Positions 1 through 64,000 of a stretch of DNA of 64,000 nucleotides are shown in pieces (position 1 is the stretch's first letter; every line of letters starts with the position of its first letter). This DNA comes from Termitomyces sp. T153 (taxonomy: Eukaryota; Basidiomycota; Agaricomycetes; Agaricales; Lyophyllaceae), in the NCBI GenBank assembly GCA_018296165.2, contig JACKQL020000085.1, positions 1-64,000 of the forward strand, written 5' to 3'. Both the position numbers and the translations under genes were made by a program. The notes beneath the pieces were generated by a model. It was not told the DNA's origin. It did no database searches and saw nothing but the letters and a program-made list of their open reading frames with translations.

Positions 1-1191
1 TCACGACCCGTTCCCCAAAGCCCCGCACATCGTCCATCAAACCCCCGAACCCCCAAAAGGACCCCCAACGCTCCGCCGAACTTCCGGCGGGTCGATGGCA
101 ACGACCCAGGTTACCACTTGCCCACGCCTACTTCGGCTAACTCCGACACATCCCCGGCTAACTCCGACGGCCCCCTGGCCAACTTCGGTGCCTGCCCCGC
201 AGCCACTGACACTTACCCTGGGCTTCCCAAACCCCGAGAACCACCCCCGCTACTCCTGATCTTCGCCCACCCATCATTAACTCAACACCCTGCTTCCTCC
301 GACCTATTCCGGAATATCACGACAACCTCGGAACAACCCGCGATCCCATCAACGTATCAGCGCGGCACGATCTTTGATCACAACCGACACCCGCCCACTC
401 CGTCAAGCCCCGCCAAGCCCCGCCGCCACAGCCGACGTACCCCGAAGTCCTCCGGTAGTCAGTATATAAGTCATCGAGTAGCTCTTCGTACTCCGGTCTT
501 GATATTGCTTAACGTTACCTATGGTCTGATTGTTTCCTCTTTGTGTTTCGTGTTCGTTTTCGTGTCTTTTTCTCCTTACTCTCAGTTTCCCGGTCTTATC
601 TCAGTCTCCCGATCTTATCTCAGTCTCCCGGTCTTATCTCAGTCTCCCGGCCTTGTCTCGTCCCCTTTTCGTTATCGTTCTCGTTATCGTTTCGTACCTC
701 CACTCGAATCTACTCTTGTTCCATAATGTCTCGTCCAACGCCGTCTCGGTGACGTCGTCTGACCCTTGTGCCCAATTCTTCATCAACCCTAACGACCTCA
801 CGAACTCCGCGATTATAATTACGAACCCCGACACCCCTTACCAGGTCCGAACCTCACTCTTCGCTCGGTCCCGGACTCCATCAACTCCAAATGATCTCCC
901 ATCAAACCCCGGCTCCACCCCCATTGATCACACAGCCACCTACTCCCTTGCTTCCGCAAATCTCCCGTACGGCCTTCTGCTTGAACCCCGCCAAGACCGT
1001 CTCATTTCCCCACAATCCGACTTCTCCGGACCTTCCCGGACCTGTCTGGATCACATCTCCCCAATTACCCGCGCAAACCACCAGGACCCAGAACGTCTTC
1101 GAGTGTCCGGTCACCAATGCAGGGGAATCACGCCCGCCTAGTAAGGACTCGCCCAGTGCAGCTGCGCCCCCGAGGTCAGCGGACCCTGACA
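1..1191 (+). repeat. 5' LTR of element A
   Basis: Direct repeat of 4980-6143. The first two bases (TG) lie just left of the window. It contains upstream imperfect repeats of a ggctaactccgac motif (about 130-175), a TATA box at 463-468, a predicted RNA start at 496 and a run of 19-bp repeats (tcttatctcagtctcccgg type, about 589-660) in the early transcribed part. A 29-bp stretch near 93-121 is absent from the 3' copy. The long open frames inside it are shared by both LTRs and have no recognisable protein features. Confidence 0.9.
463..506 (+). promoter_or_regulatory. LTR core promoter: TATA box and predicted RNA 5' end
   Basis: TATATA is at 463-468. The motif GTCTTGATATT at 496-506 starts 33 nt downstream, the usual TATA-to-start spacing. 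It is the exact reverse complement of the primer-binding site at 1193-1203, so both the promoter geometry and the self-priming rule put the RNA start at about 496. The same arrangement, with the same 33-nt spacing, is in the 3' LTR (5415-5420 and 5448-5458). Confidence 0.75.
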
Positions 1192-1192
1192 T

Positions 1193-1203
1193 AATATCAA
1201 GAC
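1193..1203 (+). other. Self-complementary primer-binding site
   Basis: AATATCAAGAC begins two bases after the LTR end (CA at 1190-1191). It is perfectly complementary over 11 nt to the predicted 5' end of the element RNA (496-506). In the Tf1/sushi group of Ty3 elements an 11-nt 5' RNA end folds back to prime minus-strand synthesis in place of a tRNA. Element B keeps the same site (about 9210-9221, minus strand) with one C-to-T change. Confidence 0.75.
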
Positions 1204-3638
1204 TCGACCTTACCCCGTCCGTGATGCCCACATTATCTCCGCACACACAATCAAATAACTCCAATGTCTATGGTCTACCCATGCCGGGGAACCCTTATGA
1301 TTCATACGGCCCTGCCCAATTTGCCGAGGCACATTGAGTCGTGGATCCGACACCAAACGTCCCCTCTGCTCCAGTTACTTTCATACAACGGCTCCCCCCA
1401 CGGACACCTTCCCCAGCTCACACCCAACTCCCAACCCCTCGCGCAAACCATCAACTCATCTTCCACCCCACCCCTACACTCCCCGCCAACTCCGCTCTCT
1501 CGCACAAAGTCGACCCCGACATCACCCAAAGAATAACATCCTAAGGCCTGGCGACCATCCGATCGAATGAGTAACAAGGTCTCCGGCACCGCGCCAGCCC
1601 TCCGACCCACAATAATGCCAACCTGCCATGGAACAGTCACCCACAGCGCGAGGATCGCCAGCTACAAAGAAACCACTGAGAACGCGCTTCCCCGAAGCCC
1701 GCCTGTGGATTCACCGGCCCCCCAGCAACCCCGCAGACCGACGAATGCGACTAATCACCAACAACATCACCAAACCCTATTATCGACCCCCTCCAAGGAA
1801 CTAAACCCTCCGACAACTAACCCCGAAACCATCGAAATCAAGCTCGAATCCACCACAGGACAAGAACCTCAGACCTAGGCTATGCTCCAACCCCGTGACC
1901 TGCTTCCGGACCTCGATCGATCGGCCGTCACCTCCGCCCAACAAATGAAGGGGCCCCGACTCCCCCGACCCGACCCTGACAACCCCGGAACAGGACCAAA
2001 ACATCCCCGAGCTTACACTCCGCCACCAGACTACGCCACCTCCCACGAAGGAATCCTCAGCATAGGGGCCACCCCGAACTAACTATAGGGAAAAAGGACC
2101 CTATACGAAGTAGTTCCCTAAGTGCTCTAAATTCGCTGACATGTTCATATAAGGGAGGGAGAAGCCCCACCATCATCCAGAAAACAACGATCGGCCGTTT
2201 AAGCGACCCGACAACCCCAAGGGCACGCGCTCCCATATCCTCAAAAGACCTCCCCCATCTGGCTCGACGACCCAAAACGACCCCGCGCCAGCCCGAAACA
2301 GTCCCACCCAGACCCCTCCGAACCCATCAACCCAGCTCCGGACCCTGGCGACACGACTCCAGGGCCTCCGCTCCGACCCCGACATCTGACCAAGAGGACT
2401 CACAGCGCCGGCTTGACAACGATGCCCTGGTAGCCCCAACTCCGCAACAGAAATCACCACCCACTCCGAACCCCGCCCCTACACCGGAATATGTCCGCCC
2501 GAACAGGGACCACATCACCGGGGCCTCCAGACAAGCTGGCAGTGCCTCCCCCCACTATCACCCCTGCACTTGCACAATCTCCGGACCGCTCCGGAACACG
2601 AATGAAGAGTAAATCCGACCCTGCCGCATCTCCCGGGGAGCCCCACTCCAGTGCCCCCCGCGGCCGACCTTCCCGCCGCCCCAACAACCAGGAACAACCA
2701 ACAAACCCCCACCAAGTGACCCTTGAGTCGACCCCGGGACCACCCACTTCTTCCCGATGAAGGAACCACCGACCCCCGAACCTCCGAACTCGAGGAAGTA
2801 TCAGAAATACGTAAGACCCCCTTTGTCCGCCGCGGGCTTACCTTTGGTCAGGAGAGCAATATCACGTAGATGACCCGGAACCCCAAATTGGGCCCCGGAC
2901 CCGAAGGAACTGGTTGGGACTGATCACCCCGCATCCTACCCCCTCGGTCATCGACACTCCGGAGCACACCAAAGCGCCACCCGAAGCAGGCCCGCCCACA
3001 GACGCAGCACTCCAGAACACAACCCCGACCCGGACCAACTATACTGCGAAGACGAACCCCGCCTCACCCAACCCCGCCAATAAATAAAAAAAGGCCCGCC
3101 CGCCTTCACCACCAATACCGACGCAAGGGCTAGACCATGGGAAGACCCCCATTACCCCCCGCCCACCGCACCGCCAAGACAACCAAAGCCCCGAACCCGT
3201 TGGGCGCCGTACAAAATTCAAAGGCCACCCTTTACTACCAAAACGGCGCACGTCCCCTACACCCCCAGTCGAAAATTTCCGAGAAACAAATCCAACGACA
3301 CCGCCCGAAATGCCGGGGACCCCACCGGAGAACTCCCACCAACCCCGACAGACCCCGGGAGCCCTCCTGCGATGCCCCGCCCCGTCCCGACCAACCCCGG
3401 GACTAGCCAGCGCAGACGGCACTAGCGGACGTAACCCCCGCCTCTGAACTCACTAGGGATTCCACTCCCTCTCACACCCCTGCGTGTTTCGCTTACTTCG
3501 CCCTCAGACAAAACTAAAAATCTCACTTCACACGCCCAGGGACCAAGAAGTGACATGTTCGCGTACAAAAAATCATATATACAATAGGCGGGAAGGCAGC
3601 AAGTCCAAGAGCGACAAGAAACGAGGCCCACACCCACC
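1204..3638. other. Element A interior without recognisable coding capacity
   Basis: The first roughly 100 bases resemble the leader and gag start of element B (a PDIISR..L.P peptide in the matching frame). Beyond that I see only short Pro/Ser/Arg-rich open frames broken by stops on both strands. No retropepsin DSG, RT YxDD, RNase H or integrase signature is present. I read this as non-coding remains or filler that replaced gag-pol. Confidence 0.5.
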
Positions 3639-4769
3639 TCACTCCCTCCCCGAACCTCCCGGAAACCCAACCCCCAGGTCGACCTCCATCTGGGCCCGCA
3701 CCACCGCTAGGATCTCCGCCAACCCCGGCAATGCCTCCCCCGCATCGGCCGCCACCTCCCACCACGACCCCGGGGCCACCGCATTGCGTCGCCGATGCCC
3801 CGCCAGCAACCTCTCCAACCGCGCCATTCCCTGCTGCAACTCCGGAGGCTGGACCGCGGACCCCTGCGTCAACCCGTCCTGAATCGACGCGAACGCCGCG
3901 GAGGCACCGTCCAAGAGGACCCGATGCTCCCGCACCCAGCCTAAACTCCGAAAATGAACCGTCAATAACGAACGAAGGAACGGGAGACAACTCACGAAGA
4001 ATCCCCGCGCGACCCGAGGCGGCCTTGTTGGCCAACCAATCCTCCCTCCGCCTCGCCGCCTCCAGCTCCGCCCACAACGCATCCCCCTCCGGAACTCGTC
4101 CCCGCCCCTCCGCTTCCCCCGCGGGTTGCCCCTCCACCTGCGCCAGACGCTCCCGCAGACCCCGCACCTCTAGCGCCCGCTCCGTCGCCACGCGCACCGA
4201 AGTATTCCTCTCCCGCTCCATCGCTTCCTTCTCCGTCCGCGCCGCGTCACGATCCTCCCTCGCCCGGCGGAGCTCCCCCTCCCGTACTGCCAACGACGTC
4301 GTCAAGGCCTCCACCTGCTTGCGAAGGAAGACCTCCGTGATTGAAGGAATCGGCGCGGAGGGACTCGACGACCGCTCCGAGGGAACGCCAGGGACAGGGG
4401 AAAAGAGGGAAGACTCGGGCGGCCCCGCCGACAACTCGCGCCCACGCAGCCTCTTGCTGGGTCCCGCCCCCGAGGGTGGGGAAGCTCGACGCTTTCCCCG
4501 AACCACCACCGAAGACGCCCCCTTCCCCTTTGGCAACGCGGGACGAAACTTGGTCCGCTTCGGAACCCCCGGAAAGTCCACCACTACTACTACGGACGAC
4601 TCTACCGGAACCCCGTTAACCATCCCGAAAAAAAAATTCGACAACACTTACGACTCCGGTCCCTAACGCTACCCCGGCGCCGACGCTCGAACTCCTCACC
4701 CCCACTGTCATACACCACCACCTCGTCTAAATCGGCGGGAGAAACCACTGGAACGCTGGGAGAAGACAT
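3639..4769 (-). CDS. Antisense, intron-containing coiled-coil gene carried by element A
   Basis: Opposite in strand to the element's own transcript. Three exons: 4769-4652, 4601-3996 and 3940-3639. Intron 1 (4651-4602, 50 nt) has GTAAGT..TAG ends and intron 2 (3995-3941, 55 nt) GTGAGT..TAG. Together the exons give 1026 nt, exactly 342 codons with stop, though the unspliced frames break. The product (341 aa) starts with an acidic stretch (YDSGGEEFERRRR), then a basic, nuclear-signal-like part (RGKRR, PSKRLRGRE), a Ser/Pro-rich linker, a coiled coil (about residues 140-225, rich in Glu/Arg heptads) and a helical C-terminus. The start is the first ATG (4769); the open frame runs further upstream, so another upstream exon is possible. 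No known family recognised. A decayed relative is at 38463-40240. The promoter would have to lie between the ATG and the 3' LTR or inside that LTR. Confidence 0.72.
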
Positions 4770-4967
4770 GACGAAATTTGGGAAACCCCGGGGCACGCCC
4801 AAAGCTTTAAATTGAGTGAGGAGGACCCTGACGAAACGGCGGCCGCGCTTCGACTTCGCCTCCCACGCCGCTATCACTCGCTGCGGATTGATCAATATTG
4901 CTCGGCTTCGACTCCCACGCCCCGCCGATCCCCGTCCTGCCCCGCGTCTCGAAGGGTCTCAACGCTG

Positions 4968-4979
4968 AAAGGGGGGTGA
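4968..4979 (+). other. Polypurine tract of element A
   Basis: AAAGGGGGGTGA lies directly before the TG of the 3' LTR (4980), where plus-strand DNA synthesis is primed in LTR elements. The equivalent site in element C (38390-38377, minus strand) reads AAAGGAAGAGTGA. Confidence 0.8.
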
Positions 4980-6143
4980 TGTCACGACCCGTTCCCCAAA
5001 ACCCCGCACATCGTCCATCAAACCCCCGAACCCCCAAAAGGACCCCCAACGCTCCGCCGAACTTCCGCCCATGCCCACGCCTACTTCGGCTAACTCCGAC
5101 ACATCCCCGGCTAACTCCGACGGCCCCCTGGCCAACTTCGGTGCCTGCCCCGCAGCCACTGACACTTACCCTGGGCTTCCCAAACCCCGAGAACCACCCC
5201 CGCTACTCCTGATCTTCGCCCACCCATCATTAACTCAACACCCTGCTTCCTCCGACCTATTCCGGAATATCACGACAACCTCGGAACAACCGCGATCCCA
5301 TCAACGTATCAGCGCGGCACGATCTTCGATCACAACCGACACCCGCCCGCTCCGTCAAGCCCCGCCAAGCCCCGCCGCCACAGCCGACGTACCCCGAAGT
5401 CCTCCGGTAGTCAGTATATAAGTCATCGAGTAGCTCTTCGTACTCCGGTCTTGATATTGCTTAACGTTACCTATGGTCTGATTGTTTCCTCTTTGTGTTT
5501 CGTGTTCGTTTTCGTATCTCTTTCTCCTTACTCTCAGTTTCCCGGTCTTATCTCAGTCTCCCGGTCTTATCTCAGTCTCCCGGTCTTATCTCAGTCTCCC
5601 GGTCCTGTCTCGTCCCCTTTTCGTTATCGTTCTCGCTATCGTTTCGTACCTCCACTCGAATCTACTCTTGTTCCATAATGTCTCGTCCAACGCCGTCTCG
5701 GTGACGTCGTCTGACCCTCGTGCCCAATTCTTCATCAACCCTAACGACCTCACGAACTCCGCGATTATAATTACGAACCCCGACACCCCTTACCAGGTCC
5801 GAACCTCACTCTTCGCTCGGTCCCGGACTCCATCAACTCCAAATGATCTCCCATCAAACCCCGGCTCCGCCCCCATTGATCACACAGCCACCTACTCCCT
5901 TGCTTCCGCAAATCTCCCGTACGGCCTTCTGCCTGAACCCCGCCAAGACCGTCTCATTTCCCCACAATCCGACTTCTCCGGACCTTCCCGGACCTGTCTG
6001 GATCACATCTCCCCAATTACCCGTGCAAACCCCCAGGACCCAGAATGTCTTTGAGTGTCCGGTCACCAATGCAGGGGAATCACGCCCGCCTAGTAAGGAC
6101 TCGCCCAGTGCAGCTGCGCCCCCGAGGTCAGCGGACCCTGACA
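4980..6143 (+). repeat. 3' LTR of element A
   Basis: 1164-bp direct repeat of the 5' LTR with TGTCACGACCC start and GACCCTGACA end. TATA is at 5415-5420, predicted RNA start at 5448 and 19-bp repeats at about 5537-5610. It is followed at once by element B sequence (6144 on). The left target site is outside the window, so the target duplication cannot be checked. Confidence 0.9.
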
Positions 6144-6960
6144 ATGGGGGGAGTTGGATGACAAGAAGCCAGGCCTGAAATTGTAGGTCATTGTTGAGGG
6201 TGAGGGTGCCATCATAGTATTGGGTAATTCCTGTCATGACAGGGCTTCCATTGAAGAGTTGGAGCTTGAGGAGCTTGTTGAGGTTATTGCATCAGAGGTC
6301 AAGTTGGTTGCTGACAAAGATGCCAGAGGCGCCACTGTTAATGAGGGCAGGGAGGACCTTGGGTGAGCTGTCAAGTTGGACACTAATGACAAACAACTGC
6401 ACAGACTTTGAGTGGAGCTGTGGAGGAGTCTGGGGTTGGTTGATCATGGTCTCAGGGCTCTCAAAAGGGGGTGAGACATTGAAGGGCACTAGTCTGGAGT
6501 CAGTTGGGTTGTTCTAGTTAAGGCAAAGGGTGAGGCTGGGCCAGTCAATGCAGGGAATAGTGGAGTAGAGCCATGAGAAGCCTAAGATGATGGGGGCAGA
6601 GGGGTGTAGTTTTGTGATGAGTAATTAGAGTTTTTGTTGTCATCCATTGGCAAAGGTCACAGTCATCTCTAGGCAATGTATGATATCTCTGGCAGGGGTA
6701 GAGTCACCATCAAAGAGCTTGAGGAGGGTTAGAGTGAGGAGGTGGTAAAGGTGTTGGGAGGCAAGCACCGCTAGGGATTTATTGACAAAGTTATCTGTGG
6801 TGCTACTATTGAGTAGTGTGGGGATCGAGTTGTCAGAGAAGGGGAGGGTGGTGTGGAGGAGGAGAGTAGTGGAGGAGTGGGAGGGGAGGTATGCTGGAAA
6901 GTTGTCTGAGGTGAATACCATTGCACAGAGAAGTGTGGCTGAGGCAGAAAAGATGTCAGG
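6144..6960 (-). pseudogene. Element B protease region with two tandem retropepsin-like units
   Basis: Two aspartic-protease-like segments lie in the same frame. The first (about 6921-6540) has an NSSTTDNFV active-site relic followed by LFDG, FANG and ILGFSWL landmarks and CIDW. The second (6489-6144) has INSGASGIFV, LFNGSP and a following beta-rich stretch, and ends where element A is inserted. D-to-N in both sites fits G-to-A decay of DSG codons. Stops interrupt the frame between them (for example after FANG). In a live element this would be the start of pol. Confidence 0.6.
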
Positions 6961-7195
6961 GTCTGGTTTGCAATCTAGTGCATCTTCAAGACCTAAACTG
7001 CTGACTCATTTTCTGTAAACTGGTAATCACAGTCTTCTCCATTGATAATCCACACAGCACATCCCATCACCTGGTGTTTAGGATAACTACTGATATGGAG
7101 TTGGCATCTAGGGGTTCTGGAGCCTTATAGAGGTTAGTGACATTGAGTTGGGCAGATGGGTGTTGTTCTGGGGGTTAGTTGGTGCTAGAAGGCCC

Positions 7196-9221
7196 TCAGC
7201 CTAGGGGAAAACAGGGTGTAGGGTTGGCAGGGTTGACAGGGATCAAGGGTTGATTGCCATTGATTGCTCTGGTCTGCCAATTGGTGTTGTTGGAGGTGTT
7301 CCATGAGGTCTGCAGTGCCATGTTCTCACTCCAGTCTTCCCAGTAACCCATCATATGTGGTTTGCTTGGGTGTGAGATAAAGGACATCCTTGATCTATTG
7401 GGGCAGGGTACAACAGAGGGTGAATTGGAGAGCATTATAATTTCACCCAGTTTTATAGGCTTACCATTCAAATTGTATGATAAAGGTCATGAAGTGTTTG
7501 TTGTTGCATATTCAGAGGTTGAAGAGGTTCTCCTCTGCTTCTACTACAGTGTCAAAGATGCCAAACTTACTAGAGAATTCCTGGGTGAAAGTGAGCCAAT
7601 TGGAGAGTACAGAGTTGTTGGAATCAAACCAGAATAGCACAGTGTAATGGTCAAAGGCAATGCCCTGCAAATATGATACAGCACAGGCTACTCATGAGCT
7701 CTCAAGCTGAAAGGTAATGGGCTTAGCTTGAAACATTGTTAGACACTGTGTTAGAAAGATGTGCTACTTCTAGGGGTTGCAGCCAGTGAAAGGTTTGAGC
7801 TTTTGAATGTTGAGTTTTCCTTTCTGAGCCAGTGTGTTGTGAGTATTGTTCTGCATGTTTTGAGTTTAGGGCAGGGGTCTGGTGTTGTAGTAGTAATAGT
7901 AGTTGTTTCCATTTCTGTGCTGGGGAGGGAAGTTGTCCATGGCTGGGCCCCATCCTCCAGGTGGTCCACTATTAGAAGACCCTTTGCTGAGGGGGGTTGA
8001 TGGAAAAAGGGGGTCAGAGTGCCTTGGGGCCTGTGGGCTATCTTGGAGGGACTGGAATATTCTGGCAGGGCAGAGGGGCATTGACATGGGGGGTGTGGAG
8101 ATTGAAGTGGGAAGGTCTGTCTCAGGAAGGGCCACTGCATGGGGTGGGTTTGTCAGTGGAGCTAACAGGCTCATCAATATAGGAGAGAGTCCAGTTGTTG
8201 TTGTCAACATGCAGGGGCAGCTGTTGTGTATGGAGTTTGGGAGTAGCAGGTTGATCCCATGTATAGAAGGTACTAGGGACAGAGTTGGCCCAGGGATGAG
8301 TGGAGAGGGCCAAGGTGTGGGCAGCAGATTGGTCAAATGATTCCCTTGCAGGGTTGAGGTTCCTCAAGATGCTAGAGGCTGCATTAAGTTCTTCCTGCTG
8401 GTGAGGGATGGGAGGCAGGGCTTCACTTCATGTCCCAATGGGTTCCTCGCATTGCACATAGAAGGAGTGGGAGGGGTCCAGAGGATCTTCAAATGGGCAG
8501 GGGTTCAGACTAGTGTGGATTTCTTTAACCAATGCATGGAGCTCATTCTGTAAATTAGCATTAATTCCCAGAGTGCCTTGTGTAGTTTTGGGGAAGTTTC
8601 CTTGCAAGTAGCATTCATGGAAGTTGAGGAGCCAATCCGTCCAAACTTTCAGTGTTGTGGGGGTGTTGGAGTAGCTTAAGTTGATGAGGAGAGTGCACGC
8701 ACACCTTGCAAACTCCGTTGGGGAGAGGTGGAAGAAGTGGAGGACTTTATTGTGCTGTTGGATATAGGCTTTGACCCTTTGTTGCCTGAGGGAAGGGGGG
8801 ACTTGAGTGGAAAATGGCAAATAAGGAGGAGAATAATTATCTGGGTGCTCTGGAGGAGCTGGGGCTGCAGCAAGGGCTGGGTATGCATAGTAGTGGGTGG
8901 GGAGAAGGTAGGCAGAGTTGGGGGGTGCTGTGGAGTATCCTCCAGAGTATATGCAGGAGTTGTTGCCATTGGTGGGGAATGCTAGAGGGCAGTGCCAGAC
9001 CAGAGGTATTCCTTAGCTGATGGAGGGGGCATAGAACACCTGGTTGGGGTCAGGGGTCCAATGATGGGAAATGTACTGATCCACAAGGGGGCCTGGATAG
9101 AATAGGGCATATGGGTTTTCAGGGACTAGCTGACTGTAGGTGTTGGTTAGGTAGCCAGCAGAGTTGTATGTGGGGTTATATGCAGACATCAAGAGTGGAA
9201 TAAGGGAAAATCTTGATATTA
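7196..9221 (-). pseudogene. Element B gag-like region
   Basis: From the leader (9221 down) come an amino-terminal frame with PDIISR as in element A, a Tyr/Pro/Gln-rich segment, and then a helical capsid-like stretch (8820-8428) with phrases such as SPTEFARCACTLLINLSYSN and KVWTDWLLNFHECYLQGNF, in the usual place for Gag of Ty3 elements. The C-terminal part (about 7471-7196) contains a WEDWSENM segment and a Pro/Asn-rich tail. Stops and frame changes make it a pseudogene. No intact zinc knuckle was found in this copy. Confidence 0.5.
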
Positions 9222-10282
9222 TGTCAGGTTCCACTGACTACAGGGGCTCAGCTATACTGGGTGAGTCCTTATTAGGTGGATGCAATGTCCTGCACTTATA
9301 ACCTAGTGCTCTGGGGTTGGTGCAAAGTGAAGGGACTTACAAGGAGAAGCTAAGGGGAGTGGTCCAAGCAAGTCTGGAGTGGTCTGGGGAAGTCTAAGAC
9401 CAAGTATATTAGGTGTTGGGCTTAGGCGGGTGTCAGAAATAGGTTAGTAGGCACACAAATAGATTGCAGGGCAAGCAGAGGCTTCATAGGTAATGGAGGT
9501 GGAGCCAGAGTTTGATGGGGGATCAATCAAGACTTGATGGGTTCCAGGGCTGAGTGAGAAGTGAGGTCTGGAGTTGTCATAAGAATGTTTGGGGGTCATA
9601 ACACATGCGTGGAGTTCATACTGATGTTGGAGTCAAAAAGGACTTAGAGAAACAAAGGAAATAGAGACAATTGAGATGAGATGGAGGCAAGACAAGATGA
9701 GACTGAGAAAAGAGATAGATTTGAGACTAAAAATAGAAATAGAGGCAGAAAAAAACACAAGACACAAGTAACCAGTTAATGCAATATCAAGACTAGAGTA
9801 TGAGGTGTTACTCTACAGATTATATACTGACTAATGGAGAGCTCTGTGGGGCAGTGAGTGTGGCAGTGGAGCTTGATGGAGCCATGTGGAGTCAACAGGT
9901 GTTAATTGCAATTGAGAAGCAGGCTATAGCAATATTCGAATGGGATCAGTTGGGAACGTGGGCCACTCTGGTGTTGTCATGATGCTCCAGAGGAGGTTGG
10001 ATGAGTCAGAGTGGTGAGCCAGAGATGCATGACAGGGTCAGGAATAGTAGGGGAGGGTTCCAGGGGCTCAGGGGAGTTAAGGGGAGTGTCGATGGCTGTG
10101 GAGAAGGTTGTCAGAGTTAGCCAGAGGGCTGTCAGGGTTTGCCAAAGAAGCATTCAAGTTGCCCAGGGTGGCTGCAGAGGGTGTTCAATGGTTCAAGGTT
10201 TTGACAAGGCATTGGGGGAGGGACTCTGGGGAAGTGAGCAGGCTGGGAATGATGTTGGGAGTCCAGGGAGTGGGTCATGACA
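9222..10282 (-). repeat. 5' LTR of element B
   Basis: Reads (minus strand) TGTCATGACCC at 10282 and ends ..TGACA at 9222, so it is an element-A-type LTR with CG changed to TG. The TATA (in the 9821-9827 area) and GTCTTGATATT (about 9783-9793) are conserved, as is the internal primer site next to 9222. The sequence just outside is aatgc. Confidence 0.8.
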
Positions 10283-12056
10283 AATGCAACAACTTGCATG
10301 TGTTCAACAAAATTTTGATTGCCAACTAGAGCCCACCCAGAACATTAATCTAACCACAAATCTGTTGAGGTAGACTCGGTTAAATTTGAGTCAAGATATT
10401 TTATATACATTTTGACTATTTATTACATATATGACAAAGTACAAAAGCAAGAAAAGGCCAGAAAGTCTTAAAAAAGTCCAAAAAGTATCAAAAAAGTCAA
10501 TTGGCCCTCATCCTCTTTATGCTTCCTTCAGCTTCTTAGCTACTGGTCCCTCAGCATGTTCATCAGCCTTCCTCTTACTTGCTAGACAACTGGAGGAACA
10601 GGTATATTTGGTGGGGGGTTATATAGCATGGGAGGCACTGCAGCTACATCATGGTGCAATCTCATCTGGAGCATGAGGTAGTGCTGGGCCTGTTTATCCA
10701 CATTCATCAATTGCTCAGTTGCAGCAATGGGACTGGCCAAAATGGATTTACTGGGAATGGCAGGCTTGTTGGCAGCAACACCAATGGGCACAATAGATTT
10801 ATTGCTGGCAGCAGGTCTGGTGGTGAGGACAGAGTCAGTGATGCTGGCAGCAGGCCCAGTGGGAATGATGCAGTCAGTGACACCAGCACTGGTGTCACTT
10901 ATGAGAGTGGAATCTTCAAGTGGGGCAGACCTACTAGGAACACCAGAGTCGGTGACACTGGTGATGGGGTTGCTGATAGGAGCAGAGTTATTAGCAATGG
11001 CAGACAGATCAATAGCAGGAGCTCAGTTTATCTGGCTCTCATCCTCCTTGGGCTGGGCAGCCTTGTCCTTATTGGGCTCTTCTGCCTTAGCAATGTGTGC
11101 CAGAGTAGGAGCCAGCACAGGTGGAAAGCTGCTGGTGCTAGAGGCTAGTTGGATGGGAGGGAATAAGATTTAAAGCTGGTTTTGAATGCTGTCAACCATG
11201 CCCTGGAGAGCAACAATGTCAATTTTGTTCTGCATGAAATGCCCAGCATGAGCTTCAACAGTCTTCTTTGTCCTGTTGAGGTCAGATGTTACACCTACAA
11301 CACTTGTGTCCATGATGTTCATGCACTTGTCAAGCACTCTAAGCATTGTATTGTACTGCCAGAGCATCTTCTCCATCTCTGTAAACCTTGTCTCCTCAGC
11401 TAGTATAAACTCTGACCTCATCTCTTCTGATACAACCTTGATTCCTTCATTGATGAAATCAAGCTGTTGGTTCAACCCCACCAAAATAAGGATGGCCTCA
11501 ATGGATTTGGTGGAAGAGGGTGGATCTGCCTGCTGCTTGACCTTTTCCTTTCTGCTGGTCATCAGTATATCCACTTGCTCCTTCCTCTTCCCTCTTCTGC
11601 TGGCTGCTGGCAGATCCATCCATTCCTTTCCCCTTCTTTTTCTGGTAGCCACTGACATATTTGCTGGGTGAATTGTCAATGGCCCAGCAACTAGTGTTGT
11701 TGTTTCTGTCTATTGTTAGTAAATTATTTCAGTGGGTAAAATTGACACTTACCCTTGACATACTCTTTGTGATCCCTTGTGAGACTGCATGTTTTCTTGA
11801 GGACAAGCTAGCAGGCATTGCATGAGGTTCCTTTTTTTATCTTGACACACTGTAGCCTCTTCTTTTGACAGTATTAGCAAAGAGAGTGGAGCCATGCCCC
11901 TGCACATGGAGGTGCTGTCATGAGGTACTTCTCTAACCTCATTGACAGTGTGATCTTATCCTACCAATGTTCATCATCATCAAAATGATTGTTGTTGTCA
12001 TTCTTGTCATTCTTGTTATCTTTGTCTGAGGCAACTAATTCATACTCAAAATGGGT
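10283..12056. other. CpG-poor repeat debris between elements B and F2
   Basis: Transposon-like, low-CpG sequence with no clear domain. On the minus strand it holds a 169-codon frame (listed separately) followed by a Ser/Thr/Pro-rich frame broken by stops (about 11148-10582) with internal near-repeats. An AT-rich stretch at 10380-10500 contains runs of aaaaagt. Confidence 0.4.
11170..11679 (-). CDS. Uncharacterised coiled-coil ORF in transposon debris
   Basis: 169-codon open frame starting MTIHPANMSVATRKRRGKEW. The N-terminal third is strongly basic (RKRRGK, RRGKRKEQ, RKEKVKQQ). The remainder is helical with heptad-like hydrophobic spacing (LNQQLDFINEGIKVV, MEKMLWQYNTMLRVLDKCM). I do not recognise a family. 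Its length is unusual among the stop-ridden frames around it. It may be the accessory or gag part of another LTR element; the protein is likewise basic then coiled-coil, like the antisense gene of element A, but I see no convincing alignment. Confidence 0.35.
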   Translation of the reverse strand: MTIHPANMSVATRKRRGKEWMDLPAASRRGKRKEQVDILMTSRKEKVKQQADPPSSTKSIEAILILVGLNQQLDFINEGIKVVSEEMRSEFILAEETRFTEMEKMLWQYNTMLRVLDKCMNIMDTSVVGVTSDLNRTKKTVEAHAGHFMQNKIDIVALQGMVDSIQNQL

Positions 12057-13989
12057 GGTAATAAGACCCAATTGTCACTAAGCACCATTTTTAACATTTC
12101 TTATTGGGCAGCATCTAACTAGATTCCACATGACCATGTGCAAGTCATGCCACTTATCATGCAAGGTCTAGCCCCAAGGTCTGGAACAATGTAGCCTCTG
12201 CATGAGATTTTAGTGACCACAAGACTTCTGGATCATGAGCCTCATCACATAGAGTCTGGCCTTTGGGTCTAGAACAATAAAGCCTAGACCTTCCTTAGTG
12301 ATGATTGTCAGTAACCTTACCTAGCAACAACAATACCTCTTCTCAAAAAAACAGATATATTAAAGGCCATGTGACTTCTTACTTATCATTTTACTTGTCT
12401 TGCTTACAAATATACCTGAACAGCATCTACACTTTAGATATTGAAGTCAGGTATGCTCTTTTATTGTGACTGACATTTATTATGCATTTTTCTTGACATT
12501 GCATATGACTACTTGGTTACTGTACTGACATCCAGTATGTATCATAAAAATTTTGGCAAATGCTGTTGCTAGCAGCAATTAATATTTCCTTTCTAAATAC
12601 TATACCTATGAACAGTATAAATACTGCCTGTACATAGAGACAAAAACCAACCAACAGCGTATTGTTCCCCTCATCAGCTCTTAGCTTACTAGCTTTAGAT
12701 TTCTTACTGCTCTCCCTCTTCATTATTAACAACTTAGCAACAAGTCTTGATGACCTCATACTCAATCTAGCATGGGTGCTGACTGTGGGTGCTCTTAGTG
12801 TTATTGTGACTTAGCAATGCTAGTAACTGTGGCTAGCAACTAGTTTACATTTGTCTCCCAGTTTACATTGATGCAAAATAGTAAGTTTGACTTTGCTGAT
12901 TGATCAGATCAACTAATCAAACCTTCTACTTCACAGAGTTTGGAGGCTTTGTTACACTCAAGCCCACATAGAATTCTAATAGAAAGTTGAGTTATATTTT
13001 AATAATTTTATTCAAAAGCTTGAGATGGTCTCATGCTAGCAAATGGGCTCAATAGTATATTTACTAATTCTGAAGCAACTAGTATACTCATAAGCCTAAG
13101 AACTCTGCTCCCTGGGGAATTCTGAGCCATGGTACATAGATTGCCTGTGTTTTTCCTTTGAAATCCTCCTCCTTTTATAGCATGTTGTTGGCACATGGAC
13201 CAATGTGCTATCTGCATGTTTTTGTAGCTGGTTGGGTATGTTGTAGGCTGGTTTACCATTAACTGGTTTTTGGCCCTATTATTGCTGGTTTTTAATCTTT
13301 TTCTCCTCTGCTTTCTCTGCTTATGGCTTCTCCTTGTTTTGTTACCTTGCCTGATGTAAGTTCCAAACTTTTCCCAGTTGATTTGTTGCAGGGATGTCAT
13401 TTTCAAAGGGTTTTGAGGATTTTGAATAGACACTCAGGTAGCTGAGTAGCCAGACCTGCTGAGCATTGCTACCCATCAACAATCAGTATGTGATCTTTAT
13501 TCTACATATTTCTTGTCATCAGTTGCTCATTCCTGGCTGCTTTTCTTTTAGCTGGGCTTTTTGAGTTCATTGGTATTTTACTTTTGGTATGTGCTTGATG
13601 CCTACAGTTTTTGGCATTTCCTGACTTACAGTTTTCAGTCAGTTTTTAAGGTATATTGCACACTCTGAGGTATGTAATATTTCTTGCCTGTCTCATCAAC
13701 ATTGACTTCACTCATTCCTGTTCCCCAACCTCCTTTCTATCACTTAATTTCCCTTCCTTAGCAACTTATCCTAGCAACTCTTTTGTCTCTATCCTTTTTC
13801 TTTCTATTATTCAGCAACTTAGCAACCTTCCATCACTGTCTAGTGATTTAGGCTAGCATTTTTGTTTTCTGAGACAGTTACTGACTTGCCCCTATTACTT
13901 TCTATTGCCAGCTACCCTATCTAGTTGCCAGTAATTAGGCTTTCCTTTTGGTTTCCTGCATGGCAGCTAGGGGGCATAGGAGTACATCA
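12057..13989 (+). repeat. F2-type LTR region, left copy (outer boundary uncertain)
   Basis: Starts near an aataagaccc motif that resembles the F2 LTR start (TGATAAGACCC at 33853) and ends with a cagctag..gcatagga..acatca tail shared with 16797 and 34800. The segment 13779-13989 matches 16541-16797 closely, and both end in the tail followed by a new sequence. The middle is longer than the 948-bp F2 LTR at 33853, so it may contain an insertion or be another subfamily. Confidence 0.4.
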
Positions 13990-14264
13990 TTTTAGAGCCC
14001 ACTATAAGGGATATTTAGGTAACCATTCCACCAAAAACAAAAGGTCAAGCAAAATGTTGCTTGAAAACCTTTAGTGAACTTTTGCATCATTCTCTGTTGA
14101 CTCCTGAGAGTTCACCGCCAGTTACTCAATCTTGACCTCTTTCTGACAAACTAAAAACCACCAGGAACCTCCAAGACATTAGCAAAATACTTGCTGACTT
14201 CCCAGGTGCCTATGTAGAAAGCTTCCTCAGCACTTCCCTATCACTGCTAACAGGAACTGACTCT

Positions 14265-16080
14265 TTGATCTTTTTTCCAGAAACACATTCTATTCCTACT
14301 TTGCCTATCAATACTCAGAACCCTCTTCCACCATCAATACCAACAATCACTAACATGAATAACAATCCTGCTACTCATTATGCTCACATGCCTCCTTGTA
14401 ATGACACCATGACACCACTGTGCCTAAGTGGGCTGAGAGTTGCCCCAAGGAGCTCCTCTAGTACTTTAAGGAATTGGAATATCTTTTTGCTGACTGTGGT
14501 ATTGCTGATGATACTCAGAAAAAGGAGTATGCAGCTCACTACATCTCTTAATTCCAATGAGGCATTCTCATGTTGCTATGGTCCAAAATTGTTCACTGTC
14601 TATAAATCACACTTCCTGATCACCATCCAGAGGATCCTTATGATGTGAACCAGGTCTTTGAAGGCATTAAATGGGTATTAAAAGGCACCAACATAGCTAC
14701 AACTAAGACCAGCAATGTTGCTAGCACCTCCAGTATCACTTCATCTCTTGTCATTAATGCCCCAATTTTGCCTGTTCTCCCACTCCCAAACATGAAACTC
14801 TTGAATTAGTGACCACTATGGTGATTGTTAGTGCCTTGGAATGACTGGAAGCTCTTCTGACCAACAACACTCAGCCCCACCAGCAGTTCAACAATAGCAT
14901 TTGCTACTTCTGTGGTGAAACTGGTCACACTATGGTCCATGGCACTTGTATCAAATTGGAGCATATGATCCAACAGGGTAAAATTTGTCAAAATGCTGAA
15001 GGAGAAATCATCTTATCTGGCACTATGATACCAAACTATTTTGGCAAGCAACTTTACATGGAATGTATTAAGGAATGGCACTGTCTTGACTCAGGACAAA
15101 TTGTCACTGACAGGCTCTCATCAAATAGCAACCTAGACCCTGAGCAAGTGGCTATGCAGCAATGCTAATCCATGAGGTAATGCAACAGGACATTGCTATG
15201 GGACAATTGTTATTCAAGGAAGGACATATTGAGGCTTTGAAAAGAGAACTATTTGTGCTACAATGACTAGGCAAAAAGTTTGATGGTGTACAAGTCCCTT
15301 GTGCACTTTACCAAATGGTTAACAACACCTTCAAAGCAACACCAACAACTAGCAACACTCCAGCAACTACATCCCCTTCTAACTCTGTACCAACTCCCAC
15401 TGCTAAGCCAGCTGACAAAGGAAAAGCTTCTGAATGATCTGTCACCAATGAACCCCTAGTTGCCAAGGAAACTGTTACTCAGCTTCCAGTCCATCTGTTC
15501 TCTAACATTCCAGGTTGCTATACCCCTCCCACTAATCAAAACTTCACTGCCCCAGACAGAGTTAACAATGGTGCTTATCAAACTATGCCACCTATTTATA
15601 ACATTGAACAGTCCAAAGCAGTATTCAAAAGGGTTTTAAGCACCAAGATTACAGTATCAGTTGGAAAACTCTGCTCAGTGTCACAGAATATCAGGAATCA
15701 GTTCAGGACAGCTGTTATGCCCAAAAGACTTGCTGGAGCAAATGCCAACACTATACAGGACCCAAGCAATATATTTGAAAAAGCATTACTGACATTTGCT
15801 ATGGACAAGCCACAGTTTTTGCTAGGATCTAACATTGCAACCATTAATGGACTAACTCCAGACCAGGTCCAAAGTGCATCAGTCAACCATGTGGAAGCCT
15901 ACATAGACTTGCTACTCCCTGGAGAAGAGCCTGTAGTGCTCACTGTCATTAAGGATTCCCAGTCAATTTGATCTATTATGATGCTAATTGATAACCATGA
16001 GGAAATAGAATGCATCACAGACAGTGGGTTTCAGATCATCTCTATGTCTGCCACTGGTTTGAGATGGCTGGGAGTGGAAT
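14265..16080 (+). pseudogene. F2 element gag-protease relic (left copy)
   Basis: Broken frames in Gag-Pol order. A Pro/Thr/Asn-rich N-terminus is followed by a capsid-like part. A zinc knuckle follows at about 14901-14950 (CYFCGETGHTMVHGTC, matching CX2CX4HX4C), then a segment with IPNYFGKQLYMECIKEWH at 15031-15080, typical of agaricomycete Ty3 Gag. A 128-codon frame comes next at 15585-15971. At about 15976-16050 an ECITDSGFQIISMS stretch is a retropepsin active site (DSG). Sequence stops there and runs into the right LTR-like segment, so RT, RNase H and integrase are deleted. Confidence 0.6.
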
Positions 16081-16540
16081 GGAGTGGGCAGACTTAGCAA
16101 CTGTCAACAAGGAGTGTTGGCAGCTATACAAGCAATATAAGGGGAAATACTGGGTTAGGGAGTTTGACAAACATTTCATAAGTTTTCTTCTTTGCTTCTT
16201 GGCAACATTGTTAACATTTTTGCTAGGCTCCTCTTTCACCTTTGTTAGAGTTTTTGATGGAGGACTTGGAGGCTAGCATGACAATAAGTGCTAGTAATGT
16301 TGCTAAAGCCAGCAACTCTGCTAAGGTAATATCAGCTGTTCAAGGACTTGTTGCCTAATGACCAGTTCTTCTTTCAGTATCCACCATGTGAGCTTACCAT
16401 TACAATGGGAGTTGGGCATAGTGAGGGCCATGGGGGAGAGGTTAGTGCAAATTGTGAGGACATTGGGAAAGCTGGGCCCTCTACTCCCAAGCATGCAGCT
16501 GGCAGCATTGCTAAAGAGTTGGCAACATCACCAGACTCTT

Positions 16541-16797
16541 TTGTCTCTATCCTTTTTCTTTCTATTATCTAGCAACCTAGTGACCTTTTCATTACTGTCT
16601 AGCAATTTAGACTAGTGTTAGCAACATTTCTCACTTCACTTGTTCAATTCCCTTCACATCTACTAGCTTTTGTTTTCTGGAATGGTTATTGACTCACTCC
16701 TATTACTTCTTATTGCCAGCTGCCCTATCTAGTTGCCAGTGTTTAGGCCTTCTTTTTGGTTTCCTGCACAGCAGCTAGGCAGCATAGGAGCACATCA
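16541..16797 (+). repeat. F2-type LTR 3' part, right copy
   Basis: Repeats 13779-13989: shared phrases include tctatcctttttctttctatt, tgccagctaccctatctagt (near-identical) and the terminal agcataggagcacatca. With the left copy it brackets the gag-protease relic, giving an internally deleted F2 element. Confidence 0.5.
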
Positions 16798-18296
16798 GTG
16801 GATGGGAGAGGACTATAAGGAGGAGTTTGGGCAGTGTATTTCCTCCATTCTTGTGGTGGGGCCAGCCTGGAGCTGGCTCCACTAGGGATGATGGACTGGA
16901 TACTAATACTCTATCAGGTTTTGATGAGGGACCTGCTGGGGATGGGACCTGCTGGGACCACCAAGGCCACTGCCAGCATTGGTGAATTGATTGCCAAAAT
17001 CTGTTAAAAAATCTGAAGGTGACAGATCCAATGTTGGATACAGACCTGCCACCCCTGCTGCTGCCTAGCCCTTGTTGACCTCCTAGGCTTTCTTCTCCTT
17101 CTCCTGTGACTCCTTGCAATATGCATGTGCCTTCTCTTTCAACTCCTCAATTGCCTTCACATTTGACAACTTGCCTGATAGAATTTGGAGGGCCTTGTTG
17201 GAGAAGCTTTCCTAGCCTCCAGAAGGAGTTGTTTGTCCTTGACCTGAAAAATTTGCTTCTACAAAGATTTCTTGAACACCATCTATAAGTGTTGCATATT
17301 GAACTATAAGTAGGGTTGCTCACCAATCCTTCAACCCTACCTTGGAGATCAGACAAGTCTCCTCTTAGAGCAGAGACCAACACAGAGTTCTCAGTGTCAT
17401 AGAGCTGTTGAAAAAGGGCCTCAGTGGATGTAGACATGATGTAGCAGATAGCAATGAACAGATGAGCAGTGGCTGTTGAGCAAAAGAGGACTTGAAAGTC
17501 AAGAATTTGAAAAATAGGGTCATGTGCCTCTGTTGATTTACATGTACTGTCCAAAAGCAGTATGGCTGCCAAAGAAGGTTGCAGCTTCCAAAGAATTTGA
17601 TGCTTTGATGAGATTTTGATGGCTGCCAAAGAAGATTGATGCCTTCCAAAGAATCTGATCCCTTATAAAGAATTGTGATGCATTCCCAAACATCTAAAAA
17701 ACCATGACCAATATGATGTGTTCTCCATTGATTTTGTTCAACTGGCATAATGCTGTGTTTCTGCTGTTCCTTGATTGTTATTTATGCAATTAAAATAGAT
17801 CTTCATATCACTTTTCATTTGAGTGGCTTGTAGCCAATGATGGTACTGGCTTTGGCCATCCCCCATCATCTCAGTGGTTTTCTGATGGCAGTGAGCAGAT
17901 ATGTTTCTGAGGGCAGATTTTGTCACAAGCAGTGGCAGCCAGTCATGAGAAATAGCCAGTAGCCAGACCTGCTGCCAGTCTGCTGACACCAGCAGATTTT
18001 AGTGTTGAGCAGGGGTGGTCACTGTAAAATGTAATTGCAACAGACCTGGTTGTAATTAGCAGCTACACAATCAAAGGACTCTGCTGGATATGTATAATAT
18101 GGCACAATGTAGGGCCTCCATGGCACCCATATAACATGCTACATCATAGGGATTTTGCTATGGTGTAGTGGACTCTGCTAGTGACATAGAATACAACACA
18201 AAGTGTTCTTGGCTGTACTGTATGACACACTACATATATATGTCTCTATGTATGAGATGTTGGATTATCAGTGAGCACCAAGTTTGCAGGATCAAT
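16798..18296. other. Unassigned CpG-poor repeat DNA
   Basis: No intact gene. Minus-strand frames at 17119-16775 and 17748-17147 have Ser/Gly-rich and coiled-coil-like pieces (LVSALRGDLSDLQGRVEGLV) but no recognisable domain. A locally repeated ggctgccaaagaag/gatgccttccaaagaatctg motif is at about 17570-17660. Confidence 0.4.
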
Positions 18297-18690
18297 TGTT
18301 TGAATTCCAAGAATCAACATGGATGTCTCTGAAGAGGATTTGCCAATTCCATTGCACAGGAGACAATTCTCAGTTTGGTTGGCCTTTGTGATGACAATCA
18401 ACAAGTCTCAGAGTCAATCAGTTAAGCATGTTAGATTGGACCTTTGATTAGGAGTTTTTGCACATGGCCAACTTTCTGTTGCACTTTCTCAGTGCACATC
18501 AGAAGATTGTATCAAAGTCATTTTGGACCCAGTAAACACATCAAGAAAGACTGCAAATATTGTCTATCAAGAAATCCTGAATGGTTTACAAATGTAAGTG
18601 TGACTTCTAATGGATTCAAGCAACAAATTGCTAACTTCTATCAACTTCAGCACAAAATGTATATAGCCTGACAGTGTAGTATAGATATTC
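18297..18690 (+). pseudogene. Helitron helicase C-terminal relic
   Basis: From about 18310 the frame reads [42 protein letters not shown] and [10 protein letters not shown]. These match the last motifs (V and VI) of the Pif1-like helicase of Helitron RepHel proteins, where living copies have AMTINKSQGQS and GQLYVALSR. One stop lies between LDL and LGVF. The Rep nuclease and upstream helicase are absent. It lies just upstream of the Helitron-like terminus at 19058-19097. Confidence 0.75.
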
Positions 18691-18885
18691 TGAATAGTTT
18701 AGAAATCTAAGTGTGGACAGTTTAAATATTTACTGAGTTAATACTAACTTTTATCATTTTTAGCATCTCTAACATATACCAGTGAACATCATAGTATTTT
18801 GTTGATAATGTAATATAGACACATGATTGGTTTATATATAGAATCTCAGTATTGAATTGTAAGAGAAAAGCAACACTTAGTGAAC

Positions 18886-19065
18886 CAAATACAAAGACTT
18901 CACTGAATGAAGTGAGGTTGGGTCTGGATCTTAGCATTGAATTAACAAATACAAAGACCTAACTGAACAAAGTGAGGTTGGGTCTGGATCTTAGCATTGA
19001 ATTAACAAATACAAAGACCTAACCAAACAAAGTGAGGTTGGGTCTGGGATTTAGCAAGAGCTACA
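18886..19065 (+). repeat. Three tandem 60-bp repeats
   Basis: Units begin at 18886, 18946 and 19006 with caaatacaaagac and share agtgaggttgggtctgg; the period is exactly 60 bp. A single related unit is at 45881-45945. The array lies between the helicase relic and the terminal hairpin, so it is probably a subterminal repeat of the Helitron. Confidence 0.85.
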
Positions 19066-19097
19066 GGCTCGTGCCGAAGGCACGGACCGTGGCTCGT
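19058..19097 (+). repeat. Terminal stem-loop, putative Helitron 3' end
   Basis: Nested inverted repeats: inner stem GTGCC-gaa-GGCAC (19071-19083) inside an outer GAGCTAC / GTGGCTC pairing. The sequence ends at GCTCGT, where it stops matching the second copy (45881-45973). A 3' hairpin is a Helitron hallmark, but I do not see the classical CTRRT after it, so the exact end and family are uncertain. Confidence 0.5.
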
Positions 19098-19263
19098 TGT
19101 GAATAAAAGGGAAGAAGCATTCTATTAGCCACCTCAGAATCTTTGTCAAATAAGTTCCAAATGGAGAAGAATATTCGAAAATTATGTGACACCTTGTATT
19201 TGAAAATCATTTTGACAAAGATCTTATATGGATGATAAAATATTCTTTCCATTCAAATCACAA
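19097..19263. mobile_element. Palindromic MITE-like element, copy 1
   Basis: 167 bp with imperfect terminal inverted repeats: it starts ttgtgaataaaagggaagaa and its end read on the other strand starts ttgtgatttgaatggaaaga. A second inner inverted pair, atctttgtcaaat / tttgacaaagat, lets almost the whole unit fold back. A related copy is at 45246-45401. It has no coding capacity. Confidence 0.65.
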
Positions 19264-19495
19264 AAGTAGCTTGTCAACTGGAAGTTTTGCCCGTCTGGTC
19301 TCGCCTATCATGAATAGTAGCATAATTATGTTGCCATAACTCAGTACTCAGGCCTCAGGGGTTCCATAGACTTTTCCCAGACATGAAAATACATTTTCTA
19401 TCAGTTCGATTCCCACGACTTCGGTTCCAAATTTTGTCATCATGGAAAAGTAGTCAGCACTTTCGGCCTTATTCTTGACCGTCGACTAACCAACC

Positions 19496-19929
19496 ATGCC
19501 TCCTATGGCTTTTACGGGTGTTGTCACAAAGGCAGGGTTTATGAACAAGACTGCCACCGTGACGGTATCGAGATGGGTAATTCACAAGTTGACGGGCAAG
19601 GTGAGCTTGTCGGATTGCTGAGAATTGGTCTTTTAGTCTGACTCTTTACCGTGTCAGCGTATGGAGCGAAGCAAAAAATATCTTGTACACGACGAAAATA
19701 ATCGTGGGTTACATCCAGTTCTTGCGACATTCTCGTTCACTCGTTCTTGAATGTAGAACTACGCAAAGACGACTCAGTGGTTATTCGTAACTGCCCGCCG
19801 AAATCTGCTCTGAAACGATTTAAACTCGAAAGAATTCTCAAGAGTCCATCTACAGAACGTGAAATTGCTCGTTCCCAGATTGCATCAGCTGTCACGACAG
19901 AGTCAGCCCGCGCAACCTCATCATTGTGA
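19496..19929 (+). CDS. MRPS17: Mitochondrial small-subunit ribosomal protein uS17m
   Basis: Three exons: from ATG 19496 (MPPMAFTGVVTKAG..) to HKLTGK, then RMERSKKYLVHDENN, then QLRKDDSVVIRNCPPKSALK to the stop at 19929. Introns are gtgagc..gtcag and gtgggt..tgtag. The S17 fold signature is visible: GVVTKAGFMNKTATVTV, RSKKYLVHDE and the GD-like loop KDDSVVIRNCPP. uS17 binds 16S-type rRNA early in small-subunit assembly; fungal mitochondrial copies end in a short charged tail, here after LKRFKLERIL. Converges on prefoldin 6, 82 bp away. This is the first host gene beside the left transposon nest. Confidence 0.9.
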
Positions 19930-20011
19930 AGATTCTATATCCTAATCCTGAACCAACGAAACGAGGACTCTGAAGCTGACATTCAGCAAGACCACCCGTC
20001 AATGGAATTCA

Positions 20012-20570
20012 TTACGCGGCGACCATGCCTAAGTGTTGGACGGGTTTTGGCGCTTGTTGAGTCTGTAGTTGTTGCAGAGCAGTTTGGATTTCTATAATCT
20101 ACGAAAAGTTTGAACGGCAGGCATTAATAGAAACTCATTAGAGCGGACCTCTACTTTTTTCTTATCTTGCCTCCCTTGTATGTCTTGAAGCTGTGCCTCT
20201 ACACGTTTACTGGAGAAGGGTGAATAAGTGGGGTTCAAAATGAGGAGGGGCGCTTACATCTCTGAGCGAATGAATTCCAATCGTGTTTCAATATTGCTCT
20301 TCGCTTCTACCTGATCCTGCTTCACTAAAACAGGACCCAGCAACTTGAATACTCTGTTTTCTGGTTTCAGCAATGCAAATTCCTATCTAAGGTATCAGCA
20401 GCAATCGTAAATTTTCCAGACTATTGCATAGTGACCTTCTTAACAAGCTCATTTTCTGAAAGTTGTGCATCTAGCCTTTGTCGCGCTTCGACAGCAGTTG
20501 ACAACTCGCCCTGGGTTTTCTGGAATTCAGCCGAAGCAAGCTGGAGCTTAGCTTGCAGAGATTCGGTCAT
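20012..20570 (-). CDS. YKE2: Prefoldin subunit 6 (beta-type)
   Basis: Starts at ATG 20570 (MTESLQAKLQLASAEFQKTQ). Four exons join coiled-coil helix 1 (AVEARQRLDAQLSENELVKK), the beta hairpin (EFALLKPENRVFKLLGPVLV) and helix 2 (ETRLEFIRSEIKRVEAQLQD), ending QHLGMVAA at 20012. The last intron uses gtagag rather than the nearby gtccgc, because only that keeps the helix frame (KKE-IQTALQQLQ). Prefoldin is the jellyfish-shaped hexamer that hands unfolded actin and tubulin to the CCT chaperonin in the cytosol. Length and motifs are normal. It lies 187 bp downstream of the PP2C gene on the same strand. Confidence 0.93.
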
Positions 20571-20756
20571 GGCTGATCTCGTCACGGACTCAAAATGTTT
20601 GTCATCAACTTGAACATTCGTTCCAGTAATCGAGCAAACTAATTTCTGGTAGTCTACGTAGCTTCTCATCGGTTGTAGTACACGAATTCCCGCTAATAAG
20701 ACACAAAATTTGGGCTTATTTTTCTACTATCTTGCAACTACATTCGACGTTGACGT

Positions 20757-22399
20757 TCAGTCCCCACTAGAGCAACTTATGAAGCCACCCATATGAATAC
20801 GTAGAGATGACATACCAGCTTGTTGCCGCCTGTATTCTCGTAGATCTTTCGTAGTATCGGGCCCAACGATTTTCCCCCATCCAGCCAGAGGAACGACTAT
20901 TGCAGTGGCATTATCTTCTCCACCAAGTTCTTGAGCGAATGCAAGAATGCTCTCGGCCGCAGCTTTCGGGTCCCGCGCTCCTCGAGCAAGGTCAACAACC
21001 TCTGCATCTGAAAGGATTGATGATACCCCATCGGACACAAGAACGATGTACGCCCAATCCTTCCCTAAATGAGCAATAAGAGAAGATTGATGTAATGAGA
21101 AAGAAGGTTGCCACCGTCTAAAAGCTTGGTTTGTACTTGAGGTTCAGGCGTGACACCATACTTTTTGAAGCGCAGATCTCCCAGACTGAAGTAGGACGTT
21201 TGATCAAATAGTTGAACTTGACCATAAGCAAGACAACAGACCATCGGGTATTTGCTAAGGCGCCCATCCATCTGCGGGAACATCAGAGGTCAATTCATTC
21301 CAACTCCAAAGTAAGTCAGCACACCTTGATTCACCGAACGAATCCGTGATAAGGGAGGCACCCATCATACGCCTTAATCGAATGGACTCCACATGTGCAT
21401 CGGCATGGTGGGTTTCAGTCATTGGAACAACTCGTCCAGCATTGACTGAACACAATAATACGCGTGTATCCCTGAGAATATAACAATAAGCTCAAGTGAT
21501 ACAACCCGTCAAAAATCCTTACCCGCAGTGAGCTACCGTCACCACCAATCTCTCAGAAGAAAAGAAAGGCGTAGCAGGCACATCGAGACAATGCAGAAGA
21601 ACAACTGATGCTGTTGCGCCGCATGATTGGGAAACTGTATCTGAAGACAAATTTCGGTCTACCTGTCGAGTCAAGTAATTGCAGAAGGTGTAAAGTTCCA
21701 CGACTGGAATGACGCGCCTCGAAGAATGCCTCCGTAGCACGAGCTTCTAGATCCAATGCTGGTGTATTTTCTGTGCTGGTTATCCAGGGTGAGAGAGCGC
21801 CCCCTTGGAATCTCCTGAAGTACCCGCCCAATTCCTGAGCCCAGGCAAAAAGCTCGGGTATGGCAGCTTTGTTGACCGACTCAAAGATCCCGTGCAATTC
21901 TTGGCGTAAATATTGCGATACCGCTGAGCCTCCGTGCCTGAGCTTCTGAGTACACCTTGAGGAGGAAAACAAGGGAGGAACTAACCCGTCATAGATGCCG
22001 ATAAAGGTAACTTGTCCCGAGAACGCATCTCCTACCTTACTGGGATCCCAATCAATGCCAAGAGCTTTTTTCACGCTGAGACGGAGTTCCTCTGGGTCCA
22101 GGGAGAGGGTTGCATAAGCATAAAAATCTTCTTGATGGCTGAACAAGTGTCGTGATTATGGGAGCATACAGTCAAGTGCGAGTCGCGTACCTCCTGTTAC
22201 CTCGAGAATTGGCAACGCCAATGACCTTGGGCGAATTCAATGGTAGTCGAATGATACCACCTGTTTATGGTGTCAAAATAGAAAGGATATCTATTGGACT
22301 GAGTGTACCTTGTGCAGCAAAACGTACATAGTCATGGTATCTTGCAGAGTTACGAATGACTGAAATGGACTTGCGAAGTTGCAGTAGTCGAAGAGCCAT
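20757..22399 (-). CDS. PP2C-family serine/threonine phosphatase (PTC6-like, probably mitochondrial)
   Basis: Start at ATG 22399 (MALRLLQLRKSISVIRNSAR), an Arg/Ser-rich mitochondrial-type leader. Many short introns. PPM-family metal-site motifs in order: FIGIYDG-HGG (first aspartate), SQSCGATASVVLL, VAHCGDTRVLL, ANTRCLGDLRFKKYGVTPEP, VLVSDGVSSILSD and GGEDNATAIVVPL. These bind the two catalytic Mn/Mg ions. The TETHHADA..ESIRLRRMMG spacing is of the PTC6 type, whose yeast member acts on mitochondrial proteins and in mitophagy. The C-terminus is unsure: the frame ends at 20757 unspliced, or a GT-AG intron after RRQQA could extend it into the prefoldin region. Upstream neighbour VPS20 is divergent. 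Confidence 0.85.
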
Positions 22400-22700
22400 T
22401 CACTTGGCAGCTACGGGCAGCATCCCACCAGCGACGTGGAAAGGGAAGGGCTTAACAGGTTCAATTCCGGTTGAATATGCAACCTGAAAATTATGTAGTT
22501 GACGCATCTGATCGCAACTTGCGGTTACGTTTCCGACGATTCCGTTATTCATTCCACGACTGATACTGAGTATCATAGCTAGCTTGTTCCTTGGCTTGCT
22601 ATCGTTGTATCTTGAATTCCTTCACTAAGTCACAGCATCGACAATATCGACAGACAACGCGCATGACACTCTGCTGTTGAACGTTGATCCTTCATGTAAC

Positions 22701-23586
22701 ATGGGCGGAAACCAGTCCCTACCCAAGATAACTGCGCAAGATCGCGCTATATTAGAGTGCGTCTCTGTTCTATTGGACGGATCTGTCCTGCCATATATCT
22801 ATTCTAGCCTTAAGTTGCAGCGCGATAAACTGCGACAATATCAGAAGAAGGTATTGCCCGTCTTATCTGGCTGTTGCATGGAGTTGACCCGATGAAGATA
22901 CAAGTTATACTCGATAAGGAGCATACTATTGCTAAAGCTCATCTCTCTGCTGGCCAGAAGGATCGGGCTGTCATAGCTCTACGTCGACGAAAGTATCAGC
23001 AGAGTTTACTCCTTAAGACGGATAATCAATTGGAAAATCTAGAACAACTGGTATGCGAGTATCCTTTCTCTCTCGAATGAACACAGACGCAACTGGGCAT
23101 AGGTTTCTACTATTGAGTTTTCTTTGGTAGAGGTGTCTGTCCTTCACGGACTCAAACAGGGGAATGAGGTTTTGAAGGAGATTCACAAGGAGCTGAATGT
23201 CGAGTCAGTTGAGAAATTGTTAGAAGAGACGCACGAAGCCAGGGAATATCAGAGAGTGAGTACATTGGCCATTGTTATTTTACGTAGGAATTAATTTTGT
23301 TATAAACAGGAAATTTCAGAAATGCTCTCAAACACTCTGACTCTGGACGAGGAGGAAGCTGTCCAGACTGAGCTATTGGAGCTACAACTCCAAGCACCAT
23401 ATGTATGTTTACAATGCTTTTATATCTCTCTCCCAAACTAATTTTCGATTTTAGCTTAACGAGCAAAAGGGTGTCATCGAATTGCCTTCAGCGCCAACAT
23501 CAGAACCAATCAGCAAGATGCCGATCACTGAACACACATTCGCCGAACGTGATACCACAAGAGCCAAGGTACCTGCGGCGGCATGA
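22701..23586 (+). CDS. VPS20: ESCRT-III subunit Vps20 / CHMP6
   Basis: ATG 22701 gives MGGNQSLPKITAQDRAIL; Gly2 followed by a small/Ser context fits N-myristoylation, as in CHMP6. Six exons: the second continues LKLQRDKLRQYQKK, followed by ILDKEHTIAKAHLSAGQKDR, then STIEFSLVEVSVLHGLKQGN, EETHEAREYQR and a final exon with IELPSAPTSEPI, a MIM2-type motif that binds the Vps4 MIT domain. Vps20 nucleates Snf7 polymers on endosomes after recruitment by ESCRT-II (Vps25). The length (about 210 aa) is normal and the Snf7 core is complete. It converges on PPIL2, 75 bp away. Confidence 0.93.
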
Positions 23587-23661
23587 GCTAGTCCTTTTGA
23601 ATGGATATTCATACGTAGTACACAACCTATATGTGCCTCTTCCATTCTGATAATGAAATTA

Positions 23662-25707
23662 CTACCACCCGGAAAAGTCCCCAAAACCCGTTTTGCGTTT
23701 CTTTCTTGGTTCGTCGGCTGCTCCGTTTTGAGTTGTCGTAACCTGTGGCCGCTTGAGACTTAAGTATTTCCCAACACCCCCACTTTCAGCCGCACTAGAA
23801 CTGTCTGACCCTACTTTGACACCAAACCAGTTAATTTCGTCGCCTTCCTTTTTTTCAAGGGAGTTGCTCTTGCTTGCTTCTTCGGACTGAGCTTTCTTCG
23901 CCAATTTGTTAGCCAGGCGCTTTTTATAATCCTCAAATGGATCCTGGTAACTAATTTGACGATTGATGGTTAGTGAGAATGGATACTGCGCAGTGCACTT
24001 ATAATTCAGGACTCACATCACAACTTCAGTTATGCGCACACTTTTGGCTGGGCGTTCAGTTCCTTCTTTAAGTGAAAGCTTTTCCAAAAGGTCTAAAACG
24101 CCTTCTCCACCTACGAGTTTGCCAAACACCGTATGCTTCTTGTCAAGATGAGGCGTAGCCCTAAAAGTGAGATAAAATTGGGATCTAGAACGACTCATAA
24201 GATACAAGGCAAGCGATAGCAAAAATCAGTATTCACCCATTGGTAGCAGGACCTTTATTTGCCATAGCAAGAACCCCACGACTGTCATGTTTTGCAGCTC
24301 CCTTCAAGTCATGTTCGTCTCTGAAGGGCATTCCCCAGTAGGACTCCCCGCCTGCACCAGTTCCTGTCGGGTCTCCTGTTTGTATCTGTATATATCATAT
24401 TTAAGTATGATAGATAACACTCTTGAAACAATTCCTACCATAAAACCGGGCACTAGTCGATGGAACAAGCAATTATCATATTTTCCCGCCTTGGCGAGCA
24501 TAAGAAAGTTATAACACGTTTTTGGTGCCTAGCTAGAATAAGGGGAGAAGAATCAATGGGCGAAAAAGGCTCACTTTTTCGCAAAACAATTCCAAATTCA
24601 GACTCCCTCCACCAAGGCTGGTCACCAAACGAACATACGCGCGACGCTTGCCCACATCCTTCTCCTTTCCTTTACCCTTGACGGGATTGGAAATATCCTC
24701 AAACATCAGTTCTTCCTGTTAAAGGCTGAATAAATAAATGGCGTAGGAGAGCACGATTAAGACAACGAACTTCGTCCCAAAGAAGCTTGGAGCTCGCTGT
24801 CGACGGGTCCACAGATGTTGAGGTAAGAGAAGCACCGGGGAGTCCACTGGAATAGGGAGATATATTCCCTGAGCTGAGTTGTGAGTCATGGAAATAATGC
24901 TTTCTGATTTAACATACAAGGTACAGCGGGCTTTGCTTTCGTCGCAATCACACCTCCTGGAAGAGCAACTGTAGGTTCAGCACTTTTGGAAGTACCTTGC
25001 TTTGACGGAACGGCCGCCGCCAATACTACTGGCACGGAAACGGACGCTTGCGGTAGAGCATGTGGGTTTTGTAATGTTATCACATCTTGCCTGTCTCAAT
25101 TTCAGTTTTCATCCTAATATATGGGAGAATCGTGACTAACTTCTTGAAGGATACGTCGTTGACCAAATCCCTCCCTCCTTCAATGCTCTCTGCGAGGTAT
25201 ACATTTCCCGTAGTAGCAATTGCTACGATGTGAGAATGCTCGCTGAAAGGCTTGAATGAGATGGGGTCATGGATCTCTCCAGAAGCTTCTTTACGCGAAT
25301 AGTGGAGAGTAATGAGTTCCGCGGGCGTGAGGGGTTCTTTCGTTATAGGATGGGTATTGTTATGCTGCCTAGAAAGAGCCGGGTTTAAGTTGAACAAATG
25401 GATGAAAATAGGTCTCTCACTTCAACCACGGAATGATGTTGACGAGATCGAAAACGGTGCCAGTTCCATCACTATTTCGCGCGCACACAGGATGGGTGAA
25501 TGGTTGAAAGGAAAGTGCACATGAATCAAATGGAGTTCTGTTGCCGGGATGTAGTGCTTGCGCTTTGCTGATGGTGATTCAGTGAGAAGGATTGGAAATT
25601 GGGGATTTGACGTACGCCCTGTACCCAGAGGAGGCTGAATGAGAACCAAACTGGCCTGTGTGCTCTGCGTGGGTGATGTACAACTTGTTAGAGTTTCCGT
25701 GACCCAT
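23662..25707 (-). CDS. PPIL2: U-box cyclophilin PPIL2 (Cyp60-type peptidyl-prolyl isomerase / E3 ligase)
   Basis: Start at ATG 25707 ([17 protein letters not shown]). The degenerate U-box follows across introns: [30 protein letters not shown], then [20 protein letters not shown] and [14 protein letters not shown] linker rich in Ala/Lys/Pro leads to the cyclophilin domain ([51 protein letters not shown]). The tail [13 protein letters not shown] is the usual basic, Gly/Phe C-terminus. PPIL2 is a nuclear, spliceosome-associated protein with ubiquitin-ligase activity in its U-box. Only 45 bp separate its start from that of the divergent PPR gene, suggesting a shared promoter. Confidence 0.93.
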
Positions 25708-25752
25708 GGTTCAAACTGGAGTCGTTGTCAGTGGCAGTGCAACACATCTTGA

Positions 25753-27939
25753 ATGTTTTCAACTGCTACTCGACATAAGTCGAGCGTTCTCTTGGACGTC
25801 CTCAGCCCCTCTCTAATGAACAGAGTCGCCCGCAAGTCCTTCTCACTCAATACCATTAGACTCAAGCCCGCACCTCCATTTCACGTCACAGAGCCCGGCG
25901 ATTCTCACAAGAAAACATACGTCGTCCCATCATCTCTCCGCGGCCTTGAAGCCGTCCAAATCGATCTGGCCAAAAAAGGCCAGGCTCAACTGCTTTCCGG
26001 ACGCGATAAAAACGATCCGAGCCAAGTTCTAGAAGCACTGAGCCTGCTTCACGGGCGGAAGCTCCTTCATGTTCTACCACCACCCCAGGTCGAAGATGGT
26101 TTACGGTTTCTTCTGGGAGAGTTGTCTACTGGCAAATTAAGCTTCGCCGATGAAGAATTATACGCGCGTATTGCTGCTTTACATGCTGCCAGCTCTATAA
26201 CTTCTTCCACGGATGCCTTATGTGCATTCTTGCTCCTGCGTCTCAAGCAAATGAATTTTACAGCTGTCATCGAGCTTTATGACGAATATTTGAAAGGTCT
26301 AAGGGGAAGAGAAATTTGGAATGTTGATGATGTCGAAGATGATGTTATCTCACAAGGTGCTGGCTTGGTTTCCGACGAACATGACAGGGGCATGCAGGTC
26401 ACGCAGGGACGCTTGACCTTACTCCTCATTGTCATTGCGGCACACGCAAGTCAAGACGCTTTCAAATCCGCATTGCAGACGTATCTAGAAACGGGAATAC
26501 GACTTTATCCTCCCAGTGTTGACTCATTTCTCGCTGCCAACTTTGCGCACAATCCAGCCTTTGCAGCTAAGTTCAAGTCCTTCATCGCTCGACTAGATCT
26601 AGCTCGGATGATCTCCCGGCCCACCTCACTCTCAAAGCATATTATGAATTTGGCGACTAGACATTCAACAGAGCTGCTCGAGAGTTTGTACAAGTCTATT
26701 GCTGATGGGCTCTTCGGACCAGACGCCTACATTGCTCCCGAATCGACTAAAAAAACGTCGAGTAAAATTGTTGCGTTAACCGAAGTCGGTTGGGTGACAT
26801 TGCTCTCCGCTTTCCTCAGATGTCGGCGTCGCGACCTGGCATCCAAGCTATGGGAAGACCAATTAACGCTCGGCATTACACCTGGAGTCTCATTGTGGAC
26901 GACTCTCATCGACTCATACGGTGCCACAAACGAAGCTGACGCTGCTGTTGCCTCTTGGAACATGATGAAAGCCCAGGGCATCCAGCCTGACGCACTCGCC
27001 TACCGAGCGTTGATCGCTACGTTATTTAAAGGCCGAAGACGTTCTGAGGCGTTGCGATTCTTCCAATCTTTCCAAAAATTACCTTTTCAGGGAGCTTCTG
27101 AGGGCCACTTTCTCTCAGTGTACAACACTGTAATTGATGGCCTTCTATCTTTCAACGACGAAACGGCAGTACAGGCCCTTCTTGAGAAGATGGAGAAACA
27201 CGGGCCCAAACCTGATCTCATATCTTACAATACTCTTTTAGCCTACTATGGGCGGCGAGGGAATTTCAAGAGCCTTGCTAGCGTCGTTGGCCGCATGGTA
27301 GAACTCAAAATCGCTGGAGACGTTTACAGTTTTTCTACCATTCTTTCTGCATTGCTTCGCGCCGGACGGGATGATGCACCAGACCTTCTGATCAACATTA
27401 TGAGAAAGCAAGGAATTCAGCCCAACGTTGCGACGTACTCGGCAATAATCGACCATCAATTGCAGGCCCCGACTATAAAGAATTTCGAGACTGTTATGAG
27501 ACTGTTGTATAGGATGGAGGAGGATGCTGCAGCGCAACCAAATGTGAAGACTTACACCTCCATTCTGGCGGGTCTCGATCGGATGGAGGGAATAGACTCA
27601 AGACGGAAGAACGAGTGGCGGAAGGAAATTACATGGCGCATGAAGAAACGTCGTATTGATTTGAACGAGGTGACTTATCATGTTTTAATCAGCTCCTCCT
27701 TGAAGCATCCACCGTCGGAGGGATTAGAGCAAGCCCTCTCATATTACCGGCAAATGCAACGACGAAAGCTGACAAATGATACTACTTGGTATGTTTTACT
27801 CCTGGGGCTTCTGCGAAGGAACAATTGGGCATTGGCGGAAGAAATTATCACGGATATGTTTGCATCAGGTCATCGACCTTCAGTTGCAGTGGAGCATTTG
27901 ATAGCCAAAATTCGGCAGCCGAATAAAGATGGTACATAA
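25753..27939 (+). CDS. Mitochondrial pentatricopeptide-repeat (PPR) protein
   Basis: Uninterrupted 728-codon frame, striking in an intron-rich region. The N-terminus (MFSTATRHKSSVLLDVLSP, many Arg/Ser, no acidic residues for about 40 aa) is a mitochondrial leader. From about residue 365 come at least five PPR units, for example TPGVSLWTTLIDSYGATNEA, QPDALAYRALIATLFKGRRR, KPDLISYNTLLAYYGRRGNF, GDVYSFSTILSALLRAGRDD and QPNVATYSAIIDHQLQ. PPR proteins bind organellar RNA, one base per repeat, for stability, processing or translation. The N-terminal 350 aa are helical and unassigned. Which transcript it serves cannot be told from the sequence. Confidence 0.92.
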   Translation: MFSTATRHKSSVLLDVLSPSLMNRVARKSFSLNTIRLKPAPPFHVTEPGDSHKKTYVVPSSLRGLEAVQIDLAKKGQAQLLSGRDKNDPSQVLEALSLLHGRKLLHVLPPPQVEDGLRFLLGELSTGKLSFADEELYARIAALHAASSITSSTDALCAFLLLRLKQMNFTAVIELYDEYLKGLRGREIWNVDDVEDDVISQGAGLVSDEHDRGMQVTQGRLTLLLIVIAAHASQDAFKSALQTYLETGIRLYPPSVDSFLAANFAHNPAFAAKFKSFIARLDLARMISRPTSLSKHIMNLATRHSTELLESLYKSIADGLFGPDAYIAPESTKKTSSKIVALTEVGWVTLLSAFLRCRRRDLASKLWEDQLTLGITPGVSLWTTLIDSYGATNEADAAVASWNMMKAQGIQPDALAYRALIATLFKGRRRSEALRFFQSFQKLPFQGASEGHFLSVYNTVIDGLLSFNDETAVQALLEKMEKHGPKPDLISYNTLLAYYGRRGNFKSLASVVGRMVELKIAGDVYSFSTILSALLRAGRDDAPDLLINIMRKQGIQPNVATYSAIIDHQLQAPTIKNFETVMRLLYRMEEDAAAQPNVKTYTSILAGLDRMEGIDSRRKNEWRKEITWRMKKRRIDLNEVTYHVLISSSLKHPPSEGLEQALSYYRQMQRRKLTNDTTWYVLLLGLLRRNNWALAEEIITDMFASGHRPSVAVEHLIAKIRQPNKDGT

Positions 27940-28075
27940 GTCAATTGATATTCAAATACATGCTTTGGCAGCGTCGAGATTGAATTGCTTCTGGTGTGAA
28001 CAGCCATCTTATTGGTCAGAAAGAATCTTGCTACGTGACCTATCTACCCACCAGTGCCTGGCTCGTCTATGTCCT

Positions 28076-28354
28076 TCAGCTCCAAAAGAAGGCTTTCCCC
28101 AAGCCGACGCGAAGATAGCGTGTATAGGCTGTAATTCTTGTTGTCAGATGTCCGTTTCCTAATAAAACAAGATACTGACCCCACTGGCTCCAACGACGAC
28201 CCAGGTATTTGCCAAAAAAGGGCAAAATTACGACAGACACGAGCAAATGCAATTGTTGTACAGTCTCTTCCCACTCTTGCTGTGCGAGTCTATATTCTTC
28301 GTCTGAGTCATAAGTAGAGAGGTCGTCGATTGAGGCTTCGGACCGTGGTGGCAT
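28076..28354 (-). CDS. Small single-pass membrane protein, MIM2-like
   Basis: ATG 28354 gives MPPRSEASIDDLSTYDSDEE, an acidic N-terminus, then QQEWEETVQQLHLLVSVVIL, a hydrophobic segment, and PFFGKYLGRRWSQW. A 51-nt GT-AG intron (gtcagt..tacag) is in frame; removing it gives WAYTRYLRVGLGKAFFWS, so about 75 aa. An acidic cytosolic part followed by one helix with GK..GRR fits the fungal Mim2 subunit, which with Mim1 inserts alpha-helical proteins into the mitochondrial outer membrane. I assign it from overall pattern only; another small tail-anchored protein is possible. Confidence 0.5.
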   Translation of the reverse strand: MPPRSEASIDDLSTYDSDEEYRLAQQEWEETVQQLHLLVSVVILPFFGKYLGRRWSQWGQYLVLLGNGHLTTRITAYTRYLRVGLGKAFFWS

Positions 28355-29072
28355 GGGTTGTGGAGTTGGGAACCGGCACGCGCATCAGGTTTTTCACGCT
28401 CCGCGGACCGCGACGGCTCGCAGGCTTAGCATAGATCACTGCTGTTCATGTTAAATGAGCATCCAGGACAGATAGAATGTAGACTGATTAGTGTGCATTC
28501 TGTATCATCAGCTTGGGAATTATTGCTAGTGCTGGCTGTCAACGGGACATGATATCCTGGAAATTGATAGACACATTCTCCTTGTCCATTCCACACAAAA
28601 AAAAACATGATACTGGCTCCCACCTCCTGCTTGTAGCTTCATATATTCACCAGAAAGCTATTCTTCATCTCCTTCACGGCTTTCAAGTTAGTTGCACAGT
28701 GTGTAGATACAGAGGAGGTGAGCCGATATGTATTCGGCAGATGAGGTAGAATGATGAACTTCATGCAACAAATGAGACAGACACTTGGGAAGGATTCTTC
28801 ATTTGGTTACCAAAGTTTTTGACCAGCTAGGATTAAATCCAAGGATGAAGTGACATCCTTTTCCAGCGATTTCCAGGCAGATAACTGGCAGATAACTTCT
28901 ATCCACCTATGTAAGGTGATCGATAAACCAACCCCATGTACTTAGGCAAAATTTATGGGACGGAATCTCGGCTGATAGAAATTGTAAGGGATATCTTGAC
29001 CATGACCTGGACACAAAGATAGTAGAAGAAGTATAACACGTACAATACAGGAGATATAAAAAAACTTTCATG
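28355..29072. other. Intergenic, nothing recognised
   Basis: 718 bp between the divergently placed ends of the MIM2-like and KIN17 genes (both minus strand). Short open frames (for example 28426-28623 minus and 28513-28749 plus) carry no recognisable motif and I do not call them. It presumably holds the promoter of the MIM2-like gene and the 3' end of KIN17. Confidence 0.5.
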
Positions 29073-30163
29073 TTACGTAGTCTCGCGTTCCATTCGTCTC
29101 CGCTTCCTCCCCTGGTCCTCGATGATTAGTCTCTCTGCAGCAGACATTGGCGCTAAGCGTTTCTTGTCATTTATCTTCTCCGTGACAGTATCGCTCAAGG
29201 ATGTCACAGCCGTCTTGAAAACGTTCGGTTTTTTCAGTGGATTCAATTTTAAAGGATTTGCTGCAACTTTTAGAGGATTCTTGAGACTCAATAATGACGA
29301 GCCATTACTTTCGGAAGAAGCTACAGGAGTAGCAGATTTTGATGCGGAAAACGAAAGAACCACCTTCCCGGTGCTTTCTTCTCGTTTAAGGCCTTCCTCA
29401 CGAGTAGCTGTGTCATTTGTCTCTGGCGATGCCTCAACTTCCGCCGCGGCCCGTTCAATCTGCTCCGCAATGAGCAACCTTTCGCGCTGCTCGTCCGACA
29501 TCGTCGCCCGATCCTTCTTCATAGAAGCCTCCTGTTAAGTGAAAGAATGAGATTTGAAAGCATATAAACAACTGGCTGCCGCACCTGCTTTGCCAAAGCC
29601 TTCGGGCTATTATCGATCCACGCAATGAACCACCCCTTCTCAGTCTCGTCTACCCGGGCAATGCCAGAGCGCCCCAAGTGCTTGACAAACTCAGTGAGCG
29701 TTACCCAGCGCGTGGCGTTCATGTGAAGGTGGCTCTTGTCTGAAATGTACTCCTGATATACTCGATTTGCTTGTACACGCTTCGTCCCGAACCTGGATAT
29801 GTGAAGACAAAGTTCAAGAATAGATCCAAATAGTGTATAAAATCGGAGAACGCGCCTTCGAGAAAGAAGAGAGACAAATTCCGACTGAAATGTCATCGAA
29901 AAATCCGAGATGTGTCTCCCTGCGTTCTCCCCAACTACAAGCATCTGGCGCAGATGAGATTCGGACGTCATATGGCATTTGAATCCATTCTCGTCTCGGC
30001 ATTGCTTTTCGCAAACTTGACAGTACCACCTCAGACGTTGTAAGCCCTTCGATTTCATCTTGTTCGCAAGATATTTTGGGGTTCCAACTGGGTGTGGTAG
30101 GACATCAATACAATATGAAGAGCAAACAATAGGGTCAGATATCTCACCTTCAGCTCGAGGCAT
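29073..30163 (-). CDS. KIN17: KIN17 DNA/RNA-binding protein homologue
   Basis: Start at ATG 30163 with an intron after five codons (MPRAE / VGTPKYLANKMKSKGL). Then the C2H2-type zinc finger: LRWYCQVCEKQCRDENGFKC, with His in CHMTSESH. The winged-helix domain follows after a second intron: FGTKRVQANRVYQEYISDKS, HMNATRWVTLTEFVKHLGRS, VDETEKGWFIAWID. A third intron precedes EASMKKDRATMSDEQRERLL. The C-terminus is Lys/Ser-rich and ends RKRRRMERETT; the KOW/SH3-like tail of long animal KIN17 is not obvious, as in other fungal forms. KIN17 is nuclear, linked to pre-mRNA splicing, replication and the damage response. Confidence 0.93.
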
Positions 30164-30275
30164 TTTAGAGTAGCTGACTATTGAAATGTTTAGAAGGTCG
30201 TCTCAACGTTGGTATTTGGGCAATGACACAATTATGAGGCTGTGTAGTTCCGCGCCCCCCTTGCATGTTATCTGC

Positions 30276-30355
30276 ACAGCCACATGTTATCTGTTAGTTA
30301 TCTGTACAGCCACATGTTATCTGTTAGTTATCTGTACAGCCACATGTTATCTGTA
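30276..30355 (+). repeat. Tandem 30-bp repeats upstream of KIN17
   Basis: Three units beginning acagccacatgttatctg at 30276, 30306 and 30336, period 30 bp. They lie about 110-190 bp upstream of the KIN17 start codon, inside its likely promoter. Function unknown. Confidence 0.85.
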
Positions 30356-30479
30356 TATCTGCCAGACAAAAAATGGACCAAAGGCAGATAACTCGGCTGA
30401 CATCCACCGTTCTCTGCTACACTGCACGTGAGCTTGCTTTTCCAATCTCACACTCCATTTCTTACATCTATGTAACTTG

Positions 30480-31027
30480 AATCTTAGTTCGGCCCAGGAA
30501 CCAAAGAATGTAACAACCCCTTTAGATTAGTTTCTCAAATGATTGGCATCATAACACAATTAATATGTTTCTCCTAGGTGTTTTTGAGCATGGATATGGT
30601 GTGAAAGACAAGTTCAGCAATGAAGACACATTTTCTAATGAACAAAATTGAATTTAACAAGCTTTACAGCTCCATCATGAATACCTAATAAGTATTCAGT
30701 TTGACACCTGCTCTAAATGCAAGCAGGTAAGTTTCAGTGGAGGACAAACCATTTTAATTTGATTTCAGAGAGCATTAAGAAACAGATCATTGGTACTTAA
30801 TCTGCCAACAGGAGGTATGTATGTCATAGCCGACCAAAAAAAGGCAAACTTATTGCCACTGTCTGTGAATGAATGAATGAATGTATCATTTTATTCTGTT
30901 CAAATGCTATTTTTACTCAGGTATCCTTTGAGCTCTAGTGTCCTAGCACCTGAAGTATGTGAGGGGGGACAGCAATCATGGACACATCCTTGGATACTCT
31001 AACCCAACACCTTTTCAAGCCTGCTGG
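30480..31027. other. CpG-poor repeat DNA, unassigned
   Basis: Start of the second transposon nest: AT-rich, CpG-poor and without long frames. No LTR or domain recognised. Confidence 0.4.
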
Positions 31028-31596
31028 GATAAGACCCTATTCTTGCTGAGCACCAATTTCCTTGTTTTCCTATTTTTTTAGTGACTTCCAAGTTTCCTGG
31101 TTTTGGTGCAATGTGACAGTCACATGACTTGGTCATGTGGGGCCTAGAACTCTGAGCCCATCAGATGACTTTCCCTTTATGATGACTAGCAACCCCTAGT
31201 GACCTCCTAGTAAAGTCACCAATCATATTTCTTTTCTTGGTATTATTGACATGGTTTTCTTGTTTCTTGATTTAGTTTTACTTACTTACTACACAACACC
31301 CTAGTGACTGACATACTGACTGTCATTCCAGGTGTCAACTTTAGCTATATTTTGAGATACTTACTTTCACATGCCATTATTCCTGACTCACCTAGGTCAC
31401 TAGTGGCCAGTTCACCATTGTTCCATTGTTGCCTCCTTTTGTTTTCATTACTTTTACTTACTATAAATACTGTCATGTTTTCTATACTACTATTGAAGAA
31501 TTGTACCTTATTCTTAGCCCCAGACTTCAGATGTAAGTCCAGTGACTTTCAAGCCTCTTCTTTTGCCCTAGCACTCAGACTGCAGCCAGCATGACT
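31028..31596 (+). repeat. F2 LTR fragment
   Basis: Starts ataagaccctattcttgctg and runs parallel to 33853 on and 42994 on: gcaatgtgacagtcacatgac, the ctggctgtca..ttccaggt stretch, then ttactataaatactgtcatg (TATA-like) and ttcttagccccagacttcag. It leaves the common sequence near 31596, so it is truncated. Confidence 0.65.
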
Positions 31597-33852
31597 GCTA
31601 CCTCAGACTCAGGGAGCAATAACAAAGGATGATGTTGCCCTGTCCAAGAGACAAATCTTGGAGAGTGACTCTGATGATGACAATGTGCAGTGTCATTGTA
31701 AAAAGAAACATAATACTAATTCTCAGTGGCTATTAGCTATTGATGCAGAGAGGTCTGAGATAGACCTCAAATGATTGAATGCTACAGTGCATGGCTGCCT
31801 TCCAGATAGCTGAGAGACTATGCTAGTGTGTGAGGACTACAAGCACCACAATAACTTCTGAAGTATGTTGCACCCCAACTACTATTGGTCTCCTACAACC
31901 AATGCAGTCTTTGTTGGTGACATAACTTTCATTGCATGTACTAGTGAGATGGCAGGGATATCACATCTGTCCCTACATTACAAATGATTATATCAATGGA
32001 CTTTTTGAGGAATGCCCATCAATTTGGAACAGCTATGGCTGATGACCTGGATTATCTGTCAGCAACATGCTCACATTATGATGTAGGAGCAAGTTCATGC
32101 CACTCTCCTATTAAAGGAGTTCCATTGGATCTCCTTCTTTACAACATCAGACTGGAGGAATCACACCATGCATTAAGTGCTAGAGCTGACCCCTGCTGAG
32201 TTAGAAACTCAGTTGCCAAAAGGAGACCACCATTGGACAGTGGTTCCTCTCCAATCTTGTTTGTTGGCCATACTGGGCCATGTGGACAACAACATTTGTA
32301 GGACGACAGCCTCTTTAGGGCTATTCAACTCTATTCTGGGCTTTGTCCAAGGATGATCCACCATTCTAGCTCATCTGACATACTGTCTGCCATGCTCTGC
32401 ACCCTTCTATTCCCATTAGTTGCCTTCTATGAATTACATGCTCAAATATGTCTCAGTATAAAGCTACCTTATAATAATAATAGTAATAGTAATAGTAATA
32501 AATATTGTATAGTATTACTGATGGGTAATGGCCACTCCATTACATACCCCTCTTTAAAGTCCATCAACAAACTCACAAAATGAAGACAATATGAAAGAAA
32601 AAAAGAGGTAGGATATGACATTCCACCCATGAGTCAGCACTGGGGCCCTGGATTAGGGTCCCTATGTTTGTTGCATGGGTAGGCTTGGGAAGTCCTACTG
32701 GTAAAGGTGGGCAGAATAATAGTCCAGTGCATTGCCTTAACATGCATTAGAATGCAATAATGGGCACTCAGCTTGCCCATATGTGATCATAAAATTATGA
32801 ACTACAATTAGTAGTTCAACCAACCCATTTGTCCATCTGAGAGAATGACACTTCCTTGCTGCTCACTATGTCAGCCCAGCACTCAGATATAATGTTAGTT
32901 GCATCACTAGAGCCCCTAGTTCTAGCTTCAGGTGCAACAAGAGTAGTGACATTAGTTGCTACAGATGCATTTAAAGGGCCAGGGATGATGGAATCTGTTG
33001 TTTCTGGACTGGCATTGATAGGAACATATGGCTCATCAACATAGTCCAATTCCATGGACTTCTTAGTGGTTACATCTTCTGAGGATGTGACTGGATTAGC
33101 AGATGAGCCAGAGGTAGCCCCTACCACAACTGATGATGGTCCTGCCTCAGTTGGAGCTGCACCCATGGATGGGGAGCTGGAATGATGGTTCCTCCACTTT
33201 AGCCAGGGTGGCATTTGTTGGAATTCCATTGTTCAAGCCAGTGGCCACCATCAACCCTTGCATGCTTTGTCTAGGACACTATCCCTTTTGACCATCAACT
33301 ACCATTATTTACACTGTCCAGTTGTTACAACCCTGTTTCATAGACATATATATAGACCCACCTACTGTACAATACCCTCAGTTACTTATACACAACTGAA
33401 GGTGAGTCCAACCAATTACTTCACATTGAGATTATATACTAGGCCCTGTCCACCTATGTTTCAGTAGAACTGCTCAATCCTGTTGCCAGAAGAATATGCA
33501 AACTTGTTGATTGAGCATTTCCAAAGGAGTAATCAACAGAAACATCCTGAAGTGCATTGCACCACTGAATTCAATCAACAACAAGTCCTTCAAAGCTGTT
33601 CAGACACAGGTATCATGTGGGCTTGCTGACTTGACAAAGGAGAAAGCTTACACCTCTACCAACATATGCAAGCCCTTCCAGACCATTGATAGCCTCACCA
33701 ACCTCACTAAACCCCCTGCTGACACACCACTCATGGCCAAGCCTTCCAAGAATAAAAAAGGCAAGAGGACTGGTTGCTAATGATGGTTCCTCTTTGGCAG
33801 AGGAGTTTCCAACTCCTGGGGGTTCAGCTCCATGACTTGATGCATGGTGCAA
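31597..33852. other. Degenerate transposon DNA
   Basis: Broken frames only. At about 32190-32330 on the plus strand a frame reads LETQLPKGDHHWTVVPLQSC and GLFNSILGFVQG, which looks like former coding sequence, but I cannot name it. Other frames (33229-32816 minus, Ser/Thr/Pro-rich; 33511-33780 plus, Lys-rich tail) have no known domain. A short trinucleotide run (aat/agt) is at 32471-32503. Confidence 0.4.
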
Positions 33853-34800
33853 TGATAAGACCCTAGTCTTGCTGAGTACAAATTTCCAAGTTTTCTTGTC
33901 TTTTGGCAACTTCCAGGTTTTCTGGTTTCTATGCAATGCAATGGTCATGTGACTTTGTCACATATGGTCTAGACCCTCAGCCCACTGGCTCACTTTACCC
34001 CAGTGCCCTCTAGTGCCCCTCTTAGCAAAGTTCCCAACAATATTTTCTTTCTTGGTATTATCACTATAATTTTATTATCTCTTGATTTGAACTTATTTTT
34101 TTAATATGTGCCATCCTAGCAACCAGCATACTGGCTGTCTTTCCAGGTATTGAATTAGCTACACTTTTGGTATTTGACTTTCATAAGCCATACCCCCTGA
34201 CTCAGCTACATTGCTAGCAACACTTTTCAACATTATTGGCTCCTTTTAGTTTCATTATCTTTACTTACTATAAATATTAGTATGTTTTCTATTCAACCAT
34301 CAAAAAAGTGCACCACATTCTTAGCCCAGACTTCAGATCTAAGTCTAGCAACTCTAAAGCATTGTCTCTCACTCTAATGCCCACTCTCTTGAGTTAGCAC
34401 CCTTGTCATTTCATTCTGCTAGTACTACCTGAAAGTACTATTTTGCCAAGTCTACATTTAGCACTAGCACCTAGGCTAGTTTCATTTTGTTATTGTTCCT
34501 GTTGCTAACACTGCTTTTGCTACTCCTAACACCAGTCTTTAGCTTTGTTTTGCTAGTGACCTACTCTCTAGTAACCTCAGCTTGACTCTAGTTGAGTTTA
34601 CCCACAGAGTTCTCCCTTCCCATTTGCTATTACTATCCCTTGACCTTGCACTAGTGACTTAGCACCTCTTCTGCATCTAGTGGGCTTTCTGGAACCAAGC
34701 TCAACTTGCAACCCTCACTTTCTTAGTCTGTTCCTACTCTACTTGTAAAACCACCAGCTGTTGTGTTTTGTGCACAGCAGCTAAGTGGCAATGGACATCA
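33853..34800 (+). repeat. F2 5' LTR
   Basis: 948 bp starting TGATAAGACCC and ending ..ATGGACATCA, with TG..CA ends. It contains the ttactataaatatt TATA-like box (about 34265) and the agcccagacttcagatctaa segment shared with other F2 copies. The interior begins tcattttggagcctagcatg, which also follows the left-nest copy (13990) in similar form, so it is the probable primer-site region. Confidence 0.65.
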
Positions 34801-34875
34801 TCATTTTGGAGCCTAGCATGAGGGTAAGTTCAGAGCAAGATTCCACTAGAAACTCATGCACAAGCCTTTTATTGC

Positions 34876-37278
34876 TTGCATTTTACTCCAGCACCTCACC
34901 AGTTTAATCTCTTTATTGACCCTTCAACCCTGCCTCCTTCCCCACTGACTCCCACTCCATATAACCTTTCCAACAAACTTAGGACCATGCATAATTCACT
35001 CTTCATCAACAAAATCAACAATCTCTTTCCAGGAGGTCACATACTCAGCTTTCTCCAAGCTCTACTCTTACTGCTAACACCTCTTGACTTTCCCACTTTC
35101 TTCCCAGAACTCTACCAGCTACCACCTTCACCTATCCTTCTTCCAACACCAATTCCAACAATTGCTATAGCAGACAACAAATGTCTGGTCCACTGCATAT
35201 GCATGCTGCCACACAATGACTCTACTGCTCCTAAATGGATGAGTCCCATTCTTGTAAGCTAGTAGAGTACTTCTGCAAACTTGAATACTTGTTTGGCAAC
35301 TGTGGCATGCCTGATGAAACCTAGAAAAAGGAGTATGTAAGGCACTATATCTCTTACAATATGGCAGAAACCTAGCTTAGCATTTCTGAATTTGGCAACT
35401 CTTTTATTTTCACTAGTGCTGCTGAGGAGCATTGCTACACTTATCATAATAGAAAGCAGCAGTGTTGTGCCTCATCCTGGCACTGACAAAACAGCTTGAT
35501 ATACTCTTGGCAGCCTCAAACAGCTTATAATCCAGACCTTTTCTAGTGGCCTCTTCATTCTTGCAGATTCTCAGACTGCTATCACCCTTGGCAGATTCTC
35601 AGACTACTATTGCAACTTCCAGCTTTCAGTGCATTGCTAGATAGCTTCTAGCTAATGGTAAGCTCTATAGGAACAAGGAATGTTGCCTCTTCCAGCAGAG
35701 TATCTCAATATTGCTATGGTCCAAATTCATCTGCCACCAAAATCATTGAGATCACTATGCCAGATCACCATCCTAATGACCCCTGCAATGTTAAAAGCAT
35801 ATTTGAAGGTGCTAAATGAGTATTCAAGGGTATCAACACTAGCACCTCCAAGTCAGTTACTACTGCCTCTCATTCTGGTGTAGTCTCTACTGCCACCATT
35901 GCTACACCCTCACTTGTCATTAAGTTAAAACCTGCTAACAATGCTACTAATTCTGTGATTGTTAGCACTCTGGAGTGCTTAGAAGCTTTACTCAGCACTA
36001 GTGCCACTAACTGTCCTCATGCCTTCTCAGATGAATGCCACTTCTGTAGTGAGATAAGTCATACTATAGTTTATAGTTGCTACCTCCAGCTGAAGATCTA
36101 CATTTAGCAAGGACAATGCCATTGCAATGCTGAAGGAAAAGTGATGCTGCCCTTTATTGCCATGATTCCCAACTACTCCAGCAAATGCTTGTATATAGAG
36201 TGCATTGATGAATGGCACAGGCACAACTCAGAACAGCTCACTACAGGACACTTGATAGGCAATGCTAACCCAGATGCAGAGCAGGCTTCACACCAGACCT
36301 TAATCATGAAGTTTTGCACTTGGACAGTAACAGACTCAGGCCTCTCTCTTGTGAGGTGTGCATTGAGTTGCTAGAAAGGAAACTGTTGGCTTTGCAATGT
36401 CCTAATGTTTTTGACAGTGTAAAGATCCCATATACTAAAGGATATCACCCAGCTCCTCCTGCTGCTCTAGCTCCAGCCCCTACTGACTCTGCTCCTGTCA
36501 TTCCTAGTGCTCCTATTGCTAACAAAGCACCAGAACCAATCTCCTGTCCAGCCACCTCTGCACTTGTTACTAGCACTAGCAACATTGAGCAGATCAAGGC
36601 AGTTTTTGATCATGTCATTTAGACCAAGGTTACTGTTTTAGTTGGTGAATTGTGCTCACTCTTGTCAGACATTTGTAATCAGTTCTGCAACACCATCACT
36701 CCCAAGCACAACCTAGCCACTAATGTTGCCACTACTAACAAGCCCTCTGAGCATGATGCCTCCATTGAAGAAATTTTACCAACCTTTACTTATAACAATG
36801 CCACCTTTAGCTTGTCCTCCAATCACAACCTAGCCACTAATGTTGCCACTACTAACAAGCCCTCTGAACATGATGCTCCATTGAAGAAATTTTACCAACC
36901 TTTACTTATGACAATGCCACTTTTAGCTTGTCCTCCAATGCTGCCACTGCTCAGGGTATTTTAAAAATGATAGCACCTGTCACAGTCATAGACTCCATCA
37001 AAGCCTACATCAAGTCAGTTTTCTCAGAACAAGACTCCATCATTCTCACTCGTGCTAGAGAAGCCTAGTCTATTTATTCCATTATAATGCTTGTTGACAA
37101 TCATAAGGAAATTGAATGCATTGTTGATAGTGGGTCTCAGATTATCTCTATATTGGCTGAACTTGCTAGCAAACTGTCCTTGACCTACAACCCAAGCATT
37201 GTCCTCAACATGCAGAGTGCCAATGTTATTATGGATCAGCTGTTAGGCCTAGCATGCAATTTTCCCTGCATCATTGGC
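34876..37278 (+). pseudogene. F2 element gag-protease relic (right copy)
   Basis: Same order as 14265-16080. It has a Pro/Ser-rich Gag N-terminus (34876-35262), a broken capsid part, a knuckle remnant (CHFCSEISHTIVYSC, about 36039) and IPNYSSKCLYIECIDEWHRH (about 36169). A linker with a 117-bp duplication follows. The retropepsin at 37087 (MLVDNHKEIECIVDSGSQII, DSG intact) continues LNMQSANVIMDQLLGLACN and breaks at 37278, where the LTR of element C begins. RT and integrase of this copy are missing. Confidence 0.65.
36707..36940 (+). repeat. 117-bp tandem duplication in the F2 gag-protease linker
   Basis: Unit 1 (36707-36823) and unit 2 (36824-36940) both begin cacaacctagccactaatgt and run through tttagcttgtcctccaat. 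They differ at a few bases, including a one-base deletion in unit 2 that shifts the frame. Confidence 0.85.
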
Positions 37279-38376
37279 TATCAGGTTCTGCTGACCACAA
37301 GGGCTCAGCTTAACTGGGCAAGTACTTACTAGGCAGACATGATGTCCTGCACTTATAACCTAGTGCTCTGGGGAGGTCTGGAATTCAGATATTTGTGAGG
37401 ATGAGCTAAGGGGAGTGGTCCAAACAAGTCCAGGATAGTCTGTGAAAGTCTAAGATAAGATGCAAAGAAGAGTTGGGTTTGGGGAAGACTCAGGTACAAG
37501 TTCAGAGGTGAGTATTGAGTGTGTGGTGCAAGTGGAGGCCATGCAAGTGATAGGAGCAGGGCCAGAGATTGATGGGGGATCAATTAAACTGATGGGTTCC
37601 AGAGCCAAATATACAGCAAGGTCCAGAGTTAATTATGAATGTATGAATTGTAAATAGATGAGTGGAGATTGTAACAAAGTTAGAGTTGAAAAGGAGTTTA
37701 GGAGATAATAGAAAGGAAATTAAGGCAGGTGAGATGAGACAGAGTCAAGGTGAGATAGAGACAAGAACAAAATAGAACTGAGATGAGGCATGGGACTAGA
37801 GACAGAAATAGAGGCAAAATCAAGAAATGTAACATACACAGATGTAACAGAAGAATATCAGCAGCATCAAGACTACTGTAACAGATATTGCTTTACAGCT
37901 TATATACTAACTACTGGACCTCCTCCAGGGACTGAGAGTGTGACAATGGAGCTTGTTAGAGCTGTGCAGGGTTGACAGGTGTCAGTTTTGATCAGATGGC
38001 AGGCTGTAGTGATATTCTGATGGAAACTAATGGGAATATGGACCACTCTATAGTTTTGGGAAGTTTTGGAGTGGTTGGATAGGTCAAGAAGATCAGTCAG
38101 CAATGTGTGCCTAGGTCAGAAGAGATATTGGAGGGGTCTAGGGGCTTGGAAGGAGAAGAGGTGACAGGGCCTGCAGGGAACATGTCAGGATTTGCTAGAA
38201 GGCTGTCAGAGTTTGCCAGGAGGCTGTCAGAATTTGCCAGAGGAGCATCAGAGTTAGCCAGAGTGGGCACTGTGGGTAAACAAAGGTCAGGGTGAGTCAA
38301 GAGGGTGTTGGTGAGAACTCTTAAAGAACAGGGTGGCTTGGAAAGAGGTTCAGTGATCTGAGTGCAGGTTATGACA
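37279..38376 (-). repeat. 3' LTR of element C
   Basis: Minus strand starts TGTCATAACC at 38376 (A has TGTCACGACCC) and ends near 37279, with TA for TG there on the plus strand through decay. It keeps the TATA/GTCTTGATATT-type core in degraded form (about 37850-37910) and tandem repeats of a tcagagtttgccag motif at about 38190-38265. The flanks show no matching target duplication. Confidence 0.7.
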
Positions 38377-38462
38377 TCACTCTTCCTTTAGTATCAAGAC
38401 TCTTGAGGCATGGAGCATGAGTCAGGGATTGGCAGGAGCATGAGAATCAAAGTTAGAGCAAT

Positions 38463-40240
38463 ATTGATCAGACTGCAGTGAGCAGTGGCAGCATGGGGAA
38501 TGAAGTCAAAGCAGGATTGTTGCCCATCAAGAAGCTTCCATTGAAAGAGTCAGGACATACCCCCAACTTTTCAAATGTCTCTTCCCCCAGCTTCATCATC
38601 AGCATTGTCAATGTTTCCAACTCCTTTTGCCCTCAGATGACAATTGCATTGACATGTGGGTGGAGTACAAGGCCTGCTGGGAGGGGTTCAATTATTGTTA
38701 GTACCAGAAGAAGGTGGATGTGATGTACCATAGTCATAAGTGTGATGATTCTATCTTTAAGCAGTGCTGATTTCTTTGGCAGAGTTATATGCAGCAGTGG
38801 CAGGCTCATTTGGGAGTTCTTCCAAGCTTTGGAGCCATTAGCACAGTTCTACAGTGTGCTTCCTGTGCTCAGTGTAAGGAATGCTATGAGTTCAAGGTGC
38901 CAGTAGCAAGGTCATGCTGGGATTCATCTGTGTGCCTCCCATATTGTACAAGTCATGAGAAGTGCTCCTATCTGATTCAAAACATGAAATTGGATCAGAC
39001 TCCTGTGCTTATCCAGCTTGGTTATTGGATGTTGGTGCTGGAAAAAATCTTAAGCCTGGAGAAACAGTACAACTTCTAGAAACTATGATCTATGATGACA
39101 ATTCTGGATTGATCTCTTCCACTTATCCTCATATTGATCATCATCCAAATGATCAGTATTACCTGAACTATACCATTCTTTCTGGCAAGAACTCTGATGT
39201 ACAAGATATCAATTCAAAAGTTCTATAGAGATGCTTAGGCTATTGTGAGAGTGGTGAATGGTATGCATGGCCACAGAGCAGGGTCTGGAGCAGGCATGGG
39301 TGAAGGAGCAGCTTGGAAAGGAGCAGAGGGCTAGGGTGTCAGAGGGCAGAGTTCCATCAAGGGAGGTGGGGCCACTGCAGAGGGGTTGCAAAAAGAAGGC
39401 ACCCACCATGCAAAACAAGAAAAAGCAAAAAGTGTCCCTCCCTCCAGAGGCCAGGCCTAGCAAGAGGCTGCAGGTGCAGGTGAGCATGGCAGGTTCTCCA
39501 GGGCTCTATATGTACTCTCCTGACTTGGGGGCTTTGGTTGGGTGATCTGCAGATGTCTCTGAGCCTATGCCTCCCATTAGTGAGCAATTTCTGTGTCAGC
39601 AAGTAAAGGATTTGACAAGGTTGCTGGCAGCATAGGAGAACAAGCTTCAGAGGGTGAGCAAGGAGCAAGATATGGTGCAGCAAAAGCAAAGTTATGACAC
39701 AAATGGCTATGGAGCAGGTCCTAGAAGCTCAGGGGTTAAGGGAGCAGCTAGTCCAGCTAGAGGTGCAGATTGCAAAGGAGGCAGAGAGGTGGCTGGAGCT
39801 GTTGTAGGCACAGACAGGGCATGGAGCAGAGAGGCAATACAGGGTGCCTGAGGCTAGAGTGGTCCAAGCAGGTGTAGAGGCTGATAAGAGGCATGAGGAG
39901 TGGCTGGCCAGGCAGCCTCATAGTAGCAGGATGTAATGTGTAAGGTTTTGTTTCTCCTCACTCTGGTGTACTGATAGGAGTTGACAGACTGGATCTGAGA
40001 GCACAGGATCCTTCTTTATGGGGAGTTGGTGGCACTTGCTTTGATACAGGACAGTTTAGCACAGATGCCTGGAGACTTCTGTGGGGCAAATGGGAAGATT
40101 GTTGGTGAGGCACTAGCAGCAGAATACAGTGGACCCTGAGACATGATGGGAGGCAGCTACAGAAATGGAAGAGCCTCTGCCAAGCTATCCAGAGGTTCTG
40201 GTCTTGGTAGTGGCCCAAATGGAGGTCAATTTAATTGAAG
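38463..40240 (+). pseudogene. Relic of the antisense coiled-coil gene in element C
   Basis: Same place and strand relation as the element A gene (antisense to pol, next to the 3' LTR). Matching landmarks: AAWGMKSKQ (A: AAWEAKSKR) at about 38490; ARPSKRLQVQVSMAGSPG (A: AGPSKRLRGRELSAGPPE) at about 39445; FLCQQVKDLTRLLAA (A: FLRKQVEALTTSLAV) at about 39590; EEWLARQ at about 39897; and a gcccaaatggaggtcaattt end at about 40210 (A: gcccagatggaggtcgacct). An intron-like gtaatg..tgatag stretch (39934-39977) sits where A has intron 2. Stops and frameshifts are frequent, and a Helitron helicase piece interrupts the 5' half. Confidence 0.65.
38940..39231 (+). pseudogene. Helitron helicase fragment
   Basis: Two frames together give a CSYLIQNMKL stretch, then SDSCAYPAWLLDVGAGKN, TVQLLETMIYDD, ISSTYPHIDHHPNDQYYLN and YTILSGKNSDVQDINSKVL. 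This is the middle of the Helitron Pif1-like helicase (living copies have NMRL, WLLDVG, IYP and TILSxxNxDV), the part just upstream of the fragment at 18297-18690. The left edge is uncertain and may reach about 38800. It sits inside the antisense-gene relic of element C. Confidence 0.6.
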
Positions 40241-40249
40241 GAATAGTGC

Positions 40250-42993
40250 AGTAGATCCTAGAGGAGGAGGAGGATTAGAGTGGAGTAGCCTGAAGTTCTT
40301 GCCTGCTTGTTTGGACTGATAGCACATTTCCTCGATGTGGTATTCTGTATTTGTAGCTGCTATATATATAAATTTGGTAACTCTTTGTTTGGCTGGTGGA
40401 AAGAGAGTTTGTTTTAGAATGTGTGAAAAAGAAAAGAATAAAACATATAGAGGGTTCCTGGTAGGAGTTGAATCCCTAATAAATCTAAAGGTGGGGGTTA
40501 TGCTCACTAATGCCATCTGTGTTGACTAGTCTTAGAAGTCCCAGGGCTTGGTAGAGTGTCATCAATAGAAGTCCCAGAGTTTGCCAGGAGTTCTAGAGAG
40601 GTTTTTGTGAGATTCCCAAGTGTTGTTTTCAGATCTGTAGCCTTTCCAATGGACCAGGTAGTGGGGTCAACTGTAGATAAGATGGGAGTCAAGAATGTGG
40701 TTGACTTTGTAGTGATACTTGTCCTTGACTTTGATAGGTGGTGGTTGGCTGGAGCACTATCATGGAAAGGGGTCTGGAGCATCCTTTTTGAGAAGGCAGA
40801 CATAGAAAACAGAGTGGAGGCCTTTCAGGCCCAGAGGTAGGTCAAGTTTGTAGGTGTGCATCAAGACCTTTTGGAAGATCTTGAAGAGGCCAAGTTGTTT
40901 ATGGTCAAGCTTGACAGAGGGCCTCCAGGTCTTGAAGTTACATTGATCAAGCCAAACCAGAGTTACAGGAGACCAGTTGGGGGTGGGGTTGCATCAAATG
41001 TTGGCATGCTTGGAATAGGCTTGATTAGCAGTGTTGATTTCATCCCAAAGGAACTGGTGGAAGGATCAGAGGTCTTTAGCAACTTTGTAGGCAATGTGAG
41101 ATGGGATGTCCTTAAGTGACAGAGTGAGTCAGAGGTTGTACCCTTTATTAGCATAGAAAGGGGAGACTCTGGTAGAGGGTGTTGTTATAGGTAAACTCAG
41201 CAAGGGGAAGTTCTGCATGCCAGTTGTTTTATAAATAGTTAATGTAGAGGCAGAGATACTGTTCCAATGTCTAGTTTACTCATTCAGTTTGTCTGTTGAT
41301 CTCTAAGTGGTAGGCAGTCAAGAGGTTGGTTTTGATTTCTAGCACCTTGCATAACAACTGCCAGAACCAGGAGATGAATAGAAAGCCACAGTCAGAGATA
41401 ATATCATCCAGAAGTCTGTGCTTGGAAAATACATGCTCAAGGAATAGCTTGGTAAATTCTAAAGCATTGTTGGTAGTGTGGCAGAGGATGAAGAGAGCTT
41501 GCTTGGTGAGGCAGCAAACAACAACAAAGATTGCATCAAAGCCTTCAAAGTTGGGGAACTCAACAATGTGATCCATTGATATCAAGGACCAGGGGTGGCA
41601 GCCAATGAAGAGGGGCTTCAGTAGGCCATAGAGGCAATGGCAGAGTACCTTGGCCCAGAGGCATGGTTTGCATGCCTATATGTATTGCATAACATCCTTC
41701 TTCATTCCTGGCCAGAAGTAAGTCCAGGAAATGAGTTGAAGAGTCTTACAGATTTCTGGATGTCCTTGGAGTTTATGATTGTAATGCTGCCAGACTGTGT
41801 CAAGGTGAATGGACTTGTAGTCCAGAACATAGATACATTCTTCCTGGAGTAGGATTCAATGGTCTGAAGATAGCATGAAGGGTTGGTTGGCTGCTGGCTT
41901 GTTGGCAAAGTTGTGACAGAGGTTGTACTGGACAAAAAAGGGGTCCAGGAGTGCATTTTGGATTTGGTGGAGGACCTCTTTTGATGGTTGAATGTATTCC
42001 ACTCAGCCTCAAACAACTTCTTTGAATACATTTTAGGCCTCCAGGTGAGAGCATTGAGTTTTGCACCAAGTCAACCAGGGTGATAGTGGATGGTGAAGTT
42101 GTACTTGAAAAGGGTTTCAGACCAACAAGCTTGTCAGCAGCTGAGCTGCTTGGTGGTGGTGAAGTATTGTAGGCTGTTGTGGTCAGAATAAATTTGGATG
42201 TGATGCAGGGCTCCTTTGAAGTAGGCTCTCCACTACTGGAAGGCTTTAACAATAGAAAGGAGTTCTTTGTTGTAGATGTTGTAGTTGAGCTCTATAAGGA
42301 TCATTGAGCAGGTGTAGAAGGTGACAGGGCAGAGTTCCTTTCTACTGGAGTCCATTTAGGAGAGGATGCTAGCAATGACATAGTTAGAAATGTTGCATTT
42401 GAGTACTATTGGCAGAGTGGGGTCAAAATGGCAGAGGATTGAGGCAGAGGTGAAGGCCTGTTATAGGAGGGTGAAGACACTTTGGCACTTGCTATTCCAG
42501 TCCCAGGGAGTATCCTTCCAGGTGAGCCAATTGAGGTGTTTGGTGATTCCAAAGTAGTTGTTGATGAACCAGCAATAGAGATTAGCAAACCCCAGAAAAA
42601 ACTGTACCTCCTTGACATTCCAGGGTGGGGGCCAGTTAAGAATGGCCTTGACCATGGCTGGGTCTATACATACCCTGTCCAGAATGATAATAACTCTAAG
42701 ATATTTAACCTTCATGGTGTGGAAGGAGTATTTTTTGGGTTTGGCATGAAGGTGGTACTCTTGGAGTCATTCTAGAATGCAGCAGACATGCTCTGGATGT
42801 TCCTCCAGGGAGTTCAAGTAGATCAAAATGTTGGCTAAGTATACAATAACAAAACCATTGTCTATGTTGTGGAAGATGTTGTTTATAAAGTACTGAAAGG
42901 TGGTGGAGGAGTTGGTCATTCCAAAAGGCATTGCTAGGTACTCAAATAGGCCATAGCAAGTGCAGGAAGCTGTGCTGAATTAGAAAATGACAT
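40250..42993 (-). pseudogene. Element C pol relic: reverse transcriptase, RNase H, integrase
   Basis: From 42960 downward: EYLAMPFGMTNSSTTFQYFI, then VIVYLANILIY, where the RT catalytic YLDD has become YLAN. RT thumb and connection follow (YLRVIIILDRVCIDPAMVKA, FFLGFANLYCWFINNYFGI), then an RNase H region (about 42400-41800). The integrase core is at 41585-41280: SMDHIVEFPNFEGFDAIFVV, DDIISDCGFLFISWFWQLL and HLEINRQTE, i.e. D,D,E positions with SDRG decayed to SDCG. C-terminal integrase pieces continue to about 40500. The RT N-terminus is lost at the F2 LTR border. Many stops. Confidence 0.75.
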
Positions 42994-44812
42994 TGATAAG
43001 ACCCTGTTCTTGCTAAGTACAGATTCCCAAGTTTTCTTATGTTTTGGTGACTTCTAGATTTCCCAGTGTTCATGTGATGTGACTATCATGTGATATTGTC
43101 ACATGTGATCTAGACCCTCAGCACACTGGCTGACCTTATCCTAGTGCTCTCTAGCACTCCTCCTAGCAAAGTCCCAATATTATTTCCTTTCTTGATATTA
43201 TTACTATAGTTTTGTTATTTCTTGATTTGGACTTATCTTCTTAATACATGCCACTCTAGTGACTGGCATACTGGCTGTAATTCCAGGTGTTGAATTAGCT
43301 AAAATTTTCTTAATACATGCCACCCTAGTGACCAGCATATTAGCTGTCATTCCAGGTCTTTAATTAGCTACACTTTGGGTTATTGAGTTGCTCCAGCCAT
43401 TCCTCTCAACTTGCCTATGTTGCTAGCAACCCTTTTTACTGCTATTGACTCCTTTTAGATTCATTGCCTTTACTGTCAGGTTTTGCTGACCCTGGAGGCT
43501 CATCTACACTGGGCAAGTCCTTACTAGGCAGATGCAATGTCCTGCACTAATAACTTGGCATTCAGGGAAGGTCTAGACTTTAGATATTTGTGAAGAGATA
43601 AGTGAGGGGAAGCAGTCTGAGCAAGTCCAGGATGGTCCAGGGAGGTCTAAGACAAGGTCCAGAGAAGGTTTGAACTTGAAGGGATGTCAGGCACAAGTCC
43701 AGGAGCAAGTACTGAAAGTGCAGGGCAAATGGAGGCTATGTGAGTAATAGGAGTGGGGCCAGAGTTTGATGGGGGATCAATGGAAGTTGATGGGTTTCAG
43801 GGCTAAGCAAATAGCAAGGTCCAGAGTTGGTTTAAGAAATGTTTCAGTTTTATAATCATAAGTGTGGAGTTTGTAATGGTGTTAGGGTCAAAAGGACTTG
43901 AACACAATGAAGGAAATGGGGTCAAACAAGACAAGATGGAGTTAAGACAAGATTGAGATGAGAACAAAAATAGATTCAAGCAGAGATACAAAATCATAAT
44001 GAAACAATAATAGAGATGGAGACAAGACAAGACCATGAGACTGAGATAAGGCTGTGAGACTGAGATAAGACTGGGAGACTGAGATAAAGAGAAATGTAAC
44101 ATGGAACACAAAACATGAGAGGGAAACAATCAGACTATAGGTAATGTTAAGCAATATCAAGACTAGAGTACAAGGTACTACTCTATGACTTATATACTGA
44201 CTACTGGAGAGTTCTGGAGGACAGCAAGTCTGGCAGTGGGGCTTGTTGGAGCTGTGCAGAGTTAACAAGTGTCAGTTGTGATCAGGGGATGGGCTGCAGT
44301 GATATTCTAATGGGATCAGTTGAGGACATGGGCTGTCCCAGAGTCATCATGATGCTCTGGAGTTGGGTTGTAATGCTTTGGAGTTGGTCAGGCAAACTAG
44401 GGTGATGAGCTGGTGACATATGCTGGAGTCAGGAACAGTGGGGGAGGGTTCCAGGGGCTCAGGAGAGTCAGGGAAAGTGTTGATAGCTGCAGAGAAGGTG
44501 TCAGAGTTAGCCAGAGGGCCATCAGAGTTTGCCAAAGAAGCATTGGAGTTACCCAGAGTGGGTGTCATGGGTCAACAAAGGTTGGGGGAGTTTGAGGGGG
44601 CATTGGGGGTATTTCCAGGAGAGTGGGGTGGCTGGAAACAAGGTCAGGGGTCCAGGGAGCAGGTTGTGACATTTACTTACTATATATACTGCCATGTTTT
44701 CTATATATCATCAAAGAATGGTACCTTGTTCTTAGCCCCAGACTTCAGATCTAAGTCTAGCAACTCTAAAGCTTCTTCTTTTGCTCTAGTGCCTTCTCTT
44801 TTGAGTTAGCAC
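42994..44812 (+). repeat. F2 LTR, split by a solo LTR
   Basis: Starts TGATAAGACCC at 42994 and follows the F2 LTR to 43473; it resumes at 44672 (tttacttactatatatactg) and goes on through ttcttagccccagacttcag to about 44812, where it leaves the common sequence. A short internal duplication (ccaggtgttgaattagctaa / tcttaatacatgcca block) is at about 43235-43380. It would be the 3' LTR of the F2 copy starting at 33853. Confidence 0.6.
43474..44671 (-). repeat. Solo LTR of the element A/B/C family with 5-bp target duplication
   Basis: Minus strand begins TGTCACAACCTGC at 44671 and ends ..CTGACA at 43474. It is bounded by TTTAC at 43469-43473 and TTTAC at 44672-44676, a perfect 5-bp duplication. 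The site lies in the conserved cttttacttactataaat segment of the F2 LTR. It retains TATA, GTCTTGATATT (about 44152-44162) and the 19-bp repeats (about 44030-44095), with CG changed to CA or TG. No internal sequence, so it formed by LTR-LTR recombination. Confidence 0.85.
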
Positions 44813-45245
44813 TCTTGTTGGATGTCATCAATGTTCTACCTACAGACAAGTTACTTATAGAAAACCCACAATGCCTTTCTCTCACCTATCTCTATGCTAC
44901 TGCCTCTTCACTTTTTAAGCCTTTACCTACTAATCCCTATGTTATTTCCATAGATGTTTCTGAACCTCAAAATCTTGGACTTACCACTACTATACCCCAC
45001 TCATCTTCTAACAACATTGCTACAGACATCTTCATTCATTACCCCTTCCCTGCCATTTTTGTTGCTAACAATATTAAATATAAAGGTGTCCAGGTCAAAA
45101 AGAAGTGTTTCCTCTTCTCTCTTGCTTGCTCTCCTCTCTCTTAGTCTCTTCAAGCCCAAAATCTCATTGAGTCCTTGATTTGATCTTTGCATCTTATCTT
45201 TGATATATCAAGTCCCTGACAAGGATATCTAAATGTTTGAAAAGT
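44813..45245. other. Unassigned repeat DNA with a 109-codon frame
   Basis: A plus-strand frame at 44815-45144 (starts MLDVINVLPTDKLLIENPQC) has a Leu/Ser/Pro-rich composition and no recognised domain. It begins exactly where the F2 LTR similarity ends. Probably a piece of another element; I do not call a gene. Confidence 0.35.
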
Positions 45246-45401
45246 TGTAAATAAAAGGGAAAAAGTATTTGATTAGCAATTTCATATCTTTGTCAAATGA
45301 GTTCCAAAAATGATGAAGAATATTTGGAAATTATTTGACAAAGACCTCATATTTGCAAATCTTAAATGGATGATAAAATGCTCTTTCCCTTTTGATCACA
45401 A
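45246..45401. mobile_element. Palindromic MITE-like element, copy 2
   Basis: Starts ttgtaaataaaagggaaaaa; its end read on the other strand has tgatcaaaagggaaagagca. The inner arms tttgtcaaatgagttccaaa and tttggaaattatttgacaaag pair. Aligns over its whole length with 19097-19263. Confidence 0.65.
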
Positions 45402-45880
45402 AAGGAGCTTGTCAAACATGGAAATTTTTTTCAATAGGCTGATCTTAAATATTAAACAATAATTTTAAGACAACAACTCCTAACAAATACTATAATTTCT
45501 CTGTTTGATTTAGTTCAAACATTATTGCATAGGCTACCAAAATACCATTATAAATAAATTCATGATACTCCTTCTATAGTTTTGTCCAAAACTACTCAAA
45601 GAAAATTCTTAATCAAATTAAATCATTCCTATCATATTCATAAATTCTTTTAGCTTGAAATATTGTTTCCTACAGCTAACCACTAAAGACAATACGACCC
45701 TGGATGAATTTCAATTTTGGGCACCCCTTGCTCAAAACGATTCCAGAATATGACAAGAATGATTTAATTGTATCCAAAGTTCTCTAAGTTTGAATGTTTC
45801 TTTAAAACCATAGAAGGGGTATCATGAATTGATACCACATAAGCCACTGAAGTATTGTTACTATGCTACTATGATCATAA
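45402..45880. other. AT-rich intergenic or repeat DNA
   Basis: Very AT-rich, no open frames of note. Nothing recognised. Confidence 0.5.
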
Positions 45881-45973
45881 GCATTAAATTGACAAATACA
45901 AAGACCTAACCGAACGAAGTGAGCTTGGGTCTGGGACTTAGCAAGCGTGCCGAAGGCACGGACCGTAGCTCGT
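45881..45973 (+). repeat. Second copy of the Helitron-like terminus
   Basis: One 60-bp-type unit (gcattaaattgacaaataca .. ggtctgggacttagcaag) followed by GTGCC-gaa-GGCAC (45947-45959) and ggaccgtagctcgt, matching 19006-19097. It keeps CpGs that the first copy's tandem units have lost, so it is younger. No helicase directly upstream, hence non-autonomous or truncated. Confidence 0.55.
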
Positions 45974-46129
45974 GAGCCCATATTCCCAAATACTTTGCAC
46001 GACCCAATGATTGTTTGGTAGAAGGCACGGCCCCACCTTGCCGAACGCGTGGTTTGAATGTAATTAAATTAATAGCCGTCCATTCGTGGAGGCTTCAAGC
46101 TTCATCACCAGATTCACCACCAATGCATC

Positions 46130-48714
46130 ATGGTGGAGACTCATACTACCTCCCGTCGACGCCTTGTAGGCCAGCCACTACTGTACGCTATCTCCGTCTT
46201 TGCCAGTCTCGGGGTCTTTCTGGTCGGTCCATCCCTCCCCTCGAGTTGTTTGATTCTAACACGTTGCAGTTTGGATATGACCAAGGGTAAGTTCTTACGC
46301 ACAGTTGCAGATCCTTGACGAGTCCACCAATGTGCTCTTAGTGTTATGAGTGGCATCATTACGGGCCCTAATTTCAAGGCCTACTTCGACAATCCAGGAC
46401 CTATCGCCCTCGGTACCATGGTTGCCATACTTGAAGTTGGTGCATTTGGTGTGTAGCTCCTCCTCCTGGTATCTAGCTTGACGTCGACTCCCAAATATCT
46501 TCTTAGCTACTTCTGTTGCTGCTGGTCGCATTGGAGACCTTATTGGTCGCAGGGGGACCCTTTTCGCCGGTGCCGTCGTCTTTACGATCGGAGGCGCTAT
46601 CCAAACTTTCACGACTGGCTTTTGGTCTATGATTATTGGGCGTCTTGTTAGTGGCTTTGGTGTTGGCCTTCTCTCGTAAGTTTCTATTCATATACATTGA
46701 ATTCTTCCAACCAAATTCAGGACCATCGTCCCAATCTACCAAAGCGAGATATCACCACCAAACCATGTACGTTCATGCCTCCGATATAGTCAACATCGAA
46801 TTCTGACTCTCCGGCAGCGTGGCGCGCTTGCTTGTATGGAGTTTACCGGTAACATCATCGGCTATTCTTCCTCAGTGGTACGTGTCAATTAAGACACTTC
46901 GAACACGATGACTAACACTCGCTTCACTTAGTGGACGGATTATTTTTGCTCCTTCCTTGAGAAAGATCTCTCGTGGCGGATACCATTGTTTGTCCAATGT
47001 GTTATTGGGATCATTTTGGCCACAGGATCACTCGTTATGCCAGAAAGCCCACGGTCATATCATTTCTGCGCTCTATATAGAATTAGTGCTGATGCTCTAT
47101 AGATGGCTTATTGACACGGATAAAGATGCTGAGGGAATGCAAGTACTTGCGGATCTTCACGGAGGTAATCTCAACGACCCGATTGCCGTTGCTGAGTTCA
47201 GAGAGATCAAGGAGAAAGTGCAAGAGGAGGTACGTCTCATTGACGATTCCATGATCCAATAATTTGCACCTCATTCACGTTTCATAAAGCGTGATTCCGG
47301 CGAAGTACGCTCTTATCATTCTATGTGGAAGAAGTATAAACGCAGGGTGCTACTTGCAATGTCGTCTCAGGCGTTTGCACAACTTGTGCGTCATCAATCC
47401 ACTTGTCCCTACATTTATCATTGATCTCTCGACAATAGAATGGAATCAATGGTTAGTGGTTGTTGTGATATCACTCCCTTGTTACTTATACCGGATGATT
47501 AGTAATTTCTTACTATGCCCGTATGCACTTTACTTCTTTCATCTCAATGTCGCTGAATCTATCATTGCAGCTCGAGTCTTCGAAGGCACGTGCACTTTTT
47601 CGTTGAGTTTGCGGAGCATTCAATTGTGGCGTTAGAGGCTGGCTGGATTGGTCGACAAGCTATACTCATGACTGGTTTCAATTCTTTGATTTATATCCTG
47701 AGCACGCTTCCTCCGTGAGTACATACATATACAGAACTACAATATATACTGCTGACAATACTTAAGATGGTATCTTGTTGATCGATGGGGAAGACGTACC
47801 ATCCTTCTGTCGGGTGCTGTCATAGTATGTGGTATATTCCATGACCTCGTATTATCTTCCTGAATGTTTACGTTAGATGAGCGCTGCCCTTGTTGCCACT
47901 GGTTGGTGGATGGCTCTAGATGTACCTCGAACACCCAATGCCGTTGTAATCTGTGTTATCATCTTCAATGCGGCTTTCGGCTACAGGTCAGCATTGATGT
48001 GATTTAATTCCATTGTGTCTTCTCACTCATTTTTCTCTTGTACTTAGTTGGGGTCCCGTACCATGGCTCTATCCTCCCGAAGTTTGTACTTGCAGACGGA
48101 TCGTCACTTTCCTTCTGATTCTAAAGTATTGACCAGATTATGCCACTTTCCGTCCGGGCAAAGGGTGTCTCCTTGTCGACCGCCACAAATTGGCTTTTTA
48201 ATTTCATTGTTGGTGAACTAACACCTTATTTGCAAGAAACCATGGGCTGGCGACTCTATCCTATGCATGGATTCTTCTGCGCGTGCAGTTTTGTTTTAGG
48301 TACGTAAAGCACGCTTCTTTCGATATATGTAACCATAGTGAAATTCGTCAGTGTACTTCTGTGAGCATCCTCGTGTCTATCCCACATAACTTTAATCTAA
48401 TGAGTCAAATTTCTACAGTATATCCAGAGACGAAAGGCGTTCCACTTGAGGAGATGGATGCAATTTTCGGCGAGGGTGCGTATTATTGTGGGCCTTGGAA
48501 GTTGCATTGCATTACCAGATCCGAAACAGATGAGCGAGAAGAACAGCTTGATAACGAGTCGGAGAGAACGTCACTCGTTTCAAATAGCTTGCCGACTGAC
48601 CACCAGACGATTCGCTCAGTTCCACGTCCTAGTAACAACTCTAGGAACCGCAGCTGGTTCGGTGGACTGTTCAATCGTAGAGGTGGCAATTATGATCCTA
48701 TATTGGCTGAGTGA
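46130..48714 (+). CDS. MFS sugar transporter (hexose-type)
   Basis: Start at ATG 46130 (MVETHTTSRRRLVGQPLLYA). At least twelve short introns; all splice into a complete 12-helix sugar porter of about 530 aa. Family motifs: FGYDQGVMSGIITGPNFKAY, ATSVAAGRIGDLIGRRGTLF, GRLVSGFGVGLLSTIVPIYQ, PESPRWLIDTDKDAE, QAFAQLNGINVISYYAPRVF, YLVDRWGRRTILL, WGPVPWLYPPEIMPLSVRAK and YPETKGVPLEEMDAIFGE. These are the sugar-porter signatures of plasma-membrane proton/hexose carriers. The cytosolic tail ends GGLFNRRGGNYDPILAE. The intron after RVFEE seems to use a GC donor (gcacgt). It stands immediately right of the transposon nest, yet appears intact. Substrate unknown. Confidence 0.92.
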
Positions 48715-49673
48715 GACCTGGAGCTGGAGGACTTCTACAATTGACATAGTATCTTCAATATAATACCACTAGAGTGATGCTTCTCATTGATCTATGGTGC
48801 TCGAAACACTCGTGACGATTAATTCATTGGTTCCGACGGTTAAGATGCAGGCTGAACACGAGTTCAGCCCATGTGGACTACACTGCAAGCCGCCCTTTCT
48901 TAGGTGTTTCGAAGGCATGCGCCGTTCAACATCAAACAGATTTGCTCACGTCGCGTGGCACCGGCTGGCCTTGATTCTAGAGGCCTCTAGAAACACGACG
49001 TAAAATCACAACCAGTCCCTTGTCAATGGCTCTACATATTCCTCGTGTATGCCCTCTGCATCTCATGGTATAGCAACATTCATCTGCATCTAACTTCAAT
49101 CCCATACATAAATTTCGCTACTAGTACCGATTAGTAATTACCTGACACTTGCACGTTGAAACAACAATCATACTTTTGGTTTCCTTGGTAGAATGATCCG
49201 TTTATAGTGACCTCGACGCTTTACTGCAAAATCTATCTGCTGATGCACTAGATTTTACAGGCGCTGTACTGATGATCAGAATGAGGAAGAGCCTGGAGGG
49301 GAGTTTAACTGACCTCAGGCTCCCTCTGAAAGTTTTCCCATGAAGCTCCAAAAATGGTCATCCAACAAAACCTTAATTAATCCTTAATACCATGGTGATC
49401 AGCCTTCTAAGGCTTAGACTGAATATTTTTCAAGCCTTAAACCTTGTTAACCTCTAAGGTTCAGCCTCTTAGGTACAACAATGCAAGTTACGCTCGGCAC
49501 CTAAATCACGGTGGAGATTGATGCTGTCTTGCACAGCTTCCTGCTCTAGAATTTTGTAGGAGAAATTCGAGTTCAAACATCGTTGCGAGAAAAATCTCCG
49601 CATAACTTCAGACTGAGTCTGCGCCACGTTCGAAATCGTTGATCAATCCGGTTCTTATGACACGTGACGTAAT
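48715..49673. other. Intergenic with a short palindromic stretch
   Basis: 959 bp without a recognisable gene. At about 49368-49480 repeated, partly inverted phrases around ccttaa / ttaagg / cctaagg (for example gccttctaaggcttagac and aagccttaaaccttgttaac) suggest a small decayed repeat. Frames here (for example 48794-49003 plus) have no motif. Confidence 0.4.
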
Positions 49674-51597
49674 ATGAAATCTTTTCTCCCGACTTTGGTG
49701 AACATCGGTCGGCACAAAGTGCGATGTTTCCACCATACGGTTGTACGTTCTATGGGTCGCAGTGCAGAAGCTCAAGCTGAAGCACTCTCTAGTGCTGCGC
49801 TGCCTGCTCGACCTAGCGTTGCACCGGAAACGACAGACCCCACGAAGGCTAAGACCTTTGGAGACCTCGGCCTCCATCCTCCCATCGTCGCATCTTTGAG
49901 GGCGGCATTTCCGAATGTCAAAGCTCCGACGGAGACGCAAGCAAATTTCATACCAGCTATTCTGTCCGGGAAAGACGTTCTTCTGAAGGATGAAACGGGT
50001 TCTGGAAAGTTAGTCCGCAGTTCCCGGTGGTCTTTTGGGTTCTGACCTGACATGCTCAGATCTTTCGGACTTGTAGTTGCTCTTTTGAACAAGCCAAGGG
50101 TCTCGTCACCAGGCAAGAAGAAAAAGTCAACCATTCGACACATTACGTCTTTGGTTCTTGTACCTCACCGCGACCTTGCCTACCAACTTTTACACTGGAT
50201 CGAACGAATGACATCTGTGACAGATCCTCCTCCACTTATATCTACTATTGCACAAGTATTGGTACGCGACGGTGGCAATCATCTTTCGGACGGTCTTCGC
50301 CTTCTGCGTCAGACACCACCGCATATTCTGATTGGGACTCCGCAAGCAATAATGGACGTGTATAATGAAGCTCCTGAGGCCCTGCAACTGGACCATTTGT
50401 CCAGCGTTGTTGTGGATGAAGTTGACTATCTCATAGAGACCGTTCCTAACAAGGATCCCAATAAATCCTACTTCAAGGCGACGCTCAAGGCCAAGAGGAA
50501 ACTCCTGGCTCACCCTGGAGTGACACGGCAATTACTTGATATTGTTTATTCTCAGAGGAAGAAAACAAATGCAATGCGCAAGGATGAGCCGGGAATTGTT
50601 CAAGAATTGCGGCGGAGAGAGTTGCATATGTATCCGACAGAGGAACCACAACTGATTTTCTCCAGTGCTACATTAAGGCGACATCTGAATAATTATCTCT
50701 TTGAAGAGAGCGGATGGCTGAACAGAGACAATCTACTGAAAGTACGGGGCAGCGGAAATGCTTCCATTCAAACGAAGAAACAAGCGTTGGACACGAATCC
50801 TCATCATGGACTCGGAGGTACCGGCATCTCTCATTCTGTTCTACTTGTTTCAGAAGATGGCATCACGAACATTGCCGGTGCGAAACCGCCACCAGTCAAT
50901 CCTGCAGAAACGGATCACTTACATCCGATCGATCCACAAACGCTTTTCGCACCCACGGCAAAATCAGAGCCGGTGGAAACTGACCCCGATATGGTAAAAA
51001 GTAAGCGTCCAATTTATTCAAGACAGACAGAAGATTGATGTTCTTCTGTTCGAGAAAGAATACAAAGACACTCCATCGCCATTCAATCCAAACGCCATAG
51101 AAGCTATCGCAACTGCTTTTGCACTCGACGTACCATCAGTGGCGCTTTTAGTGCTACCGTCGTCGTCACCGGTTCAGCGTGCAGTGTATGAACTCCGGGA
51201 GATGGGAGTAAATGCTCACAGGCTGGACCTGCTGACTGGCGAGAAGGGCCGGTCACATCTGCTGAAGGGTGGTGGGAACGGGCAGGATAACCCGACATTG
51301 CTGGTTTCAACTCTGGCCACGACACGGGGGCTAGATTTGCCAGAGCTGACACATGTGTTCATTATGGGGATTCCTGATGGACCAAAAGTAAACGGACGGA
51401 CAATTGATGCATATGTACACCTTGCCGGACGTGTGGGGCGGTTTGGGCGCGGTGGGAAGGTGATCACGGTGGTGGAGAAAGAGGGGGACGTGGAGGAAGG
51501 AGAAAACAGGGAAAGAGGCGTGAGTCAGGGATCGAAGATGCTGAGGATTCTTGCGACTATAGAGGAGACGCCAACCGCATTTGTGCATTTTGATTGA
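49674..51597 (+). CDS. MRH4: Mitochondrial DEAD-box RNA helicase, MRH4-like
   Basis: ATG 49674 (MKSFLPTLVNIGRHKVRCFH), an Arg/Lys/His leader for mitochondria. Three exons: the first intron splits motif I (DETGSGK / S), the second joins DPDM to KIDVLLFEKEYK. Motifs: Q-like PTETQANFIPAIL, I LLKDETGSGKS, Ia LVPHRDLAYQ, Ib GTPQAIM, II VVDEVDYL, III FSSATL, V LVSTLATTRGLDLP, VI VHLAGRVGRFGRGG. Motif II is DEVD rather than DEAD, and motif VI has LAGR for HRxGR. Yeast MRH4 is needed for late assembly of the mitochondrial large ribosomal subunit. Whether the DEVD form keeps full ATPase activity is open. Confidence 0.88.
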
Positions 51598-51703
51598 GAT
51601 TAGAAATGGACATGCACGATGATGCAGTGATCGGCCATGCGGAGATAATTGACCGTACAAAGACCGATTTGAGAGGCCGAGGCTTGGTTTTGGCTTCCCC
51701 GTC

Positions 51704-54613
51704 ATGCGTTTCTTGCCCGTACTCCCTGTCCTGCTTGCCCTTGTCGCAGCACAGGGCCCCATTTCCTCCTCCTCGTCGGCCTCGTCGACCTCGTCGTTTC
51801 CCTCGTCGACCTCCTCGCCGGCCCCGTCATCGTCCCCGTCCCCCTTGCTCTCTCTTTCTCTCACCACTGCCAATGTTACCACTACTCTATCCACGCGCAC
51901 CCTGAACCAAAATACCCTCATTACTACTGTCCTACCCACCACATTCAATGTCACCCGCACAGTCTCGCAAACCTCCTCGTCCTCGTCCTCGTCCTCCGTT
52001 GCCTCTTCGACTTCCTCTTCATCCGCGTCCCCTACCCCCACTCCCATTATCCTCGTATGTCATCCCTATTGTCGCCTTTCTGCGCTTAACCCTCTTTTTA
52101 GGACACAAAACTCGATCCCGCCTTTGCCGTTCTAGGGGCACTCCTCATCATCACAGGCCTGCCCTCTGCATTCTGGGGCCACAAAAATCGATGGTATGTC
52201 GGTCGTTCACTCACCCGTCGCTCGCGAACAACCCGCTCCTCAGGACCTCTTTTTTCCTGATCGGTTTCTATACTCTGTCCCTCGTTTGTTTCGTTCTCAT
52301 TCTCAAGTTCGGCATTCTCGCCGCTGTCAACCCCCCCAGCAAAACTCTCCGCGGAATGTTTGTTCTTTCGTCCGCGATTGCAGGCTTTGCCGGCGGCGCG
52401 ATCGCTATCTTCTTCTGGAAAGCAACACGTTACGCCATTGGTGCATGGGGAGGATTTGCCTTCGCACTCTGGATTCAGTGTTTTCATAATGGCGGTCTCA
52501 TCGAAGGGGTTGGCTTCCGCTGGATCCTTTACATCTGCACGTTTTCTTCCATTATTCATTCTGTCCCTCGTGCTAATTATATGTCTCCAGGCTGTGCTGT
52601 CATTGGGTTCATATTATGTACAATCCCCAGGGTAAGCCATCACCTGTAACCATCACACATGCATAACTAACGCAACAAATAAAGATACACTATCACATAC
52701 TACTTATCTCCACGGCTTTTGTTGGTTCTTCTGCATTCATGTTGGGAGTCGATTGTTTCACTACTGCGGGGCTCAAGGAGGTGTTTACTTTTCCTCAGCT
52801 TCTTTAATGTATGAGCTCACACAATCTGCAGTTTTATATCTGGAACCTCGGCTTCAAATCGCTTTTCTCCAAATTCACATCCCACGGCATCGAATTTCCC
52901 GTTTCCCAAATCATGCAGATCGAGCTGGGCTTGATAGGAGCGATCTCTCTCATGGGAGCGGCCGTTCAGCTTCGCATCCTGTCTGTCCTTCATCAGAAAT
53001 TGGGCGAAATATCTGCGGAGCAGAGGAAGCGTGATCATGATGCAGAGGCTGTCGCCGCTGAGAGATTCAAGGATGTCAAGCGTGAACAAGCAGAATGGGA
53101 GGTTGAACATCCAACTCTGTTACGTCATGGTCGACAGGAGAGTGGTTATTCCAGCTTGCCTGCAAAGGACCAAGACGAATGCTATTCCCCGATCACTGCC
53201 GAGCAACGCTCCTCTACTTTTACGCTTGTTGCTGATGGTCGCGCCCGACGACACTCTAATATCTCTGATTTCAAAGCAGCCCCCACTCCCGATGAAGAGC
53301 TGCGGCGAGCCGCAAGGAATTTGCAAAGCCCGGGGGCACTTCCTACTCTTGATCTTGGTTTGGGAATACAGGAAGATGTGCCTTCGGGATTCATCGCCTC
53401 CGACGAACCCCACGTGCAGAGCCAAACAGAGAAGAAGGAGAACCTCACGAACGGGTTGGAAGAACTTAAACGCAAAGAATCACTCATACAGGAGATACAG
53501 ACAATCCGCCGATCCATAGAAGCACTGAAATCAGAGACCCCTGCGTCGTCCTCCCCTAGTACATCGCGCCACCCTTCCATTGTTTCACGACGAACATTGA
53601 GCATTGACGCCAGTAGTGCTCTTCTTCCCATCCCAGCGCATCTTCGACCTCCAAGAGAAACCAATCCCCGTGCACGAGCGCATTCAATGGAGTTTTCATC
53701 TTTAGGATATTTATCTCCATCTGGCGATACGGTTAGTCGTCCTACCAGTGTGCCTCCTCGTGACGAGGAATGGGATGCCTATCTTCATGAGCGGAAGCTC
53801 CTCCAACCACCGTCAGGCATCACACCTCCTATTACTACAACTCCTGCCCCTGCCGCTGCTGCACCCAGGCAGCCAATCCCTCCAGCCGTCTCCGAAGCAC
53901 TAACCAAGCGGAAACAGCGGGAAAGTGCTCTAGGCTTCGGTGACCATCACAGCAGTGGTTCCTCTGATGATGTACCGCTGGCTAAGCTAGCCAAGCATCA
54001 ACGTAGCTCTTCAGGTGGCAACGTTCCTGTGACTATTCTTCCTCCTAAAAAACCCATCGCTGTCCTGTCGCCTACGCCAGAACGTGCTGAACATGCTCGA
54101 ACACGGACTTTCGAGGAATTGAATGAGCGACATCGAGAGAAAATGCGAGATCTTCAGGCACCGTTGACGCAAGCAGAGAAGGAGGAGGCTGAAATAGCAG
54201 CTGCGCGTCAGCGCTGGGAACGGAACAAAACTGCAGAAAAAGAGGCCTTTAAGCGAAGACAGGCGGAAAAGGCTGCGCAGCAAGGCAAGGAACGTCGCAA
54301 GCGATCTGAGGATGACGGGGATAGGAAGGCACGAAAGCCGTCGGGATACGCGGAAGGTCGGCGCCATTCTCGCTCATTGAGCCACGATCGACTTGGGCGG
54401 GCTGGATCGTCATCAAAACGCCTGTCGACACTAAAGGTAGAAGACTGGCAGAGGTATCAGGAGGCAGAGGCAAGCCATCGGGCTGAGGCGACGACGAGCA
54501 GTGGATCAGGCTCAAGACGTGACTCACGGCCCCTGCTACCGTCTAGCACTGGCGTACCTTTTCCAGATGGAAGGAGGCGCAGTCAGCGCATGAGCAATGA
54601 ACCACTGAGCTGA
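51704..54613 (+). CDS. DUF4203 / TM198-like multi-pass membrane protein
   Basis: ATG 51704 starts a signal peptide (MRFLPVLPVLLALVAAQ), then a roughly 90-aa Ser/Thr-rich, likely O-glycosylated lumenal part. The membrane domain follows over several exons: AFAVLGALLIITGLPSAFWG, FFLIGFYTLSLVCFVLILKF, FVLSSAIAGFAGGAIAIFFW, VIGFILCTIPR and IHYHILLISTAFVGSSAFML, i.e. seven or so helices of the DUF4203 (TM7S3/TM198) type. The long C-terminal exon (52811 on) is cytosolic, charged and coiled-coil-rich (EKEAFKRRQAEKAAQQGKER), with Ser/Pro linkers. One intron (after ILYI) has a GC donor (gcacgt) or is retained in frame. Role in fungi unknown. Confidence 0.85.
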
Positions 54614-54855
54614 AGAGACACGAACTGCACGACTCTTAGCGTACATTCGATACCTACCTATTACATATCATTGGGACACACTTTCTGCCTGGACTGTTAC
54701 CGCCGCCATCTCTTGGAGCCGTTTCTTGCACAAACTTATTATACTAGCGTCATGACATTTACGTTACAGACGGCAGAACTTTTTGTAGTTAACTATGTTT
54801 ACAGTCCTTGAGTTGCTGACATCATACGTCGGCCGCTGTTTGGCGCTCATTACAT

Positions 54856-55314
54856 ATGACTCTACCAAGGTCCAAGTCGGCGCCTGACGGAGTGCCTGCG
54901 CTCAAGCCAGCGGCACCGCTGGTGCGAGCAGCGTCGTTTCATACGATTGAAGAGACGATGAAGAGCGAGCCGTTGGTGGCTGTAGAAGAGCACGGAGAAG
55001 AGGAGCGCGTAGACGCGTTCAACTTGTCTGGGTTCTTCCCTGGGGAAAAGAAGTGGGGCTGGGTGCGAGAGGAGGGAGGCATGAAGACGGGAAGCTTATT
55101 CGGGGCGTCAGACAGGATGACACGGGAAGCGATAAAAGGCGAGGATAAACTGGGGGTGCTGAGATTGGGTATGGTAGACGCAATGCGGGGAGACGTCGCT
55201 GATGATATTCGCAGGCGAGCTGCTGGCGAGGCTTCTGAAGAGCAGCGGGGCGGTGGGCGGGCATCGCGACGTCGGCGGCCTCATCGACGGTTGCTTCCCC
55301 ATTTGGGACATTGA
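54856..55314 (+). CDS. Hypothetical protein
   Basis: 152-codon frame starting MTLPRSKSAPDGVPALKPAA. The middle part (HTIEETMKSEPLVAVEEHGE, FNLSGFFPGEKKWGWVREEG, KLGVLRLGMVDAMRGDVADD) reads as a compact acidic protein; the last 35 residues become Arg/Gly-rich (RASRRRRPHRR), as expected if the true 3' end lies in another frame or after an unseen intron. No family recognised. The GC content fits host genes. It sits 95 bp before the CSL gene, same strand. Confidence 0.5.
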   Translation: MTLPRSKSAPDGVPALKPAAPLVRAASFHTIEETMKSEPLVAVEEHGEEERVDAFNLSGFFPGEKKWGWVREEGGMKTGSLFGASDRMTREAIKGEDKLGVLRLGMVDAMRGDVADDIRRRAAGEASEEQRGGGRASRRRRPHRRLLPHLGH

Positions 55315-55408
55315 TGGCGGAAACAGCCGGGAGTTTTGCGCACACGTTGGTTGAGTTCTCGTGAGACCTTTTCTCGCCGCCGCTCTCACGCACACTCTCA
55401 CGCTCAGT

Positions 55409-57787
55409 ATGTCGCGCTCCCAGGATCCCTTCTACATCGACCACCACCTCCCCATGGCCCAGCCAGATCCTGGCGAGCCTGCCCAGCAGTCGCCGTCCGA
55501 CTCAGTCCAGCCAGCTGTAACTTTACCTGTAATACCCCTCCTTTATCCTTCTTGTAAAATGTAGTGAATTCGACAACGCGCTATAGGTATCCAATAAGCA
55601 GTCCGAGTCTACCTCACCAGGCGTGAAATCAAACCGTTCTCCATCACCACCTGTCGTTCCAACAGATCCCAATGCTTCCCTCCAATCCATTCTTGCTGCT
55701 ACCAAGAAAGACTTGCCTCCATGGACAGCTCTTCCCGATGGTGACTCTCTGGCCGTCTCTCAAGTCCGTCCTCTCTTGTTCATCCATCCCTGTACTCACT
55801 ATCCGTGTCTCTGAAGGTAGCCGCGGGCAAGCGCAAGTTGGACGAACCCAGTCAGGAAGACCCGCACAGCAAGATTCGACGCATCGTCCGTGACCATATC
55901 ACCCATGACCCTACTCGTGTCTTGCCCATGACCACCGTTATTTGTTTGCATGCTGCCGTTGCGCAAAAGTCATATGGCACTGAAAAACGTTTCCTCTGTC
56001 CACCCCCAGTTGTTCACATTGAAGGCCCCGTATGGCATCTACGTTCCCAGCAGCTTTCCATGGCTGTCGTGTCCGAGAGTGGAGAACGTTCTTTTGAGCA
56101 AAAAGCACCCCTCGACAATAACATGACTGCCAGTTTCAAATTTTTACACGTAACTGGAACTGCTAAAGCGAAGAGTTTTCAACTTTCTCTTGATATTGCC
56201 GAGCCACCTCCACAGTCCCTGACACCTGAGGGTGCTGAGCCTCCTCCCGGTCGTGTATGGGCCACATTTGATTCTGCACCTGTGACAATTATATCTAAAC
56301 CATCTAAAAAAACGGCCAAGACGCGTAACATTTCATCGTGTATCCTCGCGGGAGGGCCGGTGTCCTTGTTCAACCGCATCAATTCTCAGACTGTTCGCAC
56401 CAAATATATGACTATCGATCATGCTCAACTTTGTGCTAGTAATGTCGCGTGGTCTGCTTTCAACGTCAATGTCGTCAGTCGTCCAACTGAGGCGGCTCCC
56501 GTCGGTGTGTTGTCATGTGATGAGAAACTTGGACGCGTACAACTCACACACTCCTCGTTTTTTTCTCAGGAGCTGGTCCTCAGCCTGTGACCTATGGATG
56601 TGAGATTGTTCTTTCCGATACACATTCGGGAATATCGACATCACCTTTGATCATCCGCAAAGTCGATAAAGGAAGAGTCTCTGCCGATGATGGTGGTCCC
56701 GTGAGCCAAATGCAGAAGATTGCCCTCCAGCGTGTAAATCCCGATGGGTCAAGGCATTATCTATCCGCCGCAGGACCATTGCCTGGTACGCCGGGCGTTG
56801 TAGCGCCACCGGCGCCCGGAATTTCGTCCCAGACAGGAACTCATCCACTTCTCTTTTCATCCCCTCGGGTGCGAGACGAAATGAAAGATAATGTTCGCAT
56901 CATCTCTGATGAGGTTGATGATTATCTTTGCTGGACAATTGTCGGCATATGTGAGTGTTGTATTTATTGTTGCTTATTTCATCTCATTCTATTCTGATGT
57001 TGCAGCCAAGTTCCAATACACGTTCTTCGATGCATTTGGGCAAAATAACAAAATACCAGAAATACCAATAACACCTTTCCCAACCCTTTTTACTGCTCCC
57101 ATTTACCGCCAAGGCAATAACACCATTGAATTGACGGTGTCCAACTTTTTCTACGAGGACCCCAAAACCAGAATGTCGACGCCTCTGGATGTTTATCTTG
57201 GAAATCTCGGGCCCCTTCGACATCGCATCTATCAACCAACATCAGCACCAGGGCCTTTGACTGCGGTATCTCCATTTGTGCAGAGTCTGCCTGGAGGCCC
57301 ACAAGACGTTGTGCCGCCTGATTCAGGGGGCAATGCCTCACCGACACTTAGCGGGCCTCGTTTCATGCCGTCTCCGCTACATACAATAGTCATCGTCGAG
57401 CTGCCTACCATGGAGGCAGTCATCAAAGCACTAGAACAAGATGCTCTGCCACCTCATCAGGATGGTACAGCCGGTGATCAACAACCATCACCGAGAACTG
57501 ATGGTTCAACGCCAGAAGTTCGAAATGGGCCAACTCAGCCGCCACTGTCTATTGCTGGGCGGAGTCTTCCTCTACTGTTCATTCGTCCATCTGACGGAGT
57601 GGGGTATCACTCGGGGCGGACAATTACTTGCGACCATGTTTTTCCAGCCCTCGACCTGCAAAATATGGTAGGCAATAGTCCGATGGGAACAGGTCTTGAT
57701 GCAGGTACGTGGATGGCGGCAGCACAAGCGGCGCAGGCTGCGGTTGCAGAGAATGGTCCGCCTGGTTGGCAGTTCCGGGTGATGTAG
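55409..57787 (+). CDS. CSL-family transcription factor (CBF1/RBP-J/Su(H)/Lag-1 type)
   Basis: ATG 55409 (MSRSQDPFYIDHHLP); an in-frame ATG at 55361 would add 16 residues. Five exons. The N-terminal Rel-like domain has MTTVICLHAAVAQKSYGTEK followed by FLCPPPVVHIEGPVW, the DNA-contact loop of CSL proteins. The beta-trefoil has TIISKPSKKTAKTRN, ILAGGPVSLFNRINSQTVRT and YMTIDHAQLCASNVAWSAFN. The C-terminal Rel domain (FYEDPKTRMSTPLDVYLGNL) is split by Pro/Gly/Ser-rich inserts typical of fungal forms. CSL proteins bind GTGRGAA sites. Fungi lack Notch; fission-yeast Cbf11 and Cbf12 act in lipid metabolism, adhesion and cell-cycle control. Target genes here unknown. Confidence 0.93.
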
Positions 57788-57960
57788 TAGTAGGACGTTA
57801 TATTTCTTGTATGTACAGTACTTATAGTAGTTACATAGCGGTCTAGGAACTTGGTTTTCGGTCTAGTGACGTAATGAAACACGCGTGACATGATCAAACG
57901 TTTGTTGAAATCGATAAGCGCGTCAACCTTGGAATGAGAATACTTTAAGCATATCTCCGA

Positions 57961-57969
57961 CTATATAAA
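57961..57969 (+). promoter_or_regulatory. TATA box of the pyruvate kinase gene
   Basis: CTATATAAA lies 45 bp upstream of the start codon at 58006, as expected for a strong glycolytic promoter with a very short leader. Confidence 0.6.
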
Positions 57970-58005
57970 CCGAGCCATCTTGCATACTTACCACCATTGA
58001 CCATC

Positions 58006-60316
58006 ATGTATCCCTCCGACGAAGGCATCCGTTCCCAGCTCGAGTGGAGCTCCACGCTCAACCCTGCCTATGCCCCCGTCCCCACTGAAAAGACCAAGTT
58101 CCTGCGTAAAGTCTGTCCTTTGTCGTTGTCGTATATTCTTCATATTCATATGTCCAACAGACGTCCATCATCGCCACCATCGGTATCATTGTTGACTATA
58201 CGTGTCAAGTGTCCATCTAATCCCTGTCTTACTCTAGGGCCCAAGGTCAACGCGATTGAGAAACTCGCTGAACTTCGCCTCGCTGGTGTCAATGTTGGTG
58301 AGTAGGTCAGGTCTATCATGAACAATTTGCAGCTGATTCAAAGTTATCAGTCCGCATGAACTTCTCTCATGGCTCCTACGAATACCACCAAAGTGTGATT
58401 GACAACACTAGGAAGATGGTCGCAGGTGGGATAATCTCGGGCTTTTCATTCAAACTACCTAAACTTTCTCTCTTAGCCGATCCACATGGCCGCCCTGTCG
58501 CGATTGCTCTTGACACAGTGCGTTTTACGTTGTCTTCAAGCTCGTATCTCATCTTTACGTGATTGTGATTCGACAGAAAGGCCCGGAGATACGTACAGGT
58601 TTGACGAGAGGCGGTGTCGATGTGAGTTCGAGTATCCACAGAAAAGTGAATTAAAAGTTGACTATACATGGTGCCTTTAGTATCCTGTTACTCCTGGCCA
58701 CGAGTTCATCATCTCCACTGACCCCAAGCATAGTGAAATTTGCGACGATAAAGTTGTCTATGTTGACTACGTATGTATTTGCTCTACCTGGCTTTTCCTC
58801 GCTTTCTCGAACTATCTTCGCAGCGAAATCTACCCAAGGTGACTGCTCCAGGGAAGCTTATCTACGTCGATGATGGTTGGTAATGACTGCTCGATAATCT
58901 ACCTTTCAGTTCATCTTGCTCTTTAGGCATCCTTTCTCTCCTGGTCCTCTCCATCGACGGAACCAATGTCCACGTCCGCACTCTAAACAGCGGTAGCATT
59001 TCTTCACGCAAGGGTGTCAATCTTCCCAAGACTGACGTCGATCTTCCTGCTCTATCCGAGAAGGACAAAAAGGATCTAGAATTCGGTGTCCAAAACGGCG
59101 TTGACATGATCTTTGCATCATTCATCCGCCGGGGTCAGGATATCCGCGATATCCGCACTGTCCTCGGCCCCGATGGCGCGAATATTAAAATCATCGCCAA
59201 GGTCGAGAACGAGCAAGGTGTTCAGAACTTTGACGAGATTCTGAAGGAAACTGATGGTGTTATGGTGGCTCGTGGTGATTTGGGCATTGAGATACCTGCG
59301 TCGCAGGTTTTCTTGGCCCAGAAAATGATGATCGCCAAGTGCAACATTGTTGGGAAGCCTGTCATCGTTGCCACTCAGATGCTCGAGGTATGAAATACAT
59401 TATCTCATAATTGACATGGTACTTACGGCATGATCTTTTTTCAATGAAGTCTATGACGGTAATACTATTTTTCTCGCTCCATTGATGCTGCATTTTCTCA
59501 ATCTTTGTATAGTACAATCCTAGACCTACTCGTGCTGAAGTTAGCGACGTCGCTAATGCTGTCTTGGATGGCGCTGATTGTGTCATGCTCTCGGGTGAAA
59601 CTGCCAAGGGCTCGTACCCGATTCAATCAGGTATGTATTGTCTCCATTCACTCCCAAGTTCTCATTCACGATGTTGTCTAGTTTTGATGATGGCTGAGAC
59701 CTGCCTGCTCGCCGAATCTGCCATTTGCTACCCACCTCTGTACGATGAACTCAGGTCCATTCAAACGCGTCCCACAGAGACCCCTGAGACCGTTGCCATT
59801 GCGTCGGTCGCAGCTGCTTCGGAGCAGAACGCGAGTGCCATTCTTGTTCTCTCCACCAGTGGCAACACTGCCCGTCTCATCTCAAAGTACCGTCCACGAG
59901 TCCCTATCCTGACTGGTGAGCCATTTGAACAAGGTACATTAGTTCACACCTGATGATAAAACAGTCACGCGTAACGAACAAACCGCTCGTCAAATTCACC
60001 TCCACCGTGGCTGCTATCCCTTCTGGTATCCTGAACCCAGGGGCATTCAAAATCATCAATGGCAAACGGATGTGAGACAGAGGACTTGTTGATAATCTCG
60101 TAGTGACTGATTACAATCTCTCAGGTTGACAACCGCATTCGATTTGGTCTGCGCAATGCCCTTGAGTTGGGCGTCATCACCCCAGGCTCGACAATCATTG
60201 CTGTCCAGGGCTGGAAGGGTGGCCTCGGCCACACCAACACTATGCGTATCTTGACTGTGCCCACAGATCCGGCTGACCTGGAGTTGCAGTCTCTGCAGGT
60301 GTTGGGAGCTATGTAA
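58006..60316 (+). CDS. PYK1: Pyruvate kinase
   Basis: ATG 58006 ([20 protein letters not shown]); about ten introns. It turns phosphoenolpyruvate and ADP into pyruvate and ATP, the last step of glycolysis, in the cytosol. Visible motifs: [13 protein letters not shown] (PEP/ADP side), [47 protein letters not shown] (catalytic Lys region), [14 protein letters not shown] (metal Asp/Glu), [41 protein letters not shown]. The C-domain ends [19 protein letters not shown], the fructose-1,6-bisphosphate loop region. A 9-nt micro-exon (59450-59458, Ser-Met-Thr) is needed to complete the conserved ESMTYNPRPT. Stop at 60316. Complete. Confidence 0.95.
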
Positions 60317-60567
60317 CTAACTTTGTGTTCACTGATTCAAAAAGAAAGTCGCTTGTTGTGTCCTGTATTAAGACGAAATGTACTTCCTAGCAGCCTGTTT
60401 TACGATGCTTTGATATATATGTACCAGTAGATGTACATCAATAGATATTTCAGCAGCGATCCTGATGTGTCCGCAGGAATTCAAATACTCATGATTAATG
60501 ATCGAATGATCAGACAATTTCTATAAACCTGAAATTAACGCGTTTCTCCACCCGACATCTGCTGGCC

Positions 60568-62875
60568 ATGAGTAGTCCAGGATATTCCAGTCACTCTCGC
60601 CCTCCAAACTACTTTCCCTCTCTTATTGAGGAAAAGTATGGTCGTCGACATCATCATGCAAACTGGTTCCTGTATCTCACTATCCCAATACCTGGTGTTC
60701 GTACTCGACGGCTACGTATATTCTATCCCAACTTCCGACACCTTCACTTTCATGTCGTCACACGCTTTGGCCGTAGACTAGGATCCGCGATACTGTTCAT
60801 TGGACTCTTTCTATTTGTATTCGTCGCATTTACATGCGCAAAGAGATTCGGTATGCGGTCAAAGAAATGGCCACGTCCCTTCATTGGCGATCCCTCAACC
60901 CTTGTTTTTGAACGTGAGGACCTCCAACGAATATGGTACTGGGAAATATCCAGTGGTCACTACCCCAGCCGACGGCCAAGTAAGCTATTAACTTATTCAC
61001 AAATGCAGCATTCCCAAAGTTGCCTACAGTACCAGAGGAGATCGGTTTCCGTGCGGTTCCGCGTAATCCTGCTATACCGACCCAACGCGCCGTATTTCGT
61101 GGTCCACTAGGTTTTGCAAACTCAACACGAGGTGTTGGGCCCAACCGCACGTATCTGGAGTTGAAGCATAAACCTGGTAACACGGCGTATCCTCCACGCC
61201 CAGTACCTGGGAGTGTGGCGGACTTGGACATTGTCATGGACAATTGTGATTTTTCGAAAACGAAGGTGCGTTGTGCCCAATCACGGCGCGTCTTGTTGCT
61301 CATATATGTCAAGTATGTGCGTGACTGTTTGGAAGTTCTTAGGGTCGGCGGTGGTTTGGACACTGGTAATCGGCTTCGAAGAGGGCCGCTAGATGACATG
61401 AAGTATATCTACGTTGAAGACGCAGACGTCGTTAAACCGATTCCCCCCTATGAACCAATGTCCAGCCATATCACAGTTGATGGAAGCGCAGCCCAAAATA
61501 ATCTTGGTACAATTAATATGGAGAAGCCACCCATTGCACTTCCGCCACCTTTGCAGCATCGGCCCTACGCTACGCTCTCTGATCCATGTGACTCTGATAA
61601 TCCCCGCTTGTTCCACATGTTCTGGACCGGGCCTTTCACCGACAAGCCGTACACCGCCCTGCTTTCTTTCCTATACACACAGAATACTGGACTGCACTTG
61701 CAGACTCCAGATAAATCCATCTGTCGCCCACAATTTTGGATGTGGATTAATCCTGGTCCAGCAGCAGCTGTTCCAAACCCCTCTGCCTTGCGTGATATGT
61801 ACAGTGAACTCAAGCAGAATCCTTGGGCATCCCCTTTCCTCCACCCAAGATTCAATGGAGTAATCTTCTTCAAGCTTTGGAATACTACAGAACAGCTGGA
61901 CGGCGTTCCGGAGTTAAAAAATGAGTGGCGAAAACGAGATCTTTTCAATTCTGGTGGAAATATCTTTGTTGTTCCACAACAGGACATCGATGAAGGGGGA
62001 GAAACCATCAGTAAGCCCGATTCTGATAATCTTCTCCATCGAGCAGGCTCAAAATCATCCTCGACGTATGACCGTATGTCTGTCATTCTCTCTGATATGG
62101 CACGCTTTGTCTTGTGCCATCGCTTTGGAGGTACATATCTTGACGCTGATACGATATTCTTACGTGACTGGGAGGAGTTGTGGGGCTGGAAAGGCGCTTT
62201 TGCATACAGGTGGTCTCGCTTGCCAAGATATAACACTGCAGTCCTCCACATGAACAAACATTCGGCATTGGGCACATTCCTCTTCCGAACAGCTCTCAAA
62301 AATGATTTAGATTTCCATCCAATGACTATTTCACGATATACGCAAGATGCTCATCTTGAAGAGCTCCTTCTTCGACTTCCTGACGCTTTATTTGATTCCG
62401 CATGGCTTAACACCGAAAGTTTCCAACGGGATCGACCTCCACAGCCATATTTCACTGAGTGGGTTTCAAAATCAACTATCCCAAATTTTCACTGACTTTC
62501 TTCAAGCTTTGCGCACTTCTTCGAAACACCTAAGGTCAACAGCGCAGCACCTCAAGCAATGGGTGTCGAAGGTTTCTTCAAGGGTGCCTACTCATATCAT
62601 TTTCACAATTTCTGGTAGGAGATTCTCAACAATCCCTTTGTATTTGTCTCAGCAAGAGATCTTTTAGGTGGAAGCCATTTGACCCTCATCGAAATTGGCC
62701 CGACTTGGGAGAACGATTCATAGCTGGTGAACGGCAAGCACGCAATACTAGTGATATGTTAATTGAGCCGTCTGATCGTGAAGATCTTGACTGGGCGACA
62801 GTCCTGAAACGGACGTTTGAAGCATACATTCGTGGGGAGCGACCCAATATGTACGGGGAATGGCTTCAGTGGTAA
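60568..62875 (+). CDS. GT32-type glycosyltransferase (DXD), type II membrane protein
   Basis: ATG 60568 (MSSPGYSSHSRPPNYFPSL). A cytosolic basic tail is followed by one membrane helix at about residues 72-92 (LGSAILFIGLFLFVFVAF), giving Golgi type II topology. After a stem region come NPRLFHMFWTGPFTDKPYT and the catalytic FVLCHRFGGTYLDADTIFLR with its DXD (DAD), then WEELWGWKGAFAYRWSR and YNTAVLHMNKHSALGTFLF. Introns near 60978, 61266, 62457 and 62610; the third uses GA/gtgggt so that FTDFAHFFETPKVNSA reads through. The C-terminus has a HNFWWKPFDPHRNWPDLG phrase. Such enzymes (OCH1/SUR1 relatives) add mannose or galactose to glycans; the acceptor cannot be told. Confidence 0.85.
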
Positions 62876-63007
62876 TGGGTCGCGAATGATTTCTCTGAGA
62901 TGAATGACGCATTTATAACTTACAAGCATCTACATTGTGTACACGTTCTTTCCGCGTTCATTATTGTACCGGCGCAGTATAATCTCAATACAAATTTTCG
63001 AGACATC

Positions 63008-64000
63008 CTACGCTTGCTTTGCCTTGGCTTGGACGGTATTGACTGATGCTTTCAATGTGGCGATCACTTCCTCGGGATTCGCAGCGTTGAAGATAGCAGT
63101 TCCTGCAACAATCACGTTACTTCCTAGAGATCGCATTTTAGTCTTGTATGTCATGAAGGGATACCAACACACCTGCTTCCGCGCACACGTCGATCGTTTT
63201 GGGTCCGACTCCACCATCGACTTCAATGTCTTTGTCTGGAAAGCGTGCGCGAAGCTCTGCTACTTTTGGCACACATCTTTCAATAAACTTCTGTCCACCA
63301 CGACCTGTTCAAGTTTTATTTTACCTCTTCAAAAATAAACAATCGGTTACCTGGGTACACCGTCATAACGAGCAGCATGTCGGCTGCCTCCCCGATCGCA
63401 TCCGTGATCGCAGTGGATGGGGTGTCGGGAGAGATAGCCACGCCTGCCTTCATTTTTCTCTCATGAATAGTATTAATCAAAGACACAGCATCGTCTGCGC
63501 ATTCGTCAACACTGGTTACAAATTGCGTCGGCACAATCATTACCGGTGGCCTCTATGTGAAAGCAGTATAGCGCGCCGCCTGCGTCAGCAATATCATTGA
63601 CCCACTTGAACCAGCGGTAATGAGCATCAATCGATTCGACTAACTTGAGAACGCGTTACTTTTTCAGGTTGGGCAACCATCATGTGACAGTCCATGAATA
63701 TTCCTGGCACACTTTTGGAGACACATGAGAGGATCGGTGCGCCTGGCAGAAGTGAAGATTACGAAAAGTCATATGTCATGTGGGTGGTCGTTACCCATAG
63801 TGATGTTAGGGACGAAATGTCTGCCATCCGAGTAAGTGTTTGAAGATCGATGTAAGATGCAATACAGCTACCCATCCATCACATCTACGAGGCTCAGCAG
63901 TACACAGGGAAAGTAGGACAGAGTAACTGACCCATATGAAGCCATTCAGCGCCACCTTTGATCATACGCTTGCATTCCGCAGTCAAGTTACCAAAGTCTG
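63008..64000 (-). CDS. RPE1: Ribulose-phosphate 3-epimerase, 5' end outside the window
   Basis: The gene enters from the right edge with SDFGNLTAECKRMIKGGAEW, then DVMDGHFVPNITMG (metal-site HxD region), MDCHMMVAQPEK, and after further introns KAGVAISPDTPSTAITD and ADMLLVMTVYPG, then DIEVDGGVGPKTIDVCAEAG (second catalytic Asp) and GSNVIVAGTAIFNAANPEEV. It ends NTVQAKAKQA with stop at 63008-63010. It interconverts D-ribulose 5-phosphate and D-xylulose 5-phosphate in the cytosolic pentose phosphate pathway. The first few residues are missing from the window. Converges on the glycosyltransferase gene, 132 bp away. Confidence 0.93.

Follow-up and report, generated by a model that had tools for sequence, protein, structure and literature searches.

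What does an intact gene, divided by introns and lying on the opposite strand, do in a retrotransposon that has no recognisable gag or pol? The question is raised by element A, an LTR element at the left end of the 64,000-nt stretch of DNA of Termitomyces sp. T153, a mushroom farmed by termites, that we analysed (the window). Our best explanation, to which we give as a whole a probability of about 0.6, combines a conserved family of accessory genes, an element A that is derived from a carrier of such a gene, and a product that would act as a nuclear regulator.

The contig begins inside the 5′ LTR of element A, whose first two bases (TG) are missing. We compared the window copy with 39 other loci; these 40 copies were scored among 560 candidate places and chosen by gene similarity. 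The features of the element, from left to right, are the following.

1-1191, plus strand: 5′ LTR of element A, a direct repeat with 4982-6143, its right end taken from the copy comparison
1192-1206, plus strand: PBS position, directly after the 5′ LTR; the LTR-PBS junction also occurs upstream of integrase in partner elements, with 2 mismatches
1192-3638, plus strand: internal region without recognisable gag or pol (no Pfam match; diversity 0.025 over 40 copies)
3639-3940 (302 nt), minus strand: exon 3, the conserved C-terminal segment and stop, from the spliced reading, the copies and the alignment
3941-3995, minus strand: intron 2, 55 nt, GTGAGT...TAG, from the spliced reading and the copies; it matches an insertion site in the relative P0153
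3996-4601 (606 nt), minus strand: exon 2, with the NLS-like segment and the probable coiled coil, from the spliced reading, the copies and the model
4132-4341, minus strand: residues 127-196, a long helix and probable coiled coil, from the model of the 341-aa homologue P0003
4441-4497, minus strand: residues 75-93, a bipartite basic NLS-like segment, its GPSK columns (nearly) invariant in both alignments
4527-4530, minus strand: point of the missing six-cysteine segment, between residues 64 and 65, from the alignment
4602-4651, minus strand: intron 1, 50 nt, GTAAGT...TAG, from the spliced reading and the copies; it matches an insertion site in the relative P0147
4652-4769 (118 nt), minus strand: exon 1, with its ATG at 4769, from the spliced translation and the copy comparison
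4770-4967, minus strand: leader from the 3′ LTR to the ATG, its relatedness seen in N-terminal run-ons in all three subfamilies
4968-4979, plus strand: polypurine tract (PPT) AAAGGGGGGTGA, read directly, abutting the 3′ LTR
4980-6143, plus strand: 3′ LTR (TGTCACGACC...GACCCTGACA), from the direct repeat with the 5′ LTR and the copy ends

We take the sense orientation of element A to be plus because a TATATAA sequence stands in its LTR at 463-469, because the purine tract at 4968-4979 precedes the 3′ LTR, and because of the strands of the sister genes and integrase described below. The PPT-LTR junction is found at 671 places in the genome with up to 2 mismatches. As the first-pass annotation had claimed, gag and pol are not recognisable: none of ten open frames, of which nine lie in 1264-3422 and the tenth is the plus-strand frame 3554-4663, had a Pfam match at E ≤ 0.1. 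The LTR pairs of the copies have TG...CA ends, and perfect 5-bp target duplications flank 26 of the 30 scorable copies; the other ten of the 40, the window copy included, have an end that is outside the fetched or assembled sequence or was not found. The LTR pairs of the copies are mostly 95-99.8% identical, with a lowest value of 92.2%. Element A is a mobile, non-autonomous unit without recognisable gag-pol.

The LTRs have some further characteristics. A tRNA-primed PBS usually begins with TGG; the sequence after the 5′ LTR at 1192-1206 (TAATATCAAGACTCG) does not start in this way. Tandem 19-nt units (TCTCAGTCTCCCGGTCTTA-like) occur in both LTRs, at 580-659 and 5532-5630, about 110 bases after the TATA-like box. 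Elsewhere in the window, 9211-9833 and 43470-44209 are 80-97% identical to parts of the element A LTR in reverse orientation, and are the remains of other elements. Host-type genes identified by Pfam are a PPR protein (25753-27936, plus strand), KIN17 (29522-30202, minus strand) and a DEAD helicase (50046-51035, plus strand), with a weak DXD glycosyltransferase match at 60984-62492 (plus strand). Rfam and tRNA scans of the 64-kb window found none, and a promoter and terminator scan of bacterial type, whose model does not suit a fungus, returned nothing usable.

The antisense gene was exactly reproduced on splicing. When two canonical introns are removed from the minus strand between 4769 and 3639, 1026 nt remain, corresponding to 342 codons (341 amino acids and a stop), which agrees with the three exons and the introns of 50 and 55 nt that had been claimed. 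The claim that the frame breaks in the unspliced sequence holds as well: neither intron length is divisible by 3, and the longest minus-strand ATG frame between 3600 and 4980 has 147 codons when unspliced, 309 with one such intron and 341 with two. When up to two such introns were allowed, the best of 500 dinucleotide-preserving shuffles attained 320 codons, and none reached 341. The region has a GC content of 65%, and the plus-strand frame 3554-4663 opposite the gene has 370 open codons. Because this GC-rich opposite strand is also open, openness alone is weak evidence for the antisense gene, and the case for it is carried by homology and by the contrast between exons and introns. The plus-strand frame was itself considered as a true gene and rejected, with a pN/pS of 1.35 (over 3731-4663) and no Pfam match.

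We then have the copies to compare. Thirty-nine of the 40 are ungapped relative to the window copy, and the remaining one (L025) is one base longer. Of the 39 ungapped copies, 38 retain the full set of four splice sites, the exception (L022) having one changed donor, and 37 are free of premature stops, which occur in L011 and L033. Over the 40 copies, the exons have a mean diversity of 0.006-0.009, which is 2-3 times below the 0.018-0.020 of the introns; the values for internal non-coding sequence and for the LTRs are 0.025 and 0.023-0.026. The flanks are not a fair control, because choosing copies by gene similarity lowers the diversity of the gene; only the introns and synonymous sites are. 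Using CpG-aware rates from 1300-3600 and leaving out the column of the L025 insertion, we observed 81 variants in the exons where 237 were expected (0.34) and 16 in the introns where 23.8 were expected (0.67). The leader stretch 4770-4981 contains 29 variants, compared to 51 expected.

At the codon level, the variants in the antisense frame comprise 34 synonymous and 45 non-synonymous changes and 2 stops (pN/pS of 0.61, P = 0.021). The same ratio is 0.67 for the antisense frame shifted by one, 0.73 for another plus-strand frame and 1.35 for the overlapping plus-strand gene frame. The first-pass annotation had named a dN/dS near 1 as the outcome that speaks against the gene; the value we obtained lies below it, though with P = 0.02 and two other frames at 0.67 and 0.73, codon-level selection among these young copies is only weakly shown. 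One further copy (C9:241139-242098) is stop-free over residues 41-341 in a match that exceeds the protein by about 19 codons, as would be expected if its intron 2 did not break the frame.

Relatives of the gene are numerous within Termitomyces. The spliced protein matched 175 proteins at E ≤ 1e-3 among 7,995 candidates scored, and all 120 listed are Termitomyces hypothetical proteins. Two sister queries, representing a second type (P0072) and a third type (P0148), gave 118 and 79 matches, partly the same proteins and all named Termitomyces. Relatives with open frames, whose absence had been named as a sign against the gene, are annotated in other Termitomyces assemblies, and six of them have exactly 341 amino acids. 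Among the matches listed in the three protein searches, whose reach is relatives sharing short exact words, none lies outside Termitomyces, and an IMG/VR scan with the second-type protein P0072 gave no match.

Aligned proteins of the second type are 54-62% identical to P0003 (341 aa, element-A type), and those of the third type 36-43%. Both sister types have an extra segment with the motif C-x2-C-x6-C-x15-C-x2-C-x6-C, which the aligned element-A-type proteins lack. Of 225 fetched proteins, all from other Termitomyces assemblies, 58 have the six-cysteine motif, and in 57 of these the loop is exactly 15 residues long; none of 4500 shuffled sequences has the motif. Two relatives, P0147 and P0153, have insertions that resemble unspliced introns at the two element A intron places; therefore, both intron positions are common to relatives of about 40% identity. 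Many sister-type matches begin just before the first cysteine, which suggests that these types may have a further intron there. The leader upstream of the ATG is related as well, as can be seen from P0001, P0098 and P0146, whose N-terminal ends run on into it.

To locate these genes with respect to integrase, we crossed 118 element-A-type rows of genomic matches (one per scored candidate), 90 second-type rows and 91 third-type rows (of 92 scored) with matches to the integrase core (rve; 150 scored of 1,065 candidates) and with the first 100 of the 671 PPT-LTR junctions. In 75 of the 91 third-type rows, rve lies on the opposite strand at a distance of 1,542-1,646 bp, and in none is it on the wrong strand. 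The third-type relatives are found where the first-pass annotation had proposed to look for them, antisense between integrase and the 3′ LTR. No scored rve is in reach in 16 of the 91 third-type rows and 89 of the 90 second-type rows; because 150 of 1,065 integrase candidates were scored, its lack in single elements means little. A scored rve within 6 kb accompanies 3 element-A-type rows out of 118, at the scattered distances of 4,150, 5,800 and 5,964 bp. By a hand count, 87 of the 90 second-type rows have 1-13 stops, some of which may be in introns read through; with these stops and a scored integrase near 1 of 90, the second type looks as if it were an older wave of elements.

The ends of the elements connect element A to an autonomous partner. 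The PBS occurs at 971 places in the genome with up to 3 mismatches. An element-A-type gene is reached from each of the 59 listed places with 0-1 mismatch, two of which also have rve within 12 kb (at 4,410 and 10,929 bp), and 28 of the 29 with a listed PPT-LTR junction have it at 3,223-3,787 bp. From the 41 listed places with 2 mismatches, eight lead to rve at 5,581-5,614 bp, eight to a third-type gene at 7,358-7,483 bp and four to an element-A-type gene, while seven have a PPT-LTR junction at 8,688-8,813 bp, which is the size of the partner's internal region. The near-constant place behind integrase and the shared PBS and PPT ends make the antisense gene a standing part of the autonomous partner, for which the label Ty3-type is based on the rve match and the order of the genes. 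As a shortened relative of this partner with the same ends, element A is classed as non-autonomous: it has no recognisable gag-pol, and its PBS-side and PPT-LTR ends are common to the two. Among the 59 PBS places listed at 0-1 mismatch, seven (on C32, C39, C52, C85, C98, C251 and C256) stand only 1,144-1,182 bases from a contig start, and contigs therefore often break at or inside element A-type LTRs.

The data show that, in Ty3-type Termitomyces elements, the stretch from integrase to the 3′ LTR houses a conserved family of accessory genes, which contain introns and are read in antisense. They also show that element A has kept its LTRs, PBS position and PPT together with an intact antisense gene, which is about 40% identical to the partner type and is without the six-cysteine segment. 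The claim of a real antisense gene with introns is upheld by copies that keep its splice sites and frame, by exons that are less diverse than introns, by annotated relatives and by the sister gene behind integrase.

We next consider the protein. The pattern G[PS]SK[RWQ] is present in 162 of the 225 fetched proteins, and the basic segment of this GPSK region, which the subfamilies have in common, may be read as a nuclear localisation signal. In the model of P0003, pLDDT is 76-85 over residues 141-190 (model mean 48.9), and the model of the full form has a long helix at residues 272-368 that is confident over much of its length; outside the helices, both models are mostly of low confidence. Of the basic and coiled-coil parts that had been claimed for the product, the basic part is plain in the sequence, while the coiled coil corresponds only to a moderate-confidence helix in the P0003 model. 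When its fold was compared with those in the PDB, the full-form model had no match at E ≤ 0.001, and the sequence comparison with solved structures gave only three weak matches (best E 0.35). Zn_clus (PF00172) is the commonest Pfam match, found in 25 of 60 members at E ≤ 1 with a best E of 0.002, and its bit scores in 10 proteins are below the gathering cut-off (best 18.5, compared to 21).

We propose a mechanism in which a promoter within the 3′ LTR, or adjoining it, would drive transcription of the antisense gene towards the interior of the element, opposite to gag-pol, and yield an mRNA that is predicted to be spliced. Its introns would persist through retrotransposition because they would be invisible to the sense genomic RNA. 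The product could then enter the nucleus via its basic motif and oligomerise by its coiled coil. The partner's full form would use its cysteine cluster to bind DNA (the LTR or host chromatin) and would modulate sense transcription or integration, and the short form of element A, acting via the coiled coil and C-terminal segment common to both, may either pair with the full form or compete with it. Regulation of the element or its autonomous relatives would fit with the presence of the gene in those relatives. Taken further, the autonomous elements would encode a spliced antisense cysteine-cluster regulator, and the parasite a version without the DNA-binding part whose oligomerisation part is constrained, forming a dominant-negative or tuning system; we offer this extension tentatively and think it doubtful in its full extent.

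Several other mechanisms could account for such a locus. The active agent could be the antisense RNA, pairing with the genomic RNA and feeding or blocking dsRNA silencing, and the frame a GC-rich by-product. Antisense transcripts of other LTR elements are discussed along these lines in passages of PMC7264820, and openness is cheap here, as the 370 open codons of the opposite strand illustrate. However, constraint on the exons exceeds that on the introns (81/237 compared to 16/23.8), the subfamilies have retained the splice sites and the places of the introns, and protein motifs are conserved at about 40% identity, and we consider an RNA agent unlikely. A neutral passenger, in which the non-autonomous element carries a disused old gene and its copies are intact since they are young, is to us equally unlikely. 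The modest pN/pS with its P of only 0.02 agrees with such a passenger, as do the stops of the second type, hand-counted and perhaps partly within introns read through, and the many amino-acid changes in relatives that resemble C-to-T decay. Yet the element-A and partner types differ at about 60% of residues, while 37 of the 39 ungapped element-A copies are stop-free and, by a hand count, exon 2 is stop-free in 50 of the 91 third-type rows. With stops making up 5.8 of 236.6 random changes, we estimate that several hundred unconstrained changes would have left about 10 stops per copy.

A host gene could also have been captured once in antisense and have a host-directed role, for example as a host transcription regulator. 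Its introns would require capture at the DNA level or in antisense, and the six-cysteine spacing resembles that of fungal Zn2Cys6 regulators, but no relative outside Termitomyces was among the matches listed, in a short-word search where host and element genes are not distinguishable; we regard this origin as considerably less probable than either the RNA or the passenger. The sense strand of element A could, at last, have been misread, making the antisense gene a gag-like sense gene, since its position, about 210 bp in from one LTR, is the one expected for the start of gag on a reversed strand. The TATA-like box and the PPT point the other way, the PBS-side and PPT ends are common to the partner in that orientation, and gag in a reversed element is ruled out by the partner's integrase, which is on the opposite strand in all 75 rows with one in reach. 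The chance of such a misreading is very small. A conserved accessory gene with a nuclear regulatory product is the reading that we compare to known systems below.

The six-cysteine segment of the sister types may have a counterpart in fungi. Zn2Cys6 regulators have the spacing C-x2-C-x6-C-x(5-12)-C-x2-C-x(6-8)-C, with a usual loop of 5-12. Like these Gal4-type proteins (PF00172), the sister types have two C-x2-C-x6-C halves, followed by a basic segment and a coiled coil; unlike them, they have a loop of 15 and score below the Pfam cut-off, and the element A form is without the motif. The element itself belongs to the non-autonomous LTR elements (LARD-type), with which it shares LTRs, a PBS place, a PPT, 5-bp target duplications and the lack of recognisable gag-pol. 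Unlike the others, it keeps an intact, split and apparently protein-coding antisense gene.

Antisense genes have precedents in several LTR elements, including the gene brtn of Boty, which was reportedly described by Zhao et al. 2011. The first-pass annotation had named plant examples and knew of no spliced one in basidiomycete elements of this type, and its remark on prior art was incomplete: an antisense gene is already known in a fungal Ty3 element, as brtn in the Boty-like elements of the ascomycete Botrytis cinerea, and the passages concerned do not mention brtn introns (PMC7264820, PMC8365987, PMC4227169). Boty resembles the Termitomyces family in being, according to those passages, a fungal Ty3-type element with an extra antisense gene. 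It differs in its ascomycete host, whereas the Termitomyces genes are split by introns and include one form with a cysteine cluster and another that is borne by an element lacking recognisable gag-pol. No Botrytis protein was among the matches listed in the three protein searches.

In plants, antisense genes behind pol are described in parts of PMC7264820 and PMC11963269. The plant aORFs (TRP28 and gene23) agree with the Termitomyces family in place, orientation and presence in most copies; gene23 has nuclear localisation, TRP28 has predicted DNA binding, and non-autonomous members occur in Retand too. The TRP28 domain is of another kind, for which Pfam gave no match in the Termitomyces proteins, and the main texts of the two papers (PMC7264820, PMC11963269) do not contain the word "intron". 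In the portions of a review and of the Retand paper that bear on this point, the antisense accessory genes of LTR retrotransposons are without established function.

Spliced antisense products also come from the 3′ LTR inward in HTLV-1 (HBZ) and HTLV-2 (APH-2), where HBZ acts via a zipper and turns down sense transcription, and APH-2 inhibits even without a classical bZIP, as given in sections of PMC3736048. The same direction and splicing are proposed for the Termitomyces gene, with no homology claimed. HTLV is a retrovirus whose intron lies between an LTR exon and the main exon, and for Termitomyces, the promoter and repression are predictions. By analogy with APH-2, which inhibits without a classical bZIP, the element A form without the cysteine cluster could still act.

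A literature search by title and abstract opening, covering few subscription papers and thus no proof of absence, found no spliced antisense gene in a basidiomycete LTR element among the papers listed. As far as this search shows, the conserved introns in a basidiomycete antisense gene, the six-cysteine form of the autonomous type and the trimmed non-autonomous form are new. Beyond what the known systems offer, the Termitomyces genes have conserved introns and include both a candidate DNA-binding form, which belongs to the autonomous element, and a shortened one, which belongs to its relative without recognisable gag-pol. This opens a direct test of whether such genes regulate their own element and whether a parasite element uses a trimmed regulator to control or exploit its partner.
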